From a virus: a stretch of 42,818 nt of DNA. The translations under genes were made by a program, and so were the position numbers. The stretch covers positions 1-42,818 of IMG/VR virus record IMGVR_UViG_3300008448_000191. One strand, written 5' to 3'. The notes under the pieces were generated by a model, which was not told the origin of the DNA, made no database searches, and saw only the letters and a list, made by a program, of their open reading frames with translations. Below, piece after piece: positions 1-42,818 of the stretch (position 1 is its first letter; each line of letters starts with the position of its first letter).

Positions 1-668
1 CTGCCGCTGGAGTCGATTCGGGCAAACTCGCTGGAGGGTCCTTGGACAATAAGCGGTGCAGTTGATGCTGCAGCTTTAATGTCAAGCGTCCCCCCAGGGC
101 TCGTAGTGCCAATCGCTACTCTGTTATTGACGGCATCAACATAGAGCGTATTAGTGTCGACGGCGACATTGCCGTTTGCATCTACGGAGAGACGCCCAGT
201 GCCATTAGTGCTGATGGCTACTTGGTCTGCGCCTGGTGAATAGATGCCGGTGTTTGAGTCCTCGTTAAAACTAATAGATGGGCTACTAGCAGTGCCACTG
301 GGAACAGAAAGACTAGAGCTAAAAAAGCCTTGGCTGCCACTAATGGTACCAAACAAGCCAAGGTCGCCAGAAATAGTGGCTCCAGAAATACTAGTTGTAA
401 AAACGCCAGTAGTTGCAGTAAGAGTCGTGAATTGACCAGACGTGCCAGTTACCGTGGCGCCAGAGATCCGGCTTGTAAACGTACCAGAAACACCCGTGAT
501 GTTGGTGAATTGTGCAGTACCACCAGTGATAGTGGTAAATTGACCCGCATTACCTGTGATGGTAGCGCCAGAAACCTGAGACGTGAAGACACCGCTCTGG
601 CCAGTGATTGTAACCAGTGAAAAAATATTACCGCTACTGGAATCGTAAGAGCTATATTTAATGGCCAT
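1..668 (-). CDS. Repeat-built tail fibre / virion protein, truncated at the left edge
   Basis: The reading frame starts with ATG at 668-666 and stays open to the window edge (222 codons), so the C-terminus is missing. The ATG overlaps the stop codon of the upstream fibre gene by one base (TAATG), implying translational coupling. After a short N-terminus come three units of the same SGxFTxxxSGxxxTG repeat seen in the neighbour, then a segment with the motifs SISFNEDSNTGIYSPG and NRVAIGTTSPGGTLDIKA, which I know from phage fibre and structural proteins ahead of a C-terminal knob or chaperone-type domain. By analogy it is a trimeric beta-structured fibre subunit acting in adsorption. The exact role and receptor are unknown. 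Confidence 0.8.
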   Translation of the reverse strand, partial: MAIKYSSYDSSSGNIFSLVTITGQSGVFTSQVSGATITGNAGQFTTITGGTAQFTNITGVSGTFTSRISGATVTGTSGQFTTLTATTGVFTTSISGATISGDLGLFGTISGSQGFFSSSLSVPSGTASSPSISFNEDSNTGIYSPGADQVAISTNGTGRLSVDANGNVAVDTNTLYVDAVNNRVAIGTTSPGGTLDIKAAASTAPLIVQGPSSEFARIDSSG

Positions 669-3259
669 TAGTCAATCACCCAACCTTGTGAAGAATCTGC
701 GTAGATCAACCTAAAACGAGCGTTTAAATCGTCGATCTGTAAATCATCTGCTACACCCATTATATTACTTCCGTTCCTTAAAATTAATCCAGTTGTTGTG
801 CTGCTCCTGTTGATAATGCCCACATAATTACCGCTAACGGGAGTTCCAGGCAGCGTTAAGGATGCACCGCTAATCAAGACGTAGTACGTATTCCCGCTAG
901 TTGTTACGTTTCCTGATACAACAACAACATTCTCTTCTTTGCCTGGCGCAGGAAGCCAGCTGGTGGTTCCATTTGCATTTGTAGAAAGGATGTAGCCAGA
1001 AATACCCAGACTATTTGGAAAACTGTATAAACCATATGGGCGAACGTCACCTGGGCCAGAGATAACAACAACACCGCCACTAGCGTAATAAATACCACCT
1101 GAAACAATTCCACTTGTAAAAACACCACTGCCAAAAATGCCACTACCACTGGCCTGAATATTGCCCGTTGTTGTTTGCGTAAAGTTTGCGACCGTAAAGT
1201 TACCTGTAATTGCATTAACAGTTACTGCTTCAATCGTTGCACCTGTTATGTAAGCACCGGAGACTCTAGATGTGAAGTTGCCAGTAGCAGCTGTCAGGTT
1301 ACCAAAGAGACCTGTATTACCAGTTACCGTAACACCAGATACGGTTCCGCCTTCAACCCTGGTGCTACCGGTAATGTAGTTAAAGGTAGCGTTTTCACCA
1401 AAGACGTTCTGTCCAGAAAGCTGAGCTGTAAAGGCACCACTAATACCCGTGATTCGGGTGAAAATACCTACATTTCCGGTAACCGTTGCACCCGAAACCT
1501 GGGCCGTAAAGACGCCAGAAACACCTGTGACAGTGCCAAAATTACCTGCCGCGCCAGTGACGGTTGCGCCTGAAATGCTAGAGGTAAAGACGCCAGAGAC
1601 GCCAGTGATATTACTAAAACGACCTGCGTCTCCCGTGATGATAGCGCCAGAGACGCGATCTGTAAATGTGCCACTTACTGCATTAACGTTTGCAAAAGAT
1701 CCAGTGACACCAGTAATAAGAGTTCCTGAAAGCTGAGAAGTAAAGACTCCAGATATACCAGTAACTGTTGTAAAGCGTCCAATGTTACCAGTTATGTTTG
1801 CACCAGAAATAACATTAAAAATACCAGTAACAAAATTACCGGTCGTTGCGTCTATAGTATTGCCGGTAATTGTTGTGCCACTTAAGTTGTTAGTAAAAAC
1901 GCCACTAATGGCTGTTACTCTAGAAAAAGAACCCGATGCTCCTGTTACGGTTGTACCAGAAATAAACGTTGCACCATAGATTTGATTAGCGTTGATAACA
2001 TTAAAATTACCCGTAGAGCCAGTGACTGTTTGGCCAGAGATTATTCCACTAACAGTTAAACCGGAACCAAAAACACCACTTCCAAAGATAGTTAAACTAC
2101 CACTGGCGTCAATATCACCGGTCGTTGTGATTGTTGGAATTGCAAGAGTATCCGTAAAGATACCAGTTGCGGCAGTTACTGTTGTAAATAAACCGGTCTG
2201 ACCGGTGATGGTAGCACCCGAAACAACATAAAGAAAATTACCGGAATCGCTTTCTAAATTAAAAACATATCCTGTAAGAGCAGCAAGTGTGTAAAATGCA
2301 CCAAAATCAAAATCTCCAGTTACTCCTGTAATTGATCCAAAGAAACCTGAATTTCCGGTAATTGTATCGCCAGATAAAACAGATGTAAAAACACCCGTAA
2401 CTCCATTGACACGTCCAAATGAACCACTAGCTCCTGTAACCGTAGTACCAGAAACACGACTGGTAAATGTTCCAGAAATACCAGTAAGATTTGCAAACAA
2501 GCCGGTGTTTCCGGTAACAACTCCACCAGAAATTTGAGTTGTAAAGACACCGGATACACCCGTGATATTACTACCAAGAACTGTATTTCCCGTTACAGTC
2601 GCACCAGAAACACTTGAAGTGAATACACCTAAAACACCTGTGATACTAGATGCTCTTATGGTATCTCCAGTGACAACTGCACCTGAAAGCTGAGTGGTAA
2701 ATACACCATTTACCCCAGTAATGTTAGTGCCCGTAATACTGGAAAAAATACCGGTTGCACCACTTATAGACTGACCGGTTAGAGTTTGAAATCGACCAGT
2801 AGAACCAGTTATTGTTACGCCGCTAATACGAACAAAATTACCTGTTCCAACACTAAGTTCACCAATAGATCCTGTAATACCATAAAAGTTAACGGCATTA
2901 ACATTAACGCCAAGCAGCGAAGTGCCTGTAATAGTATTTCCGCTTAACGTAGTCTGTACTTCTGCATTACCTGTAACAACAATATTTGCAAAAGTACCTA
3001 CGCCGCTGACTTGAATATTTTGCGGATTAAAAACACCACTAACAGTTAAACTGTTGCTAACAACCAAAGAACCTGCAATAGTGCCACCAGCCAATTGCAG
3101 GTAGTACTGATTGAGGTAGTCTTTGGTGTTGGCAAATGTAAACTTCTTATTTTTTAGACCGGGGTCAACTTCGGCAACATCAACGACCATCAAGAGATCG
3201 TTGTCGCTGATCTCAACAAACGAAATAGCTGGCAGTTCTGTTACGCGCCTATTAGCCAC
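668..3259 (-). CDS. Long repeat-built tail fibre protein
   Basis: This 863-residue protein starts with GTG at 3259; a purine-rich AGG lies just upstream. Residues 1-60 form an N-terminal head (VTELP, DLLMVVDVAE, YYLQLAGGT) of the type I recall from cyanophage fibres, likely the particle-binding end. Residues about 180-673 consist of at least twelve units of a 26-residue repeat with the core SGVFTxxxSGATVTG, rich in G, T, S and V and almost free of charge, as in beta-solenoid or triple-beta-helix shafts. The last 130 residues are non-repetitive and probably form the distal tip. It is coupled to the next fibre gene by a TAATG overlap. Fibre identity is inferred from composition and architecture; the receptor cannot be told. 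Confidence 0.82.
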   Translation of the reverse strand: MANRRVTELPAISFVEISDNDLLMVVDVAEVDPGLKNKKFTFANTKDYLNQYYLQLAGGTIAGSLVVSNSLTVSGVFNPQNIQVSGVGTFANIVVTGNAEVQTTLSGNTITGTSLLGVNVNAVNFYGITGSIGELSVGTGNFVRISGVTITGSTGRFQTLTGQSISGATGIFSSITGTNITGVNGVFTTQLSGAVVTGDTIRASSITGVLGVFTSSVSGATVTGNTVLGSNITGVSGVFTTQISGGVVTGNTGLFANLTGISGTFTSRVSGTTVTGASGSFGRVNGVTGVFTSVLSGDTITGNSGFFGSITGVTGDFDFGAFYTLAALTGYVFNLESDSGNFLYVVSGATITGQTGLFTTVTAATGIFTDTLAIPTITTTGDIDASGSLTIFGSGVFGSGLTVSGIISGQTVTGSTGNFNVINANQIYGATFISGTTVTGASGSFSRVTAISGVFTNNLSGTTITGNTIDATTGNFVTGIFNVISGANITGNIGRFTTVTGISGVFTSQLSGTLITGVTGSFANVNAVSGTFTDRVSGAIITGDAGRFSNITGVSGVFTSSISGATVTGAAGNFGTVTGVSGVFTAQVSGATVTGNVGIFTRITGISGAFTAQLSGQNVFGENATFNYITGSTRVEGGTVSGVTVTGNTGLFGNLTAATGNFTSRVSGAYITGATIEAVTVNAITGNFTVANFTQTTTGNIQASGSGIFGSGVFTSGIVSGGIYYASGGVVVISGPGDVRPYGLYSFPNSLGISGYILSTNANGTTSWLPAPGKEENVVVVSGNVTTSGNTYYVLISGASLTLPGTPVSGNYVGIINRSSTTTGLILRNGSNIMGVADDLQIDDLNARFRLIYADSSQGWVID
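1241..2722 (-). repeat. Tandem 78-base coding repeats in the fibre shaft
   Basis: In the translated fibre, four consecutive units beginning at ITGVLGVFT, ITGVSGVFT, LTGISGTFT and VNGVTGVFT are each exactly 26 residues (78 bases) long. At least twelve SGxFTxxxSG cores can be counted between residues about 180 and 673, with two irregular interruptions. Three more cores lie in the adjacent truncated fibre gene, so the two genes share substrate for homologous recombination. Confidence 0.85.
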
Positions 3260-3311
3260 CTACCAAGCCACAAAATCCTATAAAATAAATTATAGTTGAC
3301 CTGTGTTTAAT

Positions 3312-3665
3312 TTATTTTACGCGGATTTCAATGCTTGGTAAAAACCTGGAGCCAGTATTCCAAATTGCTTGAATGCCTGTTACAAGTCCACAGGCAATAG
3401 CAAACACAACAATCAATTCGGCAACGGTTAAATTACGCCGAATGTAAACAACGCTCGGCTGAGGAGTCGCAACTTCAACGGGGGGAGCAGGGACTGACTG
3501 TCTAGATACCTGTGATTCAACCTGCGCCATTTGTTGCTTCAAGACTGTTTGACGTACGGCCTCTTCCCTGGCACGTGCCTTTAGTTGTTCCAGGAAGTCA
3601 GGCGGTAGCTCATTGAGTTGAGCTTGGTTTTGGGGAGGAATGCTAGAAGGAATTTGATCTTCCAT
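3312..3665 (-). CDS. Small single-pass membrane protein with coiled-coil segment
   Basis: A 117-residue protein. Residues 20-55 are charged and helical, likely coiled coil; residues 57-72 are proline rich; residues 81-101 (VAELIVVFAIACGLVTGIQA) are a clear transmembrane helix preceded by two arginines, and a short tail follows. It sits between the fibre genes and a plus-strand module and is the first gene of the leftward fibre transcript. The fold would suit a membrane-anchored accessory lysis protein or a host-membrane effector, but I recognise no family and assign no function. Confidence 0.65.
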   Translation of the reverse strand: MEDQIPSSIPPQNQAQLNELPPDFLEQLKARAREEAVRQTVLKQQMAQVESQVSRQSVPAPPVEVATPQPSVVYIRRNLTVAELIVVFAIACGLVTGIQAIWNTGSRFLPSIEIRVK

Positions 3666-3720
3666 TTACTATGCAGAACGCTTCCCCACACCTTAGCATA
3701 TAAACAAAAGAGGTACGCCA
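3666..3720. promoter_or_regulatory. Divergent intergenic region, probable promoters for both directions
   Basis: Only 55 bases separate the start codons of two divergent genes, so it must hold signals for both unless transcription reads through. A plus-strand TATAAAC lies at about 3700-3706 and an AGAGG ribosome binding site at about 3709-3713. On the minus strand a TATGCT, a plausible -10 element, lies in the same AT-rich patch. No convincing -35 boxes were found. Confidence 0.4.
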
Positions 3721-4131
3721 ATGAATCATGGACTTAGAAAAGGCTTGGAAGATATTGCGAAAGAACTAAAAGGCATACGGAATATTCTTGCCTCCATGTG
3801 GCATGCTCGTTACGCCAACGGAGAAACTGACATTGTTAATCCAGAAGCATTCACCGATGAGTATATATCGACAGAAGAATGCGCTCAACGCCTTGGAATT
3901 TCTGACCAAACAATCAGGAATTGGATTTCTTCAGGCAAGAAAAACCCTGATAAAGGTTGGACGGAAGGTATTCATTATGTCAACGTAACTCCGGATCCAG
4001 CAAAAAAAGCGGTCATCCGAATTCCCTGGAATCAACTTGTGGCTTCTTTTGCTAAAAATAAAGAAATTACTCAGCTTGATTTTAGGAGAACTGATATGTA
4101 TACCCTTGTTGACCGGGGGCCGTTACCTTGA
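3721..4131 (+). CDS. MerR/excisionase-like helix-turn-helix DNA-binding protein
   Basis: A 136-residue protein with an AGAGG ribosome binding site ahead of its ATG. Residues 49-72 (YISTEECAQRLGISDQTIRN) read as a helix-turn-helix of the MerR/excisionase superfamily, followed by a loop and beta-wing around IHYVNVTPD and VIRIPWNQLV. The N-terminal 30 residues are helical. It is the first gene of a plus-strand operon and its stop overlaps the next TTG start (TTGA), so it may regulate this module. The excisionase-like fold does not imply lysogeny: no integrase is visible. Confidence 0.65.
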   Translation: MNHGLRKGLEDIAKELKGIRNILASMWHARYANGETDIVNPEAFTDEYISTEECAQRLGISDQTIRNWISSGKKNPDKGWTEGIHYVNVTPDPAKKAVIRIPWNQLVASFAKNKEITQLDFRRTDMYTLVDRGPLP

Positions 4132-4598
4132 GAACACATCGTCTAGAAGGAGTTGATATTGATGTTGTCACTATCAAAAACCATGAGGAGTTGCTTCCTT
4201 CCTCTGTCGCACTACAAGTCAGTGACTTCTTGCCGCCCAATGGGTCGTTTGATGATAAATGCCTCAGGCGTTACCTGGAAATCATCAGGAACTATGAAGA
4301 GGAAGACGCCAATTCCAATATGACATTAGCAAATCGCTTGCGATTGGCATTCAAAGACATGAAACCGGACACAATCTGTGGTAAATTTCCGTTAGCTGAA
4401 TTACCCCTTAAGCGTCGTTTACGTTGCGTAGCCGAATACCTAATTCGGTCGGGTGAATTTGATAAACTAAGAGACGAAAGGGGTAAGCTTGTTAAAAAAC
4501 GTGGCAACCTTGGCAAGCTTGTTGTCATCTACCAGCCACTACCAAAGCTTCTTGATTCCTTAAACCGACAGCATTTGTTAAATCATGGGCAGGCGTGA
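4128..4598 (+). CDS. Unknown protein with possible winged-helix C-terminus
   Basis: A 156-residue protein whose best start is TTG at 4128, overlapping the previous stop by four bases (TTGA); no ATG occurs near the N-terminus. The C-terminal third has the order helix (LPLKRRLRCVAEYLIRSG), second helix (EFDKLRDERGK) and a basic beta-hairpin (LVKKRGNLGKLVVIYQP), compatible with a winged-helix nucleic-acid-binding fold. The N-terminal half is acidic. It is coupled on both sides to genes of the DNA/nucleotide module. I recognise no family; DNA binding is inferred from the fold pattern only. Confidence 0.55.
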   Translation: MRTHRLEGVDIDVVTIKNHEELLPSSVALQVSDFLPPNGSFDDKCLRRYLEIIRNYEEEDANSNMTLANRLRLAFKDMKPDTICGKFPLAELPLKRRLRCVAEYLIRSGEFDKLRDERGKLVKKRGNLGKLVVIYQPLPKLLDSLNRQHLLNHGQA

Positions 4599-4971
4599 AA
4601 AACTAATTGCGGCAACCATTGGTCCTGACATGGATCAAACCAAGGCACGCATGCTAAATGCAACAGTGCGTTTAATCCTTGGTGATATGGGCCAACAATA
4701 TTCTCAATTCTGGGATCACGAAGGCCCAGGTGTGATGGTCTTTCAACCTGACAACGAAGAACGTTCTATGTTCTTTTGGACACTCAAAGAAATCCATAGC
4801 GCACAAGAAGAGTGCGAACGAGGCAATAATGGTGATTTAGCCGAGAGCTTCCGACGCATTCTTGAAGCTGCACAAAAGATTGATCCAACAGAAAAAGCTG
4901 GTTACGTCATCAATGACCATGATGGCATTCGGTATTTTGAAGTGGATTACAACAAAGTTGCAGAGGACTGA
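4585..4971 (+). CDS. Unknown 128-residue protein of the nucleotide/DNA module
   Basis: The ATG at 4585 lies inside the previous gene (14-base overlap) and the stop overlaps the next start by one base (TGATG), so it belongs to a translationally coupled string. The protein is mixed alpha/beta, acidic, with an aromatic patch (QYSQFWDHEGPGVMVF, RSMFFWTLKEI) and a helical middle. It contains no catalytic motif that I recognise. Its place directly before a Dam-like gene suggests a DNA-modification or anti-restriction role, but that is inference from position only. Confidence 0.55.
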   Translation: MGRREKLIAATIGPDMDQTKARMLNATVRLILGDMGQQYSQFWDHEGPGVMVFQPDNEERSMFFWTLKEIHSAQEECERGNNGDLAESFRRILEAAQKIDPTEKAGYVINDHDGIRYFEVDYNKVAED

Positions 4972-5558
4972 TGTCAATTCCAGACATTAGAAAAAGCGTT
5001 GAAGACATTGAGCTTATCACCAACAAAGACTTGGTGCAAGCTGCCCATGCACTACTTGGGAACATTGATTTAGATGTTGCCAGTTCCAAGGTGGCAAATG
5101 AGTATGTCAATGCCGACAAGTATTACACACCACAGGATGACGCGATCAATTGCCAAGACTGGTTTGGCAAAGTTTATTTGTTTCCACCAAGCGGCACCTA
5201 CTTCTGGGATAAAAAAAATGACAGGTGGAAAAAAACAAGAGCTACGTCTCCTACCTTGATCTCCTCTCATGCCCTCTGGTTCAAAAAGCTGTACGGTAAC
5301 TGGCTAAACGGAAATATTGAACAGGGGCTGTACTTTACAAATTGCTTAGAAATGATTCGTTACGACCAGCGGATCTTTGATTTTCCTATGTGCATTTTAA
5401 AAACACCACCAAGACTGTTTCGTAATTCAAGCACTGGTGTGACAGTTCATAAAACGTGCACTTCCTTTCTGGTGTATCTGCAACCAATGAATAATTCCGC
5501 TGCGGCCACTCAAAAATTTATTGACATTTACAGCGAAAAAGGCCGAGTACTTGCCTAG
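4971..5558 (+). CDS. Phage Dam-family DNA N6-adenine methyltransferase-like protein, degenerate catalytic motif
   Basis: The 195-residue protein follows the layout of the phage Dam family: LDVASSKVANEY (34-45), a YYTPQDDAINCQDW stretch (51-64), then KVYLFPPS (67-74), where active members have W/V-x-NPPY, and a late SFLVYL strand (165-170). The catalytic D/N-P-P-Y/F/W tetrapeptide reads FPPS, losing both the first residue and the aromatic. Length is normal for the family and no frameshift is visible, so the change is not simple truncation. It could be an inactive DNA-binding derivative, a decoy, or an enzyme with altered chemistry. Coupled by TGATG to the upstream gene. Confidence 0.6.
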   Translation: MSIPDIRKSVEDIELITNKDLVQAAHALLGNIDLDVASSKVANEYVNADKYYTPQDDAINCQDWFGKVYLFPPSGTYFWDKKNDRWKKTRATSPTLISSHALWFKKLYGNWLNGNIEQGLYFTNCLEMIRYDQRIFDFPMCILKTPPRLFRNSSTGVTVHKTCTSFLVYLQPMNNSAAATQKFIDIYSEKGRVLA

Positions 5559-5591
5559 GTTCGATATACTGAAAGACGATTGCTGACCATT

Positions 5592-6179
5592 ATGAGCGTC
5601 CTTGCTGACTGGGAAATCAAAGAGCTTGCTGAAAAGCATCAGATGATTTCACCCTTTGTTGATCGCCTGGTCAGTAAAGAAGATGGCCGCAAGCTTTTAA
5701 GCTATGGTCTCAGTTCTTATGGGTACGATATTCGCCTTTCTCCCAAGCAGTGTTTGATCTTTGGTAAGATCCAGGCAGGCGACTGCGATCCCAAAGCATT
5801 TGATGAAAATATTCTGAAACCAGCCGAGTTACTAGAAGATGAGAAAGGCGAGTACTTTCTTTTGCCTCCCTACGGTTACTGCCTGGGCGTTGCCATGGAA
5901 CACATTAAACTTCCCCGTGATGTAACTGTTGTGGCAGTCGGCAAATCTACGTATGCCCGATCAGGTATATTGGTAAATATTACGCCTGCAGAAGCAGCTT
6001 GGGAGGGCCACCTCACTCTTGAAATTAGTAACTGCACTGGCTTGTTTAATCGTATTTATGCTAACGAAGGTATTACGCAACTTCTGTTTTATCGTGGGGA
6101 ACCTTGCAGAACAAGCTATCAAGATCGCAAGGGTAAGTACCAAAACCAGCCCTACGAAGTTGTGTATAGCCAGGTTTAA
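5592..6179 (+). CDS. dcd: dCTP deaminase
   Basis: dCTP deaminase converts dCTP to dUTP plus ammonia, feeding dTTP synthesis. The ATG at 5592 (195 residues) is preferred over an upstream TTG at 5580 because the N-terminus then aligns with the family (short helix, then MISPF). The family signature GKSTYARSGI is at 117-126 and WEGHLTLEISN at 137-147; E144 is the expected catalytic glutamate and Q163 lies in the conserved GITQLLFY strand. Bifunctional dCTP deaminase/dUTPase is possible and cannot be excluded. It follows the Dam-like gene in a plus-strand nucleotide module; the role is supplying thymidine nucleotides for phage DNA. Confidence 0.93.
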   Translation: MSVLADWEIKELAEKHQMISPFVDRLVSKEDGRKLLSYGLSSYGYDIRLSPKQCLIFGKIQAGDCDPKAFDENILKPAELLEDEKGEYFLLPPYGYCLGVAMEHIKLPRDVTVVAVGKSTYARSGILVNITPAEAAWEGHLTLEISNCTGLFNRIYANEGITQLLFYRGEPCRTSYQDRKGKYQNQPYEVVYSQV

Positions 6180-6481
6180 CCAAAGTACTTGCCGAATTGC
6201 TCGGTAGGTTTATCGGCATAATTAGTACTCCCACCTCGGCCAATCCTGTCTCCTTGATAGGCTGAGGTGGGTTCATTTATTTGACTTGACTGTTGAAACT
6301 TACCGGCAGCTTTAGCGGCACGAAAATATTTTGCAATCCCAGGTTGTGCTGCATTTGAACGTTCAGCCACTTGACGCTCTTCTGGATCCAGGCGCCGAAT
6401 ATCGATGTCGTAACTGTGCTCAGGATTGAGATCACTAAGCTCAGCACCAGAGCTACCTGTAGTTACCCCACGTCGCTGCAT
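6176..6481 (-). CDS. Hypothetical protein, glycine/serine-rich C-terminus
   Basis: A 101-residue protein read from ATG at 6481; a TTG six codons upstream is less likely. It converges on dCTP deaminase with a four-base overlap of the two 3' ends. The N-terminal half contains a charged helix (DIRRLDPEERQVAERSNAAQ), the middle a KYFRAAKAAGKF segment and the C-terminus is flexible, rich in Q, S, G and Y. I recognise no family. The composition resembles small structural proteins of the late block. It is the only minus-strand gene between two plus-strand genes, so its own promoter must lie within 6482-6545. Confidence 0.5.
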   Translation of the reverse strand: MQRRGVTTGSSGAELSDLNPEHSYDIDIRRLDPEERQVAERSNAAQPGIAKYFRAAKAAGKFQQSSQINEPTSAYQGDRIGRGGSTNYADKPTEQFGKYFG

Positions 6482-6545
6482 TGAATATTTAACCCACAAT
6501 GTCCGTGATAATATTGTACTAGAGCCAACACAAAGGTTTTATATC

Positions 6546-6902
6546 ATGCATCAATACATGGACTCCGATCCGTTCTGGGATCAAAACGTTTACGACGAAG
6601 TGATGTGTCGCTGTTTATCTCTTGAAACGTTTGGTGCGCCTCTCGCCAATGATGAAAATGATGTGCCATTATATGATCAGTACAACCGAGGATTAGTTGC
6701 ATGTCAGGACGACAGGCCGAGGACAAATCTGGCAATCGAGGGTGGACGGCCCGGAACGACGGGACTGATTCCCTCAATGGAGGAAGCTCTCTCCCAGTAC
6801 CCAAGCTCATCTCCAAAACCCAAGGCACTGGTATTGGAATTGGAAGCAGTACCGGACAAGGAAAAAAATCTATCCCTGCGCCGCAAGGGACTGATGCGCT
6901 GA
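6546..6902 (+). CDS. Hypothetical protein overlapping the DUF3310 gene
   Basis: The most likely start is ATG at 6546 (AAGG eleven bases upstream), giving 118 residues beginning MHQYMDSDPFWDQNVYDE. The first 51 residues look like a real small protein with acidic and aromatic character. The remaining 67 are encoded in the same DNA as the N-terminus of the next gene in another frame and look low-complexity (P, S, K, L rich). Either the gene genuinely overlaps by 202 bases, or a -1 frameshift joins the two frames into one DUF3310 protein, or a sequencing error separates them. Confidence 0.45.
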   Translation: MHQYMDSDPFWDQNVYDEVMCRCLSLETFGAPLANDENDVPLYDQYNRGLVACQDDRPRTNLAIEGGRPGTTGLIPSMEEALSQYPSSSPKPKALVLELEAVPDKEKNLSLRRKGLMR

Positions 6903-7306
6903 AGGACTGGAAAGATTTCTTCGCTCCAGTAGAAGAGGATACGGGTTGCAAGGATGGGGTTTGTCCTGTGCCATGGGCAAAAGGCGTCGAAGCTTTTGCT
7001 AGTGCTGAGTTCCTGACTAAAGACAGGAACTCAAACTTCCCTGGTGAAAACACTATTATCGCTGTGGATATGGACGCACCCATTGACTTGGTAAATCATC
7101 CCCCTCATTACGCTTCTGGTGCAATCGAGTGCATCGAAGCAATTGAGGCTCAGCTCACTCCAGAAGAATACCGTGGTTACCTTAAGGGGAATTGCGTAAA
7201 GTACCAGTGGCGTGAACGCCAAAAAGGCGGTGTAGAGTCACTGAAAAAAGCTCAGTGGTATCTAAACCGCCTTATCGAACTTGACGAATCAGCTCAGAAA
7301 GGCTGA
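6701..7306 (+). CDS. DUF3310 (SaV-type) phage protein
   Basis: A 201-residue protein. Residues 131-194 (VNHPPHYASGAIECIEAIEA, then a GNCVKYQWRERQKGG core and AQWYLNRLIEL) are a clear DUF3310 domain, common in phages and sometimes annotated as a nucleotide kinase, although no kinase P-loop is visible. The first 67 residues overlap the previous frame and are low complexity. The ATG at 6701 has GAGG nine bases upstream, supporting the start; a later ATG at 7070 would give the bare domain. It ends the plus-strand nucleotide module and converges on the NblA-like gene with a 13-base 3' overlap. Function is unknown, plausibly nucleotide metabolism. Confidence 0.8.
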   Translation: MSGRQAEDKSGNRGWTARNDGTDSLNGGSSLPVPKLISKTQGTGIGIGSSTGQGKKSIPAPQGTDALKDWKDFFAPVEEDTGCKDGVCPVPWAKGVEAFASAEFLTKDRNSNFPGENTIIAVDMDAPIDLVNHPPHYASGAIECIEAIEAQLTPEEYRGYLKGNCVKYQWRERQKGGVESLKKAQWYLNRLIELDESAQKG

Positions 7307-7602
7307 AGGTAATCGTCTTCATCATCATCTTCGTCGTCGTCTGCAATGCAGGCGGCGGCGAGTTGTGCTAGCTCAATATCCGTTGGATGGCCAAAGTCAA
7401 TATCGATATTTTCATCCGCCAAGATTTCCTTGACTGCTTGCCATTCCATCAGTCGTTGATGGTAGAGGTTTAAAAGAGCTGAATACAACTCATCCCAGGT
7501 CATCTCTTCGGCCTGCAATTCGGCCTTACGCATGGCAAATTGAAGTTCCAATGGAAGTTCAAAATGCTGTGGTTCTACCGAACGTTCCATTGATTCCTTC
7601 AT
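7294..7602 (-). CDS. nblA: NblA-like phycobilisome degradation protein
   Basis: NblA binds phycobiliproteins and recruits Clp protease to dismantle phycobilisomes. Residues 13-61 follow the NblA pattern without gaps against cyanobacterial members as I remember them: HFELPLELQFAMRK, then LQAEEMTWDELYSALL, then NLYHQRLMEWQAVKEIL, keeping the F-x-L-x-x-E-x-Q-F opening, the Q in helix 1, the S/T-x-D/E-x-L helix start and the Q in helix 2. At 102 residues it is longer than the usual about 60 because of an acidic C-terminal tail (IADDDEDDDEDDY). ATG 7602 and ATG 7590 are both possible; the second has AAGGA just upstream. NblA genes are known in some cyanophages such as Ma-LMM01. It lies beside lysozyme at the end of the late block. 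Confidence 0.72.
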   Translation of the reverse strand: MKESMERSVEPQHFELPLELQFAMRKAELQAEEMTWDELYSALLNLYHQRLMEWQAVKEILADENIDIDFGHPTDIELAQLAAACIADDDEDDDEDDYLQPF

Positions 7603-7626
7603 TGGGTCAATAAAAGTATTCTAAGT

Positions 7627-8286
7627 CTACACATTAAAGATAGCGTCTATCTCTTCGTGGGTGGCGTCACTCCAGGGGTTTTGACTAAGTTTGAAATTAT
7701 TAGCAAACTGAGCCAGGTCATAAGGGCTTGTGTTTTCTTCTAGCTTCCTTATTGCTTTTACTTCATGAGGAGCAGCTGTATAGGAACGAAAAGCGGCCAG
7801 CAAAAGGTCAGTCGTTTCGCGTGGAACAGTCTTTACATCTTTAAGAAACAATTCAACTTCTTCACGACGGCGTTCTACCATGCCTCCGACAACATTGTGG
7901 TAATAGTCATAAATCCACTGATTCATTTCTTTTACAGTTCCAGGCCAGTCTTCAATTTCAACAAGATCTGGGATCGCACTGTAGAGGAAAGACTCCCAAC
8001 CAACCGAATGGATAAACGACAGCAACGCTTGTCGCATGTGAGTATCTAAGCCAAGATTTAACTTTTCTAAATTTTGATCAAGAACTGCAAGCTCATGGTA
8101 AAGATACTCCATGGCTTTGTGTTTTGTGCAGCGCTGTCCACGTTTTACCGGCTCTCCATCTGGGTAAAACTGTGTACCAAAACCGATGGTGTAAGGCTCA
8201 GCTTCAGTTACGGGATCTGCGTAGGCCTTTTCATTAAACCCCTCATGTTTACAAATGAGGCGTACTGCTTCACTGAAATCTGACAT
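7627..8286 (-). CDS. GH24-type lysozyme (endolysin)
   Basis: The product cleaves the peptidoglycan glycan strand at lysis. Starting at ATG 8286 (219 residues), it shows LICKHEGFNEKAYADP with the catalytic glutamate E15, D24 after the standard eight-residue spacing, and T33 in YTIGFGTQFY; the D-to-T spacing is three residues longer than in classical GH24 enzymes. The middle (MRQALLSFIHSVG, AIPDLVEIEDW) follows the T4-type fold. About 60 extra C-terminal residues (PYDLAQFANNF, DATHEEIDAIF) may bind the wall. No signal peptide is visible, so export would need a holin. It lies between the NblA-like gene and a string of small genes. Confidence 0.85.
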   Translation of the reverse strand: MSDFSEAVRLICKHEGFNEKAYADPVTEAEPYTIGFGTQFYPDGEPVKRGQRCTKHKAMEYLYHELAVLDQNLEKLNLGLDTHMRQALLSFIHSVGWESFLYSAIPDLVEIEDWPGTVKEMNQWIYDYYHNVVGGMVERRREEVELFLKDVKTVPRETTDLLLAAFRSYTAAPHEVKAIRKLEENTSPYDLAQFANNFKLSQNPWSDATHEEIDAIFNV

Positions 8287-8329
8287 GGGAGCAACTACTG
8301 TTACTCCCAATCATACACAATAATTTAGA

Positions 8330-8455
8330 TTACTTGCCCTGCCCCCTGCTTAACTTGCGACCATGGTTAGCTTTGGAATGCTTGCCATCACCTTGCCTCG
8401 TCAGCTTTGGGCGGGATTCAATTTTAACTAATGAGGTTGACTTGGGTTTTGCCAT
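8330..8455 (-). CDS. Small basic cyanophage-type protein (41 residues)
   Basis: A short frame from ATG 8455 encodes 41 residues beginning MAKPKSTSLVKIESRPKL and containing TRQGDGKHSKANHGRK near a C-terminus rich in G, K and R. The pattern 'TRQGxGxHSKxxxGRK...GQGK' is one I recall from small conserved proteins of cyanophages. It is almost free of acidic residues and probably unstructured, suggesting nucleic-acid or virion association, but no function is known to me. It sits in line with the late minus-strand genes between lysozyme and another small basic protein. Confidence 0.7.
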   Translation of the reverse strand: MAKPKSTSLVKIESRPKLTRQGDGKHSKANHGRKLSRGQGK

Positions 8456-8504
8456 CGTGAGCTGGATGGGGCGTGGTTAATTTAGCCGAATTCTTGCAAA
8501 CTGT

Positions 8505-8804
8505 CTACCACTTCACTTTATGGCTCCAGTAACGTGCGGACATCTTGTCAGGGCTTGAGTCTTGTGCGTTATGTCGAGCATAATAAGAGTTTCTACGTGC
8601 CTTGTCCTTTTCTGTTTTTGGGTTTTTACCGGCACCCTCTACGCCTTGCTGGCCAAAACGCACAATTTTTTCCTCCCCTCCCTCGCAGGCTTTCACAACA
8701 TGGCTCTTGGTTGGATGTCCTGGCGTCTTCCTTGGTTTGTTACATTCCATTGAATCTTTGTGAAGCTTGGCTGCAGAAGCTGCTTTGCGTGCTTTATCAG
8801 ACAT
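8505..8804 (-). CDS. Conserved small basic phage protein (HPTKSHVV / SARYWSHKVKW)
   Basis: A 99-residue protein coupled to the upstream 989-residue gene by a TAATG overlap. It carries KPRKTPGHPTKSHVVKA, IVRFGQQGVEGAG and the C-terminal MSARYWSHKVKW, motifs I recall from small conserved proteins of marine podoviruses and cyanophages (typically HPTKSH...RFGxQGV...MSAxYWxxKVKW). It is strongly basic. The function is not established; a virion-internal or DNA-associated role is a reasonable inference from charge and from its place at the end of the structural genes. Confidence 0.75.
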   Translation of the reverse strand: MSDKARKAASAAKLHKDSMECNKPRKTPGHPTKSHVVKACEGGEEKIVRFGQQGVEGAGKNPKTEKDKARRNSYYARHNAQDSSPDKMSARYWSHKVKW

Positions 8805-11773
8805 TAGCTAAAACCTTTAAACATGGATGTAAATTCACCGAGAATAGATTGAGCTGTCTTTGACTTGGTCGGTAGCTCTTCTTCGTCTCCTCCAAATATA
8901 TTAAAATAAGAAGATTTTGCAGGCTCGTTTGTTTTTGCTGTTGTCGTGGTCGGTTCTGCTTGGTCAAAGAAATTTGAGATGTTGGAAAATGCACTGAAGG
9001 GATCAGAAAGATCCAGGGCTTCGGTGGTTAGTCCTTCTTTGGACAAAGCCTTGCTTAGAGTTCGCTGCTCTTCCCTATCAACGTCCGGCATAAAGTTTGT
9101 ATAAAAATCGTCTTCACTTCCCTCAAAGCCAGCGGATTTAAAAATTTGATACAGTTGAGTCTCGGCCTCTGGACTGATATCTTTTTTGTCTTTCTCTCTT
9201 TCAATGTAACTAACACCAAGTTTCTCTTGATTCAAGTTTTCTTTTTGTTCGTTTAAATATTTAATACTTTCCCTGATATTTTTAGCTTCTTCAGTCCTAA
9301 ACGAATCAATTAAATATTGCTTTACATTTTCAACCGTAGCATCACTCCCTTCGAGCCCAATCTGTTTAAGTATTTTTTCCCATTCTTCTTTGTTTTTTTC
9401 TGGGCTAACAGAAGACAAAATAGAATCCGCAAATTCTTCTGGTGTTACAAACTTCATAAAAGCAGTATCACCATACAAGTCTTTCCTAAGGACAAGCTCT
9501 TCTGTTGTTTCTGTAATTTTTTTTTGCAATTCGTTATACCCCAAGATGTTTTCAGCTGGATCCAGGACAATTGGGTTTCCTTGTGCGTCTTTAAGCTGTC
9601 CAGTTGAACCAAGTACTTGATAATGAAGCCTCGCAAAAACTTTGGGATCAGTCTTGTAAGTACCTTCATAACCGTAACGGTAAGCTTCGGTTGCCCAATC
9701 TACTCCGTTGGAACTTGCGCCATTCTTGGCTGCTTCAAAATCTGCATTAACAATTGTCTTTTGATTTGCATAAGCAAGGCGTTGATCCGTGGTTAAATCT
9801 TTGGTTGCTTTAGTAATTGGATCCAGATAAAAATCAGAATCAAAACTTCTCCTTGCGGCTTCAGCTGTTTTGTAAAAACTAAGCATTGCATTGCTTCGCA
9901 GTTCTGCAACTTGCTTTAATTTATTAATAACAGATTGAGACTGAAAGATATTTTGCTCTTCTTCTTTAACATCTAAGTAACTGACAAATTCATCCATAGA
10001 CTTTGATTGATCAAAGCGAGGCTTAATGTAACCATTAATAAAACTAGTCAAAAACTCTTTCTGAGAATCTTGATCAACTTTTAACAACAGCTCTTTGAAT
10101 TGATTTGCATTATTGATGTCTACTTTGTACTCTTCTGCTTTTTTTAAAAATAAAGGCTTTTCTGCATTTGGATTAGTCTTTAGCGCTTCGTCATAAGTTA
10201 ATTTGTCATTTTTTGCTTGCTCTTGATAACGTGCAATCTCTTCAGGGGATCGCGCATTGAGCTGCATTTGAAAGGTTTCATAACGCTTAAGCAGGGTTTC
10301 GTCAAACCATTTTTGCCAGTTATAAACAGTTGCGTTAGACGAAACGCCTGTAAGTCCCTCAATATCTTTCTGAAGATTTGTTTTAAAAGTATTCTTTGGA
10401 TCTACAAAACCTAACATACCACCAAAAGAAGAGTCCCCTAGAATTGAGTTTGCCAATGTAGTGTTAATATTCATTATCTCGCTGTACGCAGGAAGATTCT
10501 TTACGAGCATTAAATTTGATTCTTTTTCTTTTGCTTTTTTTAATTCACCAATAGACTGCTGCAAAACATCCTGCGCAAGCAATTGCAATTGTTTTTCTTG
10601 ACGACTAGACTCGGAAGTTAGTACATTGGCAATATTTTGCTCTAATAAAGTATTTACCTCTGCCTGGTTAATTAGCTTTCCCTCGGAGTCGTATTCAGGA
10701 GTAGCAAGTTGAATGACATCTTTGCCACCAATCTTTGTAATGCCTAAAACCTTGTCTCTATAGACTTGTTTTTCATAGTCCGTAAGTGTTTCTAAATAAT
10801 TGGTTGATTGCTCAGCTTCCAGGGCTGCATTTCCTCTATAGCCAGCGTGCCTGCCTACGTTGGTGTAATGCTGCAAAAGATAAGTATTTTGACTGTAACG
10901 AGCAGTGATATCTAAATTTTTAAAAATACGTCCGTTAACATTTGTTTCTTGCGCAGCATTCCATTCTTTTAATGCGTCTGGATAATTTTGTTGATAATAA
11001 GACGCATTAAACCCACCAGTAGGAGGTTGAACACCTTGAGAAGCCGCGTCCCAGGGAGTCACTTTTTCTTTCAAATAAAAAGTATCAAAGGCGTTTTTTG
11101 CCGAATTAAATACGGTTGAAATTTCTGCGTTAGTCAAGCCGGCGCTTTGCAAAATGCTATCGTCCAAAGCTCTTAGTTTGTTTAAGTAGTCTCCACCTTG
11201 AGTGGTAGACGCTAATGAGATAAGCGAAGAACTAAAACTATTAATAGCTGTATTTTTATTTTTTGTTAATTGATTTTGAGAATTTAACTGTGCCGCTGCA
11301 TTGCTGCGATTTGCAACTTGCGTCTCATTGTGCGTAGCTGCTGCAGTTGTGCGCCTTGTAATATCTTGAGTATTTTCCGAAGCATTGCTGTTGTTTGTAG
11401 CTTTATTAGTATCTAATTGATTTCTTGCGTCTCTTAATGCTTGCTTGCGATTGTCATTATCACCATTTGGAAACTGAAAATTATAATCACCTATTTCTTT
11501 ACCCGCCTTTAGATCATATCTTTCCCAGTTATTACCAGGACTCGTGTTTTGGATTTTTATTTCATCTACCTTACCATTGTCTTTGAACTTGACAAAGAAT
11601 TTTTGCGTGGTTGCTAAGTCGGTTGGCCTGTTTGCCGGATAGGTAGACGCAAAATCAGCTGCTGTTTTACCTGGGTACTGAGATGCAAAAGCTTCGGCAG
11701 TGTAATCCGTTTTTTGGTTTGTAGGGTAAGAAAAAGGCGTCCAGGTTTTTGTGCTTGTGTTGTAAGATGCCAT
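8804..11773 (-). CDS. Very large, helical virion protein (989 residues)
   Basis: The protein is long, polar and Q/N/K/E rich, with extended coiled-coil regions (about 120-230, 390-620 and 800-900), as in internal virion or ejection proteins and tape-measure-like proteins. Residues 255-314 hold an isolated motif, FNASYYQQNYPDALKEW then HYTNVGRHAGYRGN, resembling the F-D-x-x-Y-Y-x-x-N-P-D-V...H-Y-x-x-x-G-x-x-E-G-R modules found in some bacterial secreted repeat proteins. The C-terminus is short and hydrophobic (ILGEFTSMFKGF). It starts three bases after the stop of an HNH gene. No long hydrophobic stretches support a true tape measure; injection or structural role is inferred. Confidence 0.6.
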   Translation of the reverse strand: MASYNTSTKTWTPFSYPTNQKTDYTAEAFASQYPGKTAADFASTYPANRPTDLATTQKFFVKFKDNGKVDEIKIQNTSPGNNWERYDLKAGKEIGDYNFQFPNGDNDNRKQALRDARNQLDTNKATNNSNASENTQDITRRTTAAATHNETQVANRSNAAAQLNSQNQLTKNKNTAINSFSSSLISLASTTQGGDYLNKLRALDDSILQSAGLTNAEISTVFNSAKNAFDTFYLKEKVTPWDAASQGVQPPTGGFNASYYQQNYPDALKEWNAAQETNVNGRIFKNLDITARYSQNTYLLQHYTNVGRHAGYRGNAALEAEQSTNYLETLTDYEKQVYRDKVLGITKIGGKDVIQLATPEYDSEGKLINQAEVNTLLEQNIANVLTSESSRQEKQLQLLAQDVLQQSIGELKKAKEKESNLMLVKNLPAYSEIMNINTTLANSILGDSSFGGMLGFVDPKNTFKTNLQKDIEGLTGVSSNATVYNWQKWFDETLLKRYETFQMQLNARSPEEIARYQEQAKNDKLTYDEALKTNPNAEKPLFLKKAEEYKVDINNANQFKELLLKVDQDSQKEFLTSFINGYIKPRFDQSKSMDEFVSYLDVKEEEQNIFQSQSVINKLKQVAELRSNAMLSFYKTAEAARRSFDSDFYLDPITKATKDLTTDQRLAYANQKTIVNADFEAAKNGASSNGVDWATEAYRYGYEGTYKTDPKVFARLHYQVLGSTGQLKDAQGNPIVLDPAENILGYNELQKKITETTEELVLRKDLYGDTAFMKFVTPEEFADSILSSVSPEKNKEEWEKILKQIGLEGSDATVENVKQYLIDSFRTEEAKNIRESIKYLNEQKENLNQEKLGVSYIEREKDKKDISPEAETQLYQIFKSAGFEGSEDDFYTNFMPDVDREEQRTLSKALSKEGLTTEALDLSDPFSAFSNISNFFDQAEPTTTTAKTNEPAKSSYFNIFGGDEEELPTKSKTAQSILGEFTSMFKGFS

Positions 11774-11776
11774 TAG

Positions 11777-12145
11777 TTACGCAGCAAAATTTTTATCGTC
11801 AAGCCTGGGCTTCCAGGGTAGTAATTCTAGTGTATCTTGTTGCATCCAGTTTGTAATTTTTTCAAGTTTTAAGGCATCAAAAAAAGACTGCTTTAAATAC
11901 CATTCTTGCATTTTTTCACTGGCCTTGTTAGTATTGCACCGCCTGCAAGCAGGTAAGAGATTGTGACGATTAGAAGATCCTGATTTAAATCTGGGTACTA
12001 TATGATCTAAGCTTGTTGCCGGATCTCCACAGTAACCACAGCAGTGGCTCCAGGATTTATAAATTTCATCTCGAAAACGTTTTTTAGCAAGTTTTGGTGT
12101 TAATTCAACTAGCAAAGCAAGGGGCTCGTGCTCGTTGCAAAACAT
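11777..12145 (-). CDS. HNH endonuclease
   Basis: This 122-residue protein has the complete HNH layout: CGYCG at 36-40, the catalytic DHIVPRFKSG beginning at D47/H48, then NLLPACRRCNTNKAS with N62 and the second zinc-binding cysteine pair at C67/C70. It is a free-standing endonuclease; the compact form is used both by homing enzymes and by phage packaging-associated HNH proteins. It lies three bases before the 989-residue virion gene, away from the terminase, which favours a homing role. It is one of four HNH genes in the window. Confidence 0.88.
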   Translation of the reverse strand: MFCNEHEPLALLVELTPKLAKKRFRDEIYKSWSHCCGYCGDPATSLDHIVPRFKSGSSNRHNLLPACRRCNTNKASEKMQEWYLKQSFFDALKLEKITNWMQQDTLELLPWKPRLDDKNFAA

Positions 12146-12280
12146 GTATTTGATTGCCGTTATCTTATTTTAATTTCACCTATCTGTTAAGCCAAAAATA
12201 AAAAGATAAAATTTTTATTAAACTGGTTGACATGGGCTTGACACCAGTTAAGGTATGCAAGTAAATGTTTTGCTTGCACC
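12146..12280. promoter_or_regulatory. Divergent control region with dyad and twin TTGACA boxes
   Basis: An AT-rich 135-base region between a minus-strand HNH gene and a plus-strand HTH gene. A perfect inverted repeat AACTGGT / ACCAGTT occupies 12221-12227 and 12243-12249, centres 22 bases apart (about two helical turns). Two TTGACA boxes (12227-12232 and 12238-12243) overlap it. No strong -10 is visible; GTAAAT at 12261 is the best candidate for the second box. It looks like a promoter with an overlapping operator, perhaps bound by the adjacent HTH protein. Confidence 0.45.
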
Positions 12281-12499
12281 ATGGCAACTCACCAGGGATG
12301 GGTTTCTGCTCAACGCGTAGAAGAACTTCTAGGCCTTGACAAGAAGACTCTCTTCAGGTACCGCGATAATGGTACCCTGAAGCTTGGACCGCACTTTGCA
12401 GCCTTTCCTGAGACACGCTCGCGGGATAGCTATCGCTGGAACGTAGAGGCAGTACGCAAGCACCTCAACAAACAAGATAAGCTTCCGGTTAAAGCTTGA
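12281..12499 (+). CDS. Small MerR/excisionase-like HTH protein
   Basis: A 72-residue protein with a helix-turn-helix at residues 7-31 (WVSAQRVEELLGLDKKTLFR) and a wing-like continuation ending in the helix YRWNVEAVRKHLNK. The size and fold pattern fit single-domain winged-helix regulators of the MerR/excisionase class. It stands alone on the plus strand inside the late minus-strand block, has its own dyad-containing promoter region upstream and a strong terminator directly downstream, so it is an independent transcription unit. No Shine-Dalgarno site is evident. Target unknown; autoregulation through the upstream dyad is a hypothesis. Confidence 0.72.
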   Translation: MATHQGWVSAQRVEELLGLDKKTLFRYRDNGTLKLGPHFAAFPETRSRDSYRWNVEAVRKHLNKQDKLPVKA

Positions 12500-12513
12500 T
12501 CAAATAACATAAA

Positions 12514-12536
12514 CCCCGCTTCGGTGGGGCTTTTTT
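12514..12536 (+). terminator. Rho-independent terminator
   Basis: The stem CCCCGC / GTGGGG (one G-U pair) is closed by a cTTCGg tetraloop at 12514-12529 and followed by six T at 12531-12536. It lies 15 bases after the HTH stop codon. The T run overlaps the stop codon of the convergent structural gene. Confidence 0.9.
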
Positions 12537-14064
12537 ATGGTTTGTATGGTTCACCATTTTTATCAAACATTGTAAAACCTTGCATAACAACAAAATTTGT
12601 TGGTATGTTAAAAAGTTTTTGCATCATTGGCATCATCATTGGTGATTGACAATTATAAGGAGGTACGTCCATATTTCCTAACGCTTTTGTTGTCATAACA
12701 AAAGACAAAGCAGATTTCTGATCACTTGCTGTTTGATCTATAAGATGCTGCTCCCAATTGACCATGCTTCCTTGTTGAACAGGAAAATCAGATGGTTCTG
12801 GCGGAAAAGTTTTATCTTTAAATCGAAGTGCATAAATATGTTTGCAATAACGCAACTCATCTAGCAATGGTGTCCAGTTATCAGTTAACGAAGTAATCTG
12901 TCCTTGTTCAGCACTATAATCATTGTAGCTAGGCATCCCTTCTGCTTTTGAGCCAGGGATAGCTGGATCTGCCGTACTTCTTAAATAGGTTGCACCGAAT
13001 TCACGGTAGACACCTGGATTGTCACGGATTGGATCAGGTGTCAAAGAGGTAGTTGCCACATTAAAAGGTAAGGAGTATCCGGATGGTGCATACACGGTTA
13101 ACTGCCTGTTTAACTTAGCTGTTGTCATAGCACTGTTATCGACAACTCCACTAAGGGTCATTACTTCATATCGACCAGGCTTAATAGATGCAACATTTGA
13201 ACGAGGGTAAATGCGTTTGTTACCTTTGGTTAAATCACGCATAAACGAGTAATCACGTCTGGTAAAGTCTTGGCACGAGCAACAAAACCTAGCACCTGTT
13301 ATCAAGTACCTGCCTACTGTAAATGAAACGGGTGAAGGCGTTAAATACTCTTGGTCAGGAGTAATTTGAACTGAGCCCGTTTTTCTTAACGTCAAAATAC
13401 CAGTGAAGGGATTGGTATTGATTAACACAGCTTGTGAGTAGCCGTAACGTTTTTGCGTATTGGGGTTAATTGTTTCTTTGTCAATGATTTCACCACCAAC
13501 ATCAATAACACGATCTTCTAATACCTCACTATTCAAAGGAGTCAATCCACCAGGTACGCCTGGAACTGCCACATAAAAAGGAGGAGGCAGTGGGTTGGAA
13601 GGGCTCCAATTGCCAGCAAGTTTTACGTACCAATTATTTGCATCTTCTGTAATTGATTCAATAAATAATTTTTGGCCACTACTTGGATCAGAAAGTTTAT
13701 CACTACGCATTGAGCCTGCATAGCGCCAGCCGGCCCAATGCATGCCAAGCTCTTTGTTCTTTGTTGGAAATCCAACAAAAGTACCTGAGACTATGGGTGC
13801 CGGATTTGTTACAGAGCTTGGAGTACCCGATGGAACTGGAATTTGATATTGAAAAGGATATGTGTAATCATTGTCATAAAAAACTGCCGTGGCTAACTCG
13901 TAACCACGGCGCCACCTGGACCAGGCAGATTCTCTGTTGGCAGCATAGATTGAGTCAGGGACCGAGCCTTTAGAGAACTCTGTTTTAATTGCTTTTACCC
14001 CTGAAGGTAAAAAGATAGGCCCCTGGCTGAAGTTACCAAAAGAGCTTCCACTCTTTTTAGCCAT
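12535..14064 (-). CDS. Structural protein of unknown function (509 residues)
   Basis: The protein is proline-, tyrosine- and asparagine-rich with mostly beta character. The first 130 residues include an aromatic patch (ESAWSRWRRGYELATAVFYD). A cysteine cluster, ARFCCSCQDFTRRDY, lies near residue 265 and recalls the CxC start of SWIM-type zinc motifs, though the rest of such a motif is not evident. The C-terminus is methionine rich (SPMMMPMMQKLF). It starts two bases after the stop of the 258-residue gene and is read in the late direction. Length and position fit a tail or neck component, which I cannot prove. Its stop lies within the T run of the opposing terminator. Confidence 0.6.
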   Translation of the reverse strand: MAKKSGSSFGNFSQGPIFLPSGVKAIKTEFSKGSVPDSIYAANRESAWSRWRRGYELATAVFYDNDYTYPFQYQIPVPSGTPSSVTNPAPIVSGTFVGFPTKNKELGMHWAGWRYAGSMRSDKLSDPSSGQKLFIESITEDANNWYVKLAGNWSPSNPLPPPFYVAVPGVPGGLTPLNSEVLEDRVIDVGGEIIDKETINPNTQKRYGYSQAVLINTNPFTGILTLRKTGSVQITPDQEYLTPSPVSFTVGRYLITGARFCCSCQDFTRRDYSFMRDLTKGNKRIYPRSNVASIKPGRYEVMTLSGVVDNSAMTTAKLNRQLTVYAPSGYSLPFNVATTSLTPDPIRDNPGVYREFGATYLRSTADPAIPGSKAEGMPSYNDYSAEQGQITSLTDNWTPLLDELRYCKHIYALRFKDKTFPPEPSDFPVQQGSMVNWEQHLIDQTASDQKSALSFVMTTKALGNMDVPPYNCQSPMMMPMMQKLFNIPTNFVVMQGFTMFDKNGEPYKP

Positions 14065-14066
14065 TC

Positions 14067-14843
14067 TTAGAAGAAACCGCCTTGTGCGTAAATGTGAGCA
14101 CCGGGAGTGTAGCCGGATACGTTAGGTCCTTCAGCAAACACACCGACGTAAATACGGTCACCACGCTCCAGGTAAACTCCTTTGTTGCGAAGAGGTGCTG
14201 TGGGGCCGAGGCCAGTTGTGTTACCAGCTTGTACAACAGGTGCGGCAAGAACAGGCATCACATCAGAGCAATCAACCTGCCCGCTGCTAGCAGGGACTGT
14301 CTTGGTGAACAGTACACGGTAGTCACCCGAAGCCGGAATAGGAGTAGTAGTATTACGCGTATGGTAGAAAACAAAAGTTACGGCAGGTTGATTATATGCA
14401 GCACCGTTATAGCTAAAACCACTAGCTGTACCACCAGAAAAAATTAAGCTAGTGTTGACACCAGTCAAAGTGGCGGCACCGGTGTACGTATAGTAACCAA
14501 AGCCACTCATGGCAGCCGTACCAAGAACACCCGTGTTTTGAATAAAGACTTGTTGACCACTGGTTAGTGCAATCACAGTGCCAGACGTACCACTGCTAAT
14601 TGTGTAATCAGGGTCACGATATTTATCGTTTCTGACAATCGTAACAGAATCAATAACACCACCATTGTTATTGTCTTCGCCAAAGGTCGCATCCATGTCG
14701 ACCAGGATCGAAGGAGATTGGCCTCCTTGAACAAAAATAGTATTACCGGCCTGACTGCCAACTGTCTGCGTAGTTACGCGTACAGAATCAAATAAAGGAC
14801 GGTCAACCAACAAGGGTTGCTTGTTTGTACTAGTAGAGGCCAA
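14067..14843 (-). CDS. Probable virion surface or tail protein (258 residues)
   Basis: Translation starts at TTG 14843, decided by an AGGAG site eight bases upstream and the absence of a nearby in-frame ATG. The protein is rich in G, T, S and V with short beta segments, contains a repeated NTGVLGTAAMSGFGYYTYTG-like texture, and ends HIYAQGGFF, all typical of phage structural beta proteins. It is followed two bases later by the 509-residue gene, suggesting joint expression. I recognise no named family. A decoration, tail-tube or neck role is possible. Confidence 0.6.
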   Translation of the reverse strand: MASTSTNKQPLLVDRPLFDSVRVTTQTVGSQAGNTIFVQGGQSPSILVDMDATFGEDNNNGGVIDSVTIVRNDKYRDPDYTISSGTSGTVIALTSGQQVFIQNTGVLGTAAMSGFGYYTYTGAATLTGVNTSLIFSGGTASGFSYNGAAYNQPAVTFVFYHTRNTTTPIPASGDYRVLFTKTVPASSGQVDCSDVMPVLAAPVVQAGNTTGLGPTAPLRNKGVYLERGDRIYVGVFAEGPNVSGYTPGAHIYAQGGFF

Positions 14844-14881
14844 TTGTTTTCTCCTAGGCTATTACACTTATTTTAGCAATA

Positions 14882-15577
14882 TTACTGTCGGCCAGTTAAT
14901 TCTGTCAGGAACCGACTTACCGGAGTGTAGTACTCAGCATCAAATAGATTTTTGTTCATTTGACTTTGAGGTGGAGACATTAGCGACAGCAACTTTTGAT
15001 TCATGTTTTGATTACCGCCTGCCAGCATTTGTCCCATGAACATACCAAGTAAAGCCTGGGGATCAATAGAACTTTTAGCAGGGGCAGCTGCAGTGGGGGC
15101 AGGAGTAGAAGGTTGCTGAGTCAATGGATCTCCCAAGGTTGCTTGAGCAGCCTTGTAAAGAGAACCACCTTGTTTAAATTTTGGCAAGGAACTGGCAACA
15201 GAAGTACCAAACGAATCCTTGGCATTAAGATTTACGTTTGGATTCCCACCCAAAATCGTTGCATATGCACGATCAATTCCCATCTGACCAGGCTTATATC
15301 CACGGTCAGTAAGGAATTTTTCTACGGCGGGCAGCTGTTCTGCGATTGTGTAGTTACCTAGTTTATTTTTGTCTAGGTATTTTGCACGTTCTGGACCGCC
15401 AAATTGGATTAAGCCGTAATAGTTTCCACCGGCACCACCGTAAACATTAGGCCTGAATCCAGACTCTTGGTGAATAAGCGCACCAAACTCATAAGGGTTC
15501 AAGCCAAGACGTTGTGCTGATTGAAATACAGCAGCGCGGTCTTCTGGTTTTAGTGTTCCAATGCGTCCAGTACTCAT
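14882..15577 (-). CDS. Lytic transglycosylase-like virion hydrolase
   Basis: Residues 11-70 match the SLT/goose-lysozyme-like fold: helix AAVFQSAQRLGLNPYEFGAL, then IHQESGFRP with the presumed catalytic E38, then YYGLIQFGG at 53-61, the equivalent of the GLxQ motif. Such enzymes cut the glycan strand and, when placed among virion genes, usually open the wall during DNA injection. The C-terminal half is low complexity (Q, P, A, M, N) with a hydrophobic LLGMFMGQMLAGG stretch. An AAGG site precedes the ATG. Together with the M23 peptidase it gives the virion two wall-cutting activities. Confidence 0.78.
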   Translation of the reverse strand: MSTGRIGTLKPEDRAAVFQSAQRLGLNPYEFGALIHQESGFRPNVYGGAGGNYYGLIQFGGPERAKYLDKNKLGNYTIAEQLPAVEKFLTDRGYKPGQMGIDRAYATILGGNPNVNLNAKDSFGTSVASSLPKFKQGGSLYKAAQATLGDPLTQQPSTPAPTAAAPAKSSIDPQALLGMFMGQMLAGGNQNMNQKLLSLMSPPQSQMNKNLFDAEYYTPVSRFLTELTGRQ

Positions 15578-15587
15578 GGTATTTACC

Positions 15588-15704
15588 TTATTCTCCTACC
15601 CAATTTGAACTTGCTTTGAGACCAGGAATAAATACAGTTTGCAGCGCAAGGGCCGTAGCTAAATAGGTCAAAGTACGTTTAACAAACTTAGGACAGAGAA
15701 TCAT
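15588..15704 (-). CDS. Candidate 38-residue membrane or exported peptide
   Basis: A short frame between two virion genes encodes 38 residues: basic N-terminus (CPKFVKR), a hydrophobic stretch (LTYLATALALQTVFIPG, residues 12-28) and a short polar tail. The layout resembles a signal peptide or a minimal membrane-spanning protein. The next gene's ribosome binding site lies just after its stop. No Shine-Dalgarno site is seen for this frame, and its ATG overlaps the stop of a ten-codon frame (ATGA). It fills an otherwise unexplained 212-base gap. A real gene is plausible but not proven. Confidence 0.4.
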   Translation of the reverse strand: MILCPKFVKRTLTYLATALALQTVFIPGLKASSNWVGE

Positions 15705-15789
15705 TGGTTTAAAGCAACTACACTGGCCCCCATAGATCAAAGATCTGCGTCCAGTTGGCTGGGCTTACATGCTGTGCAATGCCAGATGG

Positions 15790-16854
15790 TTATTTAGCTT
15801 GTGCGCTTAACAGTTTCTTCTTGAATTCTTCGGCTTGTGCCTGGGCCTTGTCTGATGCCAGGCTTGAAGCATACGCATTTGCGTCAGGAGTCAAGCTGGT
15901 GCCAACAGGAGAAAGGCCCTGGGCGCCCTGGTAGGAGGCCATGGGAGCAGGGATGCTACCAGGGGCAAGCAGGGCGTTCATGCCGGTCTGCAGGGGCGTT
16001 CCACCAGGGGCTGCATCTTGGAACCGGGTAAACATCTTAGCTTGTTGTTGGTTGGCTGCACCACCAAAATAGCTGGACTCAGTACCAAGACCAGTCGCTC
16101 CTGTAAATGCGGAAGGCGCCACCGTTGTGTAATCAACTGGACCAGTCGGAGGTGCAGTTGCAAGCGGATTAGAGGGGTTGAAAAGCAAACTAGAAGGCTG
16201 AGCACCAGCAAATGCACCCATCTCAGTCGGTTGGCCCATGGCACCTGCGTTAATGGTGCCTTGAATTGCGTCGTAACCCGACTGACCAGGCTTCACGTTG
16301 GCGGCAAGACCACCATGCCTTTGTGCCCAGATTTGCATACCAATATCACGGGCAGCATTCATATCTTCTTGGGTCTTTGCACCAGCGCGAGCGCGTTCAT
16401 AACGCTGAAGCTCAGGGTCTTGTGCCGTGAGCTGAGCAACGCGTGATACTTCTTGTTGGTAGGCACGCTCAGCAGCAGGAGAAGAACTTGGACCTGCACT
16501 TACTCCAGGTGTAGAACTTTGTGCAGAGGGTCTTGCATACCGTCCATACATGCCAGTCTGCTGTGCTTGCTGTGCAGGAGCAGTATAAGGACGGCGTCCT
16601 TGCATGATCTGGCCGCCTGCATAAAGCAGTTCATTACCCAATCGCCTACCGATATCAGTTTGTGGATTCGGTTTCAAACCGGGCATTGTTTGTGCAGCTC
16701 TATTTACTGCAGCACTAGTCGCAGAAGATGACTGACCTTGGTTAAAAATTGCCGGCATCCAAGAAGGGGCCGTAAAAACTCCTGCGCCATACCCAGCGCG
16801 ACCAAGCAGTCCCTTTAAACCAGCTAGTTCTTTTCCGCCTGCAAAACTAGGCAT
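15790..16854 (-). CDS. Ala/Gly/Pro/Gln-rich virion protein (354 residues)
   Basis: The start is ATG 16854 because a GGAGG site lies five bases upstream; a longer frame from 16866 would begin inside that site. The protein has a glycine-rich N-terminus (FAGGKELAGLKGLLGRAGYG), long disordered A/P/Q/S-rich stretches, and one structured helical segment, YQQEVSRVAQLTAQDPELQR followed by an MNAARDIGMQIWAQRHGG-type motif. The composition suits an internal or scaffold-like virion component. It lies between two lysis/entry-type genes in the late operon. No family recognised. Confidence 0.6.
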   Translation of the reverse strand: MPSFAGGKELAGLKGLLGRAGYGAGVFTAPSWMPAIFNQGQSSSATSAAVNRAAQTMPGLKPNPQTDIGRRLGNELLYAGGQIMQGRRPYTAPAQQAQQTGMYGRYARPSAQSSTPGVSAGPSSSPAAERAYQQEVSRVAQLTAQDPELQRYERARAGAKTQEDMNAARDIGMQIWAQRHGGLAANVKPGQSGYDAIQGTINAGAMGQPTEMGAFAGAQPSSLLFNPSNPLATAPPTGPVDYTTVAPSAFTGATGLGTESSYFGGAANQQQAKMFTRFQDAAPGGTPLQTGMNALLAPGSIPAPMASYQGAQGLSPVGTSLTPDANAYASSLASDKAQAQAEEFKKKLLSAQAK

Positions 16855-16913
16855 AATTACCTCCAAACCTCATGTAGATAGATGCGTGAACCGACAGCGG
16901 GCTACTTTATTTA

Positions 16914-17429
16914 TTAATTTGATTCTAAATCAAGACACGCAAATTCTTTATAGAAAAGTCTTTGCGCATCTAGGGCAGCCTTCTTTGCTTCTTCCTCGGT
17001 CTTAAAGTTGCCTACGGTGATACGTTTACCTTCCAAAGTAACACGAACACGGTACAGCTCGTTATCTTTCCTTTGGCTATACCCAACAAAAATTTTGTTG
17101 TAGTTGTTTTCCGCCTCACTAGCCAACCTTAAATTTTCCCAGCGATTGTCTTGGGCATTTCTGTTTTTATGCTCAACCAGCAAAAGACCTGGATCTATAC
17201 CGGTCATCAATACCCAGGCAACTCGACTAATGTAATAGCTTTTCCCTTTATGTTTTATCGTCCACGTTTTGCGTCTTACCGGACCGCCAAGAGAACCGAT
17301 TGGTTTACCGATTTTTTGCTTATCAGCCTTGCAACGTGATTTAATTAAAAACAACTCACCTGTTTCTGGTATATATTCATAATATTCTTTTAACTCTTCA
17401 ATCGCCGGCAAGGGACAAGGGGCCACCAT
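16914..17429 (-). CDS. HNH homing endonuclease with AP2-like DNA-binding domain
   Basis: A 171-residue protein. The middle holds an HNH_3-type core: SRVAWVLMTG at 68-77, then EHKNRNAQDNRWENLRLAS with H87 and N99 as expected catalytic and metal-site residues. Residues about 113-165 (YRVRVTLEGKRITVGNF, then EEEAKKAALDAQRLFY) form an AP2-like DNA-binding domain. This HNH plus AP2 arrangement is classical for free-standing phage homing endonucleases. It is inserted between two late structural genes and is preceded by a 14-base-pair hairpin that ends three bases before its start codon. Confidence 0.88.
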   Translation of the reverse strand: MVAPCPLPAIEELKEYYEYIPETGELFLIKSRCKADKQKIGKPIGSLGGPVRRKTWTIKHKGKSYYISRVAWVLMTGIDPGLLLVEHKNRNAQDNRWENLRLASEAENNYNKIFVGYSQRKDNELYRVRVTLEGKRITVGNFKTEEEAKKAALDAQRLFYKEFACLDLESN

Positions 17430-17432
17430 CTG

Positions 17433-17472
17433 TTTAATCCGTGTATCAATATCCTAGCATACACGGATTAAA
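17433..17472 (-). promoter_or_regulatory. Perfect 14-bp inverted repeat before the homing endonuclease start
   Basis: TTTAATCCGTGTAT (17433-17446) and ATACACGGATTAAA (17459-17472) are exact reverse complements with a 12-base loop. On the minus strand the hairpin begins directly after the upstream stop codon and ends three bases before the endonuclease ATG; an AGGA lies in the loop. There is no T run, so it is more likely a translational or RNA-processing control element than a terminator. Confidence 0.75.
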
Positions 17473-17934
17473 TCATCGCCATAGCTCGTGAAGATATATG
17501 CGAGTGCCAACCGAGACATCGGCGGGTCCAGGTAATGCCTGGATAAACTCAGCACCAGAGCGTTCGTAACGATAACGAGCCTGGAACGGATCCTTGTAGT
17601 TAGGTACGTAAAGAATGCCAGCCAAACGGTTTGTTTCGTAGAGATAGATCTCGTCCCAAACTTTTAATGCTTCCTTGGCATTACTTGACCGAATAGTACG
17701 ATCAACGTCACCAGCAATACTTTCGAGTCGAGTAGAAGGTGAAGTGGCTACCTCAGTCTTTTTCTCGGCAGTATCACAACGACCAATTTGAATAGCAATT
17801 TTATCGTAGAAGTACGAATCTGGGATGGTATTCAGGGCTTCTTCCAGACGTGCGTAATCGCCCGCCGGAACAGAAACCGTGAAATAGCCCAGGTGATACC
17901 TGACCCTACTTTTGTCAAAGTCAGATAATTGCAC
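17473..17934 (-). CDS. Probable neck or head-completion protein (153 residues)
   Basis: The protein starts with GTG at 17934 and begins with a helical, charged segment (DFDKSRVRYHLGYFTVSVPAGDY), continues as mixed alpha/beta with an acidic-basic helix (SNAKEALKVWDEIYLYETNR), and ends in a compact YERSGAEFIQALPG region. No known domain is recognised. Its size, and its place between the M23 virion peptidase and the lytic transglycosylase group, fit a head-tail connector, which is inference. It ends directly at the hairpin ahead of the HNH/AP2 gene. Confidence 0.5.
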   Translation of the reverse strand: MQLSDFDKSRVRYHLGYFTVSVPAGDYARLEEALNTIPDSYFYDKIAIQIGRCDTAEKKTEVATSPSTRLESIAGDVDRTIRSSNAKEALKVWDEIYLYETNRLAGILYVPNYKDPFQARYRYERSGAEFIQALPGPADVSVGTRIYLHELWR

Positions 17935-17983
17935 TTCTAACTTGCGTATCTTTCAATTATAAATGCAAAGAATCCCTTGAAAC

Positions 17984-18658
17984 TTAACCTTGGTAAGGAT
18001 TTGAGCTGATGTATTGCTCTAGCATTTCTTGTGCCAAACTGCGCCTGGGCGCCATAGCAGAAGCTGCCATCTGTTCAAACATAGACTGCTGCAAAGTCTT
18101 TTGCTTGGGTTGTGCCAGGGATGCTCCGTACATCATGGCTTGCACAAAAGAATCCATATTGGATCCAGTGTTTTGTGCGTTAGCAGTTGGCGTTTGATTG
18201 CTTGCGAATTCTGCAGCCTTGCCAAGGCTTGCCATGTGTCCGATACCTACTTCGTATTTGTTATCTCCTGTTTTAAATGTTGCCAGGTTTCCGTAACCAC
18301 CTTGATTGGCAAGGGGGGTAAACTTACCCGCACCTTCCATATAAACAGGAGTTCCCTGAGGAAGAGCCCAATCTTCACCTTGGTGGAAAGAAGATGCTCC
18401 AGCAGTTGGCGCAGTGCGAGGACCAAATTTAGATGTGACGGCTACGTTGGAAGCCGGGTTTAAAACTAATTGACCTTCTTTGTTTTTGATAATTGCAGGA
18501 ATTTTTTGCTCGCCAATACGCAACCCAGTTAAAGCACTACGAATAGTGCTCGGATCAATATGTTTTCCAGTGCCAAGGTCCTTTACATAGACGTGACCAT
18601 GCGGACCAGTGGAGGTTCCGGTACTGCCAATATTTCCTAAGAATGCAATTCCTGCCAT
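17984..18658 (-). CDS. M23-type metallopeptidase with circularly permuted catalytic domain
   Basis: M23 peptidases cut peptide cross-links of peptidoglycan using zinc bound by HxxxD and HxH. In the usual order HxxxD comes first and the STGPHLHFEV motif ends the domain. Here the protein opens with GSTGTSTGPHGHVYVKD (11-27; H20, H22) followed by GKHIDPSTI, and only later has SKFGPRTAP (76-84), FHQGEDW (91-97; H92, D96), GGYGNLATF (120-128) and VGIGHMASL (137-145; H141). All catalytic elements are present but in permuted order. The C-terminal 70 residues are flexible and helical (QKTLQQSMFEQMAAS). Likely a virion-borne wall hydrolase for entry. Confidence 0.78.
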   Translation of the reverse strand: MAGIAFLGNIGSTGTSTGPHGHVYVKDLGTGKHIDPSTIRSALTGLRIGEQKIPAIIKNKEGQLVLNPASNVAVTSKFGPRTAPTAGASSFHQGEDWALPQGTPVYMEGAGKFTPLANQGGYGNLATFKTGDNKYEVGIGHMASLGKAAEFASNQTPTANAQNTGSNMDSFVQAMMYGASLAQPKQKTLQQSMFEQMAASAMAPRRSLAQEMLEQYISSNPYQG

Positions 18659-18685
18659 TATTCTTTTATTTTTAATTTTAAGACT

Positions 18686-18709
18686 AAAAAACCCCTGGTT
18701 TCCCAGGGG
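18686..18709 (-). terminator. Rho-independent terminator, minus strand
   Basis: CCCCTGG (18692-18698) pairs with CCAGGGG (18703-18709) around a four-base loop, and the minus strand continues into six T (A run at 18686-18691). It lies just upstream of the M23 gene start (18658), so it ends transcription arriving from the capsid genes before that gene unless read through. Confidence 0.8.
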
Positions 18710-18802
18710 CCAGTAGGAGACAAGTTAAACGCGGACTAAGTCGGCAGCAAGTACGGCAATAAAACGTTTCAGGTGTTATAGTTTTATTTTGCTATCTTAA
18801 AA

Positions 18803-19261
18803 ATGAAAAGAATTAATCCAAAAACTGGGGCATTTTTTAAACACGGCGACTGCAGGGAAGACGGCTTTATTTTTATTGGTTACAACTTTAAAAAAATTAA
18901 ACAAGACGGAACTTTTTTAGAGGTATGGATGAGTCCCGACCAACAAGAAAAGAAAAAAGCCTATGACAAAAAAAGATCTCAACGTTTGTCTTCTGAAAAC
19001 AGAAACTGGATGAACAATTTAAAAATAACAGAAGGTTGCGCATGCTGTGGGTATAACGAACACCCTGAGGGACTAGATTTTGATCATCTTTACGATAAAA
19101 AATTTAACATTGGACGAGGGGGTACGTTTAGCAAAAAAAGACTTGAAAAAGAAATAAAAAAATGCCAGGTTCTCTGTGGCACATGCCATCACATAAAAAC
19201 AAGAAATAAAGAAAAATTCAACGCCATAATGAAAAAGAGGGGTGTTACCCCTCTTGGTTGA
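18803..19261 (+). CDS. HNH endonuclease inserted against the late operon
   Basis: A 152-residue protein, lysine rich and AT-rich in its DNA compared with its neighbours. The HNH core is GCACCGYNEHPEGLDFDHLY (zinc cysteines at 79, 81 and 82; D94/H95) and KCQVLCGTCHHIKTRN (second cysteines at 121, 125 and 128). It is encoded on the plus strand between the HhH gene and the M23 gene, both minus, and lies between two minus-strand terminators, one of which overlaps its last codons. Opposite orientation, distinct composition and HNH identity point to a mobile, horizontally gained gene. Confidence 0.88.
   Translation: MKRINPKTGAFFKHGDCREDGFIFIGYNFKKIKQDGTFLEVWMSPDQQEKKKAYDKKRSQRLSSENRNWMNNLKITEGCACCGYNEHPEGLDFDHLYDKKFNIGRGGTFSKKRLEKEIKKCQVLCGTCHHIKTRNKEKFNAIMKKRGVTPLG
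19230..19255 (-). terminator. Terminator hairpin overlapping the end of the HNH gene
   Basis: AAGAGGGGT (19235-19243) and ACCCCTCTT (19247-19255) form a nine-base-pair stem with a GTT loop; on the minus strand it is followed by TTTTT and lies 20 bases after the stop of the HhH gene. The same bases encode KRGVTPL at the C-terminus of the plus-strand HNH protein. Confidence 0.82.
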
Positions 19262-19275
19262 GTTATGCGTTTAAA

Positions 19276-19689
19276 TCAGACCCTTATTAAATCGGCTGCC
19301 AAGACCGCACTCCAGTCAACTCTTTTGATTTGTTTCAACTGCTCAAGGCTGTTAAATCTCTCACCCGATAAGGACATCTGTAGATCTTTGATCTCTCGGG
19401 CAGTCTTCAGTCCAATGCCCTTGATATGATCTGCGATCATTTGGGCGGTGGCTGAGTTGATGTTCAAGCGAGTGTCCGGAGGAAAAGTACGTGGCTCTTC
19501 CTGTGCCGCCTTATCTTTTACTTGAAGAGCAGTCACCTTTTTGGTAGCTTGCTCATCAGGGATAAGTTCAGTTTTGTAAGCAGTGTAAAGGCGACCGTCC
19601 TGATCTTCGACCATGAACCAATCGCCATTATCCCATTCGCTTACGATCTTGACGCGAGCGCCTGTTTTTTTATGCTGATGAAGAATCAT
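19276..19689 (-). CDS. Helix-hairpin-helix (ComEA-like) protein
   Basis: A 137-residue protein with two parts. Residues 1-45 form a small beta-barrel-like segment (HKKTGARVKIVSEWDNGDWF, then GRLYTAYKTELIP) resembling SH3/KOW-type folds. Residues about 74-130 carry a ComEA-type helix-hairpin-helix: LNINSATAQMIADHIKGIG, then KTAREIKDL and the second helix FNSLEQLKQI. HhH domains bind DNA non-specifically. It lies next to the capsid genes and is followed by a strong terminator. A role in DNA packaging or maturation is conceivable but unproven. Confidence 0.72.
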   Translation of the reverse strand: MILHQHKKTGARVKIVSEWDNGDWFMVEDQDGRLYTAYKTELIPDEQATKKVTALQVKDKAAQEEPRTFPPDTRLNINSATAQMIADHIKGIGLKTAREIKDLQMSLSGERFNSLEQLKQIKRVDWSAVLAADLIRV

Positions 19690-19690
19690 A

Positions 19691-19715
19691 AAGACCAGAT
19701 TTTCTCTCTGGTCTT
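19691..19715 (-). promoter_or_regulatory. Nine-bp hairpin abutting the HhH start codon
   Basis: AAGACCAGA (19691-19699) and TCTGGTCTT (19707-19715) pair perfectly around a seven-base loop. On the minus strand the stem ends one base before the ATG at 19689, and the purine-rich loop (GAGAAAA) is the only candidate ribosome binding site. It could be a weak terminator for the capsid transcript or a translational control of the HhH gene. Confidence 0.65.
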
Positions 19716-19727
19716 ATATTAACCTAA

Positions 19728-20525
19728 TCAGCTAACAGTGCGGCCAGTCAGGTAACCATCGATGTCCTCGTAACCGGGGGCATCATCGGGCTGGATGTAG
19801 CAAACTTCCACAACCAGGTAACCGGTGCGGCCAGCAGCAGCATCAGCGGTCGAGATGTAGAAACCACCAGAAGTAGAGGTGTCGTTAGCAGCACCTTTAG
19901 CAAACACTTTCAGAGTGGTGCCAGTGGTAGCAGCGTAGTAGCACACACCGCCGGAAACGCCAGCACCGCCAGTAGCAGTGATGAACGGAGCGGTACCAAA
20001 AGCTTGGCTGCCACCAGCGAAGTAAATCTTGGTAGCTGCGTCACCAGAGGTGCTGGAAGTCAGGTTGGCTTGGATCACACCTTCACCAACGCCAGAAGCG
20101 GCGGTGGGGCCACTGGAGTCACGACCGAAGGAGATCACGTTACCGGTGGCGGCATACACACCGGAAGCCACGCGGCCATCGCCCCAGCCAGAGGCAACGG
20201 AGACGGCAGTGCGATACACAAAAGCAGGCTGGGCGGTGGTACCAGAGATCACCATGCCGGTGATGTCGGTACGGGTGTCATCCTGGCGGTAAGGCGAAGG
20301 AATGATCACGTTACCCGTAGCAACAGGAGTGCCAGAGGTGGCGGTAACAGCCACGTAACCACGCTGTTGGAAATAACGATAGCCAGGGGTAGCCAGCACC
20401 GAAGTGGGGCCGCCCTTGGAACCATCATTGGTTCCATCCTGGCTGTTGTCGATATTCTTATACCAACCGTTCAGAGGCTCTGCCCAGTTGCCTGGGTAGA
20501 TTTTTTTGGAAGACAAATAGGTCAT
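19728..20525 (-). CDS. Probable capsid decoration or second capsid protein (265 residues)
   Basis: The protein lies directly after the major capsid gene and has a clear AGGAG site before its ATG. It is rich in G, A, T and S with beta texture (VTATSGTPVATGNVIIPSPY, YAATTGTTLKVFAKG, RTGYLVVEVCYIQPDDAPG). Codon use is GC- and C-rich in third positions like that of the capsid gene, unlike neighbouring late genes, which suggests high expression. Position and composition fit a head decoration protein or a minor capsid component. No family is recognised by name. Confidence 0.62.
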   Translation of the reverse strand: MTYLSSKKIYPGNWAEPLNGWYKNIDNSQDGTNDGSKGGPTSVLATPGYRYFQQRGYVAVTATSGTPVATGNVIIPSPYRQDDTRTDITGMVISGTTAQPAFVYRTAVSVASGWGDGRVASGVYAATGNVISFGRDSSGPTAASGVGEGVIQANLTSSTSGDAATKIYFAGGSQAFGTAPFITATGGAGVSGGVCYYAATTGTTLKVFAKGAANDTSTSGGFYISTADAAAGRTGYLVVEVCYIQPDDAPGYEDIDGYLTGRTVS

Positions 20526-20556
20526 TTATTTCTCCTAGATAATTTATTTATTGTTA

Positions 20557-21726
20557 TCAGATGGTGCCGTCGTCTTGCAGGAAGCTGAAGGCGGTGGTCA
20601 CGAAGTCCTTGTTCAGAATCTCGAAGCCAGCATACAGCTGCCAAATTAAGATGATAAAACGGCTGAAGTCGTCGTTATTGTTGATAAGCACCTGGGCATT
20701 AGGGCCGCCGATGCCAACGCCAATAGCTTGAGGACCGAAGAAGTAACCCTGAGCAACTTCGTAAGAAGTGTAGTTAGAGCTACCACCGATATTGAGGTCG
20801 GCAGTGATGCTCTTGGTCGGGAAGTTGGTCGACTCGAAGAACTTGACGCCTTCAAACTGCACGCCGGTCGGCATGACAGGTTCGCCAGCCAGGAAGTAAC
20901 CTTGACCAGCTTGGGGACCCTGGAAGAAGCTGGCGTTGTTAGGCAGCATGGGGTTGCCCATGTACATGCCTTGGCCGGGGTTACCAGAGTAACGAGCGAT
21001 CTCACGGAAGTCGGGGTCACGACGCAGGTGCATCATGAAAGTGGGATCGCAAATACAACGATACAGACCATCAGCGAAGGTCGGCACGTTGCGCTTACGC
21101 AGATCCTTAACAACGGTCAGCAGGTCGGTACGCACCTGGAACTGCTGCACTTGGGCTTCGTACTGAGCTTGGGTGTAGGATACACGACCAGAGGCGTCCT
21201 TAACTTTGCCGCCGGGGAAGTAGTAACCACCCTGGGTAGAGGAAGCGGCACCATTGGCTTCAGCTTTGGCAAGTTCGTCAATGAAGACGCGGTCGCGCCA
21301 ACGACGATAGTCATCAAGCAGCGTCAGGCTACCGATGGACTGGTGGAACATGTTGAGGTTGCCACTATCCAGCAGAAGGCGCTGAGCAGTGATCAGGGTC
21401 TCACGAGCAATCTTGAAGGTCGAAGGCTGGGTCGGATCGCCGGGGTCCGCAGGACCGGTGTATTCCTTAAGCACCACCAGGACTTTTTCCTTGGTGATGT
21501 TACGGCTGTTAGCGGTACCGATGGTTTGGTCGGCAATACGCTCACGGCTATCCTTAGTACCAGGGGTACCCCAGAACTTGTAGCGGTCTAACTGAACAGT
21601 TTGACCGGGCTGACGAGTGAAGTCGTGGACAACCACAGGCTCCACTGCCATTTCGGCAATGTAAGCAGGATGGGGCCGATAGAGTTCGGCGCCCAAAATC
21701 TTTGGAAAGTCGTTATCAATGAACAC
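20557..21726 (-). CDS. Major capsid protein
   Basis: The 389-residue protein starts with GTG at 21726, ten bases after a GGAGG site. It has the layout of HK97-fold coats of the N4-gp56/P22 type: N-terminal arm with DFTRQPGQTVQLDRYKFWG, then KEKVLVVLKEYTGP (the TVxLxEY-like strand), a long helix region (LLLDSGNLNMFHQSIG to FIDELAKAEANGA) and a C-terminal beta domain. It is placed after portal and probable scaffold, as expected. Third-position GC bias is strong, consistent with high expression, and also explains the long antisense frame at 20728-21591. The capsid call rests on order, length and fold texture; the exact family is less sure. Confidence 0.82.
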   Translation of the reverse strand: MFIDNDFPKILGAELYRPHPAYIAEMAVEPVVVHDFTRQPGQTVQLDRYKFWGTPGTKDSRERIADQTIGTANSRNITKEKVLVVLKEYTGPADPGDPTQPSTFKIARETLITAQRLLLDSGNLNMFHQSIGSLTLLDDYRRWRDRVFIDELAKAEANGAASSTQGGYYFPGGKVKDASGRVSYTQAQYEAQVQQFQVRTDLLTVVKDLRKRNVPTFADGLYRCICDPTFMMHLRRDPDFREIARYSGNPGQGMYMGNPMLPNNASFFQGPQAGQGYFLAGEPVMPTGVQFEGVKFFESTNFPTKSITADLNIGGSSNYTSYEVAQGYFFGPQAIGVGIGGPNAQVLINNNDDFSRFIILIWQLYAGFEILNKDFVTTAFSFLQDDGTI

Positions 21727-21827
21727 TTTACTTTATCCTCCAGTGTCGCAGGAATTTATCGGGTGAAAGATTCAGACATTTATATGTCTTATCTAACACA
21801 AATTTTAGCAGCCCGTAATTTAGTTAA

Positions 21828-22454
21828 TTACATGTACTGGGCTGTGGTCGTGGATGCACGTGCACCCATCGTGTTACTTGAGCCGTATTGCTCAGGATCC
21901 ACGTACTGTTGTTGCTGTTGGAACCCAGGGAGCATTAAGCCGGCAACGTTAGAAACGCCACCGCCAACCAAGCCACCAATACCAGCCGCGATAGGAGCAG
22001 CTGCCATTGTGGCACCTTGTTCAGCGCGACTCAAGTTAAGGAGTTGCTGCTGTTTACCAAGACGCTCCAGCATGGGAATAGCTTTTTGATTTGCAGCTTT
22101 TGCCGTGTCACGCGCACCTGCTTCTGCAGCATATAACGCACGTGAAATATAAGGCGTTGCTTCGCGCTCTAGATTACCAATGCCTCTTTGAAGAGCAATG
22201 TTTTCTTTGCCAATCTGACCAATGGCTCGACCTGCAGCTGCGCCACCCAAGCCTGCTAATGCAGCTTCGGTAAGAATGCGACCTGCACCTTCGTTTTCTT
22301 CGTCAGATAAATTACCGGCAACTGAACCGCCAGCACCAATCAGCCCGTAGGCCAATGGTGCCATGGCAGCAGTTTTTGCCGGACTCAATGCGCCAGTAGT
22401 AAGCTCTTGCTTAGCCCTGGATAACATCGGAGAGAACTTACCGGCAATATTCAT
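21828..22454 (-). CDS. Ala/Gly-rich protein with glycine-zipper-like hydrophobic segments
   Basis: A 208-residue protein starting four bases after the stop of the probable scaffold gene. It contains several hydrophobic, glycine- and alanine-rich helices (MAPLAYGLIGAGGSVAGNL, ALAGLGGAAAGRAIGQIG, TMAAAPIAAGIGGLVGGGV) of the type seen in membrane-penetrating injection proteins, between amphipathic charged helices. The C-terminus is Q/S/T rich. It sits between probable scaffold and capsid genes, an unusual spot for such a protein; a head-internal injection protein or scaffold partner is possible. No family recognised. Confidence 0.58.
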   Translation of the reverse strand: MNIAGKFSPMLSRAKQELTTGALSPAKTAAMAPLAYGLIGAGGSVAGNLSDEENEGAGRILTEAALAGLGGAAAGRAIGQIGKENIALQRGIGNLEREATPYISRALYAAEAGARDTAKAANQKAIPMLERLGKQQQLLNLSRAEQGATMAAAPIAAGIGGLVGGGVSNVAGLMLPGFQQQQQYVDPEQYGSSNTMGARASTTTAQYM

Positions 22455-22458
22455 TGCC

Positions 22459-23421
22459 TCACTCCATCACAAACAGTTTGTTTGCAACCACGTTGGGCTG
22501 GGCATAGTTCAGAAGACGCCAAGCGTTTTCAGGGCTAGTTTCCATTTGTTGCTTAAAGCTGCCCCAGAAGTTTTCAGGTTGCTGAGGAGCAGAAGCAGCA
22601 GGAGGAGCAGGGAACTCACCGTAGTTAGCTTGAACCGGAGCGGTGGGATAACCACGGGTTTCCAGTTGAGCTTCATTTTCGTACACGGGGTACGGACCTT
22701 CAGGACCAAAGAACTTCAGCGTGTAATCGCTAAGAACATCAGGGTTGGTCAGGATTTCGTTATAAGCCAGATTCTCGGTATGCTCAGCAACCGCAAAATC
22801 GGCATAACCACCAATCAGATTTTGTGCACGTTGGCCCCAGGCTACGGCACTATCGAGCATTCCTTCGAGTTGAAGGGCGTACTGGTTTAGCAGAGCCGGA
22901 GCTTCCACCCCGTACGCGTCGATCACCACTCGGCTTTCCTGGCTCAGACCCAGGTAATCCGCTACGTCCGCCAAGGAGGGACTCGAGGAAGTTTGGGAAG
23001 AGCTGGGCAATGAGGCCGGGTTGGTTAATGAGGTCGGGGCTGCCGAGTTCCAGGTAGCTGGGCTGCTGGGCTGTCCGTAATTGGCCGGGGTATAGGTCGT
23101 CGGAGCTGATTGTTGACCCTGGAACGGGGATTGAACTGGTGCGCTCAGCAGGTTCACCACCTTGTTGAACGCCGATTCCCATGGATTCCCCTGAGGAGCT
23201 TCCGCCGGTTGGGATTGGGGGGCGTACTGAGTAGGGGCGGATTGGTAGCTGATATTCGCTTGAGGAATCGCTTGGGGGTAAGCGGTCCCCACTTGGTACG
23301 CCACCGGAGCCGCTTGGTAGCTGCTGGGTGCCGGAGCTGCTGCTGTCACGTAGCTGCTCGGGGCTACTGACGGCTGTGCGGGGCTCATCTGTGGGATCGA
23401 TTGGACGGTAGCGTCCTGCAT
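22459..23421 (-). CDS. Probable scaffold or head assembly protein, nested in the portal gene
   Basis: A 320-residue protein. Its ATG at 23421 has a textbook AAGGAG site seven bases upstream, lying inside the portal reading frame, so the start is well supported although the first 190 residues share DNA with the portal C-terminus in another frame. Residues 1-145 are A/P/Q/S/Y rich and disordered; residues 148-260 are acidic and helical (SLADVADYLGLSQESRVVID, VAWGQRAQNLIGGYADFAVA); the C-terminus is proline rich then charged. Position between portal and capsid and the acidic helical character suggest a scaffold. Confidence 0.65.
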   Translation of the reverse strand: MQDATVQSIPQMSPAQPSVAPSSYVTAAAPAPSSYQAAPVAYQVGTAYPQAIPQANISYQSAPTQYAPQSQPAEAPQGNPWESAFNKVVNLLSAPVQSPFQGQQSAPTTYTPANYGQPSSPATWNSAAPTSLTNPASLPSSSQTSSSPSLADVADYLGLSQESRVVIDAYGVEAPALLNQYALQLEGMLDSAVAWGQRAQNLIGGYADFAVAEHTENLAYNEILTNPDVLSDYTLKFFGPEGPYPVYENEAQLETRGYPTAPVQANYGEFPAPPAASAPQQPENFWGSFKQQMETSPENAWRLLNYAQPNVVANKLFVME

Positions 23422-25168
23422 AACTCATCTCCTTTTGTAAAGCTTCTAGCGTTCGATACAGATACGGGGTTAAATCCAATCTTGGATCCGCAGCCATCGG
23501 AAGATCCGGTGATTGCGGGTGGGGCGTCTGCATCATTCCCCCCACTAGCTTGGCAAACTGAGAGTAAGCACTCTGCAATTCGTTAACCATCCTGAACGGG
23601 AACCCAGATAACATCTCGGCCCGTTCCTCATCCGTCTTAGACGGGAAGAGGTATTTCAGTGCTTCAATGCTATCAACACCTAATTCTTGCAGGTTACGCA
23701 CCACAATGGAGTTGTTGAGGATATCTTGTGTCGAGTCTTCGTACACAGGACCTAGCCAACGCCAAAGCATTGTGACATCCCCGTCAGGAATCAAGCCCAT
23801 GACTCCAGGTGGAATCTGCTGGGCCTGAACACAAGCCATCATTAACTGTTTAACTTTATCGTTATGTTGCTTAAGCGCCTCTTCATATGCGGCAACTTCT
23901 TCTTCGGATGAGCCCTTAGAAGGTGCAACAGGTTTCTCAAGTCCGGCTGCTTGTGCCAGGGTGTTCTTGAATAGTTGCTCTTCTTGGTAAACAATCAATT
24001 CAAGGCAACGGCAGATGCCATGCGTATAGATGGCATTTGCTTTTTTCTTGGAAGTTGCGGAAACACGTCCAAACAGCGACTTGTATTCCGTTGCTGTTAC
24101 GCCAGCAGAAATTGAAAGTTCATCAACGCCACCAAGTGCGGTGCGAATCTCTTCTCGGTACTGCCGTGCAAATGCGTTTTGGTCACCAGTGATGGCATCT
24201 GGAACAATGTAGCCAACACGGTCGTTTGGTTCCAGGTTAGCAATGACGCGTGGCACGCGGATAGTACCGTCAACTCCACGACTGATGGGATCAGACTTAA
24301 ACGTCGACCGGCTTAATGCACTGGGACTATTGAAACCAGAGTTTGCAGCAATGGAGGGGCGCTGAATAGTGGTGTCACCCCCAGCTTCCATCAGGTCCGT
24401 TTTGGGACGTGATGAGAGAAGTGTTGGGTTACCAAAGAACTGCACGTTCTTGCGCATCGTGCGAACCATTTCATCATGAATGACGATATGGTTGGCCATC
24501 GAATCAAAATCTCCGACCCCTTCGGTAGAGAAGCCTTTGGGGTTGTTGAAGATTTCAACGCAAGGGATAAAGCCTAACGTATTTTTAAACGTTTTAGTTT
24601 TCCCTGGCACTGCATAGGAAGGCATGTCAAATGACATTTCACCTTCGGAGTGAGTTTCTTCAATTTCATCAGCTTTAATAGAAAGCCTAATGTAACGCTT
24701 GGCACCTTGGTCGCCTGTTACTGCACCACCAGTGATGCTCTTGATGTTGATATTGTCGTTTAAACCAAAGCCCTTGCGGACTTTGTAACTGTAGATGATC
24801 ACCACCTCATCCAGCTCACCGTCTACGTTGTAATAAGAACGGTATTCGTGAGCACGGAAGTAGTAAAGGCGATAGCTTACCTTAGTAGGACGGATATAAA
24901 AAAGACCCTTCCCGTCACACAAGAAGTATTCCCAAATGGAATCCAGGCGGATATCCATCTTGTTGTACTTCAGTACACGGTCGAGAAAGTCTTTGCGCTG
25001 TGCACCAAAGTTGTCTTGAGACGGGAAGAATTCAACTCCTTGGCGAATGCCAAAAAGTTTCATCTGAGCAATGTGAGAAGCAATGATGCCCGTGTCGACG
25101 CCAACACTCCCATCTTTCTCAAGATAGGAATTAACCATTTCCTTAAGTCGACTTACAGCGTCAGCCAC
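22850..25168 (-). CDS. Portal protein with an overprinted C-terminal extension
   Basis: The 772-residue protein starts with GTG at 25168, five bases after AGAGGAG. Residues 1-560 look like a podovirus-type portal: RVLKYNKMDIRLDSIWEYFL, YYFRAHEYRSYYNVDG, MANHIVIHDEMVRTMRKNVQ, then GGVDELSISAGVTATEYKS, the long-helix region that binds neighbouring subunits. It lies downstream of the large terminase and upstream of the capsid gene, as a portal should. Residues about 583-772 are S/G/P/R rich, apparently disordered, and encoded in the same DNA as the next gene's N-terminus. Portals form the dodecameric DNA gate of the capsid. Confidence 0.82.
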   Translation of the reverse strand: MADAVSRLKEMVNSYLEKDGSVGVDTGIIASHIAQMKLFGIRQGVEFFPSQDNFGAQRKDFLDRVLKYNKMDIRLDSIWEYFLCDGKGLFYIRPTKVSYRLYYFRAHEYRSYYNVDGELDEVVIIYSYKVRKGFGLNDNINIKSITGGAVTGDQGAKRYIRLSIKADEIEETHSEGEMSFDMPSYAVPGKTKTFKNTLGFIPCVEIFNNPKGFSTEGVGDFDSMANHIVIHDEMVRTMRKNVQFFGNPTLLSSRPKTDLMEAGGDTTIQRPSIAANSGFNSPSALSRSTFKSDPISRGVDGTIRVPRVIANLEPNDRVGYIVPDAITGDQNAFARQYREEIRTALGGVDELSISAGVTATEYKSLFGRVSATSKKKANAIYTHGICRCLELIVYQEEQLFKNTLAQAAGLEKPVAPSKGSSEEEVAAYEEALKQHNDKVKQLMMACVQAQQIPPGVMGLIPDGDVTMLWRWLGPVYEDSTQDILNNSIVVRNLQELGVDSIEALKYLFPSKTDEERAEMLSGFPFRMVNELQSAYSQFAKLVGGMMQTPHPQSPDLPMAADPRLDLTPYLYRTLEALQKEMSYAGRYRPIDPTDEPRTAVSSPEQLRDSSSSGTQQLPSGSGGVPSGDRLPPSDSSSEYQLPIRPYSVRPPIPTGGSSSGESMGIGVQQGGEPAERTSSIPVPGSTISSDDLYPGQLRTAQQPSYLELGSPDLINQPGLIAQLFPNFLESLLGGRSGLPGSEPGKPSGDRRVRGGSSGSAKPVRPSTRRNAR

Positions 25169-25203
25169 TATTGCTCCTCTGTTTGATTAATACTAACAAT
25201 AAA

Positions 25204-25665
25204 TCAAGAAATTGTTTTGTTCTGGAATCCAGCGGCTTGCCAAGGCATTGTTGAGCCGGGAGTAGGACCTGGTTTTTCCCACTGAGGACTGGGTCGGAAA
25301 GAAGGGTCGCCAGGGGGCTTAATCATTCCAGGGTTCCAGCCTGGAGCAGGTAATGGAGTATTGGGTCCTTGTGGTATCGCTTGCCCAAGCTGAGCGCCCA
25401 TGAAAAGGCCAGCGTTACCCATTGGAGTTCCCCCCGTTCCAGGTATAGATGCTCCTTGCATGTTTTGACGCATGACTTCCTGAAAACGCTGAAGCCCGCG
25501 TTGTTCCTCAATGGGACCCAGAATACGGTTTAATTTTTCCAGTCCCATGTGATGCTGAAAATCTGCTTGGGACATGGGAAGGCGTGGGTCCTGACCAACA
25601 GGAATTCCGCGAGCCATTAAGTTACCTGGCGCACCAGGGACATTGCTTTCACCTGCGTAATACAT
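25204..25665 (-). CDS. Gly/Pro/Met-rich hypothetical protein (153 residues)
   Basis: An AGAGG site precedes the ATG at 25665. Residues 28-75 are helical and charged (MSQADFQHHMGLEKLNRILG, then EEQRGLQRFQEVMRQNM); the remainder is low-complexity G/P/M/W/Q sequence. It lies between an AbrB-like gene and the portal. Nothing identifies a family. A small head-assembly or chaperone-like component is possible from location alone. Confidence 0.55.
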   Translation of the reverse strand: MYYAGESNVPGAPGNLMARGIPVGQDPRLPMSQADFQHHMGLEKLNRILGPIEEQRGLQRFQEVMRQNMQGASIPGTGGTPMGNAGLFMGAQLGQAIPQGPNTPLPAPGWNPGMIKPPGDPSFRPSPQWEKPGPTPGSTMPWQAAGFQNKTIS

Positions 25666-25688
25666 CTAAGCCTCTCTTTGTTTCTATT

Positions 25689-25871
25689 TTACTCTTCTAT
25701 TACTTCGTAACCAGAGCAATCATTGACTTTGTTAAGAATAATACCATTACCTTTTACGTCCCAGTTAAGAATATCCCCCTCTTGCCAGCCAAGCTCGTCA
25801 ACCACCTCATCGGGTAGCGTAATGTATTGATCTCCGTTTTCGTCCTCCTGGATCTCCAAGATGTAACTCAT
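25689..25871 (-). CDS. AbrB/SpoVT-type DNA-binding protein
   Basis: A 60-residue protein whose residues 15-49 (YITLPDEVVDELGWQEGDIL, then NWDVKGNGIILNKV) match the swapped-hairpin AbrB/MazE fold: a YITLP strand, LGWxEGD turn and a second hairpin. I recall near-identical short proteins from myovirus-type cyanophages. AbrB-fold proteins act as dimeric transcription regulators or antitoxins; no toxin partner is adjacent, so a regulatory role is more likely. It overlaps the upstream membrane-coiled-coil gene by four bases (ATGA), implying coupled translation. Confidence 0.78.
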   Translation of the reverse strand: MSYILEIQEDENGDQYITLPDEVVDELGWQEGDILNWDVKGNGIILNKVNDCSGYEVIEE

Positions 25872-26161
25872 TTTTCCAAAAGCTTTTCCATTAGCTTATC
25901 AAGCTTATTGTTGATCTGCTTAAAGTTATCATGCATTTCTTTTATTTCCCTGAGGAAGTCAACCTTCAATACATACTCCAGTGGCATGCGATTGATTTGA
26001 TCTTCCAAAATATCAATCCTTCGTTTTTGAGAATTGATATAATCATAAGCGCTTTTTAATCGCTCTTGCTGTCTATCTAATAATTTATTTACTGCCCAGC
26101 TACCGCCTGTGACAGCAGAAATAACTGTGGTTAAACCAAGTGCAAGATATTCTGGTCCCAC
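25868..26161 (-). CDS. Membrane-anchored coiled-coil protein, possible holin or spanin-like component
   Basis: Starting at GTG 26161, the 97-residue protein has one transmembrane helix at residues 5-26 (YLALGLTTVISAVTGGSWAV) and then a continuous charged coiled coil to the end (KSAYDYINSQKRRIDILEDQ, then EMHDNFKQINNKLDKLMEK). The N-anchor plus long coil recalls inner-membrane spanin subunits; a holin or a membrane-tethered assembly factor are alternatives. It lies between the large terminase and the AbrB-like gene, away from the lysozyme. No outer-membrane lipoprotein partner is seen. Confidence 0.6.
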   Translation of the reverse strand: MGPEYLALGLTTVISAVTGGSWAVNKLLDRQQERLKSAYDYINSQKRRIDILEDQINRMPLEYVLKVDFLREIKEMHDNFKQINNKLDKLMEKLLEK

Positions 26162-26199
26162 TGAAATAAAAAAAATTATTTTATTTATTTATTTTAGGA

Positions 26200-27726
26200 T
26201 CAGTAATCAAGCTGCAATTGTCCCTTCCTTGCCAGGCCTGTTACCAACCAGACAAGTGCATCAACACAGTCATCGTGACTACTGACACCAAAGTTGGTTA
26301 GTTCTTCAAACATCGCAGTGAAGTTACGGTAGCGATTGAAAATAATCTTACGATCTTCAAACATGCCGATAATTCCACGGAAACGCGCCAGCTTATCTGC
26401 GCGGAATCCTTTGACGGGGTGCCAGATCAAGTTATACAATCCTTCGTTACTTAAACAAACACGCTTAAAGTCTGCTTCTAGCGATGCTTGGTATTGAACA
26501 GCTTCGGACCATATATCGCAAGTTGAATAAGTAGGGAAATAATTGCCACTGTCATCACGACCAAGAATAGACCAATCATTGAGAAGCTCCTTCATTGCAT
26601 CTAGTTTTTCCAAATTACCCATTACTCGAATACGTCGGTAATCGATAATATGAATGCGGTCGCCAATGCGACCACCAAGGACCATGACTGTGTAATCGTT
26701 CTTTTCCTTGATGCCAGCAGACAAGTCAACGCCAATACCAAGGGCATCGAACTCTGTGGAGATTTCAGCTTTGACAATCAATTCAGGTGCCAACGAAAGT
26801 TCGTTTTGCCTGATAATTTGATTCATGTACTGGAACGAAAAAGCAATAGGCGCTTGTCGTTTCTTTTCTTTTAAATAGTCCAATGACCACATCTCTGGCC
26901 AGTAAGACATCTCTTCACCGGTCTTAGGGTCATTGTAAATTGCTGACAGAATAATCTGCTGCCAATTGTTTTGTTCGTTGAACGTAGTGGAGTGAATGTC
27001 ATCATGCCTGAAGCGGGTACCAAGGCAGATGGCACGTGCTCCTTCAAACATCGTTGGTGCGATCACCGCGTTCCAGTTGTCCTGCATCATTTTTCTGATG
27101 TCAGGGTTTGCAATATCAGCGGCTGATTTGATGGCGTCATCAATCATTACCAAGTGCGAACGCTTGGAGGTCACTGAACCTTTTAAGCCTGCCGCACAAA
27201 GCGTAAATTGTTCGTCACCGGTTACGTCGATGCCGGCAAACTTATGGTCAATAGACCAATACTCATTACTGGTTACGTTCTTAAGAAGACGTACTGTTGG
27301 AAAGACTTCTTGATATCGTTTGCTTTCAATGATTCGTTTGATTGTTGCAGACTTAGAGCGTGCAATATCAACGGTATAAGAAAGGTAAAGAATCTGCAGA
27401 GGTAACTTAGCTGTCGTATGGATGCCAATTGCCCAGGCAGTTAACAAGCCAAGTACAGTGCTTTTCGCTGAACCACGAGGAGCAAGTAGGTCAACGTTAG
27501 GCCCAGCAATTTTAATTAGACAGGAACTATCTTGATCTGTTACGAACTTACGGTGCCACTCTTTGTGGTGTTCCGCTGGAGGTTTATCGGCTACATACTC
27601 ACAGAAATAACCGAAGTCATCCCTTGCACGTTGGAGTGAATCCTCGTTCTTATTTTCCCTTACTTTGTAGTTCTTGGAGGCAGCACGTGCGTTGCGCCTG
27701 TAAGCAAGGTGAAGATAAGAAGGCAC
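26200..27726 (-). CDS. terL: Terminase large subunit (packaging ATPase/nuclease)
   Basis: The 508-residue protein drives DNA into the capsid. The Walker A motif APRGSAKST is at 82-90, Walker B HLVMIDDAI at 191-199 (D196, D197), and coupling motif CLGTRFRHDDIH near 234-245. The C-terminal nuclease domain has GVDLSAG with D334 and a late DDCVDALVWL with the expected acidic residues. The start is GTG at 27726; no in-frame ATG lies nearby. It is preceded by small genes that may include the small subunit and followed by the membrane coiled-coil gene. Length is normal for the family. Confidence 0.93.
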   Translation of the reverse strand: MPSYLHLAYRRNARAASKNYKVRENKNEDSLQRARDDFGYFCEYVADKPPAEHHKEWHRKFVTDQDSSCLIKIAGPNVDLLAPRGSAKSTVLGLLTAWAIGIHTTAKLPLQILYLSYTVDIARSKSATIKRIIESKRYQEVFPTVRLLKNVTSNEYWSIDHKFAGIDVTGDEQFTLCAAGLKGSVTSKRSHLVMIDDAIKSAADIANPDIRKMMQDNWNAVIAPTMFEGARAICLGTRFRHDDIHSTTFNEQNNWQQIILSAIYNDPKTGEEMSYWPEMWSLDYLKEKKRQAPIAFSFQYMNQIIRQNELSLAPELIVKAEISTEFDALGIGVDLSAGIKEKNDYTVMVLGGRIGDRIHIIDYRRIRVMGNLEKLDAMKELLNDWSILGRDDSGNYFPTYSTCDIWSEAVQYQASLEADFKRVCLSNEGLYNLIWHPVKGFRADKLARFRGIIGMFEDRKIIFNRYRNFTAMFEELTNFGVSSHDDCVDALVWLVTGLARKGQLQLDY

Positions 27727-27755
27727 TCTATGTTTGCAATTAAGTTAATACTAAC

Positions 27756-27905
27756 TTATTTCTTAGAACGTGACTCTTTAAACTTGCGTGCTTTTTCCAA
27801 GGCGGCCTTGTGTTTTTCCTTGTCGTTCATCTGCGAGCCGTCCTCCTTCTTCGCTTCGGTCTTCTTGAAGTGTGCCAGGAGCTGCGGGGGCATTTTGTTT
27901 GCCAT
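27756..27905 (-). CDS. Small cyanophage-type charged protein (MPPQLLAHF), nested start
   Basis: A 49-residue frame from ATG 27905 (GAGG just upstream) reads MANKMPPQLLAHFKKTEAKK and then NDKEKHKAALEKARKFKE. The MPPxLLxxFKKxE...KAALEKAR pattern is one I recall from short conserved cyanophage proteins located next to terminase genes. It lies in a different frame from the 99-residue gene that starts at 28077, overlapping it by 128 bases, and ends 30 bases before the terminase start. It is basic, helical and of unknown function. Confidence 0.68.
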   Translation of the reverse strand: MANKMPPQLLAHFKKTEAKKEDGSQMNDKEKHKAALEKARKFKESRSKK

Positions 27906-28077
27906 TTACCTCGGTATCTGGTGGGGTAGTACCAAACATTGCTTTAGCTGTACTAGCGATATCACTAGCGCCAGCAACGTTCTGGGTAGGGCCAAGACCC
28001 ATGCGTTCCCGTTGAAGGTTGCGAACGATGCTTGGCATACGCCCAGCAAGATCAGGGATATCTGTAGAAGCAGACAT
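27778..28077 (-). CDS. Hypothetical small protein upstream of terminase (99 residues)
   Basis: The first 57 residues (DIPDLAGRMPSIVRNLQRER, then ASDIASTAKAMFGTTPP) look natural. The last 42 are encoded in DNA that also encodes the nested 49-residue gene and are rich in G, Q, R and D, as expected of an out-of-frame reading. It follows the candidate small terminase by 30 bases. No family recognised. It may contribute to packaging given its surroundings. The C-terminus should be treated as uncertain until homologues are compared. Confidence 0.5.
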   Translation of the reverse strand: MSASTDIPDLAGRMPSIVRNLQRERMGLGPTQNVAGASDIASTAKAMFGTTPPDTEVNGKQNAPAAPGTLQEDRSEEGGRLADERQGKTQGRLGKSTQV

Positions 28078-28107
28078 TGTTTTGGTCTTTTGTTTATTTT
28101 AAGAGTA

Positions 28108-28713
28108 CTACTCTTCGAGTTGCATGCGAGCCCATACGCTCATCGATGCTTCGTGCAAGGGGATTTCAATAGGATCATCTTTGAAGATAAATACTAACTC
28201 ACGAATAGCGCGATCAGCGCCAGCCATCAGTAAGCCCTTGCGATCCCTAGAAGAGGTGAAGAGATCTAATTGAGCAATAGTTCCACGAAGCTCTTTTTGC
28301 ATGCTGGCGATCCTGGCGACACCCGCATCTCGCTTGACGATATCATCCTCAACAGCTTGTCGTAACTTTCGAATATCTTCCTGCATCTCCTCAATTTCAT
28401 TGAGAAGAACTTTTCTATGATCAGGCTTTTCAAACTCGCTGTTTACCCATAGGTCACACGCAACAATGCTCCCTTCATAGCCAAGGAATCTGGCATAGAG
28501 GAAGCATTCAATAACAGAATTGTTATCCTTGCAGAAAGAAAGGTAAGCCTCTTCGGATGCACTGTCCAGATTATCGATCCAGGTTTTAAAAACCTCAATA
28601 TCGATAAGCTCGCTGGGCCTGGGAGTAATCGCGTGCTTCGTCCCTCTCGCCGAACTCCTGGGCTTGTTCAGCGGACTGACGCTGCTCTGTTGCTCCTCGC
28701 GTGATGGTTTCAC
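28108..28713 (-). CDS. Candidate terminase small subunit (201 residues)
   Basis: The start is GTG 28713, supported by AAGGAG nine bases upstream, which places it 119 bases inside the previous gene in another frame. Residues 1-35 are disordered. Residues 38-100 are a compact helical domain (EVFKTWIDNLDSASEEAYLS, YARFLGYEGSIVACDLW), 102-150 a coiled coil (LLNEIEEMQEDIRKLRQAV) and 155-201 a further helical region. DNA-binding N-terminus plus oligomerising coiled coil directly upstream of terL fits a small terminase, which recognises viral DNA. No signature was recognised, so this is positional inference. Confidence 0.5.
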   Translation of the reverse strand: MKPSREEQQSSVSPLNKPRSSARGTKHAITPRPSELIDIEVFKTWIDNLDSASEEAYLSFCKDNNSVIECFLYARFLGYEGSIVACDLWVNSEFEKPDHRKVLLNEIEEMQEDIRKLRQAVEDDIVKRDAGVARIASMQKELRGTIAQLDLFTSSRDRKGLLMAGADRAIRELVFIFKDDPIEIPLHEASMSVWARMQLEE

Positions 28714-28876
28714 GTTCTTGTGCTCCTTGTTCCTTCATTTTCTCCTTGGAAGAACCAACGGAGACATCTTGGAAGATCTTAGCAGCAGCAGCAGCTTTCT
28801 TGGCTTTCTCTTCATCAAATAGAAGAGAATACGGATCATCGGCGTAATCCGAACCAGTGTTAATAAAACTGTTCAT
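28595..28876 (-). CDS. Charged helical protein (93 residues) overlapping the next gene
   Basis: The protein has an acidic N-terminus (DYADDPYSLLFDEEKAKKAA), an alanine-rich helix and a long, highly charged Q/E/R segment (ERETITRGATEQRQSAEQAQ) likely to be helical or disordered. It overlaps the next gene by 119 bases. It lies in the packaging cluster. No known family. Confidence 0.55.
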   Translation of the reverse strand: MNSFINTGSDYADDPYSLLFDEEKAKKAAAAAKIFQDVSVGSSKEKMKEQGAQERETITRGATEQRQSAEQAQEFGERDEARDYSQAQRAYRY

Positions 28877-28881
28877 TTAAG

Positions 28882-29052
28882 CTACTGCCTTGGTTCTTTT
28901 GTATCGTTTGCGCCGAAAGTATCTTCGGTTGTTTCAGGTTCTTTTTCAGAACGTTTCTTGGCAAATTGATAAGCAACTTCTGCCGCCTTTTTGTACAGAT
29001 TTAAATCTGCACCCTCGGTAGGCTGAGCCTTGGGATCGGCAGAAGTTTGCAT
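28882..29052 (-). CDS. Small hypothetical protein (56 residues)
   Basis: A frame from ATG 29052, two bases after the previous stop, encodes 56 residues: MQTSADPKAQPTEGADL, a central helix (LYKKAAEVAYQFAKKRSE) and an acidic tail ending NDTKEPRQ, with a TAG stop at 28882-28884. Tight spacing to both neighbours and balanced composition argue that it is a real gene. No family is recognised. Confidence 0.65.
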   Translation of the reverse strand: MQTSADPKAQPTEGADLNLYKKAAEVAYQFAKKRSEKEPETTEDTFGANDTKEPRQ

Positions 29053-29054
29053 TA

Positions 29055-29309
29055 TCAGAAGTTGCTCATCATGCTAGCAAGACCTTGTGTCATGGTGCCA
29101 CGGCGGCCCTCAACACTCTCTTGGCGCTTCTGACGCATCTTGGAACCTTCCAGGCGGCCCAGGAGGCCTTCGAATTCACCGATGTCAAAAGATTTAGTAC
29201 CATACTCACCTTCGGCAGCTTGCTTCTTGAGAGCGGTTGCAGTTGCGGCATCAATTTCGCCGCGTGCAAGGGCGGCATTGATACCAGCAATAGTATCGGA
29301 ATAGGCCAT
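29055..29309 (-). CDS. Hypothetical protein (84 residues)
   Basis: A small, alanine/glycine/arginine-containing helical protein (DTIAGINAALARGEIDAATA, FEGLLGRLEGSKMRQKR, then TMTQGLASMMSNF). It is the first of several short genes between the internal-virion group and the packaging group, two bases before the next start. It has no recognisable domain. Confidence 0.55.
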   Translation of the reverse strand: MAYSDTIAGINAALARGEIDAATATALKKQAAEGEYGTKSFDIGEFEGLLGRLEGSKMRQKRQESVEGRRGTMTQGLASMMSNF

Positions 29310-29364
29310 GTTTACCTACAGTGTTTCTTAAAGTATAGCAAAAGCTATTTTTTAATTATAACAA

Positions 29365-30075
29365 TTAGAAATTAAAAGCTCCCATTAAACCTTGGTAGAT
29401 ACCAGCCCTTCCTGCAATACGTGCAATATCGCGCCCACCCGCTTGACGAGTTTCTTCCTGTTTCAAGCCAAACTCACCACGAGTTTTTTCTACATCTCGT
29501 GAAGTTTCTCCTTGAATATTTGCAACATCTTTTAAACCGGCATTAACAATTGATTGAAGATCAAGATTGTTTTTAGCGCGGATATTTTCAACGTTTTCTG
29601 CAGTTATTCCTGCACGATCTGCTACATATTTGCGTGCCCGTTCATCTGCAGCGTAACCAAATGTTTGAGCCCCAGCTTGAATCCCTGCAATATTTTCATT
29701 ACTTGAACCTCGTAAAATTTCCAGCTCTTTATCAATACCGCCTTGCAAATTTCTAATATATGCTTCAGATTCAACATTAAATTGATCGCGGGACATTGTG
29801 CGTCCCTGAAAATCAACAAAATCGTTAGTTACAATTGGATCAAGATCAGGGTCAGGTGTCACTGTTGTTTGTGCACTAGACGCTCCCCCGGCCTTAACAT
29901 AGTCACGCGCATTATCACCGAGACGCACACCTCCTTGATTTTGGGCATAATTCTGAGCTTTATTGACAGAAAATCCTTTATCTTCAAATCGTTTTAATTC
30001 GTTTTTACTGATATTGGCACCAAAACTTTCGAGAAGTTTTTGAGCCCTTTCTTTTTCCTGTCTAGATTGCGGCAT
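29365..30075 (-). CDS. Helical virion-like protein (236 residues)
   Basis: The N-terminus is basic and helical (RQEKERAQKLLESFGANISK); residues 100-230 form a long Q/E/R/N-rich helix with the flavour of a coiled coil (ESEAYIRNLQGGIDKELEIL, ENIRAKNNLDLQSIVNAG, then a TSRDVEKTRGEFGLKQEETR stretch); the end is short and hydrophobic (GRAGIYQGLMGAFNF). A helical rod with a membrane-active tip is common in ejected proteins. It is read in the late direction beside other such proteins. No family recognised. Confidence 0.6.
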   Translation of the reverse strand: MPQSRQEKERAQKLLESFGANISKNELKRFEDKGFSVNKAQNYAQNQGGVRLGDNARDYVKAGGASSAQTTVTPDPDLDPIVTNDFVDFQGRTMSRDQFNVESEAYIRNLQGGIDKELEILRGSSNENIAGIQAGAQTFGYAADERARKYVADRAGITAENVENIRAKNNLDLQSIVNAGLKDVANIQGETSRDVEKTRGEFGLKQEETRQAGGRDIARIAGRAGIYQGLMGAFNF

Positions 30076-30099
30076 GACTATCTTTTTTTATATTATAAA

Positions 30100-30765
30100 T
30101 TAAGAATTTAAGAACGATTGTTTCATGGCAAGAAGCTCGTCTGTAGTTTTTGTTTTGTCTTTAAACAAGTCTTTATCTACTACGACTTCACGACTCCTGG
30201 CTTCCGGAGTAGTCATAAGCATATTACCAAAAGCAGCAGAAACATCTGCAGGTTTGTAGATTCCCATTCCACGGAAAGCTTCTGTATATGCATTCATTTC
30301 GTTGGCACTCAAATTACGCCCCAAAAGTTGTTGAGCATTTAGCTGCATAAAAGGTTGATACCTTTCATATTTTTTGGGATCAACAAAACCTTGCTCCATT
30401 GTCCCAAGCCTTTCTGCTCCTTCTAATGGTTTCTTGGCATTAGAAAACATTGCAGCGTTTAAATAAGATTGTTCGGCTAATTCAGGAGCTAGTGTTCCCC
30501 GCTGAACTGCACTACTTAAATATGATTCAAAATCTCCTATGTTTTTACCAAACTTACGATAAACCCTTGAGAGATCACCAAGACTTTTTTGGGCCTCCCG
30601 CACGCCGAGCATTGAACCACTCCCACCGCCGCCTAAGCCAGCTGAAGATGCTCTTAATGCATTTGTTAAATTCTCAAATTGTTCGCCAGTCGGACTTGGC
30701 ATAGAAGATTTATCTGCGCCAAAAATGCCGCTATAGATATCGCTATTTTCTTTATTTTTTGGCAT
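30100..30765 (-). CDS. Hypothetical virion-associated protein (221 residues)
   Basis: A protein with a glycine/serine-rich patch (SSAGLGGGGSGSMLG) near residue 45, then mostly alpha-helical sequence (VREAQKSLGDLSRVYRKFG, then PELAEQSYLNAAMF and LNAQQLLGRNLSANEMNAYT). It lacks transmembrane segments. It is placed between the two internal-virion candidates at 29365 and 30795. Function unknown; structural or ejection role inferred from neighbours. Confidence 0.55.
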   Translation of the reverse strand: MPKNKENSDIYSGIFGADKSSMPSPTGEQFENLTNALRASSAGLGGGGSGSMLGVREAQKSLGDLSRVYRKFGKNIGDFESYLSSAVQRGTLAPELAEQSYLNAAMFSNAKKPLEGAERLGTMEQGFVDPKKYERYQPFMQLNAQQLLGRNLSANEMNAYTEAFRGMGIYKPADVSAAFGNMLMTTPEARSREVVVDKDLFKDKTKTTDELLAMKQSFLNS

Positions 30766-30794
30766 TTTACTTACTGCGTTGAACTTATTTTAGT

Positions 30795-31175
30795 TTACAC
30801 AAACCTGCTAAAGGCGGCTCCATAACCAGGGGTGCGTGCACCAAATAACTCTTGATTTCGAAGCAGTTGTTGTCTACGTGCTTCGATGGAGCCATAAGAG
30901 CCTGGATCAGTTGCTAAGGCTCCTTGCAGTGCAGTATCTTGAGCAAGATTAAAACGGTCCGCTGGACCACCAAATAAAGTATCGAATTTTTTACCGGCTA
31001 CATCAAGACCAAAATTTACAAGAGGAACTTCACGTCCTGCGGCTTGTACTGCTGCAGCTTGCTCACGAGCAGCAGCCCGTGCTTGGTTCCCTGCATTTTT
31101 ACCGCCAATAGCACTTGCCCCGCTGCCAAGAGCGGAGATACCACCTCCAATTAAAGTAGCTGTTCCGGGATCCAT
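30795..31175 (-). CDS. Gly/Ala-rich internal virion protein candidate
   Basis: The ATG at 31175 (126 residues) is preferred to an upstream start because the protein then begins MDPGTATLIGGGISALGSG, a layout known from the N-terminus of T7-like internal core proteins, and an AGG lies just upstream. The hydrophobic Gly-rich start is followed by a helical A/R/Q/E segment (GNQARAAAREQAAAVQAAG) and a C-terminus ending RTPGYGAAFSRFV. Such proteins enter the host envelope with the DNA. Family membership is inferred from pattern only. Confidence 0.6.
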   Translation of the reverse strand: MDPGTATLIGGGISALGSGASAIGGKNAGNQARAAAREQAAAVQAAGREVPLVNFGLDVAGKKFDTLFGGPADRFNLAQDTALQGALATDPGSYGSIEARRQQLLRNQELFGARTPGYGAAFSRFV

Positions 31176-31277
31176 GGCACCTGCTGGCTTGGTGATTGGT
31201 AGAAAAAGAAGACGCGGTATCAAACGGCCTTTGTGTTAATGTTGGCGGCAATGAATACGTCATTAGCTTTATTATAC

Positions 31278-31742
31278 CTAGCTGATATATTTTTGACGGG
31301 CACTACCAATGGCTTGTCCATAAACGCCAGCTAGTAATCCAGGAGTTCTGGACGCAATCTCAACACTTGCTGGGTTATACAAAGTTGCAGCAAGACCTTG
31401 ACCAATGGACGCAATTGTATTTGGAATTTGAGAAAGCGTTTTGTATGTTGCTGCTTTTTCAAATTCTTTTTCTCGTTGTGCCATTATCTCTGCCAAATCT
31501 TGCTTACTTTCTCTCCTTGTTTGTTCTTGTTGTTGTTGTTGCCAATTCATCAAGAAACCCAGATTAGGATCCACGCCTTCTGGTAAGCTAGCTCCCGCTT
31601 GAGCACCAGTAAAACCAGGAGTTAACGGAGCTACATTTAACATTCCACCAAAAGCAGAATCAGGTGTGCCACTAGAGCCAGGGGAATTAAGTCCTGCAAT
31701 ACCACCTAAGAAAGGTGCTTTGGGATCAAAGGAGTATGCCAT
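31278..31742 (-). CDS. Hypothetical virion protein (154 residues)
   Basis: The likely start is ATG 31742, three bases after the upstream stop; a TTG two codons earlier overlaps that stop. The N-terminal 60 residues are G/P/S rich, followed by a Q-rich helix (FLMNWQQQQQEQTRRESKQD), a charged helix, and a partly hydrophobic C-terminus (NTIASIGQGLAATLYNPASV). The texture matches neighbouring putative ejection proteins. No domain recognised. Confidence 0.55.
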   Translation of the reverse strand: MAYSFDPKAPFLGGIAGLNSPGSSGTPDSAFGGMLNVAPLTPGFTGAQAGASLPEGVDPNLGFLMNWQQQQQEQTRRESKQDLAEIMAQREKEFEKAATYKTLSQIPNTIASIGQGLAATLYNPASVEIASRTPGLLAGVYGQAIGSARQKYIS

Positions 31743-31744
31743 GA

Positions 31745-32596
31745 TCAACCAATCGAAACGTTAGGAGCCGCTAGTACGACGTTGTAGGGGCTAGAAGCGA
31801 TGTATTGACGTGCAAGTGCGCCACGCTCCCGCTGAGCATCCAGGACAAGGTTGCTGGCCGTCCCAAGAACCATCTGCTGCATGTAAGCATTGTTCTGGGA
31901 GTTGAGCATTGCTTGAGAACGAGTTAGCTCATCGTTCTTCATCTTGGCAAGAATGGGATATTGAGCTTTTTGTTGTTCAATATCTACAGCATTTAAACGT
32001 TGAGTAAGGTCAACGATGTTATCAGTGCGCATTCCTAATTCGTTGCGACCTAACTCAAGGTCTACACCTGCAAGTTGACGACGGCGGGCAACTTCAGTTT
32101 GGAAGTCACCTTCTTTACCTTCTGTTGGACGACCAGTTACTTCTTGGCGAACAGCTTCTGCACCAGTAGCAGCCATGCCAGGAATGACCGTGCCGCCAAG
32201 CATCAATGCACCACCGGCAAGTTTTGCAAGTGGGTTAGGAGCTTTCAATAGAGCGGTGCCTAATCCTGCAGTAAGTGCTCCTGCACCAAGAGCTACGCCT
32301 GCACCTAGCGCACGCCCTGAAGCAGCTTCCGATGCAGCGGTCATTGCACCTGGAACCATTCCACCAAGGAATGCTGCACGCCCAAGGCCGGGACGATTAG
32401 CCAGCCCTTGAAGAAGTTCACCACCTTGTTGAACAGCTCCTTGAACAGCTTGCCTGCCGCTCTGCATTTTTTCTTTAATTTGTTCACGCGCCTGTGCCGC
32501 AAAAGATTGAGGGGTAGGCGTAGTCCCAATATTGTAATTTAACGTACTATAAGGAGCCTGTACAGGCGACGACCAGGGGTCTGAATATACGGCCAT
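31745..32596 (-). CDS. Virion protein with long glycine-zipper membrane segment (283 residues)
   Basis: Residues about 70-150 consist of near-continuous small hydrophobic residues (AAFLGGMVPGAMTAASEAA, GAGVALGAGALTAGLGTALL, LAGGALMLGGTVIPGMAAT), strongly suggesting insertion into membrane. They are flanked by an amphipathic Q/K-rich helix (REQIKEKMQSGRQAVQGAV) and a long charged helix with TEVARRRQLAGVDLELGRNE. This is the signature of ejected, membrane-channel proteins of podovirus-type phages. No sequence family is recognised; injection role inferred. Confidence 0.62.
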   Translation of the reverse strand: MAVYSDPWSSPVQAPYSTLNYNIGTTPTPQSFAAQAREQIKEKMQSGRQAVQGAVQQGGELLQGLANRPGLGRAAFLGGMVPGAMTAASEAASGRALGAGVALGAGALTAGLGTALLKAPNPLAKLAGGALMLGGTVIPGMAATGAEAVRQEVTGRPTEGKEGDFQTEVARRRQLAGVDLELGRNELGMRTDNIVDLTQRLNAVDIEQQKAQYPILAKMKNDELTRSQAMLNSQNNAYMQQMVLGTASNLVLDAQRERGALARQYIASSPYNVVLAAPNVSIG

Positions 32597-32628
32597 TATT
32601 AAAAATGTTTCTTATAAAATAGATTCTA

Positions 32629-33564
32629 TCAGTACTGCATACTTTCGTATTCAGTAGTTGTAGGCAGCCTTGGGCGATTACCAGCGGCAATGACTTCGTT
32701 GACAACATTGCCGGTAAGAATACCACCAAGAGAACCGGCAAGACCTGCAACAGCTGACTTACGGAAGCGCCCAGGACCTTGTGTAGAACGTGCAGCTACG
32801 CCTGCGGCGCCAGCACCACCAAGAACACCAAGAGCGGAAGGAATTGTAATGGGATAGTTCAGAATACGAAGTTCTGGATCACCCTGCAAGTTCTCGGTAG
32901 TTGCTTTGGCAATGCCAAGGAAACCACGATCTTGGTAATAAGAACGCATGAAGTTACCATAACGTTCAGGTGTCAAGTCTGGAATCTCTTGTTTTGCAGT
33001 CTCGTACTTAAGTGGTTGCCCAGTACGTCCCAGGAACAAGCGCTCAAATCCCTCTTGTAAAGGTTGTTCAGTTTGACGACGATCATCCGTACCTTCTGGT
33101 GAATAGGTCTGAGCAAAACCCTTTGGCCTAAACATCTCACCAACATTGGTCAGATCATATGCGCCAGCAACTGCAATACCTGGGCCAAGGGCGGCGAGGT
33201 TGATAAGACCTGTCTTAAGAGGACCCATCTCTTGTGCAGCTTTCTTACCAATGGCTGCACCACCAATGGCATCGGCAATTGCATTGGGATGGTTGTACCG
33301 CCAAAACAGCATCCGTGTGCCGTCATTGGTTAGATCAGTGGCAACACGTGCTGCATAAGCACCAGCAAATTGGACAGGCGTTTGACGTGCAGTAATACCT
33401 TCTGCGGCAAGTGCCTGATTAAAAGAAGGGGCGCTCGCTAGACGATTAACGCCTGGCACTGCGGACAATGTATCTTTGTCAAATTTCCTCTGCAGTTGCT
33501 CAACAGTTTTAATACCTGTTGAAATATCACTGCCAATATTGCGGAGGCCTTGTAGTGCGCCCAT
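32629..33564 (-). CDS. Virion protein with hydrophobic Gly/Ala segments (311 residues)
   Basis: The ATG overlaps the upstream stop (TAATG). Hydrophobic segments lie near residues 95-135 (ADAIGGAAIGKKAAQEMG, INLAALGPGIAVAGAYDL) and 240-290 (SALGVLGGAGAAGVAA, AVAGLAGSLGGILTGNVV). Between them is an acidic/aromatic region with PDLTPERYGNFMRSYYQDRG. Like the flanking genes it may be an ejected or membrane-associated virion component. No family recognised. Confidence 0.6.
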   Translation of the reverse strand: MGALQGLRNIGSDISTGIKTVEQLQRKFDKDTLSAVPGVNRLASAPSFNQALAAEGITARQTPVQFAGAYAARVATDLTNDGTRMLFWRYNHPNAIADAIGGAAIGKKAAQEMGPLKTGLINLAALGPGIAVAGAYDLTNVGEMFRPKGFAQTYSPEGTDDRRQTEQPLQEGFERLFLGRTGQPLKYETAKQEIPDLTPERYGNFMRSYYQDRGFLGIAKATTENLQGDPELRILNYPITIPSALGVLGGAGAAGVAARSTQGPGRFRKSAVAGLAGSLGGILTGNVVNEVIAAGNRPRLPTTTEYESMQY

Positions 33565-34148
33565 TAGCCCAGCTCCAATCCAGTGCGTTGTAATGCACGT
33601 TTCACAACATCAGGAAGCTCAACTTCTGTACCCGCTACGGGTGGGTAGATGTAGTCATTGAGAAATTGATTGCGATTAGGTAAGCCGGCGGTTTGAAACT
33701 GAGTGTAAGGCGCCACTTCTTGCGGAAGTTGCATATCATTTACGGCGGCACGTTGCATCATTTGATGCATGATCGTTTGATCTTGTGACGTGGCCGTAGG
33801 TTCTACTTGCCGTGCCATACCACCACCCATGGCTACGTCGGCAACTAACGGAGAAACAACAGAGCCAATTAAGTTGGCCGCTCCCTCCAACCTTGAAGGT
33901 ACATGTTCGGTAACTTGCTTTCCGGCTTCGTTAATTACGGTGCGGGTTTTACCAGGCCTTGCAGCCCTTGCTGCCAGAGTTAAGGGATACGCTAAGGCAA
34001 AATCAGCTACAGCAGATGCGGCACCTAAGGCCGGCCCACCTGCCATTAAACCAAAACCACCAGCAAGTGCACTGCCGGTACCAACGCTACCAGCAACAGA
34101 CTTGAGATCTGCCCTGGTTAATCCTTTAGCAACGCCGGCTAATCTCAC
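33564..34148 (-). CDS. Virion protein with N-terminal membrane-like segment (194 residues)
   Basis: Residues 18-60 are small and hydrophobic (VAGSVGTGSALAGGFGLMAG, then LGAASAVADFALAYPLTLA), and residues 88-112 form a second such segment (ANLIGSVVSPLVADVAMGGG). The C-terminal half is polar with TIMHQMMQRAAVNDMQLPQE. It is coupled to the next gene by TAATG and probably acts with it. Function inferred as internal virion or injection component. Confidence 0.58.
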   Translation of the reverse strand: MRLAGVAKGLTRADLKSVAGSVGTGSALAGGFGLMAGGPALGAASAVADFALAYPLTLAARAARPGKTRTVINEAGKQVTEHVPSRLEGAANLIGSVVSPLVADVAMGGGMARQVEPTATSQDQTIMHQMMQRAAVNDMQLPQEVAPYTQFQTAGLPNRNQFLNDYIYPPVAGTEVELPDVVKRALQRTGLELG

Positions 34149-34189
34149 TGTATTGTTAAATTCTTTTCTTTATTGTACTCAACCTATTT

Positions 34190-34735
34190 CTAGGCTTTTT
34201 CTTCACCGGGTGTTTTGGATTTACTTAGTAATTCTGCAACAGAAGTATTTCCACTGACTTCATTATCTACGCGGCTTTCTGCTGCTTGCATTAGCAGCCC
34301 TTTGGGATCTGGGTTAGAAGCACGTGGCATTGGATTTTTTGCTTTCTTCTCTCCAGGAATGGTAGGGCTGAGTTGATAAACGCTCATCCAAAGGTCGTTA
34401 AAGCCGGGTTGGTCTTCTGGACGCTGAGGTGTTAATGCCCTGCCGTTTTGGAAATCATAGTCATCAACACGTTTAAACCTGCCGATATTGGCAAAGACTT
34501 CGTACTCTTCTGCGCTACTACCAACAAAGTTCAGCCCAGGGTTGAGTTGAAGTTTGCGCGTCATCATTTTGCGCAGTAAATCGCTTTGTGTAAAGCGAGA
34601 GGGGTTCCAGGGATATTGGCCTTCGCTTGATGGGGATTGAAATAGCTCGTCAAAGTTAAGCTGCCGTTTTTTTGTAAACGGATCCTTAGCGTAATCAATA
34701 TAACGATCTAGTTCCAGGCGTGAATCTCTAGCCAT
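34190..34735 (-). CDS. Hypothetical structural protein (181 residues)
   Basis: The ATG at 34735 overlaps the upstream stop by one base (TGATG); a TTG one codon earlier is unlikely. The protein is polar and soluble, with RLELDRYIDYAKDPFTKKRQ near the start, a DLLRKMMTRKLQLNPG helix and a proline-rich C-terminal region. It lacks membrane segments. As part of a three-gene coupled string it may be a chaperone or partner of the 993-residue protein. No family recognised. Confidence 0.55.
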   Translation of the reverse strand: MARDSRLELDRYIDYAKDPFTKKRQLNFDELFQSPSSEGQYPWNPSRFTQSDLLRKMMTRKLQLNPGLNFVGSSAEEYEVFANIGRFKRVDDYDFQNGRALTPQRPEDQPGFNDLWMSVYQLSPTIPGEKKAKNPMPRASNPDPKGLLMQAAESRVDNEVSGNTSVAELLSKSKTPGEEKA

Positions 34736-34959
34736 CAATCTTCGGTTTTTTCTTTTTTCTTCTTATGTAATCCTACCAAGGTTTGACGCAACCGCGCTTG
34801 CTTGACGGTTTTGTCATCGTACTTGTCTGGATCAGATAATACGTTCTCTTGGAGCTGAGCAGAGGTAATACCTTTACGTTTAGCTTTGGCAGTAAAGGCG
34901 CCTTCCTTGATATCAGCGCCTTGAATCCACTTTTTATCTTTCTTTTTTTCTTTTGTCAT
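34735..34959 (-). CDS. Small lysine-rich phage protein (74 residues)
   Basis: The protein is lysine rich at both ends and carries KKWIQGADIKEGAFTAKAKR and then QLQENVLSDPDKYDDKTVKQ. The WIQ-x-A-x-IKxGAFTAKA...KQARLxxTL pattern recurs in small phage and bacterial hypothetical proteins as I recall, with no known function. It overlaps the upstream gene by four bases (ATGA) and the downstream gene by one. Basic charge suggests nucleic-acid contact. Confidence 0.6.
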   Translation of the reverse strand: MTKEKKKDKKWIQGADIKEGAFTAKAKRKGITSAQLQENVLSDPDKYDDKTVKQARLRQTLVGLHKKKKEKTED

Positions 34960-37937
34960 AATTGACCTCGACTACGAGACATATTAATTAAAGCCTGAAC
35001 CATTCCCTCTGAAGGTTTGGTATAAGGACGTAATGCGTTTTGCCCTACTCCTTTGAGTTTAACATCGCCTTTCCAGGAGAGGGGGTCGTCAATCCGTTGA
35101 GTAGCCGCAGAAATATAGTTACCAATATGCCGGGCTACTGCATCTGCGGTTTCTTGCGCTGCAACGGCATTTTGTTGTTGCTCAGCCAAAGCGCGTTGCG
35201 CTTGAGGTAATTGATTAACAAACTGCTGAGAACGAGACATTTGAGCATTTGCTTCTTGCATTAACTTAGCTGAAGAAACGCCATACTTATTGAGAATGTC
35301 GCTCTCGCTGCCCAGGGCTTCACGGTTAATTCGGCCGCCAGGAGTAAGACGCGCTGCTTCCAGCATTTCTTTGCGATTAGCCGCTTGCATCATCAACGTG
35401 TTTTGTACTTCTTCTTGAGTTCGGCCAACACCAGATTCAAGAGCGGCAGGAAGAATTCGAGCCTCTGGTTGATCACCTGTTTTTCTTTGTGAGATGGTAT
35501 CAACGCGAGGAGTGTAGAAAGCAACACCCCCTGCACTCTCTCCTGCATCTTCAAATTGCATTGGATCAATACCACTTAATCCTTTTTGAGCAACGCGACC
35601 AGGAATCAAGATAGACTCTTTGGCTTTGTTTTTGCCATACACCGCACGCTCTGTCGTTACATTTGTAACGTCAGTAATAAATTGATGTTTAGCAGAAGGA
35701 TCTTGCAATACCGGTAAGTCAAGTCCTTTTTGTTTTAGGTTGGTATGCACCTGTTCTGCAATAAAACCTGTGTAGTGATAAGGTTCGCCAAGATTTGGAT
35801 CTGCCTTCAAGGGGGACGCTACAACAACATTTTTAACGCGTTGGGTTCCAGGGATTTGCTGTTGAGCTAAGACGTACCCTTTCTCCTCTAGATACCCTGG
35901 TTCATTTTGCGCAAGCCAATCAACACGGTTATTGACGGATCCATTCCATTTTTCAGCTGCGCCAGAGGCAATCCCTTGGACTTCAGCTTTGCTTACAGCG
36001 GCAGGTTTTAGGCCTGTAGCGGTACGTTGCTGAAGAGTTCCATAAAGGGGCTGTTTGATAGTCAATTGCTGCCCACCTTCTTCTACAGTGCGCTGCATCA
36101 TGTAAGGTTGAATGCGCAGAATTTCTTCGCCTGGTTTGTGCGTACCTGCGACACCGAGTGTGTTTGTTGCTTGATTTAAGTTTGTAATTAAAGTTCTGCC
36201 GCCCCTTTCATTGACTACAACAGGAGTCATGAAACCCTTGTCGTCAAGTTTTACTTCGACGTTACCGCCTGTCTGGAAGAAGGGCGTAGCTTCCGGCATT
36301 TCATAACCACCACGTAAGCGAGTTGATTGTGCATTAATATCTTCGCTGGTAATTTTGTTGCGTTCCCGGCGACCTTCGCCAACAAGACGGAAAGGACGCT
36401 CGGGATCACTGGTGGCAAATACACCGGTACTTTCTTCGCCTGCCCTGGTTGCACGCACAGGAATTGCTTCGTCAATTTCACGTAATTGGCGCAAGGAGCC
36501 CTCTACGTTCCCCTCGGCTTCTTGTACTCGACCAGGGATAAAAGTAGTGCCTTTGTTGGATTGTTCTTTTGATCCAAGTGTTTCGGTTAAAGGTTTACCA
36601 AGTTGCCCCTCGATAATTGTTTGGGGAATTTTGGATAAGCCAATGGCATCTGCAAACTCACTTAGATAAAGCCCAGTGCCGCCTTTGTCATAATCAGGAT
36701 CAATTTGTTGTTCCAGATTTTTGCGTTCAAAGAAAGACATATTGGAATGCATCCGTTCTGGAGGCAACCCATAACGCTCAACGTCTTCTGCAGTGACAGT
36801 GGTATTGCGTGGCTTTAAAGCGCCTTGTTCAGCAAGCTCATCCCAATGAGGAATAAACTCATTAAACATGATGTCCGTATATTCCGGATTATTCACTTCA
36901 CGCATGCCGGTCAATGTCGCACCAGTACCTAGACGTTCCTCCAGGAATTTCTGGGCAACTTCTTCGCCTGCAAGTTCAGCAAGACGTTTGGTTTGGAAGT
37001 TTTCATAGTCTGTAGGACCCATCTGTCCCTGGCCGCGTACCTCCATTGTTGGGTTGAGTCGTTTGGTCGTACCCATTAATGTACGCAATTCAGAAACTGG
37101 TACGTTTGGATCCATTAAACGTGCAGCTTCTTCCTCAGAAGCAGATGCTATGGCCATAATGCGATCCCTGATCTGAGCATTAGCAGCTTTAGGTGTCAAG
37201 CCAAGGGCAGCCTGTGTTCTTTCAAGTTGATTGCTAAATACAACATCCTTACCCTTTATGTTCAACGACCCAGTTAAGTCTGCAACGGACGGACGGAACT
37301 GTGATTGACCAGCGCGATAGGCTTGGTAGCGTTTACCAGCTTCTTCAAGCTCTTCTTCAAATCCCCAGATTTGATCTGCAGCCGTACGCAAGCGTGCATT
37401 GCGTTCCGCAACAACATCTGCTTGACGACTAAATTTGACAAAGTCTGTATCACGTTGCATCTGTTGATCAACACGGCCAGTCAGTTGATCTGCTCCAGTG
37501 TCGTTTGCTTCTACCTGTTGTTTGACAACAGCAGGCTTTTGAGTTTCCTGGATAGTTGTTAAATCAACCGTAGCTTGGGGAATTGCAGTTTTAGAGGGAG
37601 GTGGGGTGGTATCTGCGAGTTTGTAGGGCTCAGCAGCCCTCTGTAAAACAGCTTCGGCACTGGGAAGATCAGTGATTTTGCGCCCCGCTTCCCGCACTCC
37701 TTGGGGAGCTTTGAACAAACGCCTGGCACCATACGCACCACCAGCTAATGCACCAAGGCCCAGGGCTGCGGCACCAATGGTGGCAAGTAGATTTGACTCC
37801 TGTTGAGGTGCTTTGAGTTGATTACGGCGGAATTCGGCTACAGCAGGGGCCATTTCAGCCCTTTCCTGCGGATCTTCTGGGTATGGAGTCCCAGTGGCAC
37901 GGCTGTATGCGTAAAAATCGGCCGGTGCTAACGCCAT
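34956..37937 (-). CDS. Very large virion protein (993 residues), candidate ejection protein
   Basis: The first gene of the late minus-strand block. Residues 49-75 are a membrane-like segment (LLATIGAAALGLGALAGGA) followed by a basic patch. Residues 150-420 are helical and charged (VDQQMQRDTDFVKFSRQADV, WGFEEELEEAGKRYQAYRAG); the centre is rich in R/E/G/T with little hydrophobicity; the last 130 residues are helical and Q/A/N rich (ANAQMSRSQQFVNQLPQAQR). Very long, soluble, helical proteins with one membrane-active stretch recall T7 gp15/gp16-like internal proteins. I see no lysozyme or transglycosylase motif. Annotated by analogy only. Confidence 0.58.
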   Translation of the reverse strand: MALAPADFYAYSRATGTPYPEDPQERAEMAPAVAEFRRNQLKAPQQESNLLATIGAAALGLGALAGGAYGARRLFKAPQGVREAGRKITDLPSAEAVLQRAAEPYKLADTTPPPSKTAIPQATVDLTTIQETQKPAVVKQQVEANDTGADQLTGRVDQQMQRDTDFVKFSRQADVVAERNARLRTAADQIWGFEEELEEAGKRYQAYRAGQSQFRPSVADLTGSLNIKGKDVVFSNQLERTQAALGLTPKAANAQIRDRIMAIASASEEEAARLMDPNVPVSELRTLMGTTKRLNPTMEVRGQGQMGPTDYENFQTKRLAELAGEEVAQKFLEERLGTGATLTGMREVNNPEYTDIMFNEFIPHWDELAEQGALKPRNTTVTAEDVERYGLPPERMHSNMSFFERKNLEQQIDPDYDKGGTGLYLSEFADAIGLSKIPQTIIEGQLGKPLTETLGSKEQSNKGTTFIPGRVQEAEGNVEGSLRQLREIDEAIPVRATRAGEESTGVFATSDPERPFRLVGEGRRERNKITSEDINAQSTRLRGGYEMPEATPFFQTGGNVEVKLDDKGFMTPVVVNERGGRTLITNLNQATNTLGVAGTHKPGEEILRIQPYMMQRTVEEGGQQLTIKQPLYGTLQQRTATGLKPAAVSKAEVQGIASGAAEKWNGSVNNRVDWLAQNEPGYLEEKGYVLAQQQIPGTQRVKNVVVASPLKADPNLGEPYHYTGFIAEQVHTNLKQKGLDLPVLQDPSAKHQFITDVTNVTTERAVYGKNKAKESILIPGRVAQKGLSGIDPMQFEDAGESAGGVAFYTPRVDTISQRKTGDQPEARILPAALESGVGRTQEEVQNTLMMQAANRKEMLEAARLTPGGRINREALGSESDILNKYGVSSAKLMQEANAQMSRSQQFVNQLPQAQRALAEQQQNAVAAQETADAVARHIGNYISAATQRIDDPLSWKGDVKLKGVGQNALRPYTKPSEGMVQALINMSRSRGQL

Positions 37938-38066
37938 TAGAAACTATTTGCTTACTAAATTCTTGATATTTGTATTTTACGTGGTGTTATGCAGAAAGTA
38001 GATGTTATAGACTAAGGGAATCAAAAAAGTTTAACGCCCAATTGGGGTAAAAACTAATTTTTTACA
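37938..38066. promoter_or_regulatory. Divergent early/late control region
   Basis: This 129-base AT-rich region separates the leftward late block from the rightward small-gene array. At 38028-38055 lies a symmetric dyad AGTTT-N4-CCCAATTGGG-N4-AAACT whose centre is a perfect ten-base palindrome (38037-38046), ending 11 bases before the plus-strand ATG. TATAGACT at about 38006 is a plausible plus-strand -10 and TAAAAT on the minus strand a plausible one for the late block. An operator controlling the early/late switch is a reasonable hypothesis. Confidence 0.5.
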
Positions 38067-38273
38067 ATGGACGCAAACGATAGGGCTCAACGAATTGTTG
38101 CTTTAAAGGCAATTAAGGCCAAAGCGGAAGAGATGGCTGGCGAAGGAGCTAATCCAATTGAAGTACGTACGTTTATTCAGGGTTCCAGGGGTGAATTAGC
38201 CCGTCAAAAGCCCGATTGGCAGCAATATGCTAAAGCTGTAAGTGCTGCAGAAGCCGCAAGGGATACTTTCTAA
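38067..38273 (+). CDS. Small helical protein (68 residues), first of the rightward array
   Basis: The protein is alanine-, lysine- and glutamate-rich and almost wholly helical (RAQRIVALKAIKAKAEEMAG, then PDWQQYAKAVSAAEAARDTF). It has no recognisable domain. It forms a single-gene unit: a dyad-containing promoter region lies upstream and a strong terminator follows 25 bases after its stop, so it is probably expressed separately from the rest of the array. No Shine-Dalgarno site is visible. Confidence 0.65.
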   Translation: MDANDRAQRIVALKAIKAKAEEMAGEGANPIEVRTFIQGSRGELARQKPDWQQYAKAVSAAEAARDTF

Positions 38274-38298
38274 AGATAACGAAAACATAAGTTGATAC

Positions 38299-38324
38299 GC
38301 CGAGGATAACACCTCGGCTTTTTT
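38299..38324 (+). terminator. Rho-independent terminator
   Basis: GCCGAGG (38299-38305) pairs with CCTCGGC (38312-38318) across a six-base loop and is followed by six T (38319-38324). It closes the transcription unit of the 68-residue gene. Confidence 0.9.
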
Positions 38325-38395
38325 GTGTAAAAACTTGGGCTAACTAGGTAAAAACATCACAAAGATTGAATATTACTTAATTTTTTTACTTCGAA

Positions 38396-38530
38396 ATGGC
38401 CCCTTATAGGGCCAAAAAGGTAAATGATTTTCCTGAGCCTTCTCCAACAACCCCTCCGAAACAAATACCGGAAAGAAAAAAAGAAAGGGTGCATACCCTT
38501 GAGAAGTTTAGGTATGTAGGAGGGGAATAG
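38396..38530 (+). CDS. Candidate small basic protein (44 residues)
   Basis: A frame from ATG 38396 to TAG 38528-38530 encodes 44 residues: MAPYRAKKVNDFPEPSPTT, then PPKQIPERKKERVHTLEKF and a short end. It is proline- and lysine-rich and its wording resembles a real small protein rather than random sequence. TGGCCC / GGGCCA (38397-38402, 38409-38414) pair into a hairpin that includes the start codon. No Shine-Dalgarno site is visible, as for other genes in this array. Function unknown. Confidence 0.48.
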   Translation: MAPYRAKKVNDFPEPSPTTPPKQIPERKKERVHTLEKFRYVGGE

Positions 38531-38578
38531 CGGGGGCTGCGCATCCGTACAACGCAGAGTCCAATCGCATCTAATCTA

Positions 38579-38887
38579 ATGCAACTGACGAAGGAAGAGC
38601 AGAAGGTTGTCGAGTTTGACGACCGTTGCCAGATGGTAGCCAGCCACCTGTGGTATGGCAAGAGTGTAACAATGACAGAGCAGCAACTCCGTAGGTATGG
38701 AGTGAAGCCGCAAGACGTTATTGTATCGCTATCAACATGGCTGAGGTTTGAAGAAGCCGAGGCATGTTGGGAAGCAGAACGAGACGGAGCCTATTGCGGC
38801 GAAGGTTATCACGAAGCACGCACGTATATTGTCTACTGCACCAAGCAGGCGGACAAGTATGTGTTCCGCGCGAAGGTGAAGGCCTGA
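38579..38887 (+). CDS. Hypothetical early-type protein (102 residues)
   Basis: A 102-residue acidic protein: QLTKEEQKVVEFDDRCQMVA, then MTEQQLRRYGVKPQDVIVSL, a tryptophan- and glutamate-rich middle (RFEEAEACWEAERDGAYCG) and a short basic end. The TEQQLRRYGV segment could be a small helix-turn-helix, but this is weak. It follows the terminated 68-residue unit by about 300 bases. No homologue is recognised. Confidence 0.6.
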   Translation: MQLTKEEQKVVEFDDRCQMVASHLWYGKSVTMTEQQLRRYGVKPQDVIVSLSTWLRFEEAEACWEAERDGAYCGEGYHEARTYIVYCTKQADKYVFRAKVKA

Positions 38888-39140
38888 CTTCGTAGACGGT
38901 TACCTATTCCCCTGGGCAACCAGGGGTTCATATAGCCCTCAATACCTGTTATTTGTTACCAAATCAACACATTTCGGGCGCTATTTAGGGTCAAACCCCT
39001 TGCTATCACAGCGTTCAAATAGGACAGTGATCCTATAGCTACCTGATAATACTAGTTAATTCCGATGTAATAGCTCGGGATTACACGTCAAGCTGGACGT
39101 TAAACGTAGCATCAAACCCACATCAACTCACCTCAACATC
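38888..39140 (+). promoter_or_regulatory. Hairpin-rich intergenic region
   Basis: No convincing gene lies in these 253 bases. Hairpins seen: CCCCTGG/CCAGGGG with a GCAA loop (38909-38926), ATAGGA/TCCTAT (39019-39036), TGTAAT/ATTACA (39066-39085) and ACGTC/GACGT (39085-39100). The region ends in a CAACTCACCTCAAC leader before the next ATG. The first hairpin lacks a T run and may be a weak terminator. Confidence 0.5.
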
Positions 39141-39332
39141 ATGAACTGTATCTCACTTAATCAACAGGGCGATTACGTTGCAACAGTATGTGGCATCGAG
39201 CTGCCTGTCATGGTTGATTGCCACGTTTGCACATGGGTAGAGGCTCAGGCTTCTGCCATGTGCAAAGACCCCAACGTCAACCTTGATTACGATGAGTGCC
39301 GTATCTGGATCTACCAGAATTGGCTTGCCTGA
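39141..39332 (+). CDS. Cysteine-containing small protein (63 residues)
   Basis: A 63-residue protein with five cysteines (ISLNQQGDYVATVCGIELPV, then DCHVCTWVEAQASAMC and DECRIWIYQNW). The pattern suggests a beta-hairpin followed by helices and possibly metal binding through the CxxC pair. The leader CAACTCACCTCAACATC immediately precedes the ATG and no Shine-Dalgarno site is present. Its stop codon lies inside a predicted three-way-junction fold. No family is recognised. Confidence 0.6.
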   Translation: MNCISLNQQGDYVATVCGIELPVMVDCHVCTWVEAQASAMCKDPNVNLDYDECRIWIYQNWLA

Positions 39333-39392
39333 TCACAAGCGTGATGCCGGGGGATCAAATCCCCTGGTCAGGAATTGCCACACTCAGTGGCA
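39328..39392 (+). promoter_or_regulatory. Three-way-junction RNA fold plus CTCA-loop hairpin
   Basis: CCTG (39328-39331) pairs with CAGG (39369-39372), enclosing hairpin ATCAC-AAGC-GTGAT (39332-39345) and hairpin CCGGGGGAT-CAA-ATCCCCTGG (39347-39367) with single-base linkers. A further stem TGCCAC/GTGGCA with loop ACTCA follows (39376-39392), and the next ATG is 15 bases later. The junction includes the previous gene's stop codon. Confidence 0.55.
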
Positions 39393-39407
39393 TCTACACA
39401 ACACAAC

Positions 39408-39581
39408 ATGGGTATCCGCAAAGGACTAGCCAATGCACTCATCTCGACAGCAGCAATGCTGGAGAGTGACAAATCTAAGGAGTATGTCAGCACCAAGCTG
39501 AATGAATACCGCATCAGGGCAGCAGCACTACTGATGCCTAACGATGTGGCATTCGTCATTACTCCTAAACCTGAACTCTGA
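39408..39581 (+). CDS. Small helical protein (57 residues)
   Basis: The start is ATG 39408, as the upstream 11 codons of the longer frame lie in the structured leader. The 57 residues (GIRKGLANALISTAAMLESD, then SKEYVSTKLNEYRIRAAALL) are amphipathic helix followed by a short beta end. The leader reads ACACAACACAAC directly before the ATG, without a Shine-Dalgarno site. No family recognised. Confidence 0.58.
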   Translation: MGIRKGLANALISTAAMLESDKSKEYVSTKLNEYRIRAAALLMPNDVAFVITPKPEL

Positions 39582-39585
39582 CTTC

Positions 39586-39630
39586 TGCACTAAGGGTCTA
39601 CGGGCCTTTACTGCAGGACTCAACATCCTG
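39586..39630 (+). repeat. Two-hairpin intergenic element, copy 1
   Basis: The stem AAGGGTC/GGCCTTT with a TACG loop (39592-39609) is followed by CAGGA/TCCTG with loop CTCAACA (39614-39630). The 45 bases align without gaps to 40170-40214. Both first hairpins keep a UNCG-type tetraloop despite changed bases. It lies five bases after one stop codon and 25 bases before the next ATG. Confidence 0.72.
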
Positions 39631-39655
39631 TCATCAACGCTACTTCAACTCAACA

Positions 39656-39928
39656 ATGACAACACCTGAGCTGGTCTACAAACCATCCGCCGAACAACAG
39701 TACCGCGTCACATGGTATGGCGGCGAATCAACCCAGCTTCACTTTGAGAAGCTGTGGAATACATTTGACCCAGACACCGATGCCGAATGGCAAGAGTGGC
39801 TAGACCGTGACGTACGTACACTTGGCGGTGGCGTACCAACAAGTATGAAGGAGATGCTCATGGAGATGGAAGACTACTATCATTACTCCATTGACATGGA
39901 ACTAGAGCGCAAGCTTCAACGCATGTGA
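39656..39928 (+). CDS. Acidic hypothetical protein (90 residues)
   Basis: A 90-residue protein with an N-terminal beta region (YRVTWYGGESTQLHFEKLW) and an acidic, methionine-rich helical C-terminus (TSMKEMLMEMEDYYHYSID). The leader CTTCAACTCAACA lies immediately before the ATG. It is preceded by the first copy of the two-hairpin element. No family is recognised; small acidic early proteins of phages often inhibit host enzymes, but nothing here shows that directly. Confidence 0.62.
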   Translation: MTTPELVYKPSAEQQYRVTWYGGESTQLHFEKLWNTFDPDTDAEWQEWLDRDVRTLGGGVPTSMKEMLMEMEDYYHYSIDMELERKLQRM

Positions 39929-39967
39929 TCCTTCTCAACACACTCAATCAACCTCAGCTCAACTGAC

Positions 39968-40165
39968 ATGAAAGACTCACTCGCAACACCTGTGCTGGCC
40001 ATGGTTATGGGCGTAGGAGCAGGTATGCTCTTATCCGTAGGAGCACAGAAGTTACTCAACAATTATTACGTCAAACATTGCCCAGCGAAAGCAGGGCATC
40101 AACTGGTATACATGCGTAGCTTTATAGGCGATGCATACTATTGCCTGGATAAGCGTTACCTTTGA
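39968..40165 (+). CDS. Small membrane or exported protein with two cysteines (65 residues)
   Basis: Residues 6-28 (ATPVLAMVMGVGAGMLLSVG) form a single hydrophobic helix, with a C-terminal domain carrying two cysteines (C38 and C59) and an aromatic patch (QLVYMRSFIGDAYYCLDKRY), suggesting a periplasmic or disulphide-bonded fold. The leader CTCAATCAACCTCAGCTCAAC precedes the ATG. It is followed by the second copy of the two-hairpin element. Function unknown; a membrane effector against superinfection or for host takeover is conceivable. Confidence 0.62.
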   Translation: MKDSLATPVLAMVMGVGAGMLLSVGAQKLLNNYYVKHCPAKAGHQLVYMRSFIGDAYYCLDKRYL

Positions 40166-40169
40166 CGTT

Positions 40170-40214
40170 TGCACTAAGGGCCTTCGGGCCTTTACTGCAG
40201 ACCTCAGCGTCTGC
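40170..40214 (+). repeat. Two-hairpin intergenic element, copy 2
   Basis: The stem AAGGGCC/GGCCTTT with a TTCG loop (40176-40193) is followed by GCAGAC/GTCTGC with loop CTCAGC (40197-40214). It aligns base for base in length with 39586-39630. The second stem is rebuilt by changes on both sides, arguing for selection on RNA structure. It lies 25 bases before the next ATG. Confidence 0.72.
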
Positions 40215-40239
40215 ACACACTCAACCCAGTTGAATCTCT

Positions 40240-40500
40240 ATGCCAATCACACTTGACCACATTCAAATTCAATCTGCACTCAAAGAGTTTGACATCAAAG
40301 AGCATGATTACTATCTGCTGTTTGACAAGAATGTATACATGGTTTGGTGCACCACAGGCGCCAAAGCACTACAGCTTGTTACCGAAAACTCTTGCATATC
40401 TCTTGACTACAAGGGTGAATGGTACTATCTCAACGAGATTCCTAGCTACTACGTAGTGCCAAGCTACGTATGCGTTAAGTACATCCTTGCAGTCAACTGA
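40240..40500 (+). CDS. Hypothetical protein (86 residues)
   Basis: A protein of beta character, rich in Y, V and C (DIKEHDYYLLFDKNVYMVWC, then GEWYYLNEIPSYYVVPSYVC). The leader contains CACTCAACCC before the ATG. The stop is six bases before the next start. No known family; presumably a small early protein. Confidence 0.6.
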   Translation: MPITLDHIQIQSALKEFDIKEHDYYLLFDKNVYMVWCTTGAKALQLVTENSCISLDYKGEWYYLNEIPSYYVVPSYVCVKYILAVN

Positions 40501-40506
40501 AAACCA

Positions 40507-40704
40507 ATGAAGCACATCGTTCGTCTAGCACCAGGGCAATTTGTCCACCTTGATTCTTACTATGCGTCTCATGAGACTCGCCTTAGTAAGATCTGTGTGG
40601 CAGCCCTATCACTTATCATTGCTGGCTTCACAGCAACTGCTGTAGTCGGCATTGATATCACCAACCCAACTCCTACTCAACAACATGACAACACTAAGCG
40701 CTAA
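40507..40704 (+). CDS. Small membrane protein (65 residues)
   Basis: Residues 29-49 (ICVAALSLIIAGFTATAVVG) form a clear transmembrane helix between a basic/histidine N-terminus and a short T/Q/N/P-rich tail. It begins six bases after the previous stop and overlaps the following gene by 20 bases. The small size and single helix would allow a holin-like or host-membrane role, though position in the early array argues against lysis. No family is recognised. Confidence 0.58.
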   Translation: MKHIVRLAPGQFVHLDSYYASHETRLSKICVAALSLIIAGFTATAVVGIDITNPTPTQQHDNTKR

Positions 40705-41026
40705 CACCAAGCTTATCGAGGATCGCATCCAACAACTCTGCGAGACTCTCCAAGATAAGTTCTACAAACAGCACAGTAGCCCCGTAGCTTTCGAAGTTAA
40801 GCGAGGGGTTAAGTACTACAAGATCATCCATGTCTCTAGTCCTGGTACCAGGTATGAAGGCAGATCAGTCCATGCATTTGTCGCAAGACAGACAGGGACT
40901 ATCTATAAGCCTGCATCATGGAAAGCACCAGCGGAACATGCACGGTACCAACTACTGGATGATCAATCATTTGAAACCTGCCTACACAACTGTGATTATG
41001 CAGGTTCATACCTATACATAAGATAA
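40685..41026 (+). CDS. Hypothetical basic protein (113 residues)
   Basis: The start is ATG 40685, directly after a CTACTCAACAAC leader that lies within the 3' end of the previous gene (20-base overlap). The protein has an N-terminal helix (TKLIEDRIQQLCETLQDKFY), then a beta-rich domain (FEVKRGVKYYKIIHVS, SVHAFVARQTGTIYKPASW) and a C-terminal tyrosine-rich end. The central GxxYxPASWKAPA phrase resembles small phage proteins annotated as hypothetical. Function unknown. Confidence 0.6.
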   Translation: MTTLSANTKLIEDRIQQLCETLQDKFYKQHSSPVAFEVKRGVKYYKIIHVSSPGTRYEGRSVHAFVARQTGTIYKPASWKAPAEHARYQLLDDQSFETCLHNCDYAGSYLYIR

Positions 41027-41056
41027 GCACTAGGTTTACCCCCAGACCCCCACCCG

Positions 41057-41084
41057 AACAGCCAGCACCAAAGTAATGGCTGTT
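41057..41084 (+). promoter_or_regulatory. Intergenic hairpin
   Basis: AACAGCCA (41057-41064) and TGGCTGTT (41077-41084) are perfectly complementary with a 12-base loop. It lies 31 bases after a stop codon and is followed by TAGTTATT; a weak terminator or an RNA-stabilising 3' end is possible. Confidence 0.5.
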
Positions 41085-41135
41085 TAGTTATTAAGATCTT
41101 TGATAAACAACGGTTATTAAGATTCCAAGTATTAG

Positions 41136-41167
41136 ATGGACCTGAGCATGTCCTTAAACTACTCACC
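41136..41167 (+). repeat. 32-base intergenic repeat with imperfect palindrome, copy 1
   Basis: The element begins ATGGACCTGAGCATGTCC and continues TTAAACTACTCACC. It recurs at 41579-41610 with a single A/G difference. The core fits GGACNTGNNCANGTCC, an imperfect 16-base dyad. It ends 20 bases before the ATG of the tandem-HTH gene; the second copy ends 20 bases before the ATG of the next gene. The constant spacing suggests an operator, promoter element or leader signal. Confidence 0.75.
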
Positions 41168-41187
41168 AACAACTCAACTCAAATCCA

Positions 41188-41562
41188 ATGAAATCACGCA
41201 TTTCTATCCTGAAAGAAGACCAGATTTGGGATCTGCGTTGCAAAGGTTATCGCTACGATCTGATCGCTAGCATTGTCAACTGCAGTCCCATATCAATGAC
41301 TAAGGTCATCCGTAGAGTGAGGCAACGTCCTCCCCTCAAGGAAGACCCAATCAAACGTGGACGCTACCGTGGCTTCCTTAGTGATGCCCAGGTCAATGAC
41401 ATTCGTGCCCGTGCTAAATACAATGAATCAATTGGGTTTATTGCCAGGGCATACGACATGACACCAGCGGCCATCTATGCAATTGTCACGTACAGGTCCT
41501 ATAAGGAACCGTGCCAAGACAATGTATATATCCCCAACTTCAAGAACAGACTCATGAGGTAG
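41188..41562 (+). CDS. Tandem helix-turn-helix DNA-binding protein
   Basis: The 124-residue protein contains two similar units: ISILKEDQIWDLRCKGYRYD with LIASIVNCSPISMTKVIRRV (residues 5-44), and FLSDAQVNDIRARAKYNESI with GFIARAYDMTPAAIYAIVTY (63-102). Each follows the pattern L-x-x-x-Q-I/V-x-D-I/L-R, then I-A, then a recognition helix, as in resolvase/Hin-type or sigma-like HTH domains. It is probably a transcription regulator. Its leader carries the 32-base repeat and CAACTCAACTCAAATCC just before the ATG. Confidence 0.72.
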   Translation: MKSRISILKEDQIWDLRCKGYRYDLIASIVNCSPISMTKVIRRVRQRPPLKEDPIKRGRYRGFLSDAQVNDIRARAKYNESIGFIARAYDMTPAAIYAIVTYRSYKEPCQDNVYIPNFKNRLMR

Positions 41563-41575
41563 TACATCAGTACTA
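41562..41575 (+). promoter_or_regulatory. Short hairpin after the tandem-HTH gene
   Basis: From 41561 the sequence AGTAC-ATCA-GTACT can form a five-pair stem overlapping the stop codon of the HTH gene and directly preceding the second copy of the 32-base repeat. No T run follows. Confidence 0.4.
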
Positions 41576-41578
41576 CGT

Positions 41579-41610
41579 ATGGACCTGAGCATGTCCTTAA
41601 ACTGCTCACC
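41579..41610 (+). repeat. 32-base intergenic repeat, copy 2
   Basis: Identical to 41136-41167 apart from one A/G substitution near its 3' end (ACTGCTCACC against ACTACTCACC). It lies 20 bases before the ATG of the 47-residue gene, the same spacing as copy 1 to its gene. Confidence 0.75.
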
Positions 41611-41630
41611 GTTCCATCTCAACTCAGACC

Positions 41631-41774
41631 ATGACTCAACTTGATCAGAACTACAACGCAGACTTGCTTGATGCTATGGCAGACATTGCCTATGAGCAGG
41701 AGCAAGCCATGCGTGAATCCAATCAATCTGATTGGGATACCACTGACTACCCATCCACTTACCACGGTGATTAA
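41631..41774 (+). CDS. Small acidic protein (47 residues)
   Basis: A frame from ATG 41631 to TAA 41772-41774 encodes 47 residues: MTQLDQNYNADLLDAMADI, then YEQEQAMRESNQSDWDTTDY and a short end. It is strongly acidic and helical at the start. The leader has CATCTCAACTCAGACC before the ATG, matching other genes of the array, and the 32-base repeat lies upstream. The next gene starts two bases after the stop. The function is unknown, but leader and composition make it a convincing gene. Confidence 0.68.
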   Translation: MTQLDQNYNADLLDAMADIAYEQEQAMRESNQSDWDTTDYPSTYHGD

Positions 41775-41776
41775 CC

Positions 41777-42256
41777 ATGACCAAATCAACTCAACGTACT
41801 AAGGACAACTCGTCAACTGTGCCGACATCAACTGCTAATCAACAGCAGGTCGACATTGTTGACGACATCGCCATTGTCCTGATCACACTCATCTCAATCT
41901 CAATCACACTCATCGGAGATCTCATCTCATGTCTCTTCAACCTGAACAACTGCTCATCGCAGACGCACTCGGCTACGAAGCCTTCGACGAAGACGAAGGT
42001 AACCAGCAGTTCCAAGCAGAGACAGACTTTCAGGACGCACCCAAAGGCGCCATCGCCTGCACTGGTAATGTCTACAGAACCAAGCGTGGAATCCTCAGGT
42101 GCTACTGGATCCCAGCCGGTGGTAACTACTCAGCCCAGGACAAGGAAGATCTCGAAGGATGGTACGACATCCCAACCAACGAAGAGATCGAGGAGTACAC
42201 GTTCGACAGCACCTGCCTCACTCCCTGCAGTGACGAAGTCGAACCAGACCACGTAG
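41777..42256 (+). CDS. Membrane protein with overprinted low-complexity tail (159 residues)
   Basis: Residues 1-25 are polar, residues 29-55 (DDIAIVLITLISISITLIGD) form a strong transmembrane helix, and residues 51-159 are S/T/K/P/R rich. That tail shares its DNA with the next gene over 328 bases in another frame, so it may be real overprinted sequence or an unselected extension. The start two bases after the previous stop suggests coupling. The membrane part is convincing; the long tail less so. Confidence 0.5.
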   Translation: MTKSTQRTKDNSSTVPTSTANQQQVDIVDDIAIVLITLISISITLIGDLISCLFNLNNCSSQTHSATKPSTKTKVTSSSKQRQTFRTHPKAPSPALVMSTEPSVESSGATGSQPVVTTQPRTRKISKDGTTSQPTKRSRSTRSTAPASLPAVTKSNQTT

Positions 42257-42288
42257 ATTCTTGGTTATCAATTCTTGGATTGATTTAA
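41929..42288 (+). CDS. Acidic hypothetical protein (119 residues)
   Basis: The ATG at 41929 has GGAG ten bases upstream. The protein is acidic with a structured look: SLQPEQLLIADALGYEAFDE, then a beta-rich core (GAIACTGNVYRTKRGILRCY, WIPAGGNYSAQDKEDLEGW) and an acidic C-terminus with two cysteines. It overlaps the membrane gene in a different frame and, from composition, is the better supported of the two in the shared stretch. It ends two bases before the HNH/AP2 start. No family recognised. Confidence 0.65.
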   Translation: MSLQPEQLLIADALGYEAFDEDEGNQQFQAETDFQDAPKGAIACTGNVYRTKRGILRCYWIPAGGNYSAQDKEDLEGWYDIPTNEEIEEYTFDSTCLTPCSDEVEPDHVDSWLSILGLI

Positions 42289-42290
42289 TT

Positions 42291-42818
42291 ATGCACAACA
42301 TGCCTGACTACGATTTGGTGGCAAAGCGTTATGAACTTTGCCCCAGTTTTCCTACTGGTCTTGCTGTTAAATACAGCTTTAATAATCGATGCAAACCTGG
42401 TGAACAGGCAGGTGCCTATGATTTTAAATCCAAGCGATCTATAATTCAAATCAATGGAAAGAACTATAAGTGCGCCAGGATTGTTTATTATCTGGCCACA
42501 GGTACAGATCCTGGTCAATATGAAGTTGATCATATAGATCAAGATAGTTCTAATAACTGTATTGAAAATCTACGTTTATCAAGTAGATCTCAAAACGCAG
42601 CAAACATGAAACTTAGATCTAGTAACACTACGGGTTACAAGGGGGTTTCATGGCACAAGACAAGAGGTTTATTTAGGTCTACCGTTACTCTAAACGGTAA
42701 GTCTAAACATCTTGCTCATCACATATGCCCTGCTCGTTTAGCCTATGAATACAATTGCTTTGTTAAAGATGTTTACAAAGATTTTTCAGTATTAAATGTA
42801 TTGCCTGAAATCAGTTGT
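42291..42818 (+). CDS. HNH homing endonuclease with AP2-like domain, truncated at the right edge
   Basis: The frame is open from ATG 42291 to the window end (176 codons), so the C-terminus is missing, probably by little. Residues 64-97 (RIVYYLATGTDPGQYEVDHI, then NNCIENLRLSS) contain the HNH core with H81 and N93. Residues 113-158 (TTGYKGVSWHKTRGLFRSTV, then HHICPARLAYEYNCF) form an AP2-like DNA-binding domain with the classical GYKGVSW start. Same architecture as the gene at 16914, but sequence clearly different. It starts two bases after the preceding stop. Confidence 0.9.
   Translation, partial: MHNMPDYDLVAKRYELCPSFPTGLAVKYSFNNRCKPGEQAGAYDFKSKRSIIQINGKNYKCARIVYYLATGTDPGQYEVDHIDQDSSNNCIENLRLSSRSQNAANMKLRSSNTTGYKGVSWHKTRGLFRSTVTLNGKSKHLAHHICPARLAYEYNCFVKDVYKDFSVLNVLPEISC

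Follow-up and report, generated by a model that had tools for sequence, protein, structure and literature searches.

One gene in the window, by which we mean the whole 42,818-nucleotide stretch of viral DNA analysed here (IMG/VR record IMGVR_UViG_3300008448_000191), very probably encodes a circularly permuted zinc metallo-endopeptidase of the M23/LytM type; the peptidase activity and the zinc are what we infer for it. The virus itself is related to a freshwater cyanophage. A preliminary description, made from the letters alone, had proposed such a permutation, and the proposal is now supported by profile comparisons and PDB pairings, by the conservation of the arrangement in relatives and by the predicted fold.

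Exchanged order of the two M23 halves

Unaltered phage proteins were searched with a profile of 129 positions, built from 22 ordinary-order M23 domains found in bacterial genomes. The window protein gave two separate matches, residues 6–41 to profile positions 88–121 (single-comparison E 6.2e-8) and residues 72–144 to positions 3–74 (single-comparison E 3.2e-15; bit scores in Table 1). With the profile joined to itself, the two merge into one continuous match from profile position 88 to 203 over residues 6–144, scoring 65.8 bits against 42.4 bits for the better half. In all, 106 of the 129 profile positions map onto the window protein, with both M23 halves present, swapped, contiguous and near-complete. 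The continuous match skips only positions 75–87, which correspond to the loop following the strand that bears the second catalytic histidine, and the new ends of the chain lie there.

The doubled profile gave a higher full score than the single one for all 39 permuted rows tested, and held-out ordinary domains (12 listed of 70) presented single matches that scored about 1 bit lower with it. Taken alone, residues 1–60 reach 22.9 bits against the ordinary M23 profile; shuffling gave at best 8.8 bits in 2000 trials with this segment (1882 gave a score) and 10.2 bits in 2000 trials with the whole protein (1686 gave a score). For relatives with an aspartate at position 22 (the Asp type described below), the first half alone scores weakly or not significantly (-3.1 bits in S-EIV1, 6.4 in Acinetobacter and 10.5 in Moraxella), so that the order in this type is read from its alignment with the branch of the window protein.

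Known structures present the same pairing. In a single-sequence search of the PDB, residues 60–147 matched residues 214–300 of 3slu and residues 5–39 matched residues 309–341 of that chain, with an equally swapped pairing in 6muk and 6smk; a family-profile search paired both halves in swapped order in 9m7n. Second-half matches to single chains are weak alone (E about 3), and the shorter half is not significant alone in any of these four entries, the argument being the consistency of the swapped pairing. Pfam detects M23 in the second part only (residues 91–165, profile 2–76 of 96, 34.7 bits for a cut-off of 28.7), and PHROGs assigns a different family to each half, phrog_7767 to residues 7–45 (E 2.6e-7) and phrog_37190 to residues 71–169 (E 1.6e-7). 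The permutation explains why phage enzymes of this type are half-annotated or missed.

All motifs quoted in the preliminary description were recovered at the residues given there: GSTGTSTGPHGH at 11–22, SKFGPR at 76–81, FHQGED at 91–96, GGYGN at 120–124 and GIGH at 138–141. Its uninterrupted open reading frame of 224 amino acids also stands, with the strand corrected to minus, since the plus-strand reading is interrupted by stops. The linker, formerly placed at residues 37–75, is shortened by the profile alignment to about residues 42–71, because GKHIDP aligns with the M23 C-terminal half.

Table 1. Parts of the permuted M23 gene and neighbouring features, in window positions.
Feature	Positions	Strand	Remarks
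Whole gene, 224 aa + stop	17984..18658	-	permuted M23 domain (about residues 1–154) and C-terminal tail
Residues 6–41, M23 C-terminal half	18536..18643	-	GxTGxSTGPHxH strand and DP turn; profile 88–121, 18.8 bits
His20	18599-18601	-	within M23 C-terminal half
His22	18593-18595	-	within M23 C-terminal half
Residues 42–71, linker from old C-terminus to old N-terminus	18446..18535	-	predicted well ordered
Residues 72–144, M23 N-terminal half	18227..18445	-	profile 3–74, 42.4 bits
His92	18383-18385	-	within M23 N-terminal half
Asp96	18371-18373	-	within M23 N-terminal half
His141	18236-18238	-	within M23 N-terminal half
Residues 155–224, variable tail	17987..18196	-	partly helical, low predicted confidence
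Terminator-like hairpin directly before gene	18690..18711	-	5 such sites in region against 2.5 expected (shuffles)
Terminase large subunit	26200-27726	-	
Virion structural or portal-like protein	22850-25168	-	
Major head protein	20557-21726	-	
Helix-hairpin-helix gene	19276-19689	-	below Pfam cut-off
phrog_29158 gene, after peptidase gene	17473-17934	-	
Second HNH gene near peptidase gene	16914-17429	-	HNH_3, E 1.2e-11; weak AP2 match
Gene with tail-lysozyme and transglycosylase matches	14882-15577		both matches sub-threshold
Separate endolysin-type gene	7627-8310		phrog_7, E 1.3e-28

An unusual order in a domain that begins no more than 6 residues from the start codon could also result from truncation or faulty assembly of an M23 protein, ordinary-order or tandem, an origin that we consider extremely improbable. 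The start codon is preceded by only 2 to 4 open codons in ten relatives (2 in L018–L020, L023 and L024; 3 in L016; 4 in L009, L010, L012 and L013), and the terminator-like hairpin directly before the window gene argues against a missing 5' part. Moreover, the same order recurs in the independent records described below, and among them this gene never has the ordinary order. The relatives were also searched for a complete domain in standard order from which the window gene could derive by deletion, and none was found; a search of the record for a second M23 match returned the window protein alone.

Predicted fold

AlphaFold2 modelled residues 1–154 (57 sequences) as one domain with a mean pLDDT of 93.4 and a pTM of 0.87, the five models ranging from 91.4 to 93.4, and with linker residues 42–71 well ordered. 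The full protein (17 sequences) reached a pLDDT of 76.1 and a pTM of 0.64, with a tail of low confidence. Given the whole-domain pTM, the N-terminal STGPHGH strand likely packs against the HxxxD site in the predicted structure. The separate M23 matches of the two halves would also suit a domain-swapped or split enzyme, in which each active site borrows the HxH segment of a neighbouring chain and the single chain is not closed. We regard such an arrangement as quite unlikely, for the model of one chain alone is a single confident domain whose linker is ordered, and the record holds no second M23 match that could serve as the partner gene.

Structural comparison of the model with 996 chains placed M23 proteins in all of the top twelve entries, the first non-M23 entry having a Z of 3.6. 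Lysostaphin matched with a Z of 6.2 and an rmsd of 2.4 Å over 88 residues, and EnpA, LytM, StM23, Csd3, ShyA, DipM, NMB0315 and LytU were also among the twelve; Z values up to 6.2 fall in the grey zone below 8. Of the twelve best alignments, eleven begin at model residues 38–68 and the remaining one at residue 1; their ends all fall at 152–153, and they cover the N-terminal half of the M23 chains, never aligning both halves together. They end at chain residue 273 in LytM and 342 in lysostaphin, ahead of the HxH motif, a stop to be expected when a sequential aligner meets a permuted domain. Foldseek gave no PDB match below E 0.001 with either the full protein or the domain alone, and since a sequential search is at a disadvantage with a permuted topology, we read this as uninformative and as no support. 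Against viral models it returned one significant match (A0A510E7V3_3, E 3.1e-7). A mean-field coupling analysis, aimed at strand closure, had 32.5 effective sequences, and its top pairs are not interpretable.

On this reading, the ancestral C-terminal half, with the HxH strand and the DP turn, is now first in the chain. The old ends are joined by the linker of about 30 residues, followed by the N-terminal half with HxxxD, GGYGN and GIGH, and the new ends lie in the loop after the second catalytic histidine, where about 13 positions have been lost. The strands would then reassemble into the usual M23 sheet, with zinc held by His92, Asp96 and His22 (Asp22 in the sister branch) and water activated by His20 and His141.

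A permuted phage family and its putative zinc ligands

Viral contigs and phage records yielded at least 220 phage ORFs with the permuted order, counting the best 80 of 142 and the best 80 of 536 relatives in two of the viral scans. The figure corresponds to 223 rows classed as full minus the ordinary-order L027, L074 and L364. They hold 169 different domain sequences, which include flanking residues so that a few may differ there only, and 57 of the 169 are below 85% identity to each other. On these sequence counts the permuted M23 is a widespread phage family and not a single case. An earlier motif-based count of viral loci (114 permuted, 2 ordinary and 18 unclassified of 134) was replaced by the profile-based one because the motif missed S-EIV1-type members.

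Some loci deviate in the extent of the gene. The tail-protein ORF of Moraxella L389, also uncounted, ends within the permuted domain, and in the Moraxella phages Mcat18, Mcat21 and Mcat22 the tail-protein gene is broken in the permuted domain or close to it, with matches in two pieces over two annotated genes. L021 (5001–5705) has 154 open in-frame codons before its start, unlike its relatives, perhaps through fusion with the upstream gene.

Bacterial genomes were also surveyed. Among 369 genomes of the class of Acinetobacter, 85 matched at E <= 1e-8, and two matches span from model position 25 or lower to 120 or higher, one in the seed Acinetobacter genome and the other in L364, which has the ordinary order. 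Because scoring was limited to ten candidates per genome, the rarity is only a rough estimate. Of the best 80 of 309 relatives in a genome collection, six are permuted by motif, all from Acinetobacter.

According to the available part of a review of the family (PMC9662197), M23 enzymes are defined by an H(x)nD motif and an HxH motif whose second histidine is a zinc ligand. Ordinary members also carry a further histidine close to the active water, some 30 residues ahead of HxH. As had been claimed, the window protein keeps all catalytic elements: His20, His22, His92, Asp96 and His141. The H(x)nD pair, His92 and Asp96, is kept in 169/169 domain sequences, as are His20 and His141; the latter aligns with the further histidine and comes after HxH in the permuted chain. 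Position 22 is His in 51 sequences and Asp in 118, with nothing else, which gives HxH in the window protein and the other sequences of its branch (the His type) and HxD in the remainder. The split is numerically the same at position 24 (51 Tyr, 118 Arg). Synechococcus phage S-EIV1 belongs to the Asp type, together with proteins of the tail or tape measure from phages of Acinetobacter and Moraxella; none of the three Asp-type members tried with Pfam, S-EIV1's included, gave an M23 match. The 92 ordinary domains collected all have H(x)nD before HxH, an order that the review's definition does not itself require. The window protein has the reverse, and it is therefore filed as part of a permuted branch homologous to M23 rather than as an ordinary member.

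A tree was computed over common profile columns from 64 thinned rows, namely 31 of the 57 permuted representatives and 33 of the 92 ordinary rows left after identity thinning; with 119 columns, many of its forks are not settled. One branch separates permuted from ordinary domains (99/95), and the Asp and His types are each set apart by a branch of their own (98/91 and 95/78). A single origin of the permutation is compatible with these data, which do not prove it. The likely route would be a one-time duplication of an M23 domain with subsequent loss of the outer halves; no intermediate of it was found. The aspartate ligand is not bound to the permutation, as two ordinary-order M23 sequences from an Actinobacteria genome, L211/L383 (one sequence) and L385, carry HxDxR. 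These two, with HxDxR instead of HxHxE, also share an APxAGASSFH stretch with the permuted family.

Taken globally, we lean towards a wider picture in which one old permutation of M23 founded a phage peptidase lineage, now in cyanophages and in the tape measures of Gammaproteobacteria phages. In one main branch the third zinc ligand would have changed from His to Asp, invariably accompanied by a Tyr-to-Arg change two positions further along, and the domain, with its ends side by side, could have come to sit mid-chain in a tape measure or to act as a cassette that can be swapped on a virion anchor.

Genomic setting, function and known systems

The homologous domains within tape-measure proteins and the block of head and tail genes around the window gene (Table 1) suggest a virion location. 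The most likely role would be that of an entry enzyme associated with the virion, attached through its own C-terminal tail (residues 155–224, a possible anchor) and directed at the peptidoglycan cross-links of a cyanobacterial host. The same permuted enzyme might instead act in lysis at the end of infection, a use that we hold to be possible and the less probable one: it would fit a stand-alone gene of 224 amino acids behind a terminator-like hairpin, and several matched PHROGs families are named endolysin. Speaking against it, the window has a separate endolysin-type gene, the permuted gene sits in the head/tail block, and its relatives are found within proteins of the tail or the tape measure.

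Next to the peptidase gene, an HNH-like ORF with a Cys/His pattern and no Pfam match (18803–19261, plus strand) lies between it and the helix-hairpin-helix gene. The 3' end of the latter (AVLAADL-RV) is duplicated across this ORF, at 18725–18769 and 19276–19320 on the minus strand, as if a mobile endonuclease gene had arrived carrying its own copy of that end.

The tail of S-EIV1 was found at five loci. One (L468) carries a permuted M23, and the other four (L465–L467 and L469; L068, L070 and L071 are three of these contigs) keep the upstream leader and the tail around another module, which begins after 'MA' and contains HxxGxAxD and HxH motifs. These motifs presumably mark a resemblance to M15/LAS peptidases. 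Of three modules tried with Pfam, two matched Extensin-like_C weakly (E 0.17 and 0.35) and the third nothing; PHROGs gave no match in two tried and the PDB none in one. As read from these loci, S-EIV1-like phages exchange cassettes, a permuted M23 for a putative zinc peptidase module, and so clean a swap speaks for a peptidase function of the permuted domain, mounted on an anchor common to both. Alternatively, the M23 fold might have lost its catalysis and serve for structure or binding, as with the degenerate LytM regulators that bacteria have. Such a fold would have precedents, as degenerate M23 folds with other roles appear in the available part of PMC9662197, and the zinc ligand is indeed changed in the Asp-type branch. 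We find it unlikely for this family, where four catalytic residues are invariant in 169/169 sequences, the ligand position is only ever His or Asp, and four of the five loci with the S-EIV1 tail carry a module with peptidase-like motifs in its place.

The permuted phage-borne M23 branch is not described in the literature searched, which lay outside subscription papers and preprints and contained no permuted M23. Judging by titles and abstracts, 'circularly permuted' refers to genome ends in the phage papers inspected, and the available part of PMC9662197 does not mention permutation. M23 is a very common wall-hydrolase fold, and a natural, conserved permutant shows that it tolerates new ends near the active site, offering a natural template for mid-chain insertion of the domain. 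In addition, the other four catalytic residues stay fixed across the natural His/Asp split at the zinc ligand, so that what this ligand does can be tested directly.

NlpC/P60 peptidases are cysteine enzymes with a fold unrelated to M23. Their circularly permuted forms (LRAT-like, YaeF), covered in the available part of PMC6403190, are a natural precedent for permutation in wall-peptidase folds. With ordinary M23B enzymes (LytM, lysostaphin, EnpA, ShyA and NMB0315) the permuted family has in common H(x)3D, HxH, the third histidine, GGYGN and the DP turn. It differs from them in its swapped halves, in the loss of loop positions 75–87, in a new linker and in having HxHxY or HxDxR in place of HxHxE. 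Among the phage proteins, AHV82231 of S-EIV1, a phage from an arctic lake, is annotated 'peptidase M23 family' and is a full-length homologue with the same permuted order and homologous neighbours; it shares 30% identity, has Asp at position 22 and lacks a Pfam M23 match. Finally, the tape-measure and tail proteins of Acinetobacter and Moraxella phages (e.g. WDS61527.1 and AKI27839.1) have the same permuted order and catalytic set, and differ in carrying an Asp-type domain mid-chain within about 1500 amino acids, with a linker shorter than residues 42–71 of the window protein.
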